Assembly: GCA_900316305.1 (NCBI GenBank)
Contig: ONCM01000023.1
Location: 1-41,600 of the forward strand
Source of the DNA: an uncultured Bacteroidales bacterium
Lineage (GTDB): Bacteria; Bacteroidota; Bacteroidia; Bacteroidales; WCHB1-69
Direction of reading: 5' to 3'
DNA length: 41,600 nt
Shown here: positions 1-41,600 of the stretch, in pieces
How the letters are laid out: each line of letters begins with the position of its first letter
Numbering within the stretch: position 1 is the first letter of the stretch
Notes under the pieces: generated by a model
Database searches by the model: none
Told to the model about the DNA's origin: nothing
The model's input: only the letters and a program-made list of their open reading frames with translations
Translations under genes and position numbers: made by a program

Positions 1-141
1 GCCGGTGACCAGGATCTGGCGGTCGCGTACCACTACGCAGCCGCTGCGGCCGCGGTCGCAGGTGGCCCGCTTGCTCACCGTGTCGGCAATCTCCATGAAA
101 TACTCGTCCCAAGACGGACGTACATGATGTTTCTCTTCCAT
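1..141 (-). CDS. dCMP deaminase (ComEB-like), N-terminal part
   Basis: The first 47 codons of a gene that continues past the left edge of the window. The start is the ATG whose complement is at 139-141. The peptide begins [19 protein letters not shown] and continues with [17 protein letters not shown], the hallmark N-terminus of deoxycytidylate deaminases (RPSWDEYFM, then the Cys-rich R-T-C-D-R-x-x-x-G segment). The family makes dUMP from dCMP for dTMP synthesis in the cytosol. The catalytic HAE and PCxxC zinc motifs would lie outside the window and cannot be checked. A -7 box at 167-174 on the minus strand probably drives it, divergent from the lipoprotein at 257. Confidence 0.88.
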
Positions 142-166
142 AATTCTGACATCTAGATTCGGGCGG

Positions 167-174
167 CAAAGGTA
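167..174 (-). promoter_or_regulatory. Bacteroidetes -7 box upstream of dCMP deaminase
   Basis: Reads TACCTTTG on the minus strand and matches TAnnTTTG, about 25 bp before the ATG. No convincing -33 element was identified. Confidence 0.6.
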
Positions 175-221
175 CAATTTTATTTTGTATGCCAGAGGTA
201 ATGGATAATTGAAAAAAATGC

Positions 222-229
222 TATCTTTG
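222..229 (+). promoter_or_regulatory. Bacteroidetes -7 box for lipoprotein 257-1177
   Basis: Reads TATCTTTG, a TAnnTTTG match 27 bp before the ATG at 257. It is preceded by GAAAAAAATGC and followed by CAGCCG, a context repeated before rocD and the ammonia-lyase gene. Confidence 0.65.
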
Positions 230-256
230 CAGCCGTAATTTGAAAAATTGTGCATT

Positions 257-1177
257 ATGAAAAAATATCTGTTTCCGTTGTTGTTAGCGGCTGTCGTGGT
301 GGTCTGTTTCACCTCTTGTAAGCCCGATGAAGAGATTTACAACCCCACCTGCAAGATCAGCAAGATCTGGTATCGCAGTGACGTGGGCGCTCCCAATGAA
401 GTCTATGTCTATGACGACAAAGGCCGCGAACTGCAGGAAATCGTCGTTGATAGCCTCTACTCCTACAAGTTTACCTACAACAAGGACCAAACGGTCAGCA
501 ATATCGTGCATGTGGGCAAGGACTACACGGAATCCATCGCTTTCCAGTGGACCAACCGTCTGGTCGATAAGATGACCTACACGATTGACGGCGAGGTGCG
601 TCTGGTATATACCTTCCACCGTATCGACAACAAAAAGGACAAAGCCTACGGCCGTATCGATTATATTGACGAGGAGTACGATCGCGCTTTCTATGACCAG
701 TATTTCTGGAAGAGCAAAAAAGAGCATCCCCTCTACGACAAAGTGTTCGGCAACTATGAGCATATTGCGGAGATTGTTGCCTCGGACGATTCCAAGGATT
801 TGACTCTCTACTCGGTGAAACGCTTCACCTACGATCCCGGCAAGCACAAGAAATACGAAAACATCGCCAAATATGTGGAAGAGTTCCCGACGAAACAGAC
901 GGTGATCACCCACACCTATACCTACGATGTTTCCTCATACAATCCTTTCTACGGTCTGCCTTTTGCTTACGCGGACATGAAGGGTTACTACCTCAACCTC
1001 CCGTTAACCGAACATGTGGAGACGGTGGTGGCCGGTACCCTTTCCAAGGTGATAGATATCGCCTACAGCTATGAGGGTTTGCATTATATGAATGACAAGC
1101 ATTATCCGCGCCAATGGGTGACGCTCTCCTCGGAGACCAATGTCCCGACGCATACCTATATTTTATATAAGAAGTAA
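257..1177 (+). CDS. hypothetical lipoprotein
   Basis: About 306 residues. I chose the ATG at 257 over the in-frame TTG at 248 because it places a clean lipoprotein signal at the N-terminus: [21 protein letters not shown], with Cys as the likely lipidated residue. The mature part is rich in Tyr, Thr and Asp and contains [14 protein letters not shown], resembling YD/RHS-like beta-strand repeats of other Bacteroidetes lipoproteins. I recognise no catalytic motif. It probably sits in the outer or inner membrane facing the periplasm or surface. The psd gene starts 9 bp downstream, so the two are likely co-transcribed, though no functional link is evident. Confidence 0.75.
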
Positions 1178-1186
1178 GGATCGGGA

Positions 1187-1843
1187 ATGATGAAATTCCA
1201 TCAGGCGGGTAAGCTGATTATCATCGTCAGCCTCTTCACCATCTTCATGGCCTCGCTTTGCTATGTGCTTTTCCTGGCCAACCTGTGGTGGGTGAATGTG
1301 ATCTTTTTCTCCTTGATGTTGATTGTTGGCGTGCTGATCGTGCGTTTCTTCCGTGTGCCCACGCGTGTCATCAACAAGGTGGACGACGGGGTGCTTTCCC
1401 CTGCCGACGGCACCATCGTCTATGTGGGCAATGCGTTCGAGCACGAGTATTTCAAGGACGAGCGGACGAAGATTTCCATCTTCATGTCCATCAACAACGT
1501 GCATGTCAACAGTTATCCCATTTCGGGCGAAATCTCTTACACGGCCTACCATCCGGGCAAGTATGCGGTGGCCAAGTTGCCGAAATCTTCCGTTGATAAC
1601 GAGCACAACACCATCGTCGTGCGCAACGAGGAACAGGAGGTGCTCTTCCGCCAGATTGCCGGTTTTGTGGCACGCCGCATCATCAGCTATCCCGAGGTCG
1701 GCGACCACGTGGACCAGGGCGAGGAGGTCGGCATGATCAAGTTCGGCTCCCGCGTCGATGTTTTCCTGCCCAAGAGCGTGTATGTTGCCGTCAGCAAGGG
1801 AGATAAGGTCGTGTCGAAGAAAACCGTATTGGCCTACTTTTAA
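1187..1843 (+). CDS. psd: phosphatidylserine decarboxylase (short, archaeal-type)
   Basis: Decarboxylates phosphatidylserine to phosphatidylethanolamine at the inner membrane. It has 218 residues, the size of the short archaeal-type family rather than the long E. coli form. Two hydrophobic segments near residues 9-30 and 36-56 are followed by DDGVLSPADGTIVYVG, FMSINNVHVNSYPISG (the Asp/His-rich core) and, near the C-terminus, KFGSRVDVFLP. The GS in that last motif is where family members self-cleave to produce the alpha chain with its pyruvoyl group. A GGATCGGGA stretch precedes the start, and a second ATG follows immediately at 1190. The TAA stop is directly followed by an ATGAATT-type array. 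Confidence 0.93.
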   Translation: MMKFHQAGKLIIIVSLFTIFMASLCYVLFLANLWWVNVIFFSLMLIVGVLIVRFFRVPTRVINKVDDGVLSPADGTIVYVGNAFEHEYFKDERTKISIFMSINNVHVNSYPISGEISYTAYHPGKYAVAKLPKSSVDNEHNTIVVRNEEQEVLFRQIAGFVARRIISYPEVGDHVDQGEEVGMIKFGSRVDVFLPKSVYVAVSKGDKVVSKKTVLAYF

Positions 1844-1873
1844 TTATGAATGATGAATTATGAATTATGAATA
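1841..1873. repeat. ATGAATT-type heptamer array after psd
   Basis: Degenerate 7-bp units (AATTATG/ATGAATT) start at the TAA stop of psd. The unit contains TGA on the + strand and TAA on the - strand. It belongs to the family also seen at 8610-8636, 31826-31895 and 39865-39880. Confidence 0.85.
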
Positions 1874-1879
1874 GGTGGT

Positions 1880-1907
1880 GTAGGGGCGAATGATTATTCG
1901 CCCCTAC
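1880..1907. repeat. 28-bp palindrome, subtype A, intergenic
   Basis: GTAGGGGCGAAT followed by its near inverted complement ATTCGCCCCTAC, exactly 28 bp and able to form a long hairpin. It lies between psd and the GT2 gene. The identical sequence occurs inside a coding region at 32241-32268. Confidence 0.92.
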
Positions 1908-1918
1908 ATTAACCTGTT

Positions 1919-1972
1919 TCTATAACCAATAAACTATAACCACCAATAACCTATAACCAATAACCAATAACC
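1919..1972. repeat. CCAATAA/ATAACCA heptamer array
   Basis: Imperfect 7-bp units (CCAATAA, ATAACCT, ATAACCA) end 2 bp before the TTG start of the GT2 gene. Every unit contains TAA on the + strand. Similar arrays lie at 12160-12190 and 39999-40029. Confidence 0.8.
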
Positions 1973-1974
1973 AT

Positions 1975-3933
1975 TTGAAGTTAAGTGTCATCATAGTGAA
2001 TTACAACGTTTCGGCGTTTTTGGAGCAGGCGCTCGCGTCGGCGTTGAAGGCTATGCGCGGTATTGAAGGGGAGATTTTTGTGGTGGATAACCACTCCGTG
2101 GATAATTCCGTGGCGATGGTGAAGGCGAAGTTTCCGCAGGTGAAGTTGATTGAGAATCAGGATAATGTGGGCTTTGCGAAGGCCAACAACCAGGCGATAC
2201 GCATCTCCAGTGGCGAGTATGTGCTGCTGCTCAATCCCGACACGTTGGTGGAGGAGGACACTTTTTCGAAATGCATTGATTTTATGGACCGTACGCCCGA
2301 CTGCGGCGGTTTGGGTGTGAAGATGGTGGATGGTCAGGGCCGCTTCCTGCCGGAGTCGAAACGCGGCATTCCCTATCCGAAAGCGTCGTTTTACAAGCTT
2401 TTCGGTCTTTCCAAACTCTTCCCGAAATCCCAGAAGTTCGGAGCCTACCACGCCACGTACATCGGCGAGGACGAGACGCACGAGGTGGAGGTGCTGGCGG
2501 GCGCGTACATGATGATGCGCCGGTCGGTTCTCGACGAGGTGGGGCTTCTGGACGAGGACTATTTCATGTACGGCGAGGATATTGATCTGTCGTACAGGAT
2601 TTTGAAAGGCGGATACAAGAATTACTATTTCCCGGAAACGAGAATTATCCATTATAAGGGGGAGAGCACCAAGAAGGGGAGCTTGAATTACGTCTATATC
2701 TTTTATAAGGCGATGCAGATTTTTGCGAAGAAGCATTTTTCTGCCAACAATGCCAAGATTTTCAACATCGCCATTGATGCGGCGATTTGGTTGCGGGCAT
2801 CGTTGGCGGCTTTGAAGCGGATTTTCAGTCGGCTGATGCTTCCTCTGCTCGATATGTTGCTCATTTTCGCCGGATTGTTTGCCCTTTCGACCTATTGGGA
2901 CCACAATGTGCTCTATCAGCGCAATTCTTTTTTCCCGGATTTCTACTTTTATGCTATTTTGCCGAGTTATACGCTGCTGTGGTTGGTGGCGATATGGCTC
3001 AGCGGTGGGTATCAGAAACCGGTGAACCGTCAAAAGCTCAACCGTGGCATTATTGCCGGGACGGTAGTTATTCTGTTGATTTACGCATTGTTACCGGAAA
3101 CCGCACGCTTCTCCCGCGCCGTGGTTGTCATGGGGGCGGTCTGGTCGCTGTTTGCAGTGAATACGTTGCGCTCTCTGCTCGCCAAATGGAAACTCATCGA
3201 GATGGATACCCGACGGACGAGTCAGCGCGTGGCGATCGTGGGTGGTCCTGAGGAGTGTGAGCGCGTATTAGGGATGGTGCAGTCGATGAACGTTCCCCGC
3301 GAATTCGTCGGCATCGTCACCACCGAACCAGTTCAAAACGAGAACCATCTGTGCGTTGGACAGCTCTCTGATTTGTCGGATTTGCTCACCATATATCAGA
3401 TTAACGAAGTGATTTTCTGTGCCAAGGATATCCCTGCCGATCAGATTATCAGCTGGATGAATCGTTTGCAAGACAGACAGTTGGAGTTCAAAATTGCGCC
3501 GGAGGACAGTCTGTCGCTTATCGGCAGCAACTCCATCTTCACCTCTGACGAGCTTTACGCTCTGCCGTTGCAGTCGATCTATCAGAAGCGTTGTCGCCAC
3601 CAAAAGCGGACTTTCGACGTGGTTTCGTCTGTTGTGCTGCTGCTCTTTTTCGTTTTCGACATCTGGTTTGTGGAGCGGAAGGGCGGTTTTGTGCGCAACC
3701 TCTTCGACGTACTTTTCGGCCGGAAGAGTTGGGTGGGGCTTCGTTTGACCGTTTCGGAGTCGGAAAAGCCGCTCGCTCCGGGCGTGTTGCATCCCGCCGA
3801 CGCTTATCCGAACAATGCCTTTTCCGATGAGATGCTGGTCCGTCTGGAGGAGATTTACGCTCGTGATTACAGTGTACGCAACGATTTGGGCATCATGACG
3901 AAATGTTTCGGGAAACTTGGCTCCAACCGTTAA
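1975..3933 (+). CDS. glycosyltransferase family 2 fused to a degenerate sugar-phosphate transferase-like region
   Basis: 652 residues. Residues 1-255 form a GT2 fold of the rhamnosyltransferase (WbbL) kind: SVIIVNYN, VVDNHSVDNS, the NPD metal-binding motif at 87-89 and GEDID at 200-204. Four membrane segments lie near 290-306, 323-344, 357-373 and 382-398. They are followed by a Rossmann-like stretch (QRVAIVGGPEE, about 418-427) and KRTFDVVSSVVLLLFFVFD (544-562). That order resembles polyprenyl-phosphate sugar-1-phosphate transferases such as WcaJ, but the signature region (KFRSM, DELPQ) is missing. I infer a cell-surface polysaccharide or LPS glycosyltransferase whose C-terminal half is structural or regulatory. 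The start is TTG, chosen because MKLSVIIVNYN is the expected N-terminus. Confidence 0.85.
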   Translation: MKLSVIIVNYNVSAFLEQALASALKAMRGIEGEIFVVDNHSVDNSVAMVKAKFPQVKLIENQDNVGFAKANNQAIRISSGEYVLLLNPDTLVEEDTFSKCIDFMDRTPDCGGLGVKMVDGQGRFLPESKRGIPYPKASFYKLFGLSKLFPKSQKFGAYHATYIGEDETHEVEVLAGAYMMMRRSVLDEVGLLDEDYFMYGEDIDLSYRILKGGYKNYYFPETRIIHYKGESTKKGSLNYVYIFYKAMQIFAKKHFSANNAKIFNIAIDAAIWLRASLAALKRIFSRLMLPLLDMLLIFAGLFALSTYWDHNVLYQRNSFFPDFYFYAILPSYTLLWLVAIWLSGGYQKPVNRQKLNRGIIAGTVVILLIYALLPETARFSRAVVVMGAVWSLFAVNTLRSLLAKWKLIEMDTRRTSQRVAIVGGPEECERVLGMVQSMNVPREFVGIVTTEPVQNENHLCVGQLSDLSDLLTIYQINEVIFCAKDIPADQIISWMNRLQDRQLEFKIAPEDSLSLIGSNSIFTSDELYALPLQSIYQKRCRHQKRTFDVVSSVVLLLFFVFDIWFVERKGGFVRNLFDVLFGRKSWVGLRLTVSESEKPLAPGVLHPADAYPNNAFSDEMLVRLEEIYARDYSVRNDLGIMTKCFGKLGSNR

Positions 3934-3968
3934 CCGTTTTTTTATCTCTCTTGGTTAGATTTTTTTTG

Positions 3969-3976
3969 TATATTTG
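3969..3976 (+). promoter_or_regulatory. -7 box for the C10 peptidase gene
   Basis: Reads TATATTTG, 33 bp before the ATG at 4010. TTGG at 3951-3954 might serve as the -33 element. Confidence 0.55.
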
Positions 3977-4009
3977 CGGGCTTTTTTTTACAAATATAAT
4001 ATCCCCAAT

Positions 4010-6127
4010 ATGAGAAAATTATCCTTAATTAGCTTATTGTTTCTGTTGGTCGGACAGCTGGCCGCTCAGCGTGTTTCCGAGAGTCAGGCTATGCAGGTCT
4101 GCCAACGTTTTCTGATGGAGAAAAACCGCGCTGTTCCGGCTGAGAATATCAAGCTTGCCGAAATCTATACCCAAGATGATGGGACGATGGCGTTGTATCG
4201 TTTCCAGTTGCCCGAGCAGGGTTTTGTGGTGGTTTCGGCCTCCACGACCACGCCGCCGGTGCTGGCCTACTCCTTCGACAATAATTTCGAATTGATTCCG
4301 CCGGTGCGCGACCTTTTCCACCTCTATAAGGGTGAGATCGCTTACGCGGAGAAGCAGCAGTGGGATGCCAAACCGAAGGCCGCCGCCGCTTGGAAACGCT
4401 ATCTGGCTGATGAATTTGTGCCCGCCAAGACGCAAGGCAGTGCTGCGGGTCCTCTGTTGACCACCACTTGGAACCAGAACAAGTACCACAACACCTATTG
4501 TCCGTGGGATGTTCAGGCTGGCGAATACTATGACTATCGTGTGCCCAACGGCTGTGTTGCGTTGGCGTGCGCCCAGCTGATGAACTATCACCGCTTTCCC
4601 AAGCAGGGTACGGGCATGGTGACCTACATTCCGCAGGGCTATCCGCGTCAGACGGTTAAATTCAATGAGCATGAGTATCATTACGATGCCATGACCAACC
4701 ATCCGACCTCTTACGCCAACGAGATTTCCAAGCTGGCCTACCATTTTGGCGTGGCTATCCAGATGAACTACAACTATGACGGTTCCGGTGCCAATACTAC
4801 GGTCGCCAAATCCAGACTTACGTCCACCTTTAAATATGACCAAAGTATAACCTCTTATTACAGAGGTAATTATTTTGATTCTTTGGTATTGGAATATATC
4901 CAAGTGCTGAAAGACGAGATCGACCAGCATCGTGTGATTTACAATTCGGGTTGTACGCAGACTTTCGAGTCTTGCCACGCCTATTTGATCGATGGTTATG
5001 ACGAGGACGACCTGTTCAGCATCAACTACGGATGGGGCGGTTCTTCCAACGGTTATTATGCCGTGGATAACTTTGTAGCCGGACCGTTGCATTTCGACTA
5101 CGGCGCCGAAACGGTGGTGAACATCTTCCCGTCGCTTTCGATTCCTTCCGAGTATTGCCAAGGCCATCAGCGCAACACCGCCAGCTTCGGTTATGTGGCC
5201 GACGGTTCGCCCACGGCCAAGCCCTACCAGTCGAATCCCGACTGCTCATGGATGGTGGCTGTGCCTTCCGCGCTTAGTTACAGCTTCCATTTCGACCGTT
5301 TGGACCTCAATGAGGGCGATTATGTGACCATCTACAACGGTCCGACGGAGGCTAGCGGTGTGCTGGTGTCATTGACGGGCTCGAATGTGCCTACCGACAC
5401 GTACACCGTGACTGCCGACAGTGTGCTGATCAAGTTTGTGGGAAATACCAATAACACCAGTCATTACGGATTCCTGATTTCGTATTCCACCACGTTGCCG
5501 CAGCGCACGTGTGACCAAATGACCGTTTTGACGGATGTCTGGAATTCAACGCTCTCCGATGGTTCGCAGGTGGGAGAAAAGTACCTCCCCCAGACCAGTT
5601 GCACTTGGCATGTCCGCCACAATTTCATCAACGGTTATGCTTTCTGTTTCACGAAGTTCAATCTGGGGTATGGCGATTTTGTGGATATTTACGATGCTAC
5701 AACCGTCACGCCGACCCTTTGGAAACGCTTTGACATCTATAATATGCCCACTTCTGAGGTTTATACTGTGCCGTTCAAGCGTATGCGCGTCAATTTCGTG
5801 AGCGACAACTGGGATCAGGGCGATGGTTTTGCCATGGATTATTACGCTATTGCGGCGGTGGAGGACTACAATGGTTTGGAAGACCTGACCGTCTATCCGA
5901 ACCCCACATCCGACAACGTGAACATCGAGTTCTCCCTTCAGGACGAAATGGACTTGAATGTGAAGTTGATGGATATGACGGGTAAGGTGTTGAGAAATAG
6001 CCGTTATGACGGCAATCAGGGTGCCAACCAGCTCCGTTTCGACCTGCAAGGGGTTGCCAAGGGACTCTATCTGCTGGAAATCAGCACTCCTGACGGCAAG
6101 TCTGTGCGTAAAGTGACTGTCCAATAG
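4010..6127 (+). CDS. secreted C10 (streptopain-like) cysteine peptidase with CUB domains and T9SS sorting tail
   Basis: 705 residues from the ATG at 4010; upstream in-frame codons overlap the promoter and do not resemble a signal peptide. MRKLSLISLLFLLVGQLAAQ is a signal peptide. Residues about 20-145 form the Spi/C10 inhibitory propeptide. The protease domain carries the nucleophile in PNGCVALACAQLMNYH (Cys182), the catalytic His in SCHAYLIDGYDEDD (His323) and the INYGWGG loop (Trp342). Two CUB-like beta domains follow at about 385-510 and 512-620. The C-terminus (LEDLTVYPNPTSDNVNIEF to the end) is a type A Por sorting domain, so the protein is expected to cross the outer membrane by T9SS and be surface-anchored or released. 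Relatives are PrtT and interpain of Porphyromonas and Prevotella. Confidence 0.93.
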   Translation: MRKLSLISLLFLLVGQLAAQRVSESQAMQVCQRFLMEKNRAVPAENIKLAEIYTQDDGTMALYRFQLPEQGFVVVSASTTTPPVLAYSFDNNFELIPPVRDLFHLYKGEIAYAEKQQWDAKPKAAAAWKRYLADEFVPAKTQGSAAGPLLTTTWNQNKYHNTYCPWDVQAGEYYDYRVPNGCVALACAQLMNYHRFPKQGTGMVTYIPQGYPRQTVKFNEHEYHYDAMTNHPTSYANEISKLAYHFGVAIQMNYNYDGSGANTTVAKSRLTSTFKYDQSITSYYRGNYFDSLVLEYIQVLKDEIDQHRVIYNSGCTQTFESCHAYLIDGYDEDDLFSINYGWGGSSNGYYAVDNFVAGPLHFDYGAETVVNIFPSLSIPSEYCQGHQRNTASFGYVADGSPTAKPYQSNPDCSWMVAVPSALSYSFHFDRLDLNEGDYVTIYNGPTEASGVLVSLTGSNVPTDTYTVTADSVLIKFVGNTNNTSHYGFLISYSTTLPQRTCDQMTVLTDVWNSTLSDGSQVGEKYLPQTSCTWHVRHNFINGYAFCFTKFNLGYGDFVDIYDATTVTPTLWKRFDIYNMPTSEVYTVPFKRMRVNFVSDNWDQGDGFAMDYYAIAAVEDYNGLEDLTVYPNPTSDNVNIEFSLQDEMDLNVKLMDMTGKVLRNSRYDGNQGANQLRFDLQGVAKGLYLLEISTPDGKSVRKVTVQ

Positions 6128-6144
6128 CTGAAAAACTGCGATTG

Positions 6145-7230
6145 ATGGGCAAGCGTGTACTTATCGCGATGAGCGGCGGCATTGACAGCAGTGTCGCCGC
6201 CATGCTGTTGTTAGAGCAGGGTTACGAGCTCGTCGGCGTGACCTTCCGGACCTTCGACCAGATTACGGAGAGCTGCATCGCCCGCGAGAAGGGCTGCTGC
6301 TCCGTGGATGCCATCTTCGAGGCGAAACATCTGGCCGAGAAACTCGGCTTTGATCACCATATTCTCGATGTGCGCGAGCTTTTCAAGAGAACGGTTATCC
6401 AGGATTTCATCGACCAATACCTGCAATGCCGGACGCCCAATCCTTGTGTGCTTTGTAATCCCATCATCAAGTGGGGTAGGGTGTTGGAGATGGCCGACGA
6501 GTTGGGTTGCGACTACATCGCCACCGGCCACTACGCCCGCATCGAGCAATCCGGTGACCGCTATTTCCTCCAGAAAGGCGTTGACACCCAGAAAGATCAG
6601 ACCTATTTCCTCTGGAAGTTGACCTCCGAAATGCTTCAGCGGACGCTGTTCCCGTTGGGTGGCCTCACCAAGACGGAGGTGCGCCAAATTGCAGCTGAAC
6701 ACGGCTTTGTGAAGCTCTCGCAGAAGAAGGAGAGCGAGGAAATATGTTTTGTCACTGACGACGATTATCGCCATTTTCTGCAGGACGAAGTTCCTGATTT
6801 GCAGGAGCGTATGCCCGTCGGCGAGTTTGTGACCACGGATGGAAAAGTGGTGGGCAAGCATCAGGGACTGTATAACTACACAGTAGGGCAACGCAAGGGC
6901 TTGGGCATCGCGTTGGGTGAACCGGCGTATGTGGTGGCCCTGCTGCCCGATACGAACCGCGTAGTGCTCGGCAAACGGGAGGATTTGCAACATACCCGCT
7001 GCGTCGTTTCCGACCTGAATATGACGAAATACGCTGATTTTGAGGACGGGATGAAGGTGACGTGCCGCTCGCGCTACCGCAGTGCGGGCACGCCGGCCAC
7101 GCTCCGCCATCTGAAAGATTCTGCTGTGGAAGTCTTGTTTGAAGAACCCGTTTTCGCGGTCACGCCCGGACAGAGCGCCGTCTTCTATGAGGGCGACGAC
7201 TTGGTGGGCGGCGGAATCATCGAATCATAA
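6145..7230 (+). CDS. mnmA: tRNA-specific 2-thiouridylase MnmA
   Basis: Introduces sulfur at position 2 of the wobble uridine (U34) in tRNA-Lys, -Glu and -Gln. It has 361 residues, normal for the family. The ATP-pyrophosphatase loop is AMSGGIDSSVAA (9-20). The catalytic cysteines are in NPCVLCNPIIKWG (Cys104, with an extra Cys101) and SEEICFV (Cys201). GHYARI and VGQRKGLGIALGEP are also typical. The insertion ESCIAREKGCCSVDAIFEAK (43-62) is a Cys-rich form of the N-terminal region that I associate with Bacteroidales paralogues. The ATG at 6145 follows an in-frame TTG, and the gene starts 17 bp after the C10 peptidase stop, so it is probably co-transcribed. Confidence 0.95.
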   Translation: MGKRVLIAMSGGIDSSVAAMLLLEQGYELVGVTFRTFDQITESCIAREKGCCSVDAIFEAKHLAEKLGFDHHILDVRELFKRTVIQDFIDQYLQCRTPNPCVLCNPIIKWGRVLEMADELGCDYIATGHYARIEQSGDRYFLQKGVDTQKDQTYFLWKLTSEMLQRTLFPLGGLTKTEVRQIAAEHGFVKLSQKKESEEICFVTDDDYRHFLQDEVPDLQERMPVGEFVTTDGKVVGKHQGLYNYTVGQRKGLGIALGEPAYVVALLPDTNRVVLGKREDLQHTRCVVSDLNMTKYADFEDGMKVTCRSRYRSAGTPATLRHLKDSAVEVLFEEPVFAVTPGQSAVFYEGDDLVGGGIIES

Positions 7231-7251
7231 CAAAATGAAAATGACGATGTT

Positions 7252-8562
7252 ATGATTAGCCAAAATGCCATTAACTATACTTTCCAACAACTTCTTAAAG
7301 TCGCATTTCCCGGCTTCGATACCTCTTTTTTTAATATAGAAGTCTTGGAATCAGGGTATTGCATACATTTTGGTCAAGGGGAGATTACGATGCCTCGTAT
7401 GAATGATGCGCAGTGGCAAGACTTTTTGAAAGGGGAAATGAAGCCTTGTTTTGTCAATAATGTGGCAGAAACAGGACAGATTCCTTTGTTTGGTCCGGAG
7501 GATAATCCTTTTGATATTATTATGCCCTCCTTCGCGTTTTTGTCGCGATATGAGGAGTTCTTCTCGGATGAGCCGGATGCTCACGGGCGTTTTCCTTATC
7601 AAAATAGCCTTGTTCAGAAGTACAATTTAGTGGAAATTCCGATTGTGGATGAGTATGCAATGATTTTGCGCAGGAATTTGTGTGCTTGTTTCCCAGAGAT
7701 GTTCACGCCATCACCTCGCAAGCCACGTGTTGTGCCCACTCATGACATCGATCTTCTGTACCGTTTCAAGAGCCGTTTTCAGGCGTTGAAGTCCATTTTC
7801 GGACGGGATATGCTGATAAATCGGGATATGGCGATGGTTAAACAATCGTGGCAAGAATATCGCAATTGGAAGTCAGATAATTTCGAGGATCCTTATATTC
7901 AGGCTATTATGGAATTCGCCACGCGGGAGCATGCCGCTGGCCTCGAACCGGTCTTCTTTTTCAAAGCCTCGTATGACGGGGAGGACGATGCCACCTACGA
8001 TATTCGTGATGTACGCTTGCAAAGGATATGGGAGCATCTTGACAATAAGCAAGGAATTGTAGGATTGCACGGCAGTTATAGCAGTGCAGAAGAGGAAGGG
8101 CTTTTGCGTGAAGAGAAAGCACGACTGGAGGAACTTTTGGCCCGTTTTGGAAAGAAGGTCACTTGTTTCCGCCAGCACTACCTCCGTGCCCGTTTCTATA
8201 TCGATGAATATTTCCTGCATTCGCTGGATTTGTGGCAAGATGCCGGCATCACCGACGACTACACCCTCGGGTTCGCGGAACGGTGCGGCTTCCGTTGCGG
8301 CACCTGCCACCCGTACCCGCTTTACGACGTGCGCCACGACAAAGTCACGGACATCATCGAACACCCGCTCATCGTCATGGACGGCACGCTGTTCGACTAC
8401 ATGAAACTCTCCGTGGATGAGGCCAAAGACCTGGCTCTGAAACTGAAACAACGCTGCCTCGACGTCGAAGGCGATTTCGTATTTCTCTGGCACAACCACA
8501 CGACGACGCGGGAGTTTGAACGATATTACGAGGAGGTGTATATGTCGTTAATTCAAATGTAG
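7252..8562 (+). CDS. polysaccharide deacetylase-like protein (CE4-type fold, DUF7033-like N-terminus)
   Basis: 436 residues. The N-terminal third (about 1-155) matches the uncharacterised domain that precedes deacetylase-like domains in Bacteroidetes. From PTHDIDLLYRF (162-172) the sequence follows the carbohydrate esterase 4 plan: the Asp-Asp-type metal motif appears as HDID, then GLHGSYSSAEE, TCFRQHYLRARF and WHNHTTT near the end. Family members remove acetyl groups from surface glycans, and its placement between glycosyltransferases suggests capsule or LPS assembly. The substrate is unknown and activity is not proven. The stop TAG lies inside the first ATGTAGA unit of the following array. 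mnmA ends 21 bp upstream. Confidence 0.8.
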   Translation: MISQNAINYTFQQLLKVAFPGFDTSFFNIEVLESGYCIHFGQGEITMPRMNDAQWQDFLKGEMKPCFVNNVAETGQIPLFGPEDNPFDIIMPSFAFLSRYEEFFSDEPDAHGRFPYQNSLVQKYNLVEIPIVDEYAMILRRNLCACFPEMFTPSPRKPRVVPTHDIDLLYRFKSRFQALKSIFGRDMLINRDMAMVKQSWQEYRNWKSDNFEDPYIQAIMEFATREHAAGLEPVFFFKASYDGEDDATYDIRDVRLQRIWEHLDNKQGIVGLHGSYSSAEEEGLLREEKARLEELLARFGKKVTCFRQHYLRARFYIDEYFLHSLDLWQDAGITDDYTLGFAERCGFRCGTCHPYPLYDVRHDKVTDIIEHPLIVMDGTLFDYMKLSVDEAKDLALKLKQRCLDVEGDFVFLWHNHTTTREFERYYEEVYMSLIQM

Positions 8563-8636
8563 AATGTAGAATGTAGAATGAAGAATGAAGAATGTAGAAT
8601 TATGAATTATGAATTATGAATTATGAATTATGAATG
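8557..8636. repeat. heptamer array (ATGTAGA, AGAATGA, ATGAATT units)
   Basis: Tandem 7-bp units begin inside the last two codons of the deacetylase gene: its final ATG TAG is itself the first ATGTAGA unit. The units then change to AGAATGA and finally to about four ATGAATT copies. Confidence 0.88.
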
Positions 8637-8652
8637 ACTTGTGACTATGAAC

Positions 8653-8751
8653 CCTAAGCTACTAGACTACTAAACTACTAAACTTCTAAGCTTCTAAGCT
8701 CCTAAACTTCTAAGCTTCTAAGCTTTTAACCGTTAAACCATAAACCTTAAA
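8653..8751. repeat. octamer array (CTACTAAA/CTTCTAAG) grading into TTAAACC heptamers
   Basis: Eight-bp units CTACTAAA, CTTCTAAG and CTCCTAAA run from about 8670 to 8730. TTAACCG, TTAAACC and ATAAACC heptamers follow and end just before the TTG start at 8754. Each unit holds TAA or TAG. Confidence 0.82.
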
Positions 8752-8753
8752 CA

Positions 8754-9686
8754 TTGAAAATACTACATATCATATCAAACGACAACGATCGCGCCCGCAC
8801 CGAGCGCGTCACACGGTATATGCCCGAGGAATTCGAGCACCAATTTGTGACATCGAAAGAGTTGGCGCAATATCAAGGCCATGTCGATGTGATTCACGCG
8901 CATCGGTGGTTCGGGTGCGGGCACGCGGCGGCGAATTATGCGGCGGCGAAGGGTGTGCCATACGTGGTGGAGGTGGTGCAAAGCGATTTGGATGCGTACC
9001 ATAAACTGTTCGTGTTCAATAAGAAAAGTGCGGAAAATGTGCTTTCGGAGGCGGCACGGGTGGTCTTCACCAGTCAGTCGCAGCAGGAGTTTTTGGCGCA
9101 GCATCTGCCCTCCAAAACTGCCGATACCGTCTTCTTCCATTCCATGATGTTGTTGGAGGCTTTGGATCCGTTTTGGATTTCCAATATCCGTATCCATCCG
9201 CCTACCGCATTGGTACACATTAAGTTGCTGTACGTCGGACCGTCGGATTCCCATCATCATCTGGATGCGGTGAATCATGCCATGAAAAAGTTACAGCGCA
9301 GAAATTACGATGTCTCTTTGACTACCGTTGGGGATTTGTCGGAAGAGGAGTTGTTGGAAGTTTACCGCAGTCACGACATTTTGTTGCAGTTGGACGAGAA
9401 AACGCCTTCCACACAGCGTTTTGCGGAGGCTTTGTCGCAAGGGTTGCCGATTCTTTATGCGCCCAACGGTGTTTGTGACGGCATCTTCAAGGAGGGGCTG
9501 GCAGGATACGCGGTGAACCCGAAGAGTTCGGATGATTTAGCCCATACCATCCTGAATGTCAGTGATTTGTTCGGAACAATAGAACAGCATATTAGTCGGC
9601 TGCATCCCTTGAGCCAGTTTGACGGTAAGGAACAGGCCTCGCATTATGAACATCTGTATGAAAATGTCGCCCATAGGGGCGAATAA
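8754..9686 (+). CDS. GT4-like glycosyltransferase
   Basis: 310 residues beginning MKILHIISNDNDRARTERV, a GT-B type N-terminal strand-loop. DVIHAHRWFGCGHAAANYAAAKGVPYVVEV (in part) matches the acceptor-side Rossmann fold of GT4 enzymes. LLYVGPSDSHHHLDAV starts the donor-side fold. QRFAEALSQGLPILYAPNGVCDGIF resembles the conserved E-(x)7-E region, which in this protein reads more like a shortened version. The product is probably a surface glycan. The start is TTG, directly after an array. The C-terminal residues HRGE and the TAA stop are encoded by a 28-bp palindrome, so the original gene end may have been replaced. It is convergent with the EEP gene. Confidence 0.75.
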   Translation: MKILHIISNDNDRARTERVTRYMPEEFEHQFVTSKELAQYQGHVDVIHAHRWFGCGHAAANYAAAKGVPYVVEVVQSDLDAYHKLFVFNKKSAENVLSEAARVVFTSQSQQEFLAQHLPSKTADTVFFHSMMLLEALDPFWISNIRIHPPTALVHIKLLYVGPSDSHHHLDAVNHAMKKLQRRNYDVSLTTVGDLSEEELLEVYRSHDILLQLDEKTPSTQRFAEALSQGLPILYAPNGVCDGIFKEGLAGYAVNPKSSDDLAHTILNVSDLFGTIEQHISRLHPLSQFDGKEQASHYEHLYENVAHRGE

Positions 9687-9700
9687 TTATTCGCCCCTAC
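9673..9700. repeat. 28-bp palindrome, subtype A, carrying a stop codon
   Basis: ATAGGGGCGAAT plus its inverted complement ATTCGCCCCTAC with TA-rich centre, 28 bp. Read in the phase xAT AGG GGC GAA TAA, it terminates the GT4-like gene. Confidence 0.92.
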
Positions 9701-9718
9701 AACACCCTATCTCGTTAC

Positions 9719-9797
9719 CCTTAAACTTTAAACCTTAAACCTTAAACCTTAAACCTTAAACCTTAAACCTTAAACCTTAAACCTTAAACCTTAAACG
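9719..9797. repeat. (TTAAACC)n heptamer array, nine perfect units
   Basis: Nine exact 7-bp repeats centred on CC at 9733, 9740 and so on to 9789, with degenerate edges. It lies between two convergent genes. TAA occurs on both strands. It is equivalent to the TTTAAGG telomere-like motif but is internal to the chromosome. Confidence 0.95.
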
Positions 9798-9808
9798 GTT
9801 AACCATTA

Positions 9809-10957
9809 TCAATCCTTTTTCACGATTGAAATATACGTGTAAATCGGGTAATGGTCTGAAACGGTGAGGTCTTTGCACACTGTGTATTGAAAATCGTTGA
9901 ATTGTTTGTCGTGGGCGATGTAGTCGATGCGGTAGGCGGGGAAGTTGCCGCCGATATAGGTGGTGCCAGTGCCCTTGCCGCTGCTGCGGAAGGCATCTTT
10001 CAAGCCGTGCATGATTTTGTTATAGCTGAAGGAGGCGGGCGAATCGTTGAAGTCGCCGCAGAGAATCACCGGATAGGGACACTCGCTGATGTGTTGCTGG
10101 ATGACCTTCGCCTGCTGTTGCCGCAGCACGTACGCCATGGAAATCTTTTTCGACAGTTTTGATGCCTTGTTGTTGAAGGACGAATCGTAGGAACCCGCCC
10201 AGAGTGCCTTGCCGGTCTCATAGTCCGCACTGTCCAAGTGCATGGATGCCAGATGGATGTTGTAGATGCGGAGTGTGTCGCTGTTGAAGCGGATATCGAC
10301 GTACATCGATTTGTTGCTCGACGACTCCGTGGTATCGACAATGCCGCCGCCCACAATGCGGTACTTGCTGAAAATGGCCATGCCGAACTGATATCCCAGC
10401 TTGTTTTTGTACGGCAGCAGGATTTTATGTGTCTTCTCGTTGTCCTTGACATTGAGCGCTTCGATGATGGCATCCGTGGAATTGAATCCGGATTTCCCAG
10501 TGTTGTCGTAACTATATTCCTGGATACAAAGAATATCGGGCTTTTCTTGCTTCAGAAACTGGATCACTTGACGGTTAAGGGATTTTTGGTCGCTGTTATA
10601 GATGTTGAAGGCTTTGGCGTTGTAGCTCATGACCTTCAGACAGTTGGCGCAGACTTCGGGCTTGTCGATGCCGCGGAATTGGAAATGTTTATCTATGTTG
10701 TTGACGTTCAGCAGTATGGCGATAGTGGGAACCAACGCCCAACCATAGTCGATGACCAGCCATACCACAACGAGTATGAAGTTGACGATCAGCAGGTAGG
10801 GGAAGAAGAGGCCGCAGTAAGCGACGGTGCTGGAGAAAGAGGGCGGGAGGAACTTGGCGGCGAAGGAGAACAGTAGTCCTATCGCGCAAAGAATCGTGAT
10901 GATGATGAGTAGCAGCTTGCCGAAAGCCTTCAGCCGAGTAAATCGTTTCTTTGCCAT
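9809..10957 (-). CDS. membrane-anchored endonuclease/exonuclease/phosphatase (EEP) family protein
   Basis: 382 residues. Three hydrophobic segments lie at about 10-33, 43-62 and 66-84. The EEP domain then begins at LKVMSYNAKAF and contains CIQEYSY (metal-binding Glu), YNIHLAS, LCGDFNDSPAS and VSDHYPIYTYI (catalytic His). This group in Bacteroidetes is usually annotated as an endonuclease/exonuclease/phosphatase family protein. Whether it cuts nucleic acid, phospholipid or sugar phosphate cannot be told from sequence. The domain probably faces the periplasm. Its ATG overlaps the TAA of the upstream rhomboid gene in a TAATG arrangement, so translation is likely coupled. Confidence 0.88.
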   Translation of the reverse strand: MAKKRFTRLKAFGKLLLIIITILCAIGLLFSFAAKFLPPSFSSTVAYCGLFFPYLLIVNFILVVVWLVIDYGWALVPTIAILLNVNNIDKHFQFRGIDKPEVCANCLKVMSYNAKAFNIYNSDQKSLNRQVIQFLKQEKPDILCIQEYSYDNTGKSGFNSTDAIIEALNVKDNEKTHKILLPYKNKLGYQFGMAIFSKYRIVGGGIVDTTESSSNKSMYVDIRFNSDTLRIYNIHLASMHLDSADYETGKALWAGSYDSSFNNKASKLSKKISMAYVLRQQQAKVIQQHISECPYPVILCGDFNDSPASFSYNKIMHGLKDAFRSSGKGTGTTYIGGNFPAYRIDYIAHDKQFNDFQYTVCKDLTVSDHYPIYTYISIVKKD

Positions 10958-12051
10958 TATTTCTGGGAGTAACGGAACAGGATCTCTTTCTCTTCTTTGG
11001 AGAGGGCATCGTAGCCCTTCTTCGATATTTTGTCGAGTATTTCGTCAATACGCTGTTTCTCGGCCTGTTTGCGGGCGTTGAAATCCTCATCGCTTATCGG
11101 ACGGCCGCTTTCCTGGGAGACGTAGTATTTCGTTGCACCGCTCTTCTCCCGTTTGCTGAACGGGTTCCATCGTTGTCCCGAATCACGGCTGTCTCTTCGG
11201 TCGCGGTAATCTTGGAAGTAGGCTTGGTTGTGCTTGTGGAGGTCATCGTGATGCCAGAGGAACAGCAGCAGCACGCCGAAAATCATACCGCCCAGATGCG
11301 CAAAGTGCGCCACACCGTCGGCGGTGCCCAGCACGCCGTATGCCAATTCGATGATACCGAAAATCAGCACGAACCACTTGGCCTTGATGGGGAACAGGAA
11401 GTAGATGTAAATCAGGTTGTTCGGGAACAGCCAGCCGAAGGCCAGCAGTACGCCGTAGATGGCACCCGAAGCGCCGATCAGCAGGAAGCTGTTCAGGTAG
11501 GCGTTTTGCAGCGTGATGGTGGCCGGCACCAAATCGCTCAGTGAATCCGGATTGCGTTGGAGTACCCCGAGGTTGTTCTGCAAGGCGCTCTGCAGCTCGG
11601 GAACTTTGTTGTTTTCAACTAGATAGCGGTAACTGTCGAGAGACGGATCCGTCAGGAACTGGTTGAAGAGGGCCATGGAGGGACCGATTTGGAAGTAGGT
11701 GATGATAAAGTGGGTGAGGGCTGCGCCGATACCGGTGATCAGGTAGTAGATGAGGAATTTCTTGCTGCCCCATTCGTTCTCTACAGCCGCTCCGAACATC
11801 CAGAGTGCGAACATGTTAAAGAAAAGGTGGCCGAAGTTTCCGTGCATGAACATATAGGTGATGAACTGCCACCAATGGAAGTCCGGTGCGCTGTAATAGT
11901 GCAGCCCCAGCCATCGGTTCAGGTCGCAGATGTTCGCGTGTGCGAAGACGAAGGTGGCAAAAAACAGTAAGGTGTTGATTATAAGTAGGTTCTTGACTGC
12001 TTTCGGCAGAATATTGAACCCACCCATGCCAATTTGTTGTCCGTTGTTCAT
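10957..12051 (-). CDS. rhomboid family intramembrane serine protease
   Basis: 364 residues. It has the rhomboid landmarks HGNFGHLFFNMFALWMFG (His and Asn in helix 2), GASGAIYG with the catalytic Ser195 and VAHFAHLGGMIFG with the catalytic His252. A hydrophilic stretch of about 60 residues (125-185) interrupts the helices between EWGSKKFLIYYLITG and the serine helix, a loop longer than in GlpG. The tail after 265 is charged and cytoplasmic (RDSGQRWNPFSKRE). Its substrate is unknown. A minus-strand -7 box at 12206-12213 is the nearest promoter, which would give a long leader crossing heptamer arrays. The TAA stop overlaps the ATG of the EEP gene. Confidence 0.93.
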   Translation of the reverse strand: MNNGQQIGMGGFNILPKAVKNLLIINTLLFFATFVFAHANICDLNRWLGLHYYSAPDFHWWQFITYMFMHGNFGHLFFNMFALWMFGAAVENEWGSKKFLIYYLITGIGAALTHFIITYFQIGPSMALFNQFLTDPSLDSYRYLVENNKVPELQSALQNNLGVLQRNPDSLSDLVPATITLQNAYLNSFLLIGASGAIYGVLLAFGWLFPNNLIYIYFLFPIKAKWFVLIFGIIELAYGVLGTADGVAHFAHLGGMIFGVLLLFLWHHDDLHKHNQAYFQDYRDRRDSRDSGQRWNPFSKREKSGATKYYVSQESGRPISDEDFNARKQAEKQRIDEILDKISKKGYDALSKEEKEILFRYSQK

Positions 12052-12052
12052 T

Positions 12053-12121
12053 AAGGTTTAGGGTTTAGGGTTTAAGGTTTAGAGTTTAAGGTTTAGAGTT
12101 TAAGGTTTATGGCTTAAGATT
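12053..12121. repeat. TTTAGGG/TTTAAGG heptamer array next to the rhomboid start
   Basis: Imperfect 7-bp units TTTAGGG, TTTAAGG and TTTAGAG begin 2 bp upstream of the rhomboid ATG. They are the complement of the TTAAACC type. All carry TAG or TAA. Confidence 0.85.
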
Positions 12122-12159
12122 GTTGGTTTAGCGTGGAAAATTGTCGTGCAACAAAGCTT

Positions 12160-12190
12160 CAATAACCAATAACCTATAACCAATAACCAT
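12160..12190. repeat. CCAATAA/ATAACCT heptamer array
   Basis: A short array of the same family as 1919-1972, preceded by CTTCAATAACC as is the array at 39999. It lies in the divergent rhomboid/aroA region. Confidence 0.78.
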
Positions 12191-12205
12191 TATTAAAAAC
12201 GGCTG

Positions 12206-12213
12206 CAAAAATA
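12206..12213 (-). promoter_or_regulatory. -7 box, likely rhomboid-EEP promoter
   Basis: Reads TATTTTTG on the minus strand, followed by CAGCCG. It is 155 bp from the rhomboid ATG, so the leader would include both arrays. Confidence 0.5.
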
Positions 12214-12225
12214 CGCAAAAAATCT

Positions 12226-12233
12226 TACTTTTG
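12226..12233 (+). promoter_or_regulatory. -7 box for aroA
   Basis: Reads TACTTTTG. It ends only 16 bp before the GTG start, so the mRNA leader should be about ten nucleotides or less. Confidence 0.6.
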
Positions 12234-12249
12234 CCCCTAAAAAATAGCG

Positions 12250-13461
12250 GTGCTGTATTGTATTCAACTTCCTGATAATAAGAGTATTCGTATTCGCAAG
12301 ATGATATGGTCTTGGGTATGGAGAGGGGAGGTGTCGTCCATTTCGCCCGGCGATTGCCGCGATATTGCGGTCACGCATCGGGCGGTGGGGATCGTTGCGG
12401 GGAAATCGTCCGTTCATCCCGTGGCGATCGATGTGGAGGATTGCGGTGCGGCCTATCGTTTCCTGATGCCGGTCCTCGCCGCCACGCCGGGGGTGTGGTT
12501 GTTGATGGGCACGGAACGCCTGTTGCAACGACCGATCCTGCCGTTGGCGGAGGTGTTGCGCGGCATCGGGGCGGAGATTGAACGGGTGGAGGAGGGTTGG
12601 TTGATACGCGGAAAATCGTTTGCCCGACCTGTAGAGACGCGCTGCAGCACGTCTCTACAACGTGGGGAAATCGGTGGATTATCATTATCCATCGATGCGT
12701 CCCAATCCTCGCAAATGGCCTCCGCGTTGGTGTTGGCTGCCCCGTTGTTGGGTCTCAAAACCTTGCATCTCACCATGCCGGACATCCCATCGTTACCCTA
12801 TTTGCAGATGACGCTCGCGCTCACCCGCGACTGGCCGGTGGAGATTCCCGGTGTTACAGTGCCCGACACCCCGATTGGGGCGGTCGGCGATTGGAGTGCG
12901 GCGCTTTTCTGGTTCGCCTACGCCTGTTTGCATCCGGAACACGAATATCTGTTGTCACCGTTGTCGCTGGAATCTATCCAAGGGGATGCGGTTATCGCGC
13001 AATGGTTCAATATGTTGGGCGTTTCCGTGTGTAGAGACGTGGTGCACAGCGTCTCTACGACCCCGTATATCGAAATAAAAGCAAAACCGTTGGAAACAAT
13101 GCCTCATTTGGTCTTGGATGTTCGCGACAACCTCGACACCGTGCCCGTTATGGCCGCCTTGGCAGCACTTTTGCCCGCCGACATCACTTTCCAGAATGTA
13201 CGGAATCTGCAATACAAGGAATCCGACCGTCTCCACGCCTTGACGGAACAGTTGATGCCTTACGCAACAATAGAATTGTCTGAAAATGAAATGCGTGTGA
13301 TTGGAAAAGGTCAACCTTTGGTAGCGGGGGCAGGATTCGATACTAAACACGATCACCGGTTGGCGATGGCGTTTTTGTTGTTTCCGGATGCGGTGTTGAA
13401 TGATACGGATTGCCTGATAAAATCCTATCCTAATCTTCTGGAACAGTTGTCGGGCGAATGA
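12250..13461 (+). CDS. aroA: 3-phosphoshikimate 1-carboxyvinyltransferase (EPSP synthase) with two palindrome-encoded insertions
   Basis: Joins shikimate-3-phosphate and PEP in the aromatic amino acid pathway. 403 residues. Landmarks are LPDNKSIRIRK (Lys11, Ser12 and Arg16 correspond to the usual K-S-x-x-N-R), DCGAAYRFLMPVLAA, ASQSSQMASALVLAAP, DVRDNLDTVPVMAAL (catalytic Asp region), QYKESDR and DHRLAMAFLL. The first motif is divergent. The GTG start is forced: a stop lies four codons upstream in frame, and the first ATG (12301) would delete the Lys-Ser-Arg motif. Palindromes at 12631-12658 and 13031-13058 encode VETRCSTSLQ and CRDVVHSVST within predicted loops. A third, degenerate palindrome provides the GE-stop end. 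Confidence 0.9.
   Translation: MLYCIQLPDNKSIRIRKMIWSWVWRGEVSSISPGDCRDIAVTHRAVGIVAGKSSVHPVAIDVEDCGAAYRFLMPVLAATPGVWLLMGTERLLQRPILPLAEVLRGIGAEIERVEEGWLIRGKSFARPVETRCSTSLQRGEIGGLSLSIDASQSSQMASALVLAAPLLGLKTLHLTMPDIPSLPYLQMTLALTRDWPVEIPGVTVPDTPIGAVGDWSAALFWFAYACLHPEHEYLLSPLSLESIQGDAVIAQWFNMLGVSVCRDVVHSVSTTPYIEIKAKPLETMPHLVLDVRDNLDTVPVMAALAALLPADITFQNVRNLQYKESDRLHALTEQLMPYATIELSENEMRVIGKGQPLVAGAGFDTKHDHRLAMAFLLFPDAVLNDTDCLIKSYPNLLEQLSGE
12631..12658. repeat. 28-bp palindrome, subtype B, inside aroA
   Basis: GTAGAGACG at one end and CGTCTCTAC at the other around CGCTGCAGCA. It starts exactly at codon position 1 (GTA GAG ACG) and is translated VETRCSTSL plus the first base of Q. Confidence 0.93.
13031..13058. 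repeat. 28-bp palindrome, subtype B, second copy inside aroA
   Basis: GTAGAGACG and CGTCTCTAC around TGGTGCACAG. It starts at codon position 2, so it is read as GT AGA GAC and so on, a different frame from the first copy and also open. Confidence 0.93.
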
Positions 13462-13475
13462 TTATTCGTCCTCCC
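13448..13475. repeat. degenerate subtype A palindrome at the aroA stop
   Basis: The core GGGCGAATGATTATTCG is identical to the intact subtype A copies, but both outer arms are changed (TGTC and TCCTCCC). It supplies GGC GAA TGA, the last two codons and the stop of aroA. Confidence 0.75.
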
Positions 13476-13493
13476 AACATTTGCCTATTGCCT

Positions 13494-13521
13494 GTAGAGA
13501 CGTGGTGCACCGCGTCTCTAC
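13494..13521. repeat. 28-bp palindrome, subtype B, at the BatA-type gene stop
   Basis: GTAGAGACG and CGTCTCTAC around TGGTGCACCG. On the minus strand its first four bases G-TAG supply the stop codon of the gene at 13518-15566. It lies in the convergent junction with aroA. Confidence 0.93.
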
Positions 13522-15566
13522 TCGTTCAACGCCGGTTTTCCCCAGAACCGCAGCACGGCGATTTCGGCGAGGAAGCAGAGCAATGAGAGGATGACGAACC
13601 ACGGCCACAGCGGTTTGCCGTTCAGGCGGTCGCTGACGCTCTTGGCGATGTTTTTCGTGTCTGCACTGATGACGGCGATGTTGTCGCCGAGTTCATCGGC
13701 CGTTTTCTTCAGGTCACTTTCACTGTAGCAGGCGAGGTCGGATTCGCGGCGACTCAAGTTGAAGGCCAGCGTTCCCAAGACCTGTCCGCCCCGCATGATG
13801 TCGTACCAGTCGCTGGTGTGCGCCTGGTTGTGGAAATAGAGGGCAGTTTCGTTGCCCAGTCGGCGCTGTTCGGGGATGAACTCCTCGTTGCCCTTGCGTG
13901 CGCGCAGCACTACAGCTTCGTCGGAACGGTCGCTGGGCAGTATCACGCGTTGCATTTGATCCAGACCGATGACGTTGTAGAGTTTCTGCTGCGCCGCGTT
14001 CATGATGCCGATGTTGTGCAGCGGCACGAAGAAGAGGGCGTGACGGTGAGCATTACCGAAGTCGTCGTTGAGGGCCACGGCGGAGAGAATGACCTTGCCG
14101 TTGCCGGCAGGGTAGGAGATCAGCATCGGGGAGTTATCCTCCAACGCCATGATGGTCTCGCTGCCGTTGGCACCACCCGCGATGGCGAAATGCTGCAGCG
14201 TCTGCGGCATGTCAATGCGCGAATCCTGCGTCTCCAGCGCCCCTTTGAAGTAGATGCTCTCGGTGTTCAATCGTTGGCATTTCAGCGTTTTCTTGACCAG
14301 ATTGCCGTAGTGGCCCGCCTGTAAGCTCTGCAGCAGGGCGTTGACGCTCTTGTCGGCTTTTTCCGTTGGGAACACCAACAGTGTGCCGCCGGCGTTCACG
14401 AACTTGGTGAGCTCGTCAGCCAGACCGGAGGAGATGCTCGGCACTTCGTTAAGAACGACTACCGCGCTCTGTCTCAGGGCACTGTAGTTGATCTGCTGGT
14501 AACCCATGGGCTGGTAAGTGAATACGGAATCCTTGCCGTAGAGTGCGGTAAGGAACCGGTTGGGATCTTTGTCGTAGATGACCGTGACGACGCTGTTGTC
14601 GGACACTTCGTAGGTGAAATAGAGCTCGTCGTCAAAGGTGATGGGCGCATCTTCGATGCTCACCTTGCCGCAGTTGGTGCCGCTTTCGTCAATGCGGTAG
14701 GTCAGGTGGCAGTCCACGTAACCGCCCGCCGCGATGTCAATGGCGGCGATGGCCTTCTGCTTGTCGTTAACGTGTAGTTTCACAGGTACTTTCTGCACCT
14801 CTTCGCTGCCGTAGTTGTGCACGCGGGCGATGAGAGTGACCGTATTGTCGAGCTTGAAGATGGGCGTTAAGAACCAACAGCTATCGATAGCCACGTTGTT
14901 GAGCTGTTCGGCTGGCGCAGGAATCAGCCCGATATGGGTGGAGGAGTCGTTCCGCAGCACGGACAAGTCGTAGTTGTTTTTCTGAAAATCAGAGATATAG
15001 TAGTGAATAACGTTCTCTTTTTGAGAGCCTTGGAGCGTGTGGTTCTCGAAGGTGCGGATCTCTTTGAAGGAGTGGCTGTTGGGCGACACGGCGATGCGGT
15101 CCAACAGCTCCAGCATCTGGTCTTTGTTGAGAATATGGGACTCCTCGCCGGTGAAATCTTGCGTGGTGAGCACAAAGTCGTCAGAAAAACCGAAGGATTG
15201 CACGATGTTCTTGGCGGCATCCACGGCATCGAAGAGCCGCGAGCCGTTCTTGCTGTCGGCCTCCATGGAGTAGGAGTTGTCCACAAAGATGGAAATTACG
15301 TTGCCTTTTTTTTCTGCACTATTGCTGCCGCGCAAGAAGGGCTGGGCGGCGGCAAGTACGAGGCAGGCAATACCCAAGACTCTCAGCATCAATACGATGA
15401 GTTGCTGGACTTGCGAGGCTCGTTTGGTTTTCTTTTGGATATCCTCCAACATCTGCACGTTGGAGAAATAGGCTGTCTTGTATCTTCTGAAATTGAAAAG
15501 ATGTATGATGATCGGCACCAGAATGGCGACGAGACCTATAAGCATCAAGGGGTTAGTGAATGACAT
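13518..15566 (-). CDS. BatA-type membrane protein (vWA-like, double-TM N-terminus)
   Basis: 682 residues. The N-terminus MSFTNPLMLIGLVAILVPII followed by HLFNFRRYKTAYFSNVQ is the conserved BatA/Bacteroidetes double-transmembrane domain; a second helix is LMLRVLGIACLVLAAAQPFL. A vWA-like segment follows, with ISIFVDNSYSMEAD as a DxSxS metal site. A long periplasmic beta-rich part comes next, and a last helix WPWFVILSLLCFLAEIAVLRF. Such proteins occur in aerotolerance (Bat) operons, but no MoxR or other Bat gene is adjacent here. Its role is unknown. A -7 box lies 21 bp upstream of the ATG. The stop codon is inside a 28-bp palindrome. Confidence 0.85.
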   Translation of the reverse strand: MSFTNPLMLIGLVAILVPIIIHLFNFRRYKTAYFSNVQMLEDIQKKTKRASQVQQLIVLMLRVLGIACLVLAAAQPFLRGSNSAEKKGNVISIFVDNSYSMEADSKNGSRLFDAVDAAKNIVQSFGFSDDFVLTTQDFTGEESHILNKDQMLELLDRIAVSPNSHSFKEIRTFENHTLQGSQKENVIHYYISDFQKNNYDLSVLRNDSSTHIGLIPAPAEQLNNVAIDSCWFLTPIFKLDNTVTLIARVHNYGSEEVQKVPVKLHVNDKQKAIAAIDIAAGGYVDCHLTYRIDESGTNCGKVSIEDAPITFDDELYFTYEVSDNSVVTVIYDKDPNRFLTALYGKDSVFTYQPMGYQQINYSALRQSAVVVLNEVPSISSGLADELTKFVNAGGTLLVFPTEKADKSVNALLQSLQAGHYGNLVKKTLKCQRLNTESIYFKGALETQDSRIDMPQTLQHFAIAGGANGSETIMALEDNSPMLISYPAGNGKVILSAVALNDDFGNAHRHALFFVPLHNIGIMNAAQQKLYNVIGLDQMQRVILPSDRSDEAVVLRARKGNEEFIPEQRRLGNETALYFHNQAHTSDWYDIMRGGQVLGTLAFNLSRRESDLACYSESDLKKTADELGDNIAVISADTKNIAKSVSDRLNGKPLWPWFVILSLLCFLAEIAVLRFWGKPALNE

Positions 15567-15586
15567 TCTCTATAATTTTTGGGCGG

Positions 15587-15594
15587 CAAAAATA
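15587..15594 (-). promoter_or_regulatory. -7 box for the BatA-type gene
   Basis: Reads TATTTTTG on the minus strand, in the 56-bp gap after tamB. It suggests separate transcription. Confidence 0.55.
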
Positions 15595-15622
15595 CTAAAA
15601 TTAGCTGTATTAGAAAAGAAGA

Positions 15623-18600
15623 TTATTTCGGCTGTTCTTCATCGGCGTTGGCTTTGGATTTTGTCTTGGATTTAGTTTTTCCGGTCTTCTCTTTATCTTT
15701 TTTCCTACGGATTGAGTCGAAATCTTGTTTGTAGGCCAGGGCGACACCGGCCACATAGTTGTTGTAGCTGTCGCTGCTGGTATAGTAATAGTAGTTATCG
15801 TCGCGTTCGCCGATATAGGTGAAGGCTTTGACCCGCCAAGTTCCTTTTTCGTTGATGAAGTATTCCACGGTCAGATCGCCGTAAATGTTGTTGTAGGCCG
15901 ATGCTTGGCGGTCGTCATAATAGCCTATGCGGGTGGACATGATCATGCGGTTGTTCAGCAGGTTGGCGTTGGCGTTGAGACCGTACTCGGCTGAAGTGCG
16001 TTCCGTAGCCTGGTTGTAGGTAATGCCGAAGGAGGCCTTCTTGCTGTCAATCACATTGCTTAACAGGTTGTTGACCATATTGCTGACGAGGTTCATGCCG
16101 CTCAATCCGTTACCCATGCCGCTGAACATGGATTCGGGCATGAAGGTGTTGGTGACCATAAAGTAGGCGAATTGTTTGGTGACGTTCTCCGTGTTCATCG
16201 TGTCAATGGCTGAATAGAACAGATCACGGGTGGTGCTGCTGCTATTGGGCAGGTCGAAGGAGAACGTGGGCTCGATGCGCTGCATTAGCGGGCCGCTCAA
16301 ACGGATGATGGCATTGACATCGACACTGCCGGTAATGTCTGCGTCTGGAAGGATGTTCGTCAGGGTGGTTTTGGAACTCTTGTAAGCCGACAGGTTCACC
16401 GTCATGTTCTCCAGCGGACCGTCGAAGTTGATGGAGCCTCCAGGATTCATCGTGAACTTGGTGTTTACGGCATTGAGCAGGGATATTTTGACGTCTCCGG
16501 AATGCAACGACAGGTTTCCGTAGAGGTTAAGTCCGTTGTTGCTGTTGTAGAGCAGTTGGAAACGGCCGTCCGCGCGTGCGTTCACCGTGCCACCGATGGA
16601 TTCGAGCTGTAGCACCACGTCGGCATCGTTGGTGACATGGAAGGTGAAGTCGAAAGTGAGCTCGGTGGAGGAGGTAGGTTCTTCCTTTTCCGTAATCAAA
16701 GTTTCTTCGGTCTGCCGAGGCTGGAACTGGATGAAGTTCGTCTCGGCGGCGGAATTGGTGGAGGATACCTGCAGCACAATCGTTGATCCTTTGAGGGTTT
16801 TGATGTCCGGCCCAACAAACGAGAGATGGCCGCTTTTGCCTAAAATATGCACATCGCCTTGCACATAGCCGACTCCATAGAAGACGGAGTTGGTGGTGCG
16901 CGGCGTGTTCAGAGCCATAATACGGTCAGTGTTAATCATCAGATCCAATTGCATGTCCTTGAACATGTTATGATGGATGTAGCCGGTGAGCGTGGCCGTA
17001 TTTTGGTCTTTGTCGGTGATGATCATGTTGGGGAAGGAAATTCCCTCTTTGTTGAAAACAATGTCCTGATCGTTGACGAAAAATCGGGCTCCCAAGGCAG
17101 CAATGCCCATTTCGGCCTCTTCCACATGTACTGTGCCGTCAAGGAAGGAGGATTCAGGGGTGTAATGGAAGGATAATTCGCCGGAGGCATATCCTTGGAA
17201 ATGGTCACAGAAGCTTGACAGGAACGGCTCCAGAAAGCCTGCCGCGAGAGAGTCGAAAGTGGCCTTCGCGACAAAATTATGCTTGCTGTATGTGCCTGAA
17301 ATATTGGCGATAATATCGTCCTCGGCCTGGAAACTCCGAACGGAATAGTTGGTCAGGTAGTCGTAGTCAAGGACCGAATCCGGACTGTTGAACATGCCGC
17401 CCCAGAACCGCAGGTCGTTTTCCTTGTCAACGCCGGCCATCAGGAAGAGGTCGCCCAGTTTGGTGTTGTTCATGACAAAGTCTTGGGCGATGGTTTTGCC
17501 ATAGATCAGACGGCTTCCGTTGCGGTTCGCCAGATTCAGGTCCGCCGACAGGGTTCCGTCAAAGGACATCCCGTTCAGCAGCGGGTTGATGAGCGAGACA
17601 TCGATACTCTTGGCGGCCACCGTGAGCCGACTCGAATCCTTCGTGTCGTAAGTGCCGTTCACCGCTACGGAACTACCTTGGGTCGAAAACACCAGATTGT
17701 CTATCTGATAGCGGTGCGGTTTGATGTGGATGGCGTTCTCGTCGTTGAAGTGGCACTCATAGTCTTTCAAAAATATCTTGGAAGGCTGCAGTTGGATGAC
17801 GATGTCATTGGCCTTGGAAATGTTGACGGTCCCGGCCAATTCGGAACTGTTGCCTTCGGAGTTGAAGGGGTTGTACCAGTCTAGTTTACAGGATATAATG
17901 TCATTCAAAGCACTGGCATCGATGCTCACATCCTCGAAAAGCAGGTTGTTTTTGCCCATAAGGACGAGCACGGAGTCGCCTTGCATGTTCAGCACCATGG
18001 CTCTGTTCTCCGCAGATCCGCCATTGGCACGGAAGTTATAGACTCTCAGCTTGTTGCGTATGCCGAAGAAGGGAAGTCCGATTTCGATTTTGTCGGCGGA
18101 GTGGTCGGCTCGAATATCGACCAACACCGAGGAGCTGGGTGAGATGAACATGTTGGGGAGTATCAACTTCGTGAGGGAGCGCGTGTTGTAGGTGCTCAGG
18201 TTGAATTTGATGTAGTCTTCATGGTTGACGCTTCCGGTCATCAGGGTGTCTGAATTCAAGAACTCGTAGGTGCTCTTGGCGGCGGAGACCAGCGAGGGGA
18301 AGAGGTTGTGGGCGATGTTCTGCAGGGAATCCTTGACGGAGGCCAGCGGATAGGTGGATTCGAAGGTGGCGTTGGCGATGTTCGAGGTGAGGATGTATTT
18401 GTGATACCGCTCGTGGTTGAAGGTGGTGAGACGGAGCCGGTCGTTATACAGGCTGTCCTCCTTGAATTTCAGCTTGAGGTTGTCGCAGCCGAGGAAACCA
18501 TTGATGTTGTCCAAGTTGTTGCCATGCAGTGCAACTTGGAATTGGTCGAAGGTGAGCTGCATGTCCGGGTTGCGTTGCAGGAAGGCGATCAACGACTCTA

Positions 18601-20272
18601 TGCCTTCGGGGTTGAGGGTGTCGGCCTGCGGCAGAATTTTACCGATGGTACCGGCATTGAGCAGCAGTTGTGAGATGCTGCCTTGAAGGAATGGAACTTC
18701 TTGGGAGTTATCCAGTTGGGCCACGACCTCGCATTGCAGGTTGGGGTCGTGGGCGATGAGATTGGCGTTGTAGAAGCCTTTCTGGTAGTCGCCTTCCACG
18801 CGTATGTTGCGCAGCGGGTAGCCCATGAGCGGGAACCGGGTGATGTCGCCGTCGAGGTGCGCCTCCACGGTCTTCAGGTTTTTGGCGGTGAACCCGGTGG
18901 AGGCGGTGCGCCCATCGAAGGAAACGTCCACATTGCAGGGGCCGAAGGTCTTGCCGTCGTTCAGGAGTTTGGCGAGGTTGAAGTTCGGGGAGGAGACTTT
19001 GCCGTCGAAGGCGAGATGCCCGCCGTCAGAGGTGGTGGAGAGCAGTGCGTTGACGTTGCCAAAGTTTGACGAGGTCTTCAGGTCCGCATCGAAGTGGGGC
19101 AGGGTGCCGATGAAGGTGCCCGATACAGTGGCCGTTCCAACCTTGTTCAAGAGGGCGTTCGTGTGGATGGTTTTGCCGCGAGGCAGGGTGAACTTCGCCA
19201 AATCGGGCAGGTGGAAGACGGTGGAGTCGAGTGCGACATCGAAGGTGGCGTTCAGGAAGTCGATGACGTCGCGGATGGCGATGTCGCCTTGCACGAGATT
19301 GCGTTCTTCCCAACCAGCCCTCACATTCTGCAGTTGGAAGTCGGTGACTACGCCATAAACGCTGTCGGCCTCCAGCTGGAAGATTTCGTTCATGCCTCGG
19401 ATGGCGGGCGCGAAGCCGGCAATGTCGTCCATGGCCAGCGTCGAAGGACGGATTTTGGCGGTGATAAGCACGGAATCCAGAAATTCCGCGTAGGTTTTCC
19501 ACTCATTGTATTTGAACTGGAGGTCCAAGTCCAGGTCGCTTTGGTCCGTCTTTAGCTTCAGTTTGTTGAAGGTCAGATCTTTACCGCTGATATGGAAGTC
19601 TCCGGAACATTTCTTGAGGCTGAATCCGCCGTATTGGTTGAAGGACAACTTCTTGATATCCATGCCGATATCGTCGTTCAAAAGCACGAAGTCCTTGGCC
19701 TTGATGTTCAAATCTGCCAGCTCGAAGAAGGCGTAGTCGATGTCGGGTTGACCGGCAGTGCTATACACCACTCGTTTGTTGTCGTTGATGAGCACGAAGC
19801 GTCCGTGGGTGATTTCCACCTTGTTGGTGGTGAGTTTGAAGCCGCTGTGTTCTTTGTCTGTTTTGAAAACGGAGGCCCATTTGGCGATGTTGATGGTGTC
19901 TTCGCCTTTGTAAATGCGCAGCACGATATCGAGGTCATCGAACGACACGTCGCGGAGCCCGAGGTGGAAAGGTTTGGTCTCGATTTTGCGCAAACGGCCC
20001 TTCACGGTGCCGGAATAGATCATCTTCTGGTTGTGGTGGTCCTTGATGGTCACCTCATGCGCCGCCAGCTTCAGACTTGGGGTGAGCCGGATGTCGCCAA
20101 TGGAAATTTCGGTACCCCATTTTTCGCTAATGGTAGATGTAACTTTATGAACCACAAAAGTTTGGATGGCGGGCACAAACAGCAATCCCACGAGCAGCAG
20201 ATCCAGCGCGAGGAACACCCCGACGACCCACGCCGTGATTTTAAGAGCCTTTTTTATGCCGCCATTCGCCAT
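15623..20272 (-). CDS. tamB: TamB-like translocation and assembly module protein (DUF490)
   Basis: 1549 residues, the longest gene in the window and typical of Bacteroidetes TamB. An N-terminal membrane anchor (KITAWVVGVFLALDLLLVGL, about 10-29) is followed by an AsmA-like start (VTSTISEKWGTEISIGDIRL). A very long series of beta strands comes next, then the conserved C-terminal DUF490 domain (about 1100-1480: GSTIVLQVSS, LHSGDVKISLLNA, GSINFDGPLENMTVNLSAYK, DITGSVDVNAIIRLSGPL). The tail is Lys-rich (KKDKEKTGKTKSKTKSK). TamB proteins bridge the periplasm and help insert outer-membrane proteins or move phospholipid. Its TamA partner is not in the window. Confidence 0.92.
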   Translation of the reverse strand: MANGGIKKALKITAWVVGVFLALDLLLVGLLFVPAIQTFVVHKVTSTISEKWGTEISIGDIRLTPSLKLAAHEVTIKDHHNQKMIYSGTVKGRLRKIETKPFHLGLRDVSFDDLDIVLRIYKGEDTINIAKWASVFKTDKEHSGFKLTTNKVEITHGRFVLINDNKRVVYSTAGQPDIDYAFFELADLNIKAKDFVLLNDDIGMDIKKLSFNQYGGFSLKKCSGDFHISGKDLTFNKLKLKTDQSDLDLDLQFKYNEWKTYAEFLDSVLITAKIRPSTLAMDDIAGFAPAIRGMNEIFQLEADSVYGVVTDFQLQNVRAGWEERNLVQGDIAIRDVIDFLNATFDVALDSTVFHLPDLAKFTLPRGKTIHTNALLNKVGTATVSGTFIGTLPHFDADLKTSSNFGNVNALLSTTSDGGHLAFDGKVSSPNFNLAKLLNDGKTFGPCNVDVSFDGRTASTGFTAKNLKTVEAHLDGDITRFPLMGYPLRNIRVEGDYQKGFYNANLIAHDPNLQCEVVAQLDNSQEVPFLQGSISQLLLNAGTIGKILPQADTLNPEGIESLIAFLQRNPDMQLTFDQFQVALHGNNLDNINGFLGCDNLKLKFKEDSLYNDRLRLTTFNHERYHKYILTSNIANATFESTYPLASVKDSLQNIAHNLFPSLVSAAKSTYEFLNSDTLMTGSVNHEDYIKFNLSTYNTRSLTKLILPNMFISPSSSVLVDIRADHSADKIEIGLPFFGIRNKLRVYNFRANGGSAENRAMVLNMQGDSVLVLMGKNNLLFEDVSIDASALNDIISCKLDWYNPFNSEGNSSELAGTVNISKANDIVIQLQPSKIFLKDYECHFNDENAIHIKPHRYQIDNLVFSTQGSSVAVNGTYDTKDSSRLTVAAKSIDVSLINPLLNGMSFDGTLSADLNLANRNGSRLIYGKTIAQDFVMNNTKLGDLFLMAGVDKENDLRFWGGMFNSPDSVLDYDYLTNYSVRSFQAEDDIIANISGTYSKHNFVAKATFDSLAAGFLEPFLSSFCDHFQGYASGELSFHYTPESSFLDGTVHVEEAEMGIAALGARFFVNDQDIVFNKEGISFPNMIITDKDQNTATLTGYIHHNMFKDMQLDLMINTDRIMALNTPRTTNSVFYGVGYVQGDVHILGKSGHLSFVGPDIKTLKGSTIVLQVSSTNSAAETNFIQFQPRQTEETLITEKEEPTSSTELTFDFTFHVTNDADVVLQLESIGGTVNARADGRFQLLYNSNNGLNLYGNLSLHSGDVKISLLNAVNTKFTMNPGGSINFDGPLENMTVNLSAYKSSKTTLTNILPDADITGSVDVNAIIRLSGPLMQRIEPTFSFDLPNSSSTTRDLFYSAIDTMNTENVTKQFAYFMVTNTFMPESMFSGMGNGLSGMNLVSNMVNNLLSNVIDSKKASFGITYNQATERTSAEYGLNANANLLNNRMIMSTRIGYYDDRQASAYNNIYGDLTVEYFINEKGTWRVKAFTYIGERDDNYYYYTSSDSYNNYVAGVALAYKQDFDSIRRKKDKEKTGKTKSKTKSKANADEEQPK

Positions 20273-20297
20273 CTTTATACCTTATATTTTAAAAGCG

Positions 20298-20305
20298 CAA
20301 AGATA
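20298..20305 (-). promoter_or_regulatory. -7 box for tamB
   Basis: Reads TATCTTTG on the minus strand, 25 bp before the ATG. Confidence 0.65.
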
Positions 20306-20317
20306 CTATTTTTTTGG

Positions 20318-20392
20318 CTATTAGCCATTAGCTTTTAGCTTTTGGCCAACAGTCAATAGTTAAAAGCCAACTGCCAATAGCCAATAGCCAAA
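20318..20392. repeat. CCAATAG/GCTATTAGCC-type heptamer array between tamB and rocD
   Basis: Imperfect units (CCATTAG, CTTTTAG, TCAATAG, CCAATAG x3) at 7-bp spacing in a divergent promoter region. The units contain TAG on the + strand. Confidence 0.75.
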
Positions 20393-20428
20393 AAATAAAA
20401 AAAAGGGTGTTTTGTGTGAAAAAAATCG

Positions 20429-20436
20429 TATCTTTG
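20429..20436 (+). promoter_or_regulatory. -7 box for rocD
   Basis: Reads TATCTTTG with GAAAAAAATCG before it and CCGC after. TTTTG at 20410-20414 may be the -33 element. The leader is about 45 nt. Confidence 0.65.
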
Positions 20437-20485
20437 CCGCTCGTTATTTTGGGATAAAGTTTTTAACTCATAAAATTATAAAAGT

Positions 20486-21712
20486 ATGGTAGAAAAAATT
20501 ACATCAAGCCAGCAGGCAATGGACATGGAAGCCCGTTATGGCGCGCACAATTATCATCCCCTGGGCGTGGTCATCGCCAAAGGTAAAGGCCCCTTCGTGT
20601 GGGACGTGGAAGGTAAGAAATACTTCGATTTCCTTTCCGCTTATTCCGCAGTGAACCAAGGTCACTGCCACCCGAAGATCATCGACGCTATGATCGACCA
20701 GGCTCAGAAGGTGACCCTCACCTCCCGCGCTTTCTACAACGATTGTCTCGGACCGTTCGAGAAATACGTCACCGAGACCTTCGGCTATGACAAGGTGCTC
20801 CCCATGAACTCCGGTGCCGAGGCTGACGAGACCGCTCTGAAGCTCTGCCGTCGTTGGGGTTACGACAAGAAAGGTCTTCCTGAGAACCAGGCCAAGATCA
20901 TCGTCTGCGAAGGCAACTTCCACGGACGTACCATCACCATCGTCTCCCTCTCCATCGATCCTGACGCTTACGCAGGTTTCGGCCCGTTCACCCCGGGATT
21001 CATCAAAATCCCCTACAACGACGTCGATGCTTTGGCAAAGGCTCTTGAAGATCCGATGGTTTGCGGTTTCCTCGTGGAACCCATTCAGGGTGAGGCTGGT
21101 GTCTATGTGCCGGACGAAGGCTATCTGAAGAAATGTTACGACCTCTGTAAGGCTCACAACGTGCTGTTCATCGCCGACGAGGTGCAGACCGGTATCGCCC
21201 GTACGGGTAAGATGCTGGCTTGCGATCACGAAGGTGTCCGTCCCGACATCCTCGTGCTCGGTAAGGCTCTCTCCGGTGGTACGATGCCCGTTTCCGCCGT
21301 TTTGGCTGACGACGACATCATGTTGAACATCAAGCCCGGTGAGCACGGCTCCACGTTCGGTGGCAACCCGGTCGCTTGCCGCGTCGGTATCGCCGCCCTC
21401 GAAGTGGTGAAGGAAGAGAAGCTCGCTGAGCGCGCTGAATACCTCGGCAAGATCTTCCGTGAGGAGATGAGCAAGGTTAACAGCCCGATGATCAAGCAAG
21501 TGCGTGGTAAAGGTTTGCTCAATGCCGTCATCATCCAACCCACGAACGGCAAGGAAGCTTGGGACGTTTGCGAGAAGATGCGTGACCTCGGCGTGCTCGC
21601 CAAACCGACCCACCAGCACATCATCCGTTTCGCTCCCCCGTTGGTCATCACCGAGGAGGAACTCCGCGAAGCTATCGCCATCATCAAGGAAGCCATCCTT
21701 TCTTTCGAATAA
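20486..21712 (+). CDS. rocD: ornithine--oxo-acid aminotransferase
   Basis: A class III PLP aminotransferase converting ornithine and 2-oxoglutarate to glutamate semialdehyde and glutamate. 408 residues, as in the family. [13 protein letters not shown] and [19 protein letters not shown] are typical of RocD, with [15 protein letters not shown] (phosphate-binding), [25 protein letters not shown] (PLP Asp) and [16 protein letters not shown], whose Lys forms the Schiff base. [12 protein letters not shown] is also conserved. It has its own promoter upstream and a strong terminator downstream, so it is probably monocistronic. Codon use is strongly biased toward C/T-ending codons (GAC, TTC, ACC), suggesting high expression. 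Confidence 0.96.
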
Positions 21713-21731
21713 TGGCGTTTCCTACAAAAAC

Positions 21732-21763
21732 AAAAAACGGAAGATTTCGATCTTCCGTTTTTT
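21732..21763 (+). terminator. rho-independent terminator of rocD
   Basis: A perfect 14-bp stem AAAAAACGGAAGAT with a TTCG tetraloop, followed by a T-run. The flanking A and T tracts make it bidirectional, so it also faces the convergent lipoprotein gene. Confidence 0.95.
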
Positions 21764-21774
21764 TGTCGTTTCAC

Positions 21775-21802
21775 GTAGAGACAAGGCGCGCCGCGTCTCT
21801 AC
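21775..21802. repeat. 28-bp palindrome, subtype B, at a lipoprotein stop
   Basis: GTAGAGAC and GTCTCTAC around AAGGCGCGCCGC, 28 bp. On the minus strand G-TAG provides the stop codon of the gene at 21799-22605. Confidence 0.92.
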
Positions 21803-22605
21803 CATTCGTCCCCTTCTTCAATTTCCAGCAGCACGATGTTCCCTGGATGGTAAATGAATTTCACAATGGTCGAGACGCTGGTGAGCTCGCCCTCCTCGCA
21901 ACCGCAGATGACGAGCGTATATTGGGTGCCGTCCTCCATGTTGTTCTCATGCAATAAGTCCACTTCGCTTGGGCCTATATAATAGTAGTAATCCAAGAAT
22001 CCGTATTCCTGATACATTCCCACGACCGAGTACAGATAGCTAGTAGCTGCACCGTATTGGTAGTAAATCATGTCGGATTCTTCATACTGCCAAACGTATC
22101 TGAGGTTGTCGTCGGAAGGCGTGATGCTGATTACGTCCCCTTCGGAACTGATGTCAAAATGCAGGTCGTGTGCGGGTACTGGCTTGGTGTGAAAAGATGT
22201 GCTAATCGGCTCTCCGATGAGCTCATGCGTCTTGGGGTTGATTTGGAAGACGATTAGCTTGTAATCCATGTCGTCATACAGCGTCCCTATGCTGAATTGT
22301 CTGCTTCCACGATAGAAAAAAACATCCAGGAAGCTGGCACCCTCAAAATTGGCATAGGCGTCTTCCATCAGCTCTATTTCTTCTTTGCAGATTTCTGCTA
22401 ACGAGTTGTCGTAACTTCCATCGTTTGCATTAATAATGATGTAGCCATAGTAGGCTTGCGGATTTGTCGGGGCCACGGTGAACCGTACACGGGTGCCCGT
22501 CACCGTTTCCACTTTCGCTTTAAGTTCAGTGGGGAGTAGTTCTTCTTTCTGGCAGCCCGCAAACAGCAACAGACTTAGGACAAGTATTGATAATATCCGT
22601 TTCAT
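21799..22605 (-). CDS. hypothetical lipoprotein, last gene of a three-gene surface operon
   Basis: 268 residues. The signal MKRILSILVLSLLLFAGC ends in a lipobox (FAGC). The remainder is acidic and Tyr-rich with predicted beta strands (ETVTGTRVRFTVAP, YYGYIIINAND), resembling fibronectin-III-like surface lipoproteins. I recognise no enzyme motif. It starts 17 bp after the lipase-like gene, and the codirectional beta-barrel gene precedes that, so all three are probably transcribed from 24547. The stop codon TAG is the palindrome's second to fourth base, so the end of this protein may have been defined by the repeat. Confidence 0.75.
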   Translation of the reverse strand: MKRILSILVLSLLLFAGCQKEELLPTELKAKVETVTGTRVRFTVAPTNPQAYYGYIIINANDGSYDNSLAEICKEEIELMEDAYANFEGASFLDVFFYRGSRQFSIGTLYDDMDYKLIVFQINPKTHELIGEPISTSFHTKPVPAHDLHFDISSEGDVISITPSDDNLRYVWQYEESDMIYYQYGAATSYLYSVVGMYQEYGFLDYYYYIGPSEVDLLHENNMEDGTQYTLVICGCEEGELTSVSTIVKFIYHPGNIVLLEIEEGDEW

Positions 22606-22622
22606 AATCGTAATTTTTTGTT

Positions 22623-23837
22623 CTATAAGTTTTTATAAACTTTGAGAATGAATTTTACGGCTCCGGATTGGTGGTTGCCGTAGTGGTCGAAGTCGTAGGT
22701 GACATTGTTCCCTTTGAAATATTGCTCGGCCTTGAGGGCGTTGGCGAAAGGCACGGTGTTATCATCCATGCTGTGGAAGATATAGACGGGGGCGCGAGGC
22801 GTGAAGAAGAGGATGGAGTTCCACATCAATGCCCGATAGAGCTCTGCGGTCTCGGGATTGCTCTTGTCGCGTCCCACTGGGGTCATCAGGTCGCTCACCT
22901 TTTGGGCATTCAGCAGGGTGTTGATCTCTCCCACGGAGTATTTTTTCGAGTTAATCCATTCGTCCAGATGTTCCATCAGCAGCGGCGTAAAGAAATCGCT
23001 GAGATTCAAGCCCAACTCTTCGCCTTCGTTAAGACCTTGCACGATCATCGGGATGGCGCAGGGGATGCCGGTCTTGTCTTCCAGCATGGCCACATCAAAC
23101 GTGGCCGCAAGGTCGTAGGGACCGCCGCCGGCATACACCATCTCGATGGGCAACTGGGTCTTGAATCCATTTTGCAGGATGTTCATCACGCCCAAGGTGG
23201 TGGAGCCTCCCTGCGAGTATCCGACCAGAATGACTTTGTCGCTTTCGGGTTTCCGGTCAATCGCTTCCAAATAGGGCTTCACGGCCATGGCCATCTCCAC
23301 CACGCTGCCAGCCGTACTTGTGATGTGCATGTAGGGATGTATGCGGTTTGCCGTGACCCCGTATCCGATGTAGTCGGCCATCACCACGGCATAGCCTTTC
23401 GATGCCAGAATGCCTTCCAAGGGGAAACACTCCGACGGGCATTCGCGGGTGGCCCCGATGGTCCAGTGACTTACGATCACCATGTTTTTGATCTTGCCTT
23501 TCGCCGGGAGCAGCACTTTGCCGGACAATGTGAGGGGCTCCCCTTCGAGATCGGAGCCGGTATAGGTGCCCGCTATCTGGATGATTTTGTTGCACGTCAT
23601 GCTTTCCACCAGATTAGCTACCAATTCAGCCATGGAAACGCTAGCCGTTTTCGCCCCGTTTTCCTCGCCTAAATCCATGGTGCGGATTTCGGGGTTTAGG
23701 TTCCCGTTCACGATTACGTCGCTGGTTTTTACCTCTGTCACATGAAACGTGTCGAAATCCACCAATTCAATTGTCGGCTTCTGACAGGTGGTCAAAAGCA
23801 CTGCCGCAAGGCTGATATATATCCACTTTTTCATCAT
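22623..23837 (-). CDS. lipase-like alpha/beta-hydrolase lipoprotein
   Basis: About 404 residues from the ATG at 23837. The first in-frame ATG (23846) overlaps the upstream stop, and a third possibility is 23834. MKKWIYISLAAVLLTTC is a lipoprotein signal. The hydrolase fold shows VIVSHWTIGATREC, the nucleophile elbow VGYSQGGS (Ser), the late acid in FHSMDDNTVPFANA and the catalytic His in YGNHQSGAVKF. The layout resembles secretory lipases and prolyl-type serine hydrolases found in Bacteroidetes. The substrate is unknown, with an ester or peptide likely. It lies 2 bp after the beta-barrel gene's stop, so translation may be coupled. Confidence 0.85.
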   Translation of the reverse strand: MMKKWIYISLAAVLLTTCQKPTIELVDFDTFHVTEVKTSDVIVNGNLNPEIRTMDLGEENGAKTASVSMAELVANLVESMTCNKIIQIAGTYTGSDLEGEPLTLSGKVLLPAKGKIKNMVIVSHWTIGATRECPSECFPLEGILASKGYAVVMADYIGYGVTANRIHPYMHITSTAGSVVEMAMAVKPYLEAIDRKPESDKVILVGYSQGGSTTLGVMNILQNGFKTQLPIEMVYAGGGPYDLAATFDVAMLEDKTGIPCAIPMIVQGLNEGEELGLNLSDFFTPLLMEHLDEWINSKKYSVGEINTLLNAQKVSDLMTPVGRDKSNPETAELYRALMWNSILFFTPRAPVYIFHSMDDNTVPFANALKAEQYFKGNNVTYDFDHYGNHQSGAVKFILKVYKNL

Positions 23838-23839
23838 AT

Positions 23840-24502
23840 TTACCATTTATAATAGAAACTGGCTGAAAAAATGCGAGAAAACACTTGGTAAATGGTTCGG
23901 GTGTTGGCGAGGGCGCTGAGGCCGCCCAGCTCGAAGGAGCCGCCCCATTGGCCTTTGCCCACTTCCACACCGATCCAGTTTAGGTTGAAGGCGGGAGCCG
24001 CTCCGAAGCCGCCGTCGTTGTCGAAGGCAAAGAGCGCGCCGACACCCAAGCCCGAATAGAGTCGCACCCACGGACGGTCGAAGTAGGTGAATCGTGCCGT
24101 GGCCAACAGCGTCAGATCCCAATTTCTCACGCTTTTCGCCGGCAACATCAGGTTGTGGTACTTGTCGAAGACCCCTTCCTTCCAAAAGATGCCTTCCACA
24201 TCGGCTTGTATGCCTAAGCTGGTCACCTTGGTCAATCGGTACTGGTACTCGGCGAACAGATGTCCGGTATAGCCAAAGTCGAAGGTCTCAAAATGCGAAT
24301 AATTGTCAGGCAGAGCATCTGGATTCGGCCATGTGCCAATGAGTTTTGGGCGGAAGGCCATCGTCTCGTAGAGCATGTCTCCCCAGCCGATTCTGAAGCT
24401 GTGGCGGTAATCCGGGGTGGAATTGCCGCTCTGACAGTAGGCCGGGAGAAATCCCGCCACTGTCAGGAACAGGGCTATGACTATAACCGATACGTTTCTC
24501 AT
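23840..24502 (-). CDS. outer-membrane beta-barrel protein
   Basis: 220 residues from the ATG at 24502, chosen because MRNVSVIVIALFLTVAGFLP is a signal peptide; the upstream extension contains the promoter. The mature part has alternating amphipathic strands with many aromatic residues (SFRIGWGDMLYETM, HLFAEYQYRL, WDLTLLATARFTYF, RLYSGLGVGALFAF) and ends in aromatic SFYYKW, as barrel proteins often do. It is probably an 8-stranded outer-membrane protein of the OmpW/porin-like sort. It is first in the operon with the lipase-like and lipoprotein genes. Confidence 0.8.
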   Translation of the reverse strand: MRNVSVIVIALFLTVAGFLPAYCQSGNSTPDYRHSFRIGWGDMLYETMAFRPKLIGTWPNPDALPDNYSHFETFDFGYTGHLFAEYQYRLTKVTSLGIQADVEGIFWKEGVFDKYHNLMLPAKSVRNWDLTLLATARFTYFDRPWVRLYSGLGVGALFAFDNDGGFGAAPAFNLNWIGVEVGKGQWGGSFELGGLSALANTRTIYQVFSRIFSASFYYKW

Positions 24503-24546
24503 TTTCTCTCTGCAATACGTATATTGAACAATTTGAAATATAGTGG

Positions 24547-24554
24547 CAAAAGTA
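24547..24554 (-). promoter_or_regulatory. -7 box for the three-gene surface operon
   Basis: Reads TACTTTTG on the minus strand, 44 bp before the ATG at 24502. Confidence 0.6.
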
Positions 24555-24646
24555 CAAAATATTATTGACATTTCTGTTTTTGCTGAAAAATATTTCTGTT
24601 TTTAATGAAAAATTGCCGGATGGTGACTTGATTTGGAAATAATGTG

Positions 24647-24654
24647 TATTTTTG
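24647..24654 (+). promoter_or_regulatory. -7 box for lipoprotein 24738-25976
   Basis: Reads TATTTTTG followed by CAGC. TTG at 24628-24630 could be the -33 element. The leader is about 80 nt. Confidence 0.55.
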
Positions 24655-24737
24655 CAGCTTATTTAGATGAAGTGTAAATTTTTTTTAGAATGTTATAGGT
24701 AAAAGGGAAATGAAGTCTTACTTAAAATAATTGTACA

Positions 24738-25976
24738 ATGAAGAAATTAATCGCTTTGATGGTCCTCGCGACCATGGTCCTTACTGGGTGTAACAAGGAC
24801 AAAATCACGAACCTCGATGAGAAAATCATCGGCAAATGGGTGGTAGCCGACAAAGACGGCAAATCCGCTCCGACTAACGAGAAGATGGTAATCAGCTTTC
24901 TCTCTCCCTCCAAAGCAATGGTGAGCGCATCGCTCAATGCGCATCATCCGGAAGCGAGTGTTTGGCTTGACCGGCAGAATGCGGATGTGGTTGTCAAAGG
25001 CGACAAGGTGACGCTCACCTTCCATGCCGACGATCATTCGACCTCGGTGCACGAGCTTACCGTCACCCAGATCAACGACCATGAGTTTATCGCCAATCAG
25101 AAGGTGACTGTGACCGTTGACGGCAAAACGGTGATTTCCGAGACAGGCACCTTCCGCTTCGTCAAGGTCAATGCCGACTATCGCCAGGACATTCTCGGTC
25201 TTTGGGAGGGTCGTATGACCAGCGAAGAGTCGGAGTATGGTGACAACGATATCCACCGTTGGGAGTTTCTGGCCGACGGTACCCACCGCTACTATCACAA
25301 AGTGGGTAACACTTGGGTACCCAGCGACGATGAGTACGCGGAATATTTCGTGGATGGAAACATGCTCTTCACCCTCTGGAAGAACAACGGCAACGGTGCA
25401 GAGGAACGTCGTGAAAACTGGGAGATTTCCTCTGTAGAGAACGGTGTGATGAACTGGACCGCCTTGCGTAAGAAAGCTGACGGTACCGTGTACACCGCCA
25501 CCTTCAGTATGACGAAGGTCGAAGAACCTGTCGTTCCCGAAGGATACGTTGATCTGGGCTTGCCGAGCGGCACCTTGTGGAAAACCACCAACGAGACGAA
25601 TCCCAACGATCCGGAACATGATTTCTACACCTACGACGAGGCGGTGGCCGCCTTCGGCGACAATATGCCCACGAAACAGCAGCTGCAGGAGTTGATAGAG
25701 GAGTGCCAATGGACGTTGGATGATGCGCAAAATGTTGTCACCTTCACCGGTCCCAATGGCAACACCCTCGTGCTGCCCAGAAAGGGGAAACGTTCTACAA
25801 ATGGGGTTGTCTATTATGATGGTTCTGATGGCGAACCTGCCGGCGCCTCCTATTGGTCAAGGACGGCAATTGACGCGACATACGCTTGGCGGCTTGATTC
25901 AGGAGGTTTTGCTTCGGGCGTGTATATGTACGATGGAAAAAGAGGTGCTGGCGCCAGCATCCGCCTCGTCAAGTAA
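24738..25976 (+). CDS. lipoprotein with two lipocalin-like domains and a FISUMP-type C-terminus
   Basis: 412 residues. MKKLIALMVLATMVLTGC is a lipoprotein signal. Two related modules follow, starting LDEKIIGKWVVADKDG (about 26) and YRQDILGLWEGRMTSEE (about 147), each of the lipocalin-like kind (G-x-W start, beta strands). From EEPVVPEGYVDLGLPSGTLW (about 257) to the end is a FISUMP/DUF1566-type domain (LGLPSGTLWKTTN, MPTKQQLQELIEECQW, YWSRTAID). The protein is probably exposed at the surface. The gene has its own promoter and a strong terminator downstream. The function is unknown. Confidence 0.82.
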   Translation: MKKLIALMVLATMVLTGCNKDKITNLDEKIIGKWVVADKDGKSAPTNEKMVISFLSPSKAMVSASLNAHHPEASVWLDRQNADVVVKGDKVTLTFHADDHSTSVHELTVTQINDHEFIANQKVTVTVDGKTVISETGTFRFVKVNADYRQDILGLWEGRMTSEESEYGDNDIHRWEFLADGTHRYYHKVGNTWVPSDDEYAEYFVDGNMLFTLWKNNGNGAEERRENWEISSVENGVMNWTALRKKADGTVYTATFSMTKVEEPVVPEGYVDLGLPSGTLWKTTNETNPNDPEHDFYTYDEAVAAFGDNMPTKQQLQELIEECQWTLDDAQNVVTFTGPNGNTLVLPRKGKRSTNGVVYYDGSDGEPAGASYWSRTAIDATYAWRLDSGGFASGVYMYDGKRGAGASIRLVK

Positions 25977-26000
25977 TCAATCTCCGTCATCATTGAAATC

Positions 26001-26040
26001 AAAAAAGGATTGCCGTTGCGAATGGCAATCCTTTTTTTTT
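26001..26040. terminator. bidirectional rho-independent terminator
   Basis: Stem AAAAAAGGATTGCC with GGCAATCCTTTTTT, a nine-base loop and a run of nine T. It lies between the convergent lipoprotein and htpG genes and should serve both. Confidence 0.95.
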
Positions 26041-26066
26041 GCGTTTACAGCAGTTCGTATTTGTGT

Positions 26067-27977
26067 TTACAGCAATTCGTAACTTCGCTTCACGAACTCG
26101 CTCAGCTTCTCGCCGGTGAGGATGTTCTGCGAGAGCATCGCTAAGTCGATCATCTGCTGCACCAGTTGCGTGCGCTTGTCGTCGTCCTTTTCGTCGAGGA
26201 TGCGGGTGGCGAGCGGGTGGTTGCCGTTGATGACTAGGTTGTAGTGGTCGAAGCCGCCGTAGAAGCCCTGCTGGCCGGAGACCTTCTCCATGTCCTTGAA
26301 ACGGCGCATGAACTCATTTTGGGTGACCATCACGGGCAGGTCGGTCTCGCTCAGGGAATCGACCTCGGGGGTGAACAGCTGTGCATTGACTTGTTTCTCG
26401 AAGTACTCCTTCAGCTGTTTCTGCTGCTCTTCGGAGAGCTTGGAAACGGGCGCATTGTCCTCTTTCTCAATGAGTTTATCGACAACGTTGGCATCTACGC
26501 GGGTAAAACGCACCTTTTCGAGCTTCTGTTCCAGCATGTTGATGAAGTGGGCGTCGAGGAAACCGGTCATCAGCAGCACATCGTAGCCTTTCTCCTTCGC
26601 GCTGGCGATATAGACGTGCTGTTCGTCGGCGTTGGCAGCGTACAACATGACAATATTTCCGTTTTTGTCAGTTTGCAGCGCACTCACCATGTTGCGGTAC
26701 TCTTCAATCGTGAAGTATTTGCCTTCGGTGTTCTTCAGCAAGTAGAAGTCCTTGATTTTGTCGTAGAACTTCTCGTCGGTCAGCGAACCGTATTGCAGGA
26801 AGATGCTCAGGTCGTCCCATTTTTTCTCGAACTCCTCGCGGTTCTCCTTGAACATCTGTTCCAGCTTCTCGGCCACCTTCTTGCTGATGTAGGTGGAGAT
26901 TTTCTTGACGTTGTTGTCGCTTTGGAGGTAGGAGCGGGAGACGTTCAGCGGGATGTCGGGCGAGTCGATGACACCGTGCAGGAGGTTCATGAAGTCGGGC
27001 ACGATGCCTTCTAATTCGTCGGTGATAAACACTTGATTGCAATAGAGTTGCACGCGGTTCTTCTTGAGGTCGAGCTGGTTTTTGATTTTCGGGAAGTAGA
27101 GCACGCCGGTGAGGTTGAAGGGGTAGTCGACGTTCAGATGGATGTGGAACATCGGCTCCTCGAACGACATCGGGTAGAGCTGGTGGTAGAACTTGTTGTA
27201 GTCCTCGTCGGATAGGGTAGAGGGCTGTTTCTGCCAGATGGGGTCGGTGTCGTTGATAATGCGCGGCACTTGTACGGCTTCCTCTTTGGGCTCCTCTTTC
27301 TTATCGTCCTTGTTCTCAGCGTCTTCGGGTTTGGGCTCCGGTTTACGCCATTCGGTCTTCATACCGCAGCGGATCGGCACGGGCAGGAAACGGCAGTATT
27401 TGTTGAGCAGTTCCACCAGTTTGTCCTCGTTGACGAACTCCTGGAGGTCGTCATCCTCCACATGCAGGATGATTTCGGTGCCGCGGTCGGCCTTGTCGAT
27501 CTCTTCGAGGGTGAAGTCGGGCGAACCGTCGCAGCTCCACTTAACCGCTTGTGCGTCTTTCTGATACGATTTGGTGAGGATATCCACGCGGTTGGCAACC
27601 ATGAAGGAGGAGTAGAATCCGAGTCCGAAGTGGCCGATGATATTAGCGGCGTCGTTGCCCTTGTACTTGGCGAGGAAGTCCTCCGCACCGGAGAAGGCGA
27701 TCTGGTTGATGTAGCGATCGACCTCCTCGGCGGTCATGCCGATGCCACGGTCGATCACGTGGATGGTCTTGTCGTCCTTGTTGACTTTCACGTCAATGGT
27801 GAGGTCGCCCAGTTCGCAGTCGGCATTGCCCGTGCTGACGAGCGTCTTGAGCTTCTGCGTGGCATCCACCGCGTTGGAAATCAGTTCTCTAAGGAAAATC
27901 TCGTGATCGGAGTACAAAAACTTCTTGATCACGGGAAAGATATTCTCTGTTTGTACATTAATTTTACCTGTTTGCAT
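26067..27977 (-). CDS. htpG: molecular chaperone HtpG (Hsp90)
   Basis: A cytosolic ATP-dependent chaperone of 636 residues, within the bacterial range. The GHKL ATPase motifs are in order: FLRELISNAVDAT (ATP-binding Glu/Asn), IDRGIGMTAEEV, IGHFGLGFYSSFMVA and GTEIILHVED. The middle domain includes VLYFPKIKNQLDLKKNRVQLYCNQVFI (in part) and PLNVSRSYLQSD with the catalytic-loop Arg. An acidic linker rich in Glu, Lys and Pro lies near residue 215-240, a Bacteroidetes-like feature. The C-terminal dimerisation part is complete (HPLATRILDE). The promoter is not clear: only AATATTTG at 28027-28034 on the minus strand resembles a -7 box. Confidence 0.96.
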   Translation of the reverse strand: MQTGKINVQTENIFPVIKKFLYSDHEIFLRELISNAVDATQKLKTLVSTGNADCELGDLTIDVKVNKDDKTIHVIDRGIGMTAEEVDRYINQIAFSGAEDFLAKYKGNDAANIIGHFGLGFYSSFMVANRVDILTKSYQKDAQAVKWSCDGSPDFTLEEIDKADRGTEIILHVEDDDLQEFVNEDKLVELLNKYCRFLPVPIRCGMKTEWRKPEPKPEDAENKDDKKEEPKEEAVQVPRIINDTDPIWQKQPSTLSDEDYNKFYHQLYPMSFEEPMFHIHLNVDYPFNLTGVLYFPKIKNQLDLKKNRVQLYCNQVFITDELEGIVPDFMNLLHGVIDSPDIPLNVSRSYLQSDNNVKKISTYISKKVAEKLEQMFKENREEFEKKWDDLSIFLQYGSLTDEKFYDKIKDFYLLKNTEGKYFTIEEYRNMVSALQTDKNGNIVMLYAANADEQHVYIASAKEKGYDVLLMTGFLDAHFINMLEQKLEKVRFTRVDANVVDKLIEKEDNAPVSKLSEEQQKQLKEYFEKQVNAQLFTPEVDSLSETDLPVMVTQNEFMRRFKDMEKVSGQQGFYGGFDHYNLVINGNHPLATRILDEKDDDKRTQLVQQMIDLAMLSQNILTGEKLSEFVKRSYELL

Positions 27978-28076
27978 ATTCTTATAGATTTATTTTGACA
28001 ATATTTTTTGACAGGCGGGTATATTGCAAATATTGTGCCAAGTTTAGGGGCGGATACGCGGTTACAGGTATAATAG

Positions 28077-29174
28077 TTATTTCGACATCAGCTTTTTCAT
28101 TTCCTCCTCATCGGGAAGCAGTTCCATCAGTCTTTTCTGTCCGGCTTGGTATGTGGCGACACCCATCGGACGCTGGTAATCTTGCAGAACGTACTCGACA
28201 AAGGTTCTGTCGGCATCTTTGCAAAGGATAATGCCGACGGGTGGATTTTCTCCCTCAATTCTTTCATCATCGTCCAGAACGTGCAGATAATGGGATAGCT
28301 GTCCAAGATATGCTGGCTTGAATGTGCCTTTTTTCAACTCCACGACGACTAGTGAGCTCAGAATCCGATTGAAGAACAGCAGATCCACCCAGTGGTCGTG
28401 TCCTAGTTTGTCGTAATGGACTTGACAGCCGATGTACGCAAAGCCTTTGCCGAAGGTCATGATGAAATTTCGCATGTTATGGACAATATCGTTTTCAATC
28501 ACCCTCTCGTCAATATCTTCATCCCGTTGGCCGAGCTGCTCAGTGTTGATGAAATCCAGAAGGTAGGAGTCTTTGAACATCTGAATGGCACGGAAGGCCT
28601 GTTTATAGTCGGGAATGCTGCTGATAAAGTTGTTGGGCATTTTGCCTTGGTTATGGTAGGCATCTTCGGCGATTCTTTGTTCTAATGCTTCATGGCTCAA
28701 TTGTAAATCTGCGCAAAGTTGGATGTAGAATCTGCGTTCTTCAATGGTTTTCGTCTTTGATAAGATCATGACGTGATGTGAAAATCCAATGTTGAAAAAA
28801 GCATGGAGAGGGATTTCTGAAAAAACGGATGGTACTAGCATGCTTTCGACTTTTTCTATTTTGGCAGATGCGTCTGCCAAATTTGTGTCAAACATTTTCC
28901 ACTGTTCATAAAACATTCTCATATTCCGCAAGTTGCGAGGGGAGAAGCCGCGAAGTCCAGGCATTTCGGTAGACAATTGTCGGCTTATGGTTTCAATGGC
29001 ATCCTTGCCCCAGAAACCAGTGCGTGAATTTTGGGAAATGTATCGGCCTATACCATAATACAATGCCAACTGTTCTTGGTTTGCGCTGGCCAACGCTTTT
29101 GCTTGGCTCTGCAAAATGGCCGCCTTGATTTGTCTGACGGCATCGTTGTACTGAGGGCTGAGTTTTTCTTTCAT
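28077..29174 (-). CDS. DUF1016 (YhcG-type) PD-(D/E)XK nuclease-like protein
   Basis: 365 residues from MKEKLSPQYNDAV. The alternative ATG at 29201 would add nine residues. The N-terminal DUF1016 domain (about 8-150) contains ALYYGIGRYISQNSRTGFWG and LRGFSPRNLRNMRMFYEQW. The C-terminal nuclease fold contains YIGCQVHY, WVDLLFFNRILSSLVVVELK (the D and ExK catalytic residues) and GQLSHYLHVLDD. Family members are often found near restriction-modification or mobile genes, and some act in defence or DNA maintenance, but the function of this one is unproven. Its neighbours are htpG and a sigma factor, so no defence island is visible. A large inverted repeat sits immediately upstream. Confidence 0.88.
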   Translation of the reverse strand: MKEKLSPQYNDAVRQIKAAILQSQAKALASANQEQLALYYGIGRYISQNSRTGFWGKDAIETISRQLSTEMPGLRGFSPRNLRNMRMFYEQWKMFDTNLADASAKIEKVESMLVPSVFSEIPLHAFFNIGFSHHVMILSKTKTIEERRFYIQLCADLQLSHEALEQRIAEDAYHNQGKMPNNFISSIPDYKQAFRAIQMFKDSYLLDFINTEQLGQRDEDIDERVIENDIVHNMRNFIMTFGKGFAYIGCQVHYDKLGHDHWVDLLFFNRILSSLVVVELKKGTFKPAYLGQLSHYLHVLDDDERIEGENPPVGIILCKDADRTFVEYVLQDYQRPMGVATYQAGQKRLMELLPDEEEMKKLMSK

Positions 29175-29203
29175 TGTAGAATAATTTTTCGTTCTATCCA
29201 TAA

Positions 29204-29289
29204 GTATGGAAAAAACAGAAATGTTACATGCCAAAAGTTTTTTTCAAAAATAATATTTAGGGCATGTAACATTTTGCCTTTTTCCATAC
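29204..29289. repeat. 86-bp inverted repeat with 29-bp arms upstream of the DUF1016 gene
   Basis: Arms 29204-29232 and 29261-29289 are complementary except for four central positions. The inner 14 bp AAATGTTACATGCC / GGCATGTAACATTT and the outer GTATGGAAAAA / TTTTTCCATAC are perfect. The 28-bp AT-rich middle holds a minus-strand -7 box. Confidence 0.85.
29245..29252 (-). promoter_or_regulatory. -7 box at the centre of the inverted repeat
   Basis: Reads TATTTTTG on the minus strand, about 45 bp before the ATG at 29201 and 70 bp before 29174. Its position at the dyad suggests control by a dimeric factor or by DNA structure. Confidence 0.5.
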
Positions 29290-29334
29290 ATGTGAGAAAA
29301 AGGACAGACAAAAATGGAAACACTATGATGGATG

Positions 29335-30273
29335 TTACTCAGGATAAAGGAAACGCCCCACCAGATTCCATAGTGCCGCTTTGGATTGTAGAGTTTCGTA
29401 TGGGACGACGGACTCGTGCAGCAGTTGGCCGGAGGCGGCGAAGTGGGACTGCTGGAGCTGCTTTACGGCCTCGGAACAGCTCCGGTCAAGGGCGTCAATG
29501 GATTGCCTGTAATAGAATAGTAGGGTGGGATAGAGCTGGAGGAAGTCCTCGCGGATGCGCTGCGCCATGCGCCGGTGTGGGGCGTCAAGGGTGAGCGGCT
29601 CGCCTTGGAACAGGCGGGTGCGGTATCGGGAGAGACGGCTCTTGACGCGGTGGACAGTCACCCGGTAGGTGACATCCGTCATCCCGAGGGCTTCGGCCAC
29701 CTCTTCGTTGGGCAGCGACCGCCGCTTGTCCAACATCGTGAGCAGGGCACGGAAGAGGAGGAAGTTGTCGCGCGGGGGCAGCTCCTGATGGGCGAAGGCG
29801 ATCAGACGGGCGGCGAGGTAGAGCTTCTGCTCGTCTGTCAGGAGAGAGGACGAACCATTGGCAGCGACGTCTGTGTCGGTGACATTCTCGGCGTTGAGGC
29901 TGATGCAGACCGTCGCCTCTTCCTTGTCAGCACGTGCACTGAGGTAGTTGCGGAAGGTGTGGAGCAGCCAAGCAGGGAAGGCTTCGCGGTTTTTGATACG
30001 GTGGACCGAAGGGTAGGGGTGCGGAGAACCGTCGCGGAGATGGAAGAAAAAGTCGGCGAGAATGTCTTCGAAGTCGTCGGAAAGCTGCTGTTGGAAGACT
30101 TCGTAGCGCTTCTTTAACGGCAAGTAAAAGCGTTGATGCAGCAGGTGGTACATCGCCTCGTCCGCTTGCTCACCCCCGTCAAGGATGATGGTGACGAAAC
30201 CATCCATCGAAAGTTCTTTGAAATCGTTTGTTGTCGGCATATTGTTGCCTGTTGTTTGCATGATATTGTACAT
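29335..30273 (-). CDS. ECF-like sigma-70 family factor with long C-terminal extension
   Basis: About 312 residues if started at MYNIMQTTGNN; ATGs at 30261 and 30240 are equally possible. A region-2-like segment (VFQQQLSDDFEDILADFFFHLR, in part) is followed by the loop with INREAFPAWLLHTFRNYLSA-like sequence. The region-4 helix-turn-helix is LPNEEVAEALGMTDVTYRVT followed by VHRVKSRLSRYR. Beyond region 4 about 90 residues continue (GEPLTLDAPHRRMAQRIR to the end) without a recognised domain. No anti-sigma gene is adjacent, so control might use the extension, but that is a guess. Confidence 0.75.
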   Translation of the reverse strand: MYNIMQTTGNNMPTTNDFKELSMDGFVTIILDGGEQADEAMYHLLHQRFYLPLKKRYEVFQQQLSDDFEDILADFFFHLRDGSPHPYPSVHRIKNREAFPAWLLHTFRNYLSARADKEEATVCISLNAENVTDTDVAANGSSSLLTDEQKLYLAARLIAFAHQELPPRDNFLLFRALLTMLDKRRSLPNEEVAEALGMTDVTYRVTVHRVKSRLSRYRTRLFQGEPLTLDAPHRRMAQRIREDFLQLYPTLLFYYRQSIDALDRSCSEAVKQLQQSHFAASGQLLHESVVPYETLQSKAALWNLVGRFLYPE

Positions 30274-30320
30274 CTTTTTGTTTATATGATTTGGGGTGTA
30301 ACGTGGGAATAGTGAAAATA

Positions 30321-30378
30321 TTGTGACCATTGACTGTTGACCATTGACTCATTAACCGTGAACCATTAACCGTGTAAC
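30321..30378. repeat. TTGACCA/TTAACCG heptamer-like array
   Basis: Units TTGACCA, TTGACTG, TTGACTC, TTAACCG and TGAACCA at about 7-bp spacing in the divergent sigma/ligase region. The units carry TGA or TAA. Confidence 0.7.
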
Positions 30379-30389
30379 CAACTATTTTG

Positions 30390-30397
30390 TATTTTTG
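30390..30397 (+). promoter_or_regulatory. -7 box for the ligase gene
   Basis: Reads TATTTTTG followed by CGGCAG, 47 bp before the ATG at 30445. TTTTG at 30385-30389 is too close to act as a -33 element. Confidence 0.6.
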
Positions 30398-30444
30398 CGG
30401 CAGTTTTTTTTAAGATAGTTGATCTCTAACAACAAGATAATAAG

Positions 30445-31800
30445 ATGAATATCAATAAGAACGACATAGAATTTGCTTCGGCGGAGGAGATAAAATCCTT
30501 TCAGGAGGCGAAAATGCGCGATGCGCTGGCCTATCTGCAGCAGAACTCCCGCTACTACCAGCGCATGTTCGAACGCTACCGCATCAACGTGGAGAAGATT
30601 CGCACTATTGAGGATCTCGTGAACATCCCGTTCACCGAGAAAAAGGATCTGCAGCTCTTCAACGAGGACTTCCTCTGCGTGCCCAAAGAGAAGGTGATCG
30701 ATTACATCACCACCAGCGGAACGCTCAGCGACCCGGTGACCTTCTGTTGTACCGAAAAGGACCTGCAACGCTTGGCGTACAACGAGAAGAAAAGTTTTGA
30801 ATGTGCTGGCTTACAGCCGGGTAACATCCTTCAGCTGATGGTCACTCTCGACAAGCGGTTCATGGCGGGACTGGCCTATTTCCTCGGTTTGCGTGAGCTC
30901 GGCGCCTCTGTCATCCGCGTGGGCAATGGTATCCCCGAACTGCAGTGGGACACCATCCAGCGCATCCGTCCCGACAGCATCATGTGCGTGCCATCGTTTA
31001 TTCCACGACTGATCCAATATGCTGAGGATCATGGTATTGACTATCAGAATTCCAGTGTGCGGAAGATTATCGGAATTGGCGAAAGTCTGCGCAACCAGGA
31101 CTTCTCGCTCAACCTCTTGGGCGAGCAGATCAAGTCGAAGTGGGACGTGGAGCTGTATGCCACTTACTCCTCGACTGAGATGGGAGCGACGTTCAGTGAG
31201 TGCGAGTACGGCGTGGGCGGTCACGTGCATCCGGAACTCATCATCGTGGAAATTATCGGCGAGGACAACTTGCCGGTGGCCGACGGCGAGACTGGCGAGG
31301 TGGTGGTGACCACCCTCGGTGTGGAGGGTATGCCGCTGTTGCGCTTCCGCACGGGCGATATGTGCGCGAAAATTGCCGAACAATGTCCCTGTGGCAGAAA
31401 CAGTTATCGTCTTACCCCGTTGGTGGGCCGCAAGAACAACATGATCAAACTGAAGGGCACCACGCTCTATCCGCCGGCACTGATGGATGTGCTCAACAAC
31501 ACGCCCTTCGTGCAGAATTACGTCATTTACGTGCAGGATTCTCAGCAGGGCACCGACGAGGTGGTCGTGAAGGTGGGACTGAACGCAGAAGTTGTGGAGG
31601 AGAACGCTCGTTTCAAGGATCATCCTGAGGAGATCGTCAACGAGCTGAAGAATCGTTTCCGTGCCCACGTGCGGGTGGCCCCGGTGGTGCAGATTGCATC
31701 CGTGGAGGAGGTTCAGCGCGTCAATTTCCCGCCAAGCGCGAGGAAGCCGGTGAAGTTTGTGGACTTGAGAGGAATGAAGAATGAAGAATGTAGAATGTAG
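30445..31800 (+). CDS. phenylacetate-CoA ligase family AMP-forming enzyme
   Basis: 451 residues. Adenylate-forming motifs are YITTSGTLSDPVTF (ATP-binding P-loop), YSSTEMGATFSECE (A5), PLLRFRTGDM (A7) and VGRKNNMIKLKGTTLYPPAL (hinge). The CPCGR motif is typical of the PaaK group. The family activates aryl or fatty carboxylates as CoA thioesters. With an aromatic ammonia-lyase, a reductase and a ketosynthase downstream, the substrate may be a cinnamate- or coumarate-like acid, which is inference. The last nine residues (GMKNEECRM) are encoded by AGAATGA/AGAATGT heptamers, an extension produced by the array. Confidence 0.88.
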   Translation: MNINKNDIEFASAEEIKSFQEAKMRDALAYLQQNSRYYQRMFERYRINVEKIRTIEDLVNIPFTEKKDLQLFNEDFLCVPKEKVIDYITTSGTLSDPVTFCCTEKDLQRLAYNEKKSFECAGLQPGNILQLMVTLDKRFMAGLAYFLGLRELGASVIRVGNGIPELQWDTIQRIRPDSIMCVPSFIPRLIQYAEDHGIDYQNSSVRKIIGIGESLRNQDFSLNLLGEQIKSKWDVELYATYSSTEMGATFSECEYGVGGHVHPELIIVEIIGEDNLPVADGETGEVVVTTLGVEGMPLLRFRTGDMCAKIAEQCPCGRNSYRLTPLVGRKNNMIKLKGTTLYPPALMDVLNNTPFVQNYVIYVQDSQQGTDEVVVKVGLNAEVVEENARFKDHPEEIVNELKNRFRAHVRVAPVVQIASVEEVQRVNFPPSARKPVKFVDLRGMKNEECRM

Positions 31801-31825
31801 AATGAAGAATGAAGAATGTAGAATT
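31772..31825. repeat. AGAATGA/AGAATGT heptamer array overlapping the ligase C-terminus
   Basis: About seven 7-bp units (GAATGAA, GAATGTA). The first four are translated as the ligase C-terminal tail and the TAG stop comes from a GAATGTAG unit. Confidence 0.9.
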
Positions 31826-31895
31826 ATGAATTATGAATTATGAATTATGAATTATGAATTATGAATTATGAATTATGAATTATGAATTATGAATT
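31826..31895. repeat. ten perfect ATGAATT units ending at a start codon
   Basis: Ten exact ATGAATT copies at 31826, 31833 and so on to 31889, followed by ATGAATA at 31896, the start of the FISUMP gene. Each ATG opens a five-codon mini-ORF that stops at TGA overlapping the ATG two units on. Confidence 0.95.
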
Positions 31896-33641
<1,746 letters not shown>

Positions 33642-33650
33642 AAAAAATCG

Positions 33651-33658
33651 TATCTTCG
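33651..33658 (+). promoter_or_regulatory. variant -7 box for the ammonia-lyase gene
   Basis: Reads TATCTTCG with GAAAAAAATCG before and CAGCCG after, the same context as the boxes at 222 and 20429. It starts 9 bp after the stop of the FISUMP gene. Confidence 0.5.
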
Positions 33659-33674
33659 CAGCCGCAAATTTTGA

Positions 33675-35207
33675 ATGCTGATGAATACCATTTTTACCCT
33701 ATCTGACGTTGAGAAAATCGTTTACGGCGGCAAGAAGATAGCCCTCTCCGAGCTGCCGATGGACAAGGTGGCGGAGTGCTACGATTTTTTAGAGAAGTTT
33801 AGTGCGGACAAGATTATCTACGGCATCAACACCGGCTTCGGGCCGATGGCGCAGTGGCGCATCGATGATTCCGACCTTACCGCCTTGCAATACAATATCA
33901 TCCGCAGTCACGCCACGGGCGCGGGCGAACCGCTTCCCGACGAGTGCGTGAAAGCCGCTATGGTGGCCCGTCTTGGCACTTTCCTGCAGGCTCGCTCTGG
34001 CGTGCACCCTGACTTGGTGAAGCTCCTGGTGGAGATGATCAACCGCGATATCCTCCCGATGATCCCCCGACACGGTAGTGTGGGTGCCAGCGGTGACCTC
34101 GTGCAGTTGGCGCATCTCGCCTTAGCGATGATTGGCGAGGGGAGCGTCCACTACCACGGTGAATGGCGCCCGGCGGCGGAAGTGCTGCGCGAAAACGGCC
34201 TCGAACCGTTTCGGATCCACATTCGCGAGGGTTTATCCATCACCAACGGTACCGGCGTGATGACCGGCGTGGCGATGGTCAACCAGTTCCAGGCCGAGCA
34301 GCTTCTCGACTGGGCTACGCTCGCTGCCGTGATGATGAACGAGATTGCCGGCTCCTTCGACGACTTGATGGCGGAACCCCTCAATGCGGTGCGCCGTCAC
34401 GAGGGCCAGCAGGTGATCGCCGCCCGTATGCGTATGCTCGCCCGCGACAGCCAATGTCTACAACATCGTGAGCATCAGCTCTATAACGGCAACCATACGG
34501 AGGCTATTTTTGACCACAAGGTGCAGCCCTACTACTCGCTGCGCTGCGTGCCGCAGATACTCGGTCCGATTTACGAGACCCTGCTCAACTGCCGCCGCGT
34601 GCTCGAAGAGGAGGTCAACTCCGCCTGCGACAACCCGATTGTGGATCCCGAGACCCACAATGTCTATCATGGCGGCAATTTCCACGGCGACTATGTCTCG
34701 TTGGAGCAGGACAAGGTGAAGATTGCGATGGTGCGCCTGGTGATGACGGCCGAGCGGCAGCTTAACTACCTCTTCCACAATCGCATCAACGGCATCCTGC
34801 CGCCGTTCCTCAACCTCGGCAAGTTAGGACTCAACTACGGCATGCAAGCGTGCCAGTTCACCGCCACCTCCACCACCGCCGAGTGCCAGACTTTGGCCAT
34901 GCCCAACTATGTCCACAGTATTCCGAACAATAATGATAATCAGGATATTGTGAGCATGGGCACTAACACTGCGCTGCTCACTCGCACGGTCATCGACAAC
35001 ACTTGGCAGGTGCTTTCCATCCAGTTCATCGCCCTCGCGCAAGCCGTCGATTGTCTGGGCATCGCCGACAAACTCGCCCCCATCTCCCGCCAGATATACA
35101 AGCAAGTTCGCGAAATCTGTCCCGTGTTCGTGGAGGACACGCCTTTCTACGAGGATTTACGGAATGTGGAGGCGTTCCTGCGTGGACAACAACTGAAACT
35201 AGTGTAG
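33675..35207 (+). CDS. aromatic amino acid ammonia-lyase (HAL/TAL family)
   Basis: Removes ammonia from histidine, tyrosine or phenylalanine through a self-made MIO cofactor. 510 residues (ATG at 33675, or 33681). YGINTGFG (49-56, catalytic Tyr), SVGASGDLVQLAHLAL with the cofactor triad Ala138-Ser139-Gly140, and HSIPNNNDNQDIVSMGTNTA are conserved. The selectivity pair is Ser78-His79 in IIRSHATG, as in histidine-type and flexirubin-type lyases and unlike the Phe-Leu of plant PAL. No hut gene is near. FabG and a ketosynthase follow, favouring tyrosine (product p-coumarate) in a pigment-like pathway. The stop TAG is the first triplet of a TAGTTAG array. Confidence 0.9.
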   Translation: MLMNTIFTLSDVEKIVYGGKKIALSELPMDKVAECYDFLEKFSADKIIYGINTGFGPMAQWRIDDSDLTALQYNIIRSHATGAGEPLPDECVKAAMVARLGTFLQARSGVHPDLVKLLVEMINRDILPMIPRHGSVGASGDLVQLAHLALAMIGEGSVHYHGEWRPAAEVLRENGLEPFRIHIREGLSITNGTGVMTGVAMVNQFQAEQLLDWATLAAVMMNEIAGSFDDLMAEPLNAVRRHEGQQVIAARMRMLARDSQCLQHREHQLYNGNHTEAIFDHKVQPYYSLRCVPQILGPIYETLLNCRRVLEEEVNSACDNPIVDPETHNVYHGGNFHGDYVSLEQDKVKIAMVRLVMTAERQLNYLFHNRINGILPPFLNLGKLGLNYGMQACQFTATSTTAECQTLAMPNYVHSIPNNNDNQDIVSMGTNTALLTRTVIDNTWQVLSIQFIALAQAVDCLGIADKLAPISRQIYKQVREICPVFVEDTPFYEDLRNVEAFLRGQQLKLV

Positions 35208-35237
35208 TTAGCAGTTAGTAGTTAGTAGTTAGCAGTT
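35204..35237. repeat. TAGTTAG/CAGTTAG heptamer array at the lyase stop
   Basis: 7-bp units TAGTTAG and CAGTTAG run from the TAG stop of the ammonia-lyase. A stop codon appears in all three frames within a few units. Confidence 0.88.
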
Positions 35238-35400
35238 GAAACGAAAAAGCCACCATATTATTAAACAACTTCCTTGAGCAGCCTCGAAGAGGCAAGACGC
35301 GCGATAGCGCAATTAACCCCATACAAGCGAAGCGCAGTGTGGGGACATCAGTAATGCAAACCTGGGGTGAGACGAAGTCGAGTCCTAGGATCGAAAAACG
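35238..35400. repeat. multi-hairpin structured repeat, copy 1
   Basis: Contains hairpins GCCTC-GAA-GAGGC (35281-35293), CCCCATAC / GTGTGGGG (35317-35344) and CCTGGG / CCTAGG (35361-35389). The leading TTAAACAACTTCCTTGA and the AACCTGGGGTGA/CCTAGGA end match copy 2 at 36186-36280. Confidence 0.7.
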
Positions 35401-35424
35401 AAAAAACAACGAATAAATAACGAT

Positions 35425-36153
35425 ATGAAATACGCACTAATAACCGGAGGTTCCCGCGGTATCGGACGTGCCGTGGCTTTGCGCCTCTCCCGCGACGGGA
35501 TGCCCGTCATTATCAATTATGTCAGCAATGACGCTGCTGCCGAAGAGACGAAACAAATGATCGAAAGTCAGGGTGGTGTGTGCGAGTTGCTGAAGTTCGA
35601 CATTGCCGATGCGAAGGCCGTGGACACTGCTCTGGAAGGGTGGGAGAATGCCCATCCAGATGACTATATTGCCGTGTTGGTGAATAATGCCGGCACTCGT
35701 CGCGACAACCTGATGATCATGATGGGCGATGACGATTGGCACAGCGTTATTGACACCCCGCTGAACGGCTTCTTTTACATCACACGTCGGTTGGTGAAGA
35801 CCATGATCCAGAAACGGGACGGTCGTATCGTCAATATGGCGTCGCTCTCTGGATTGAAGGGCGTTCCCGGGCAGACCAACTACAGTGCCGCTAAGGCCGC
35901 CATCATCGGTGCGACCAAGGCATTGGCGCAGGAAGTGGCTAAACGGAAAGTCACCGTGAATGCGGTGGCTCCCGGCTTCATCGCCACCGACATGACCGCT
36001 GGTCTGGACGAGGCCACGTTGAGCAAGATGATTCCCGCACAGCGTTTCGGCACTCCCGATGAAGTGGCCGCCGCCGTCGCGTTCCTCGCCTCTCCGGAAG
36101 CCTCGTATATCACTGGGCAGGTGATTCAGGTGAATGGAGGGCTGTACAGTTAG
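35425..36153 (+). CDS. 3-oxoacyl-[ACP] reductase-like short-chain dehydrogenase (FabG-type)
   Basis: 242 residues. NAD(P)H-binding ITGGSRGIGRAVAL (6-19), NNAG at 87-90, catalytic Ser140 or 142 with Tyr153 and Lys157 in NMASLSGLKG and TNYSAAKAAI, and a C-terminal PEASYITGQVIQVNGGLYS typical of FabG. It reduces 3-oxoacyl thioesters. Standing between an ammonia-lyase and a ketosynthase, it may be a pathway-specific copy as in aryl-polyene or flexirubin clusters and not the housekeeping enzyme. Structured repeats lie on both sides. The stop TAG starts a CAGTTAG/TAGTTAG array. Confidence 0.9.
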   Translation: MKYALITGGSRGIGRAVALRLSRDGMPVIINYVSNDAAAEETKQMIESQGGVCELLKFDIADAKAVDTALEGWENAHPDDYIAVLVNNAGTRRDNLMIMMGDDDWHSVIDTPLNGFFYITRRLVKTMIQKRDGRIVNMASLSGLKGVPGQTNYSAAKAAIIGATKALAQEVAKRKVTVNAVAPGFIATDMTAGLDEATLSKMIPAQRFGTPDEVAAAVAFLASPEASYITGQVIQVNGGLYS

Positions 36154-36180
36154 CAGTTAGTAGTTAGCAGTTAGTAGTTG
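36147..36180. repeat. CAGTTAG/TAGTTAG heptamer array at the fabG stop
   Basis: The units begin in the last codons of fabG: AGT TAG is part of the first CAGTTAG. Same family as 35204-35237. Confidence 0.88.
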
Positions 36181-36185
36181 GTGGG

Positions 36186-36280
36186 TAACGAAAGGCCCCC
36201 CATATAATAAACTTCTTCCTTGAAAGCCCTGTAGGGGCGTCCTATGTTAACCTAGGGTGAACGGAGTGAGCCCTAGGACG
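36186..36280. repeat. multi-hairpin structured repeat, copy 2 (shorter)
   Basis: Shares CATATAATAAAC and TTCTTCCTTGA with copy 1, then a GCCC-TGTAG-GGGC hairpin (36226-36238) and a perfect CCTAGGG / CCCTAGG hairpin (36251-36277). The middle hairpin of copy 1 is missing. Confidence 0.68.
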
Positions 36281-36300
36281 TATGACGATGAAAAACGATG

Positions 36301-36410
36301 AATGGACGACGAATGGACGACGAATGGACGACGAATGGACGACGAATGGACGATGAATGGACGATGAATGGACGACGAATGGACGATGAATGGACGATGA
36401 ATGGACGATG
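36301..36410. repeat. ten 11-bp units before the ketosynthase start
   Basis: Units AATGGACGACG or AATGGACGATG at exact 11-bp spacing, 36301 to 36400. Each unit holds an ATG and several hold TGA-ATG. The array ends 10 bp before the start codon at 36421. Confidence 0.95.
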
Positions 36411-36420
36411 AATATATTAT

Positions 36421-37647
36421 ATGATGAAAGATAAACGTGTAGTAATCACTGGAATGGGAATATGGTCGTGTATTGGCACGACCAAGGACGAGGTGGCCGA
36501 ATCGTTGCGGATGGGCCGTGTGGGTCTCGGCAACAATCCCGACAGGCTCGCCTACGGATACCAGTCGGACCTGACGGGCATCGTGCCCGAACCTGAGTTG
36601 AAACCGTTGTTGCACAGACGGTTGCGTGCAGGTCTCTCCCAGGAGGCAGCCTACGCCTTCATGGCTTCCAAGGAGGCGTTCGAGCAGGCCGGTATGGATG
36701 AGGAGTACCTCCTCAGTCACGAGGTGGGCGTTATCTTCGGCAATGACTCGTCATCGAAACCGGTGATTGAGACTGACCGGATGTTGGTGCAGCGTCCCGA
36801 CACCGAGCTGTTGGGCTCCGGACTCATCTTCCAGTCCATGAACTCCACGGTGAACATGAACCTGAGCAGCATCTTCCACCTGCGCGGCATCAACTTCACG
36901 GTGAGTGCGGCGTGCGCCAGTGGCAGCCACTCGGTGGGTCTCGGCTACCTGCTCATCAAGCAGGGACTGCAGGATGTGGTGCTGTGCGGCGGTGCCCAAG
37001 AGGTCAACCAGTTTGCGATGGCCTCTTTCGACGCGCTCGGTGCTTTCTCGAAAAGAGTGGGTGAGCCGTTGCGTGCGGCGCGTCCCTTTGACCGCGACCG
37101 TGACGGGCTTGTGCCCAGCGGCGGTGCGGCGGCACTGGTGTTGGAGGACTACGACCATGCGGTGCAGCGTGGCGCGACCATCCTCGCGGAGGTCGCCGGC
37201 TACGGCTTTTCCTCCAACGGCGGCGGAATCTCCCAACCCTCCGACGACGGCAGCGTCACCGCGATGATGCGGGCCATGGAGATGGCGGGCGTCACCCCGG
37301 CGGACATCGACTACGTGAACGCACACGCTACAGGTACGCCCCAAGGCGACACTTTCGAAGCCATTGCTATCGACCGCCTTTTCCACGGTCAACGCGCCCT
37401 TATCAGCTCTACCAAGGGCATGACCGGCCACGAGTGCTGGATGGCCGGAGCGAGCGAACTGGTCTATTGCGCTCTCATGATGCAGCACGGTTTCGTGGCT
37501 CCCAACGTAAACTTTGAGAACCCTGATGAGGCCTCCGCTCCGCTGAACATCGCCACCAAAACTGTGGAGATGCCATTGAACACGGTGCTGAGCAACAGCT
37601 TTGGATTTGGAGGAACGAACTCGGCGGTTGTGCTGAGGAAATTATGA
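36421..37647 (+). CDS. beta-ketoacyl-ACP synthase (aryl-polyene/flexirubin-like FabB/FabF)
   Basis: 408 residues. The catalytic triad is Cys165 in VSAACASGSHSVG, His302 in NAHATGTPQGD and His337 in STKGMTGHECWMAG, with Lys332. The C-terminal FGFGGTNSAVVLRKL is conserved. GHECWMAGASE differs from the GHxLGAAG of housekeeping FabF and resembles ketosynthases of aryl-polyene-type clusters, from my memory of the family. It extends acyl-ACP chains by two carbons. It is third in a + strand series after the lyase and reductase. The start may be 36421 or 36424. A mini-ORF from the upstream array ends in TGA overlapping this ATG. The stop TGA is inside the following array. Confidence 0.9.
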   Translation: MMKDKRVVITGMGIWSCIGTTKDEVAESLRMGRVGLGNNPDRLAYGYQSDLTGIVPEPELKPLLHRRLRAGLSQEAAYAFMASKEAFEQAGMDEEYLLSHEVGVIFGNDSSSKPVIETDRMLVQRPDTELLGSGLIFQSMNSTVNMNLSSIFHLRGINFTVSAACASGSHSVGLGYLLIKQGLQDVVLCGGAQEVNQFAMASFDALGAFSKRVGEPLRAARPFDRDRDGLVPSGGAAALVLEDYDHAVQRGATILAEVAGYGFSSNGGGISQPSDDGSVTAMMRAMEMAGVTPADIDYVNAHATGTPQGDTFEAIAIDRLFHGQRALISSTKGMTGHECWMAGASELVYCALMMQHGFVAPNVNFENPDEASAPLNIATKTVEMPLNTVLSNSFGFGGTNSAVVLRKL

Positions 37648-37708
37648 ATGCAGAATGCAGAATGTAGAATGTAGAATGTAGAATGTAGAATGTAGAATGT
37701 AGAATGAG
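37641..37708. repeat. AGAATGT heptamer array at the ketosynthase stop
   Basis: About eight 7-bp units (GAATGCA x2, GAATGTA x6) begin with the ATGA that contains the stop codon of the ketosynthase. Confidence 0.9.
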
Positions 37709-37726
37709 GGACGTGGTTCCCAAAAA

Positions 37727-37751
37727 ACTGCTAACTACTAACTGCTAACTA
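37727..37751. repeat. CTAACTG/CTAACTA heptamer array at the ccsA stop
   Basis: On the minus strand it reads TAGTTAGCAGTTAG and so on, starting exactly at the TAG stop of ccsA. Same family as 35204-35237, in the opposite orientation. Confidence 0.85.
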
Positions 37752-39863
37752 AGCGTAGCTGTGCATTCCGCCCAGCAACATATTCACCCCGAAGTAGGTA
37801 ATCAGCACGCTGAGGAACGCCAAAATGCAGTAGAGGTGGAAGAAGAGCGGCTTCTGGAACGATTTCCAGAGGGTGCTGTGGAGCGGGGCGATGTAAACCA
37901 GCAGGGTGATGAGCGCCCAGACCTCTTTCGGATCCCATGACCAGTAATTGCCCCACGAGATGTTGGCCCACACCGCGCCGATGAAGATGCCTGCGGCGAG
38001 CAGCGCGACGGCAGGGTAAAGCATGATCATACTGATGTCGCGGAGCCGCTCCAAAAATTGCGTGTTGGTCGGTTGTGTCACGCGCACGATCAGCGCGCTG
38101 ATACCGTTCAGCATGATGAAGAAGAGAAGGGCGTAGGCAATCATGATGACGGTGACGTGCAGGCTGAGCAGCGGCGACGAGAGCACCGGCATCAGATGGG
38201 TGATCGGGGGATTGGACCCGCCCATCATTTGCACCAACAACACGATGCCGGTCATCAACAGGCCGGCGGGCAACGCCATTTCGTATTTTTGCATCATTAT
38301 CAACGTGATTATGCAGATGTTCAGCGCCAACAGGTTCATGGAGTCGAAGCTGCCGGCCATGGGCACGTGGCCGCCGGCGATCCAGCGCAGAATGAAGACC
38401 AGCGCCAGGAACACGCACAGCAGCGACATCCACACCACAGCAACCGTTCTGACGGGCTTGTAGAGCTTGCGACCCTTTCCAAGACAGACCAGCGCAGCCG
38501 CAAAGCATATTAGTCCCAAGGTGATGGTCACCATTGCTAACCAACGACCGACCGAAAGACGGTTGTAAAGCCGCTCGGCGCGGTATTGTACTTTGGGCTG
38601 CACCTGTCCTAGGGAGTATTTCTCTTGGTAGATTTTTGTTTTCTCAAAAAGTTCGTTCAGCGCGGCAAAATCCCCTAACACCACGTATTCTTTGCACAAA
38701 CTCATCTGTTTGCGGATAAAGAGATATTCGTCATCTGGGATTTCCAAGGGGAGTTGGTCGTTTTGCGAATACCACGTCACCTGCTGCGAACTGTCGGCGT
38801 GGGGATAGATTTTCAGCAGTTGGCTGTTTAGCACCATGTTGATAATTTGTCTTTTCTCTTCGGCCTCGCGTTGTTTGCCCCGTTTTAGGTCGCGTTCGAT
38901 TCTGGGTATCGGCTCGTTCTGCCAATCGCTGGTGTAGAAGAGCCAGCCGCTGAAGACCTGTTCGGGCGTGTAACCGCGATAATGGGCATTGCCGTATAGC
39001 TTGGTGGTGAAGTCCTTGGCGAGGGTCTGCAGCGGACAGACACGGCCCTTGTACATCACGTACATCTGGCCCATTTTGTCGGCACTCTCTTTGGACAGCG
39101 TGCGCGGCTTGTTGGCCGCCGATGCGGGTAAGGATGCGCCAACCGTCAGAAAGAGGGCGAACAGTACAGCCGCTGGTGCCGACGCTTTTCGCAGCAGTGT
39201 CCGGAACTGTCCGTTCTTCTCGAAAAACATCCCGATCAAGGCGATGAACAGCAGGATATAGCCCGTGTAGGTCACCCCGACACCCCAGGGGTCGTGGGCC
39301 ACCGAAAGCACGGAGTTGCCTTCCTCGTCGTAGTCGCTCTGGTAGAAGCGGTAGTGACGGTATTTCAGGATGTTGTTCATGGAGATCTTGGCGTCGGTGG
39401 TCGTGCCGCCGTCGTGGATCTGGAGGTAGCTCACGAAATCCATCGGCGTGTGGGTGCCCGGGTAGGTTTCCACTTCGAAACGGTCGAGGGTCAGGGAGAA
39501 CGGAAGGGTTTCCGTGCGGCTGCTCCCGTGTTTCTCGATGGTGAACTGGTTGGTGGCGACACTGGGTTTCAGTGTCATCTCGCCGTGCTGTCCGGTGGTC
39601 ATGGTCAGCAGCGCGCCGAGCAGGATCACCAGAATAGAGGTGTGGAGGGCGCACACCACGGGTCGCTTCCACGATTTCCGTGTAATCATCATGACGATAA
39701 TGCCGAGGGCGAGTAGTGCCCACAGCGCGACGAACCACCACGAGCCATAGACGTGGCTCAGCGCATAGTCGTTGCCGTGTCGCATTTCCACGACGGTGCC
39801 CGCAGCCATGGAGGCGATGAGGGCGAGGATTAGGAGGGAGAGGGGATGTCGGAGATGTTTCAT
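37749..39863 (-). CDS. ccsA: fused ResB/CcsA-type cytochrome c assembly protein (System II)
   Basis: 704 residues from the ATG at 39863; residues upstream in frame are only translated array (FFILHSS). The N-terminal half is ResB/CcsB-like: helices near 10-28, 41-62 and 70-95, and a periplasmic segment with HYRFYQSDYDEEG and VGVTYTGYILLFIALIGMFF. The C-terminal half is CcsA, with helices and the haem-handling WWD motif WGNYWSWDPKEVWAL, plus conserved periplasmic histidines (LHSTLWKS, LLSLHVTVIMIAY). It exports haem and attaches it to CxxCH motifs. The upstream gene on the same strand encodes a di-haem protein, its plausible client. Confidence 0.93.
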   Translation of the reverse strand: MKHLRHPLSLLILALIASMAAGTVVEMRHGNDYALSHVYGSWWFVALWALLALGIIVMMITRKSWKRPVVCALHTSILVILLGALLTMTTGQHGEMTLKPSVATNQFTIEKHGSSRTETLPFSLTLDRFEVETYPGTHTPMDFVSYLQIHDGGTTTDAKISMNNILKYRHYRFYQSDYDEEGNSVLSVAHDPWGVGVTYTGYILLFIALIGMFFEKNGQFRTLLRKASAPAAVLFALFLTVGASLPASAANKPRTLSKESADKMGQMYVMYKGRVCPLQTLAKDFTTKLYGNAHYRGYTPEQVFSGWLFYTSDWQNEPIPRIERDLKRGKQREAEEKRQIINMVLNSQLLKIYPHADSSQQVTWYSQNDQLPLEIPDDEYLFIRKQMSLCKEYVVLGDFAALNELFEKTKIYQEKYSLGQVQPKVQYRAERLYNRLSVGRWLAMVTITLGLICFAAALVCLGKGRKLYKPVRTVAVVWMSLLCVFLALVFILRWIAGGHVPMAGSFDSMNLLALNICIITLIMMQKYEMALPAGLLMTGIVLLVQMMGGSNPPITHLMPVLSSPLLSLHVTVIMIAYALLFFIMLNGISALIVRVTQPTNTQFLERLRDISMIMLYPAVALLAAGIFIGAVWANISWGNYWSWDPKEVWALITLLVYIAPLHSTLWKSFQKPLFFHLYCILAFLSVLITYFGVNMLLGGMHSYA

Positions 39864-39864
39864 C

Positions 39865-39925
39865 GAATTATGAATTATGAATGAAGAATGAAGAATGAAG
39901 AATGAAGAATGAAGAATGAAGAAAA
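39865..39925. repeat. ATGAATT then AGAATGA heptamer array upstream of ccsA
   Basis: Two ATGAATT-type units followed by about seven AGAATGA units, starting 2 bp upstream of the ccsA ATG and lying in its leader. Confidence 0.88.
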
Positions 39926-39932
39926 CAGGTGG

Positions 39933-39940
39933 CAAAGATA
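39933..39940 (-). promoter_or_regulatory. -7 box for ccsA
   Basis: Reads TATCTTTG on the minus strand, 70 bp before the ATG. The leader would contain the whole heptamer array. Confidence 0.6.
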
Positions 39941-39948
39941 TTAAAATT

Positions 39949-39976
39949 GTAGAGACGCAATGCATTGCGTCTCTAC
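39949..39976. repeat. 28-bp palindrome, subtype B, intergenic (perfect)
   Basis: GTAGAGACGCAATG and its exact inverted complement CATTGCGTCTCTAC, a perfect 14-bp dyad. It lies between the di-haem gene stop and the ccsA promoter. Confidence 0.94.
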
Positions 39977-39998
39977 GATGACATTAACGGTCGGCTTC

Positions 39999-40029
39999 AA
40001 TAACAAATAACCCATAACCAATAACCATT
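39999..40029. repeat. CAATAAC/ATAACCA heptamer array at the di-haem gene end
   Basis: Units ATAACAA, ATAACCC, ATAACCA run up to the TTA that is the complement of the di-haem gene's TAA stop. Same family as 1919-1972 and 12160-12190. Confidence 0.8.
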
Positions 40030-41587
40030 AAATAGCATTGATGAACTTCACGACGGCATCGCGGTCCTCCTTGCTCAGGTTTCGGAATTTCTCGACGGTC
40101 CAGCGGGCGTCGCTTTGGGCGCTGCCGTGCCACATGATGGCTTCGACGACGTTGCGGGCGCGACAGTCATGCAGACGGTCGCTGGAGCCGGTGCAGACGG
40201 CGGAGAGACCGCGGCCCCACAGCGGGGTGGTGCGGCACCAGCCGGTGCGGATGTCGTTGACCATGCAGAGACGGTGTTGGACCATGTCGGTGTAAGGCCA
40301 TATCTTCTGGTTGGGGTAGCGGGGCAGGCGCTGGTCAGCGGTGGTGAAGAAACCGTTGGGATCGGTGAAACGGTCGTTGCCGGTGGTCCAGCTGGGACGG
40401 TGGCAGCTTGCGCAACCGATCTCGCGGAAGATCTTGCGACCTTTCTGCACCTCCGGATCGTCGAGGTTGCGGGCGGCGGGCACGGCCAAGCCTCTGTGCC
40501 AAACCATCAGGTTGACGTAGTCGTCGTTGCTCATCTCGGCAGGCAGCTCTCTGGACATCAGGTAGTTGTAGATGTCCGTTTCAGGATTACCCGTCTTGTT
40601 GTATTCGGGGAAGTAGGTGTAGAACGCAGCCTGCACATCGGGGTCTTGGGAGGCGATGCGAGCGTAGGTTTCGGTCATGTAGTGATAGCGGCGGTCGCCA
40701 CGGGTCACGTTGGTGATGTTCCAGATGGCGTTCGCGCCGGGACCGTCCTGCAGGGGTCCGCGGGAGCAGGCGTACGTGAAACGCTTCGGATGATTGGTCT
40801 TGCCGTAAAGTCCCGTGGGTGCCCAGTCGGTACCGGCCCACATCGCGGGATTCAGGTGAGCGCCAGCCATGGACTCTTTCAGATACTGTGCCTTCAGAGA
40901 GTCGTCGGGGATGGCGTCGAGCAGACCGGTGCCGTAGATGCCGATGGTGGATTCCAAACGCACCACCTCGCTACCGTAGGGCAGTGGCGTGCCGTTGACT
41001 TCCAGCGGGACGTAGTAAGCAGAGGCGGGGATCGTCACCTCGGGATAGATTAGGCTGTAGGTTTCGCCGTCGGGGAAGCGGTTGCCCCACTCGTCGGTGT
41101 ATGCCAGCCAGTTGATGATGATCTGGCTTTCGTCAATGGGTGCCTTGAACGGAGGCACGGCCTTGGTCTGCGGCATGCCCGTGAGGGTGGAGACGTAGTT
41201 GCCGTTTTGGTCGGTGACCACCAGCAGGTAGCCGTTGCCCCAGTCGCTGGCGGCGTAACGGTCCATGCGCTTGCCGTGACCGTAACCTGGGTGACAGGCG
41301 ATACAGGAACTACGGATGTAAAGCGGACCCAACCCGTTGAAGGGCGGCGTGTTGATGGTGAAGTCGCGCTCGAACAGGTATTCGCCGTACTTGAACGCGG
41401 CGATGTCGGTGACCGCTGGAGCGGGATCCTCGTATGCCGAAGATGAACTGTTGAACGTCGTGCCCAACTTGCCGCCGGCGTAGGTTTCCTCCTCAATCCA
41501 CGACATCTCGCCGTTCTCCGGCTTGTGGCAGCCCACAAACATGATGACTGCCAATACTATTACAAAGACGTTTTCTATCTTATTCAT
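40028..41587 (-). CDS. di-haem oxidoreductase family lipoprotein (DHOR-like)
   Basis: 519 residues, complete. The signal ends in a lipobox (VIMFVGC, Cys20). Two c-type haem sites are visible: SSCIACHPGYGHG (Cys95 to His99) and EIGCASCHRPSW (about 394). RMDRYAASDWGNGYL, TPLWGRGLSAVC and EAIMWHGSAQSDA are also characteristic of the putative di-haem thiol oxidoreductase/peroxidase family (DUF1111). It probably works in the periplasm, attached to a membrane, in electron transfer or peroxide removal; its exact reaction is unknown. It depends on CcsBA, encoded next on the same strand. The 5' end lies 13 bp from the window edge, so its promoter is out of view. Confidence 0.9.
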   Translation of the reverse strand: MNKIENVFVIVLAVIMFVGCHKPENGEMSWIEEETYAGGKLGTTFNSSSSAYEDPAPAVTDIAAFKYGEYLFERDFTINTPPFNGLGPLYIRSSCIACHPGYGHGKRMDRYAASDWGNGYLLVVTDQNGNYVSTLTGMPQTKAVPPFKAPIDESQIIINWLAYTDEWGNRFPDGETYSLIYPEVTIPASAYYVPLEVNGTPLPYGSEVVRLESTIGIYGTGLLDAIPDDSLKAQYLKESMAGAHLNPAMWAGTDWAPTGLYGKTNHPKRFTYACSRGPLQDGPGANAIWNITNVTRGDRRYHYMTETYARIASQDPDVQAAFYTYFPEYNKTGNPETDIYNYLMSRELPAEMSNDDYVNLMVWHRGLAVPAARNLDDPEVQKGRKIFREIGCASCHRPSWTTGNDRFTDPNGFFTTADQRLPRYPNQKIWPYTDMVQHRLCMVNDIRTGWCRTTPLWGRGLSAVCTGSSDRLHDCRARNVVEAIMWHGSAQSDARWTVEKFRNLSKEDRDAVVKFINAI

Positions 41588-41600
41588 AATGCTAATTACA

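Follow-up and report, generated by a model that had tools for sequence, protein, structure and literature searches.

In the window, by which we mean the whole 41,600-nucleotide stretch of an uncultured Bacteroidales contig analysed here, two 28-bp palindromes lie within the open reading frame of aroA, and orthologues from the same genus carry different palindromes in register at the same places. We propose that REP-like mobile palindromes entered loop codons of aroA and that the occupants of these addresses were afterwards replaced in register by other palindromes, which we regard as the probable history of these sites.

The aroA gene (12250-13461, plus strand) starts with GTG and encodes an EPSP synthase of 403 amino acids. 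The assignment is based on the open reading frame and its translation, a Pfam EPSP_synthase match (PF00275, residues 56-400, E value 3.2e-30) and a fold match of the AroA model to E. coli EPSPS, with a TM score of approximately 0.78 by query length; other solved EPSP synthases were also matched. The protein keeps K11, S12, R16, Q155, D296, K323, E324, R327, H369, R370 and K391, residues which we take to be catalytic and which are invariant or at least 90% conserved in a 49-row alignment. A preliminary description of the sequence had located two palindromes in this gene, and its coordinates are confirmed. Site 1 (12631-12658, plus strand), a member of the GTAGAGAC family with the core CGCTGCAGCA, is in phase 0 and reads VETRCSTSLQ from codon position 1 (residues 128-137); site 2 (13031-13058, plus strand), of the same family with the core TGGTGCACAG, is in phase 1 and reads CRDVVHSVST from codon position 2 (residues 261-270). 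As described, the 403-residue frame stays open through both, and together with the conserved domains this open frame suggests that the palindromes are translated. Their palindromic nature is borne out by the 174 genomic copies of the family pattern (see below), but their symmetry is imperfect, the core being mismatched at one of five pairs in the first copy and at two of five in the second. A decayed palindrome of the GTAGGGGC family, recognised from the 3' ends of aroA genes and a repeat search, spans the aroA stop codon (13449-13475, plus strand; TGA at 13459-13461). This third element, the genome-wide scale of the family and the differences between species at fixed sites all go beyond the preliminary description. 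As RNA the two 28-mers fold well (-16.3 and -15.0 kcal/mol), which is usual for palindromes; a structured RNA was considered and rejected, with no Rfam match at the gathering threshold in 12200-13600.

In an AlphaFold2 model of AroA built with 49 sequences (mean pLDDT 93), site 1 (residues 128-138) is the sole stretch below 50 pLDDT and is located between strands 116-121 and 144-148, while the site 2 block (residues 261-270, mean pLDDT 75) continues into the turn joining strands 258-264 and 273-278. In the model both segments are thus found in loops, where they had been expected, and look like hairpin loops.

The pattern GTAGAGAC-N12-GTCTCTAC occurs in 174 copies in the 3.28-Mb genome, against 0 for a reversed-pattern control. 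It is present in all 24 genus genomes of a first sample (4 to 241 copies), and a stricter pattern with 9-bp arms is present in 38 of the 40 genus genomes of a second sample (up to 237 copies); many of the related uncultured Bacteroidales records come from the rumen and other herbivore guts. The exact-arm palindrome was also seen in 109 viral-contig stretches of IMG/VR, so the palindrome probably occurs outside this genus, and in a few genomes from other families of the order. Among 87 distinct exact-arm copies from several genomes, the outermost core pair is mismatched in 34, mostly with C opposite A; many copies would therefore be oriented, with a G-U pair in one RNA strand. Compensatory changes in the arms were tried as an argument and dropped, symmetric changes being found in 2 of 12 two-mismatch GTAGAGAC copies, which is too few.

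The arms read VET....SLQ in phase 0 and xRD....VST in phase 1, whereas phase 2 gives TAG: GTAG contributes this stop codon and so closes the third frame, and the opposite strand obeys the identical frame rule because the palindrome is symmetric. Phase-2 palindromes end two minus-strand genes of the window. The gene at 13518-15566 stops at the TAG within the minus-strand GTAG of the palindrome at 13494-13521 (core TGGTGCACCG). The gene at 21799-22605 likewise stops at the TAG within the minus-strand GTAG of the palindrome at 21775-21802, in which one arm base is altered; among the 8 rows examined for this gene only the window's own row has a palindrome at the stop. The palindrome at 39949-39976 (core CAATGCATTG) has no ORF through it by the read-through criteria given below, and a repeat search detected a GTAGGGGC-family palindrome (GTAGGGGCGAATGATTATTCGCCCCTAC) at 1880-1907 and another, identical in sequence, at 32241-32268; none of these five was assigned a strand. 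The window also holds runs of 7-bp units (AATTATG, AATGAAG, AATGTAG, CCTTAAA / TTTAAGG) at 8528-8660, 31752-31915, 37633-37740, 39845-39960, 9704-9808 and 12051-12134, and an 11-base tandem repeat (ACGACGAATGG / ACGATGAATGG) at 36273-36437.

A copy was counted as read through when an ORF had at least 60 codons before the palindrome and at least 10 after it. Of the 174 copies, 50 were located individually and 49 of these were examined; 15 of the 49 are read through, compared to a mean of 38.25 (range 32-46, 200 draws) for random positions in the same loci; the palindromes avoid genes without sparing them. These 15 copies are distributed over 12 ORFs, a single sigma-factor-like protein accounting for three and AroA for two, and at least two of the 15 are doubtful, namely the one at 21775 and the one in locus L141, where the palindrome is probably ahead of the gene. 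In L141 (1186-1600) the palindrome directly follows a fragment, which we take to resemble the N-terminus of a RAYT, and precedes an apparent signal-peptide protein. Pfam matches extend across the palindrome twice in AroA and also in a 4Fe-4S protein (whose Fer4_8 match is itself split around the palindrome), a GH78 rhamnosidase, a secretion-tail protein and a thiamine pyrophosphokinase; in an alpha-2-macroglobulin-like protein (A2M) the palindrome lies just past the matched domain.

AroA matches were obtained in 37 genus genomes, and 18 rows, the window and its 17 closest relatives, were aligned. With a palindrome counted as recognisable at up to 7 of 18 arm mismatches and scored absent beyond that, site 1 is occupied in 9/18 rows, site 2 in 8/18 and an additional site 0, around residue 51, in 4/18; the L037 row consists of the C-terminal part only, owing to a frameshift, and is scored empty at sites 0 and 1 though its DNA has an intact site 1 copy. 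The AroA frameshift of this draft genome (G014, L037 / L075) is either a sequencing error or the mark of a pseudogene. One other AroA, L064, carries a fourth palindrome site, and 8 more distant AroA sequences of the genus have no intact palindrome copy. Both segments of the window's AroA are missing from orthologues with clean flanks, the outcome that the preliminary description had named as support, and judging from this alignment the aroA palindromes are insertions. The length of the insertion differs among the sites. All 10 rows empty at site 2 are of one length, and 4 of the 8 carriers are longer by exactly 24 nt; the gain is +48 to +72 nt at site 1, over seven empty rows of one length, and +27 to +45 nt at site 0, varying with the empty relative used. 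A rule of 24-nt insertion (28 minus GTAG) was rejected, since it holds at site 2 alone and sites 1 and 0 deviate; the earlier expectation that each event also gained or lost flanking bases holds only in part, with a single exact figure in half of the site 2 carriers and a range at site 1. Site 1 carriers have similar extra flanking residues and therefore probably descend from one ancestral insertion. In L021 and L022 the arms have decayed and the aroA frame is still open.

The nine carriers of site 1 have nine core strings, which reduce to about six types when near-identical and reverse-complement strings are pooled; examples are CGCTGCAGCA, CACGGCCGTG, CGCCATGGCA, CAAGATTTTG and ATCTGCACAT. 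Divergence among them (n=9) is 0.049 in the arms, 0.636 in the core and 0.338 in the 12+12 flanking bases. Orthologues were compared for five genes, picked for carrying coding palindromes. For A2M, 18 of the 30 loci that had been fetched were used, and exact arms are in register in 9/18, with four cores; one locus has a single arm mismatch, one a decayed palindrome and seven none, and divergence (n=11) is 0.071 in the arms, 0.407 in the core and 0.306 in the flanks. For the 4Fe-4S gene, where 24 loci out of 30 were used, palindromes of two families begin at the same codon, GTAGAGAC in 2/24 loci, with two cores, and GTAGGGGC in 9/24 (1 intact, 8 decayed); 12 loci have none and one a partial copy. 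To the right of the two families the length differs, by 12 nt in most comparisons. The aroA stop is likewise occupied by both families, by GTAGAGAC palindromes in 2/18 rows (cores ATGTGCACAT and CAAAATTTTG) and by GTAGGGGC palindromes in 4/18 (1 intact and 3 decayed, including that of the window), with neither in 12/18. A palindrome in the same register, intact or decayed, gives TAG in 5 of the 17 other rows; in the window the decayed palindrome has lost one base, and TGA ends the gene. A three-gene tree (1105 columns, 16 genomes), with which single-gene trees conflict in places, places G012 together with G013/G017 (support 0.94) and G003 together with G002/G007 (0.997), and therefore the families at the aroA stop differ within clades (G017 vs G012, G003 vs G007).

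For the rhamnosidase loop 25 loci out of 30 were used, and 7/25 have palindromes or their remains there. Two of these are exact; six can be aligned, and these six rows were selected by their left-arm pattern. Other repeats occupy this loop in at least 8/25 loci, namely a TCACGAAGTGACGGAGGGG inverted repeat in 3, AATTCA-type heptamers in 4 and an AAATCTC run in 1. The TCACGAAGTGACGGAGGGG inverted repeat is translated in L409, L410 and L415, in the loop where G000 has its palindrome, and the AATTCA-type units translated there in relatives are similar to the 7-bp runs of the window. Exact palindromes were found in 4/30 loci of the thiamine pyrophosphokinase gene, with four cores and in phase 0 or 1, and the occupied positions could not be aligned in a single register. 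Among these loci (L159-L166) the G000 gene has one exact and two decayed palindromes in a cluster, and a deletion seems to have removed most of two palindromes in G007 (L163); the L162 core TTGCGCGCCG resembles a mixture of TTGCGCGCAA and CGGCGCGCCG, which may point to an exchange inside a palindrome. Locally identical DNA was also observed in species with otherwise well diverged proteins (L231/L233, L021/L219). The A2M genes of G000 and G021 are identical around the site, their proteins being 77% identical, and aroA site 2 is identical between G007 and G054. Such stretches likely derive from interspecies recombination.

When AroA sites 0, 1 and 2, A2M and the rhamnosidase were pooled (the 4Fe-4S and pyrophosphokinase sites are outside the pool), the mean pairwise difference per column was 0.136 in arms, 0.538 in cores and 0.389 in flanks. 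By column permutation cores exceed flanks (P = 1.5e-4) and flanks exceed arms (P = 5e-5) in the pool, where the permuted columns share a phylogeny and hence are non-independent. Singly, flanks exceed arms at all five sites (P ≤ 0.046), a comparison in which the absence threshold (more than 7/18 arm mismatches) and the left-arm choice of the rhamnosidase rows bias the arms toward conservation. The excess of core over flank is significant singly at site 1 (P = 2e-4) and site 0 (P = 0.03) and not at site 2 (P = 0.21, with L219 dropped, its copy being identical to that of L021), A2M (P = 0.085) or the rhamnosidase (P = 0.26).

We infer that the palindromes differ at orthologous sites by replacement of the occupant. 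According to this proposal 28-bp palindromes would have entered loop codons of aroA in ancestors of one sub-clade within the uncultured Bacteroidales genus. Ever since, they would have been part of the reading frame, two of the three frames being open and the third making the palindrome terminate the gene. An occupied site would persist as an address, where the resident palindrome is repeatedly swapped in register for another 28-mer, either with the same arms and a new core or of the other family; the GTAGAGAC and GTAGGGGC families share little past GTAG...CTAC. Replacement would preserve the reading frame because the members are 28 bp long. Alternatively, the resident may decay or be lost. 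Several of the observations weigh against replacement: core exceeds flank significantly at only two of the five sites taken singly, the scoring favours conserved arms, DNA has passed between species by likely recombination, other repeats occupy the rhamnosidase loop, lengths differ to the right of the 4Fe-4S palindromes, and the pyrophosphokinase positions share no single register.

The main rival of this proposal is independent insertion into permissive loops, whereby all short repeats would insert everywhere, selection would spare tolerant loops and gene ends, and each species would have acquired its palindromes on its own. The depletion of palindromes in genes (15/49 read through against a random mean of 38.25) is what it predicts, and the rhamnosidase loop, with palindromes or remains in 7/25 loci and other repeats in at least 8/25, looks like such a place. 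Independent insertion at the same nucleotide is, however, not expected, and the left edge is in register at six places (site 1, mostly site 2, A2M, the 4Fe-4S gene, the rhamnosidase and the aroA stop); moreover, the similar extra flanking residues of the site 1 carriers point to a single ancestral insertion. We consider this rival rather unlikely, though to be taken seriously. Coincidence, that is, ordinary AroA residues that chance to look palindromic, has next to no probability, because the segments are missing from orthologues and the genome has 174 copies of the pattern against 0 in the control. Homologous residues in palindrome-free AroA orthologues, the finding that would speak for coincidence, were looked for and not found.

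Two further explanations are inheritance and recombination. Had one ancestral palindrome been inherited at each site, with selection preserving its arms as a hairpin or a site for protein binding and its core free to drift, strong conservation of the arms would follow, and some double arm changes indeed retain pairing (e.g. GTTG...CAAC). We find this account very improbable: L021 and L022 persist with decayed arms and an open aroA frame, the cores fall largely into discrete recurring types instead of a drift cloud, and drift does not explain the switch of a whole family. Homologous recombination between species, carrying gene patches with different palindromes, would agree with the local identity at A2M (G000/G021) and at aroA site 2 (G007/G054) and with the conflict among gene trees; but flank divergence at site 1 is 34% and arm divergence 5%, so no tract travelled with its flanks, and the 4Fe-4S genes of G000 and G013 have similar left flanks and different cores. 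As the source of the differing palindromes, recombination is highly doubtful.

Replacement in register, the reading that we prefer, may be brought about either by an enzyme acting at GTAG or by template switching through the arms. In the former case a Y1-type enzyme would cut at GTAG and rejoin the ends with another hairpin; in the latter, replication would switch strands via the arms, which is hard for GTAGGGGC versus GTAGAGAC because what their arms share is GTAGnGnC. The same core types are found again elsewhere, both at further sites and in further genomes, as copying would predict. Y1_Tnp matches number 4 in the window's genome and are found in 36 of 40 genus genomes, and across these 40 genomes palindromes tend to be more numerous where Y1_Tnp matches are (Spearman 0.58), but also where the genome is larger (0.66). 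Thirty Y1_Tnp loci, a part of all matches, contain 7 palindromes, the two families taken together, over 94 kb, with no locus flanked on both sides; the GTAGAGAC-family background density in G000 is about 0.053 per kb. Cutting by a RAYT finds no support here, because the Y1_Tnp loci read are at about background palindrome density and because cleavage by the E. coli RAYT is reported to be lost when the palindrome is made stronger (PMC3733652). A more general formulation, towards which we lean slightly, is that of a cassette system, in which a GTAG address, genic or intergenic, would be repeatedly re-occupied by whichever 28-bp palindrome, of any family, is active in the lineage.

The likeness to the Rickettsia palindromic elements (RPEs) raised in the preliminary description concerns the outcome and would not by itself make the present palindromes members. 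RPEs are in-frame inserts in genes for conserved proteins of several related species (Ogata et al. 2000, 2002; via PMC10969869, PMC2229807), and the in-frame coding palindromes found here are likewise in conserved genes and missing from some orthologues. RPEs are approximately 150 bp long (PMC10969869), whereas the present palindromes have 28 bp, encode 10 residues and belong to Bacteroidales, with cores and families that vary at a single address. REPs tagged with GTAG (Di Nocera et al. 2013, PMC3733652) are 20-40 bp long with a terminal GTAG, occur in many copies and are in some cases intragenic, similar to our 28-bp palindromes with GTAG at the 5' end and 174 copies. The same paper reports GTAG REPs that supply TAG stops and describes two Xanthomonas species with different REPs at approximately the same recB site, which is the nearest precedent for an address. 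It also describes GTAG as unpaired and at one end, whereas here GTAG pairs with CTAC and begins both strands, and RAYT genes as flanked by GTAG or other inverted repeats, whereas here no such palindrome flanking above background was seen. In the orthoswitch of Pseudomonas and Stenotrophomonas (PMC3686654) a lineage exchanges one class of REP for another, the REPs that flank the RAYT gene changing and then spreading; here the differences concern individual copies within coding genes. The preliminary description knew of no coding palindromes in Bacteroidales, and our literature search, which covered few subscription journals, found no report of these or of palindrome replacement within a gene; a search with the motif letters gave no title on bacterial repeats among the matches listed. 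Protein-coding palindromes as such are known, from Rickettsia and several REP-bearing bacteria, with Wolbachia named in a reference title; the part that looks new is their probable turnover at a fixed address.

These results extend protein-coding palindromes to a genus of gut Bacteroidales with 40 searchable genomes, in which insertion, tolerance, decay and replacement can be counted over many species within one gene. Should the occupants of a fixed address indeed be replaced, the palindromes would be a one-step source of new loop peptides that leaves the frame intact, and the movement of REP-like palindromes could be tested at coding sites, where its steps are readable. If the cassette system is true as well, the loop peptide of an essential enzyme would be rewritten in a single step with no frameshift, and the GTAG of the incoming copy would preserve stop codons.
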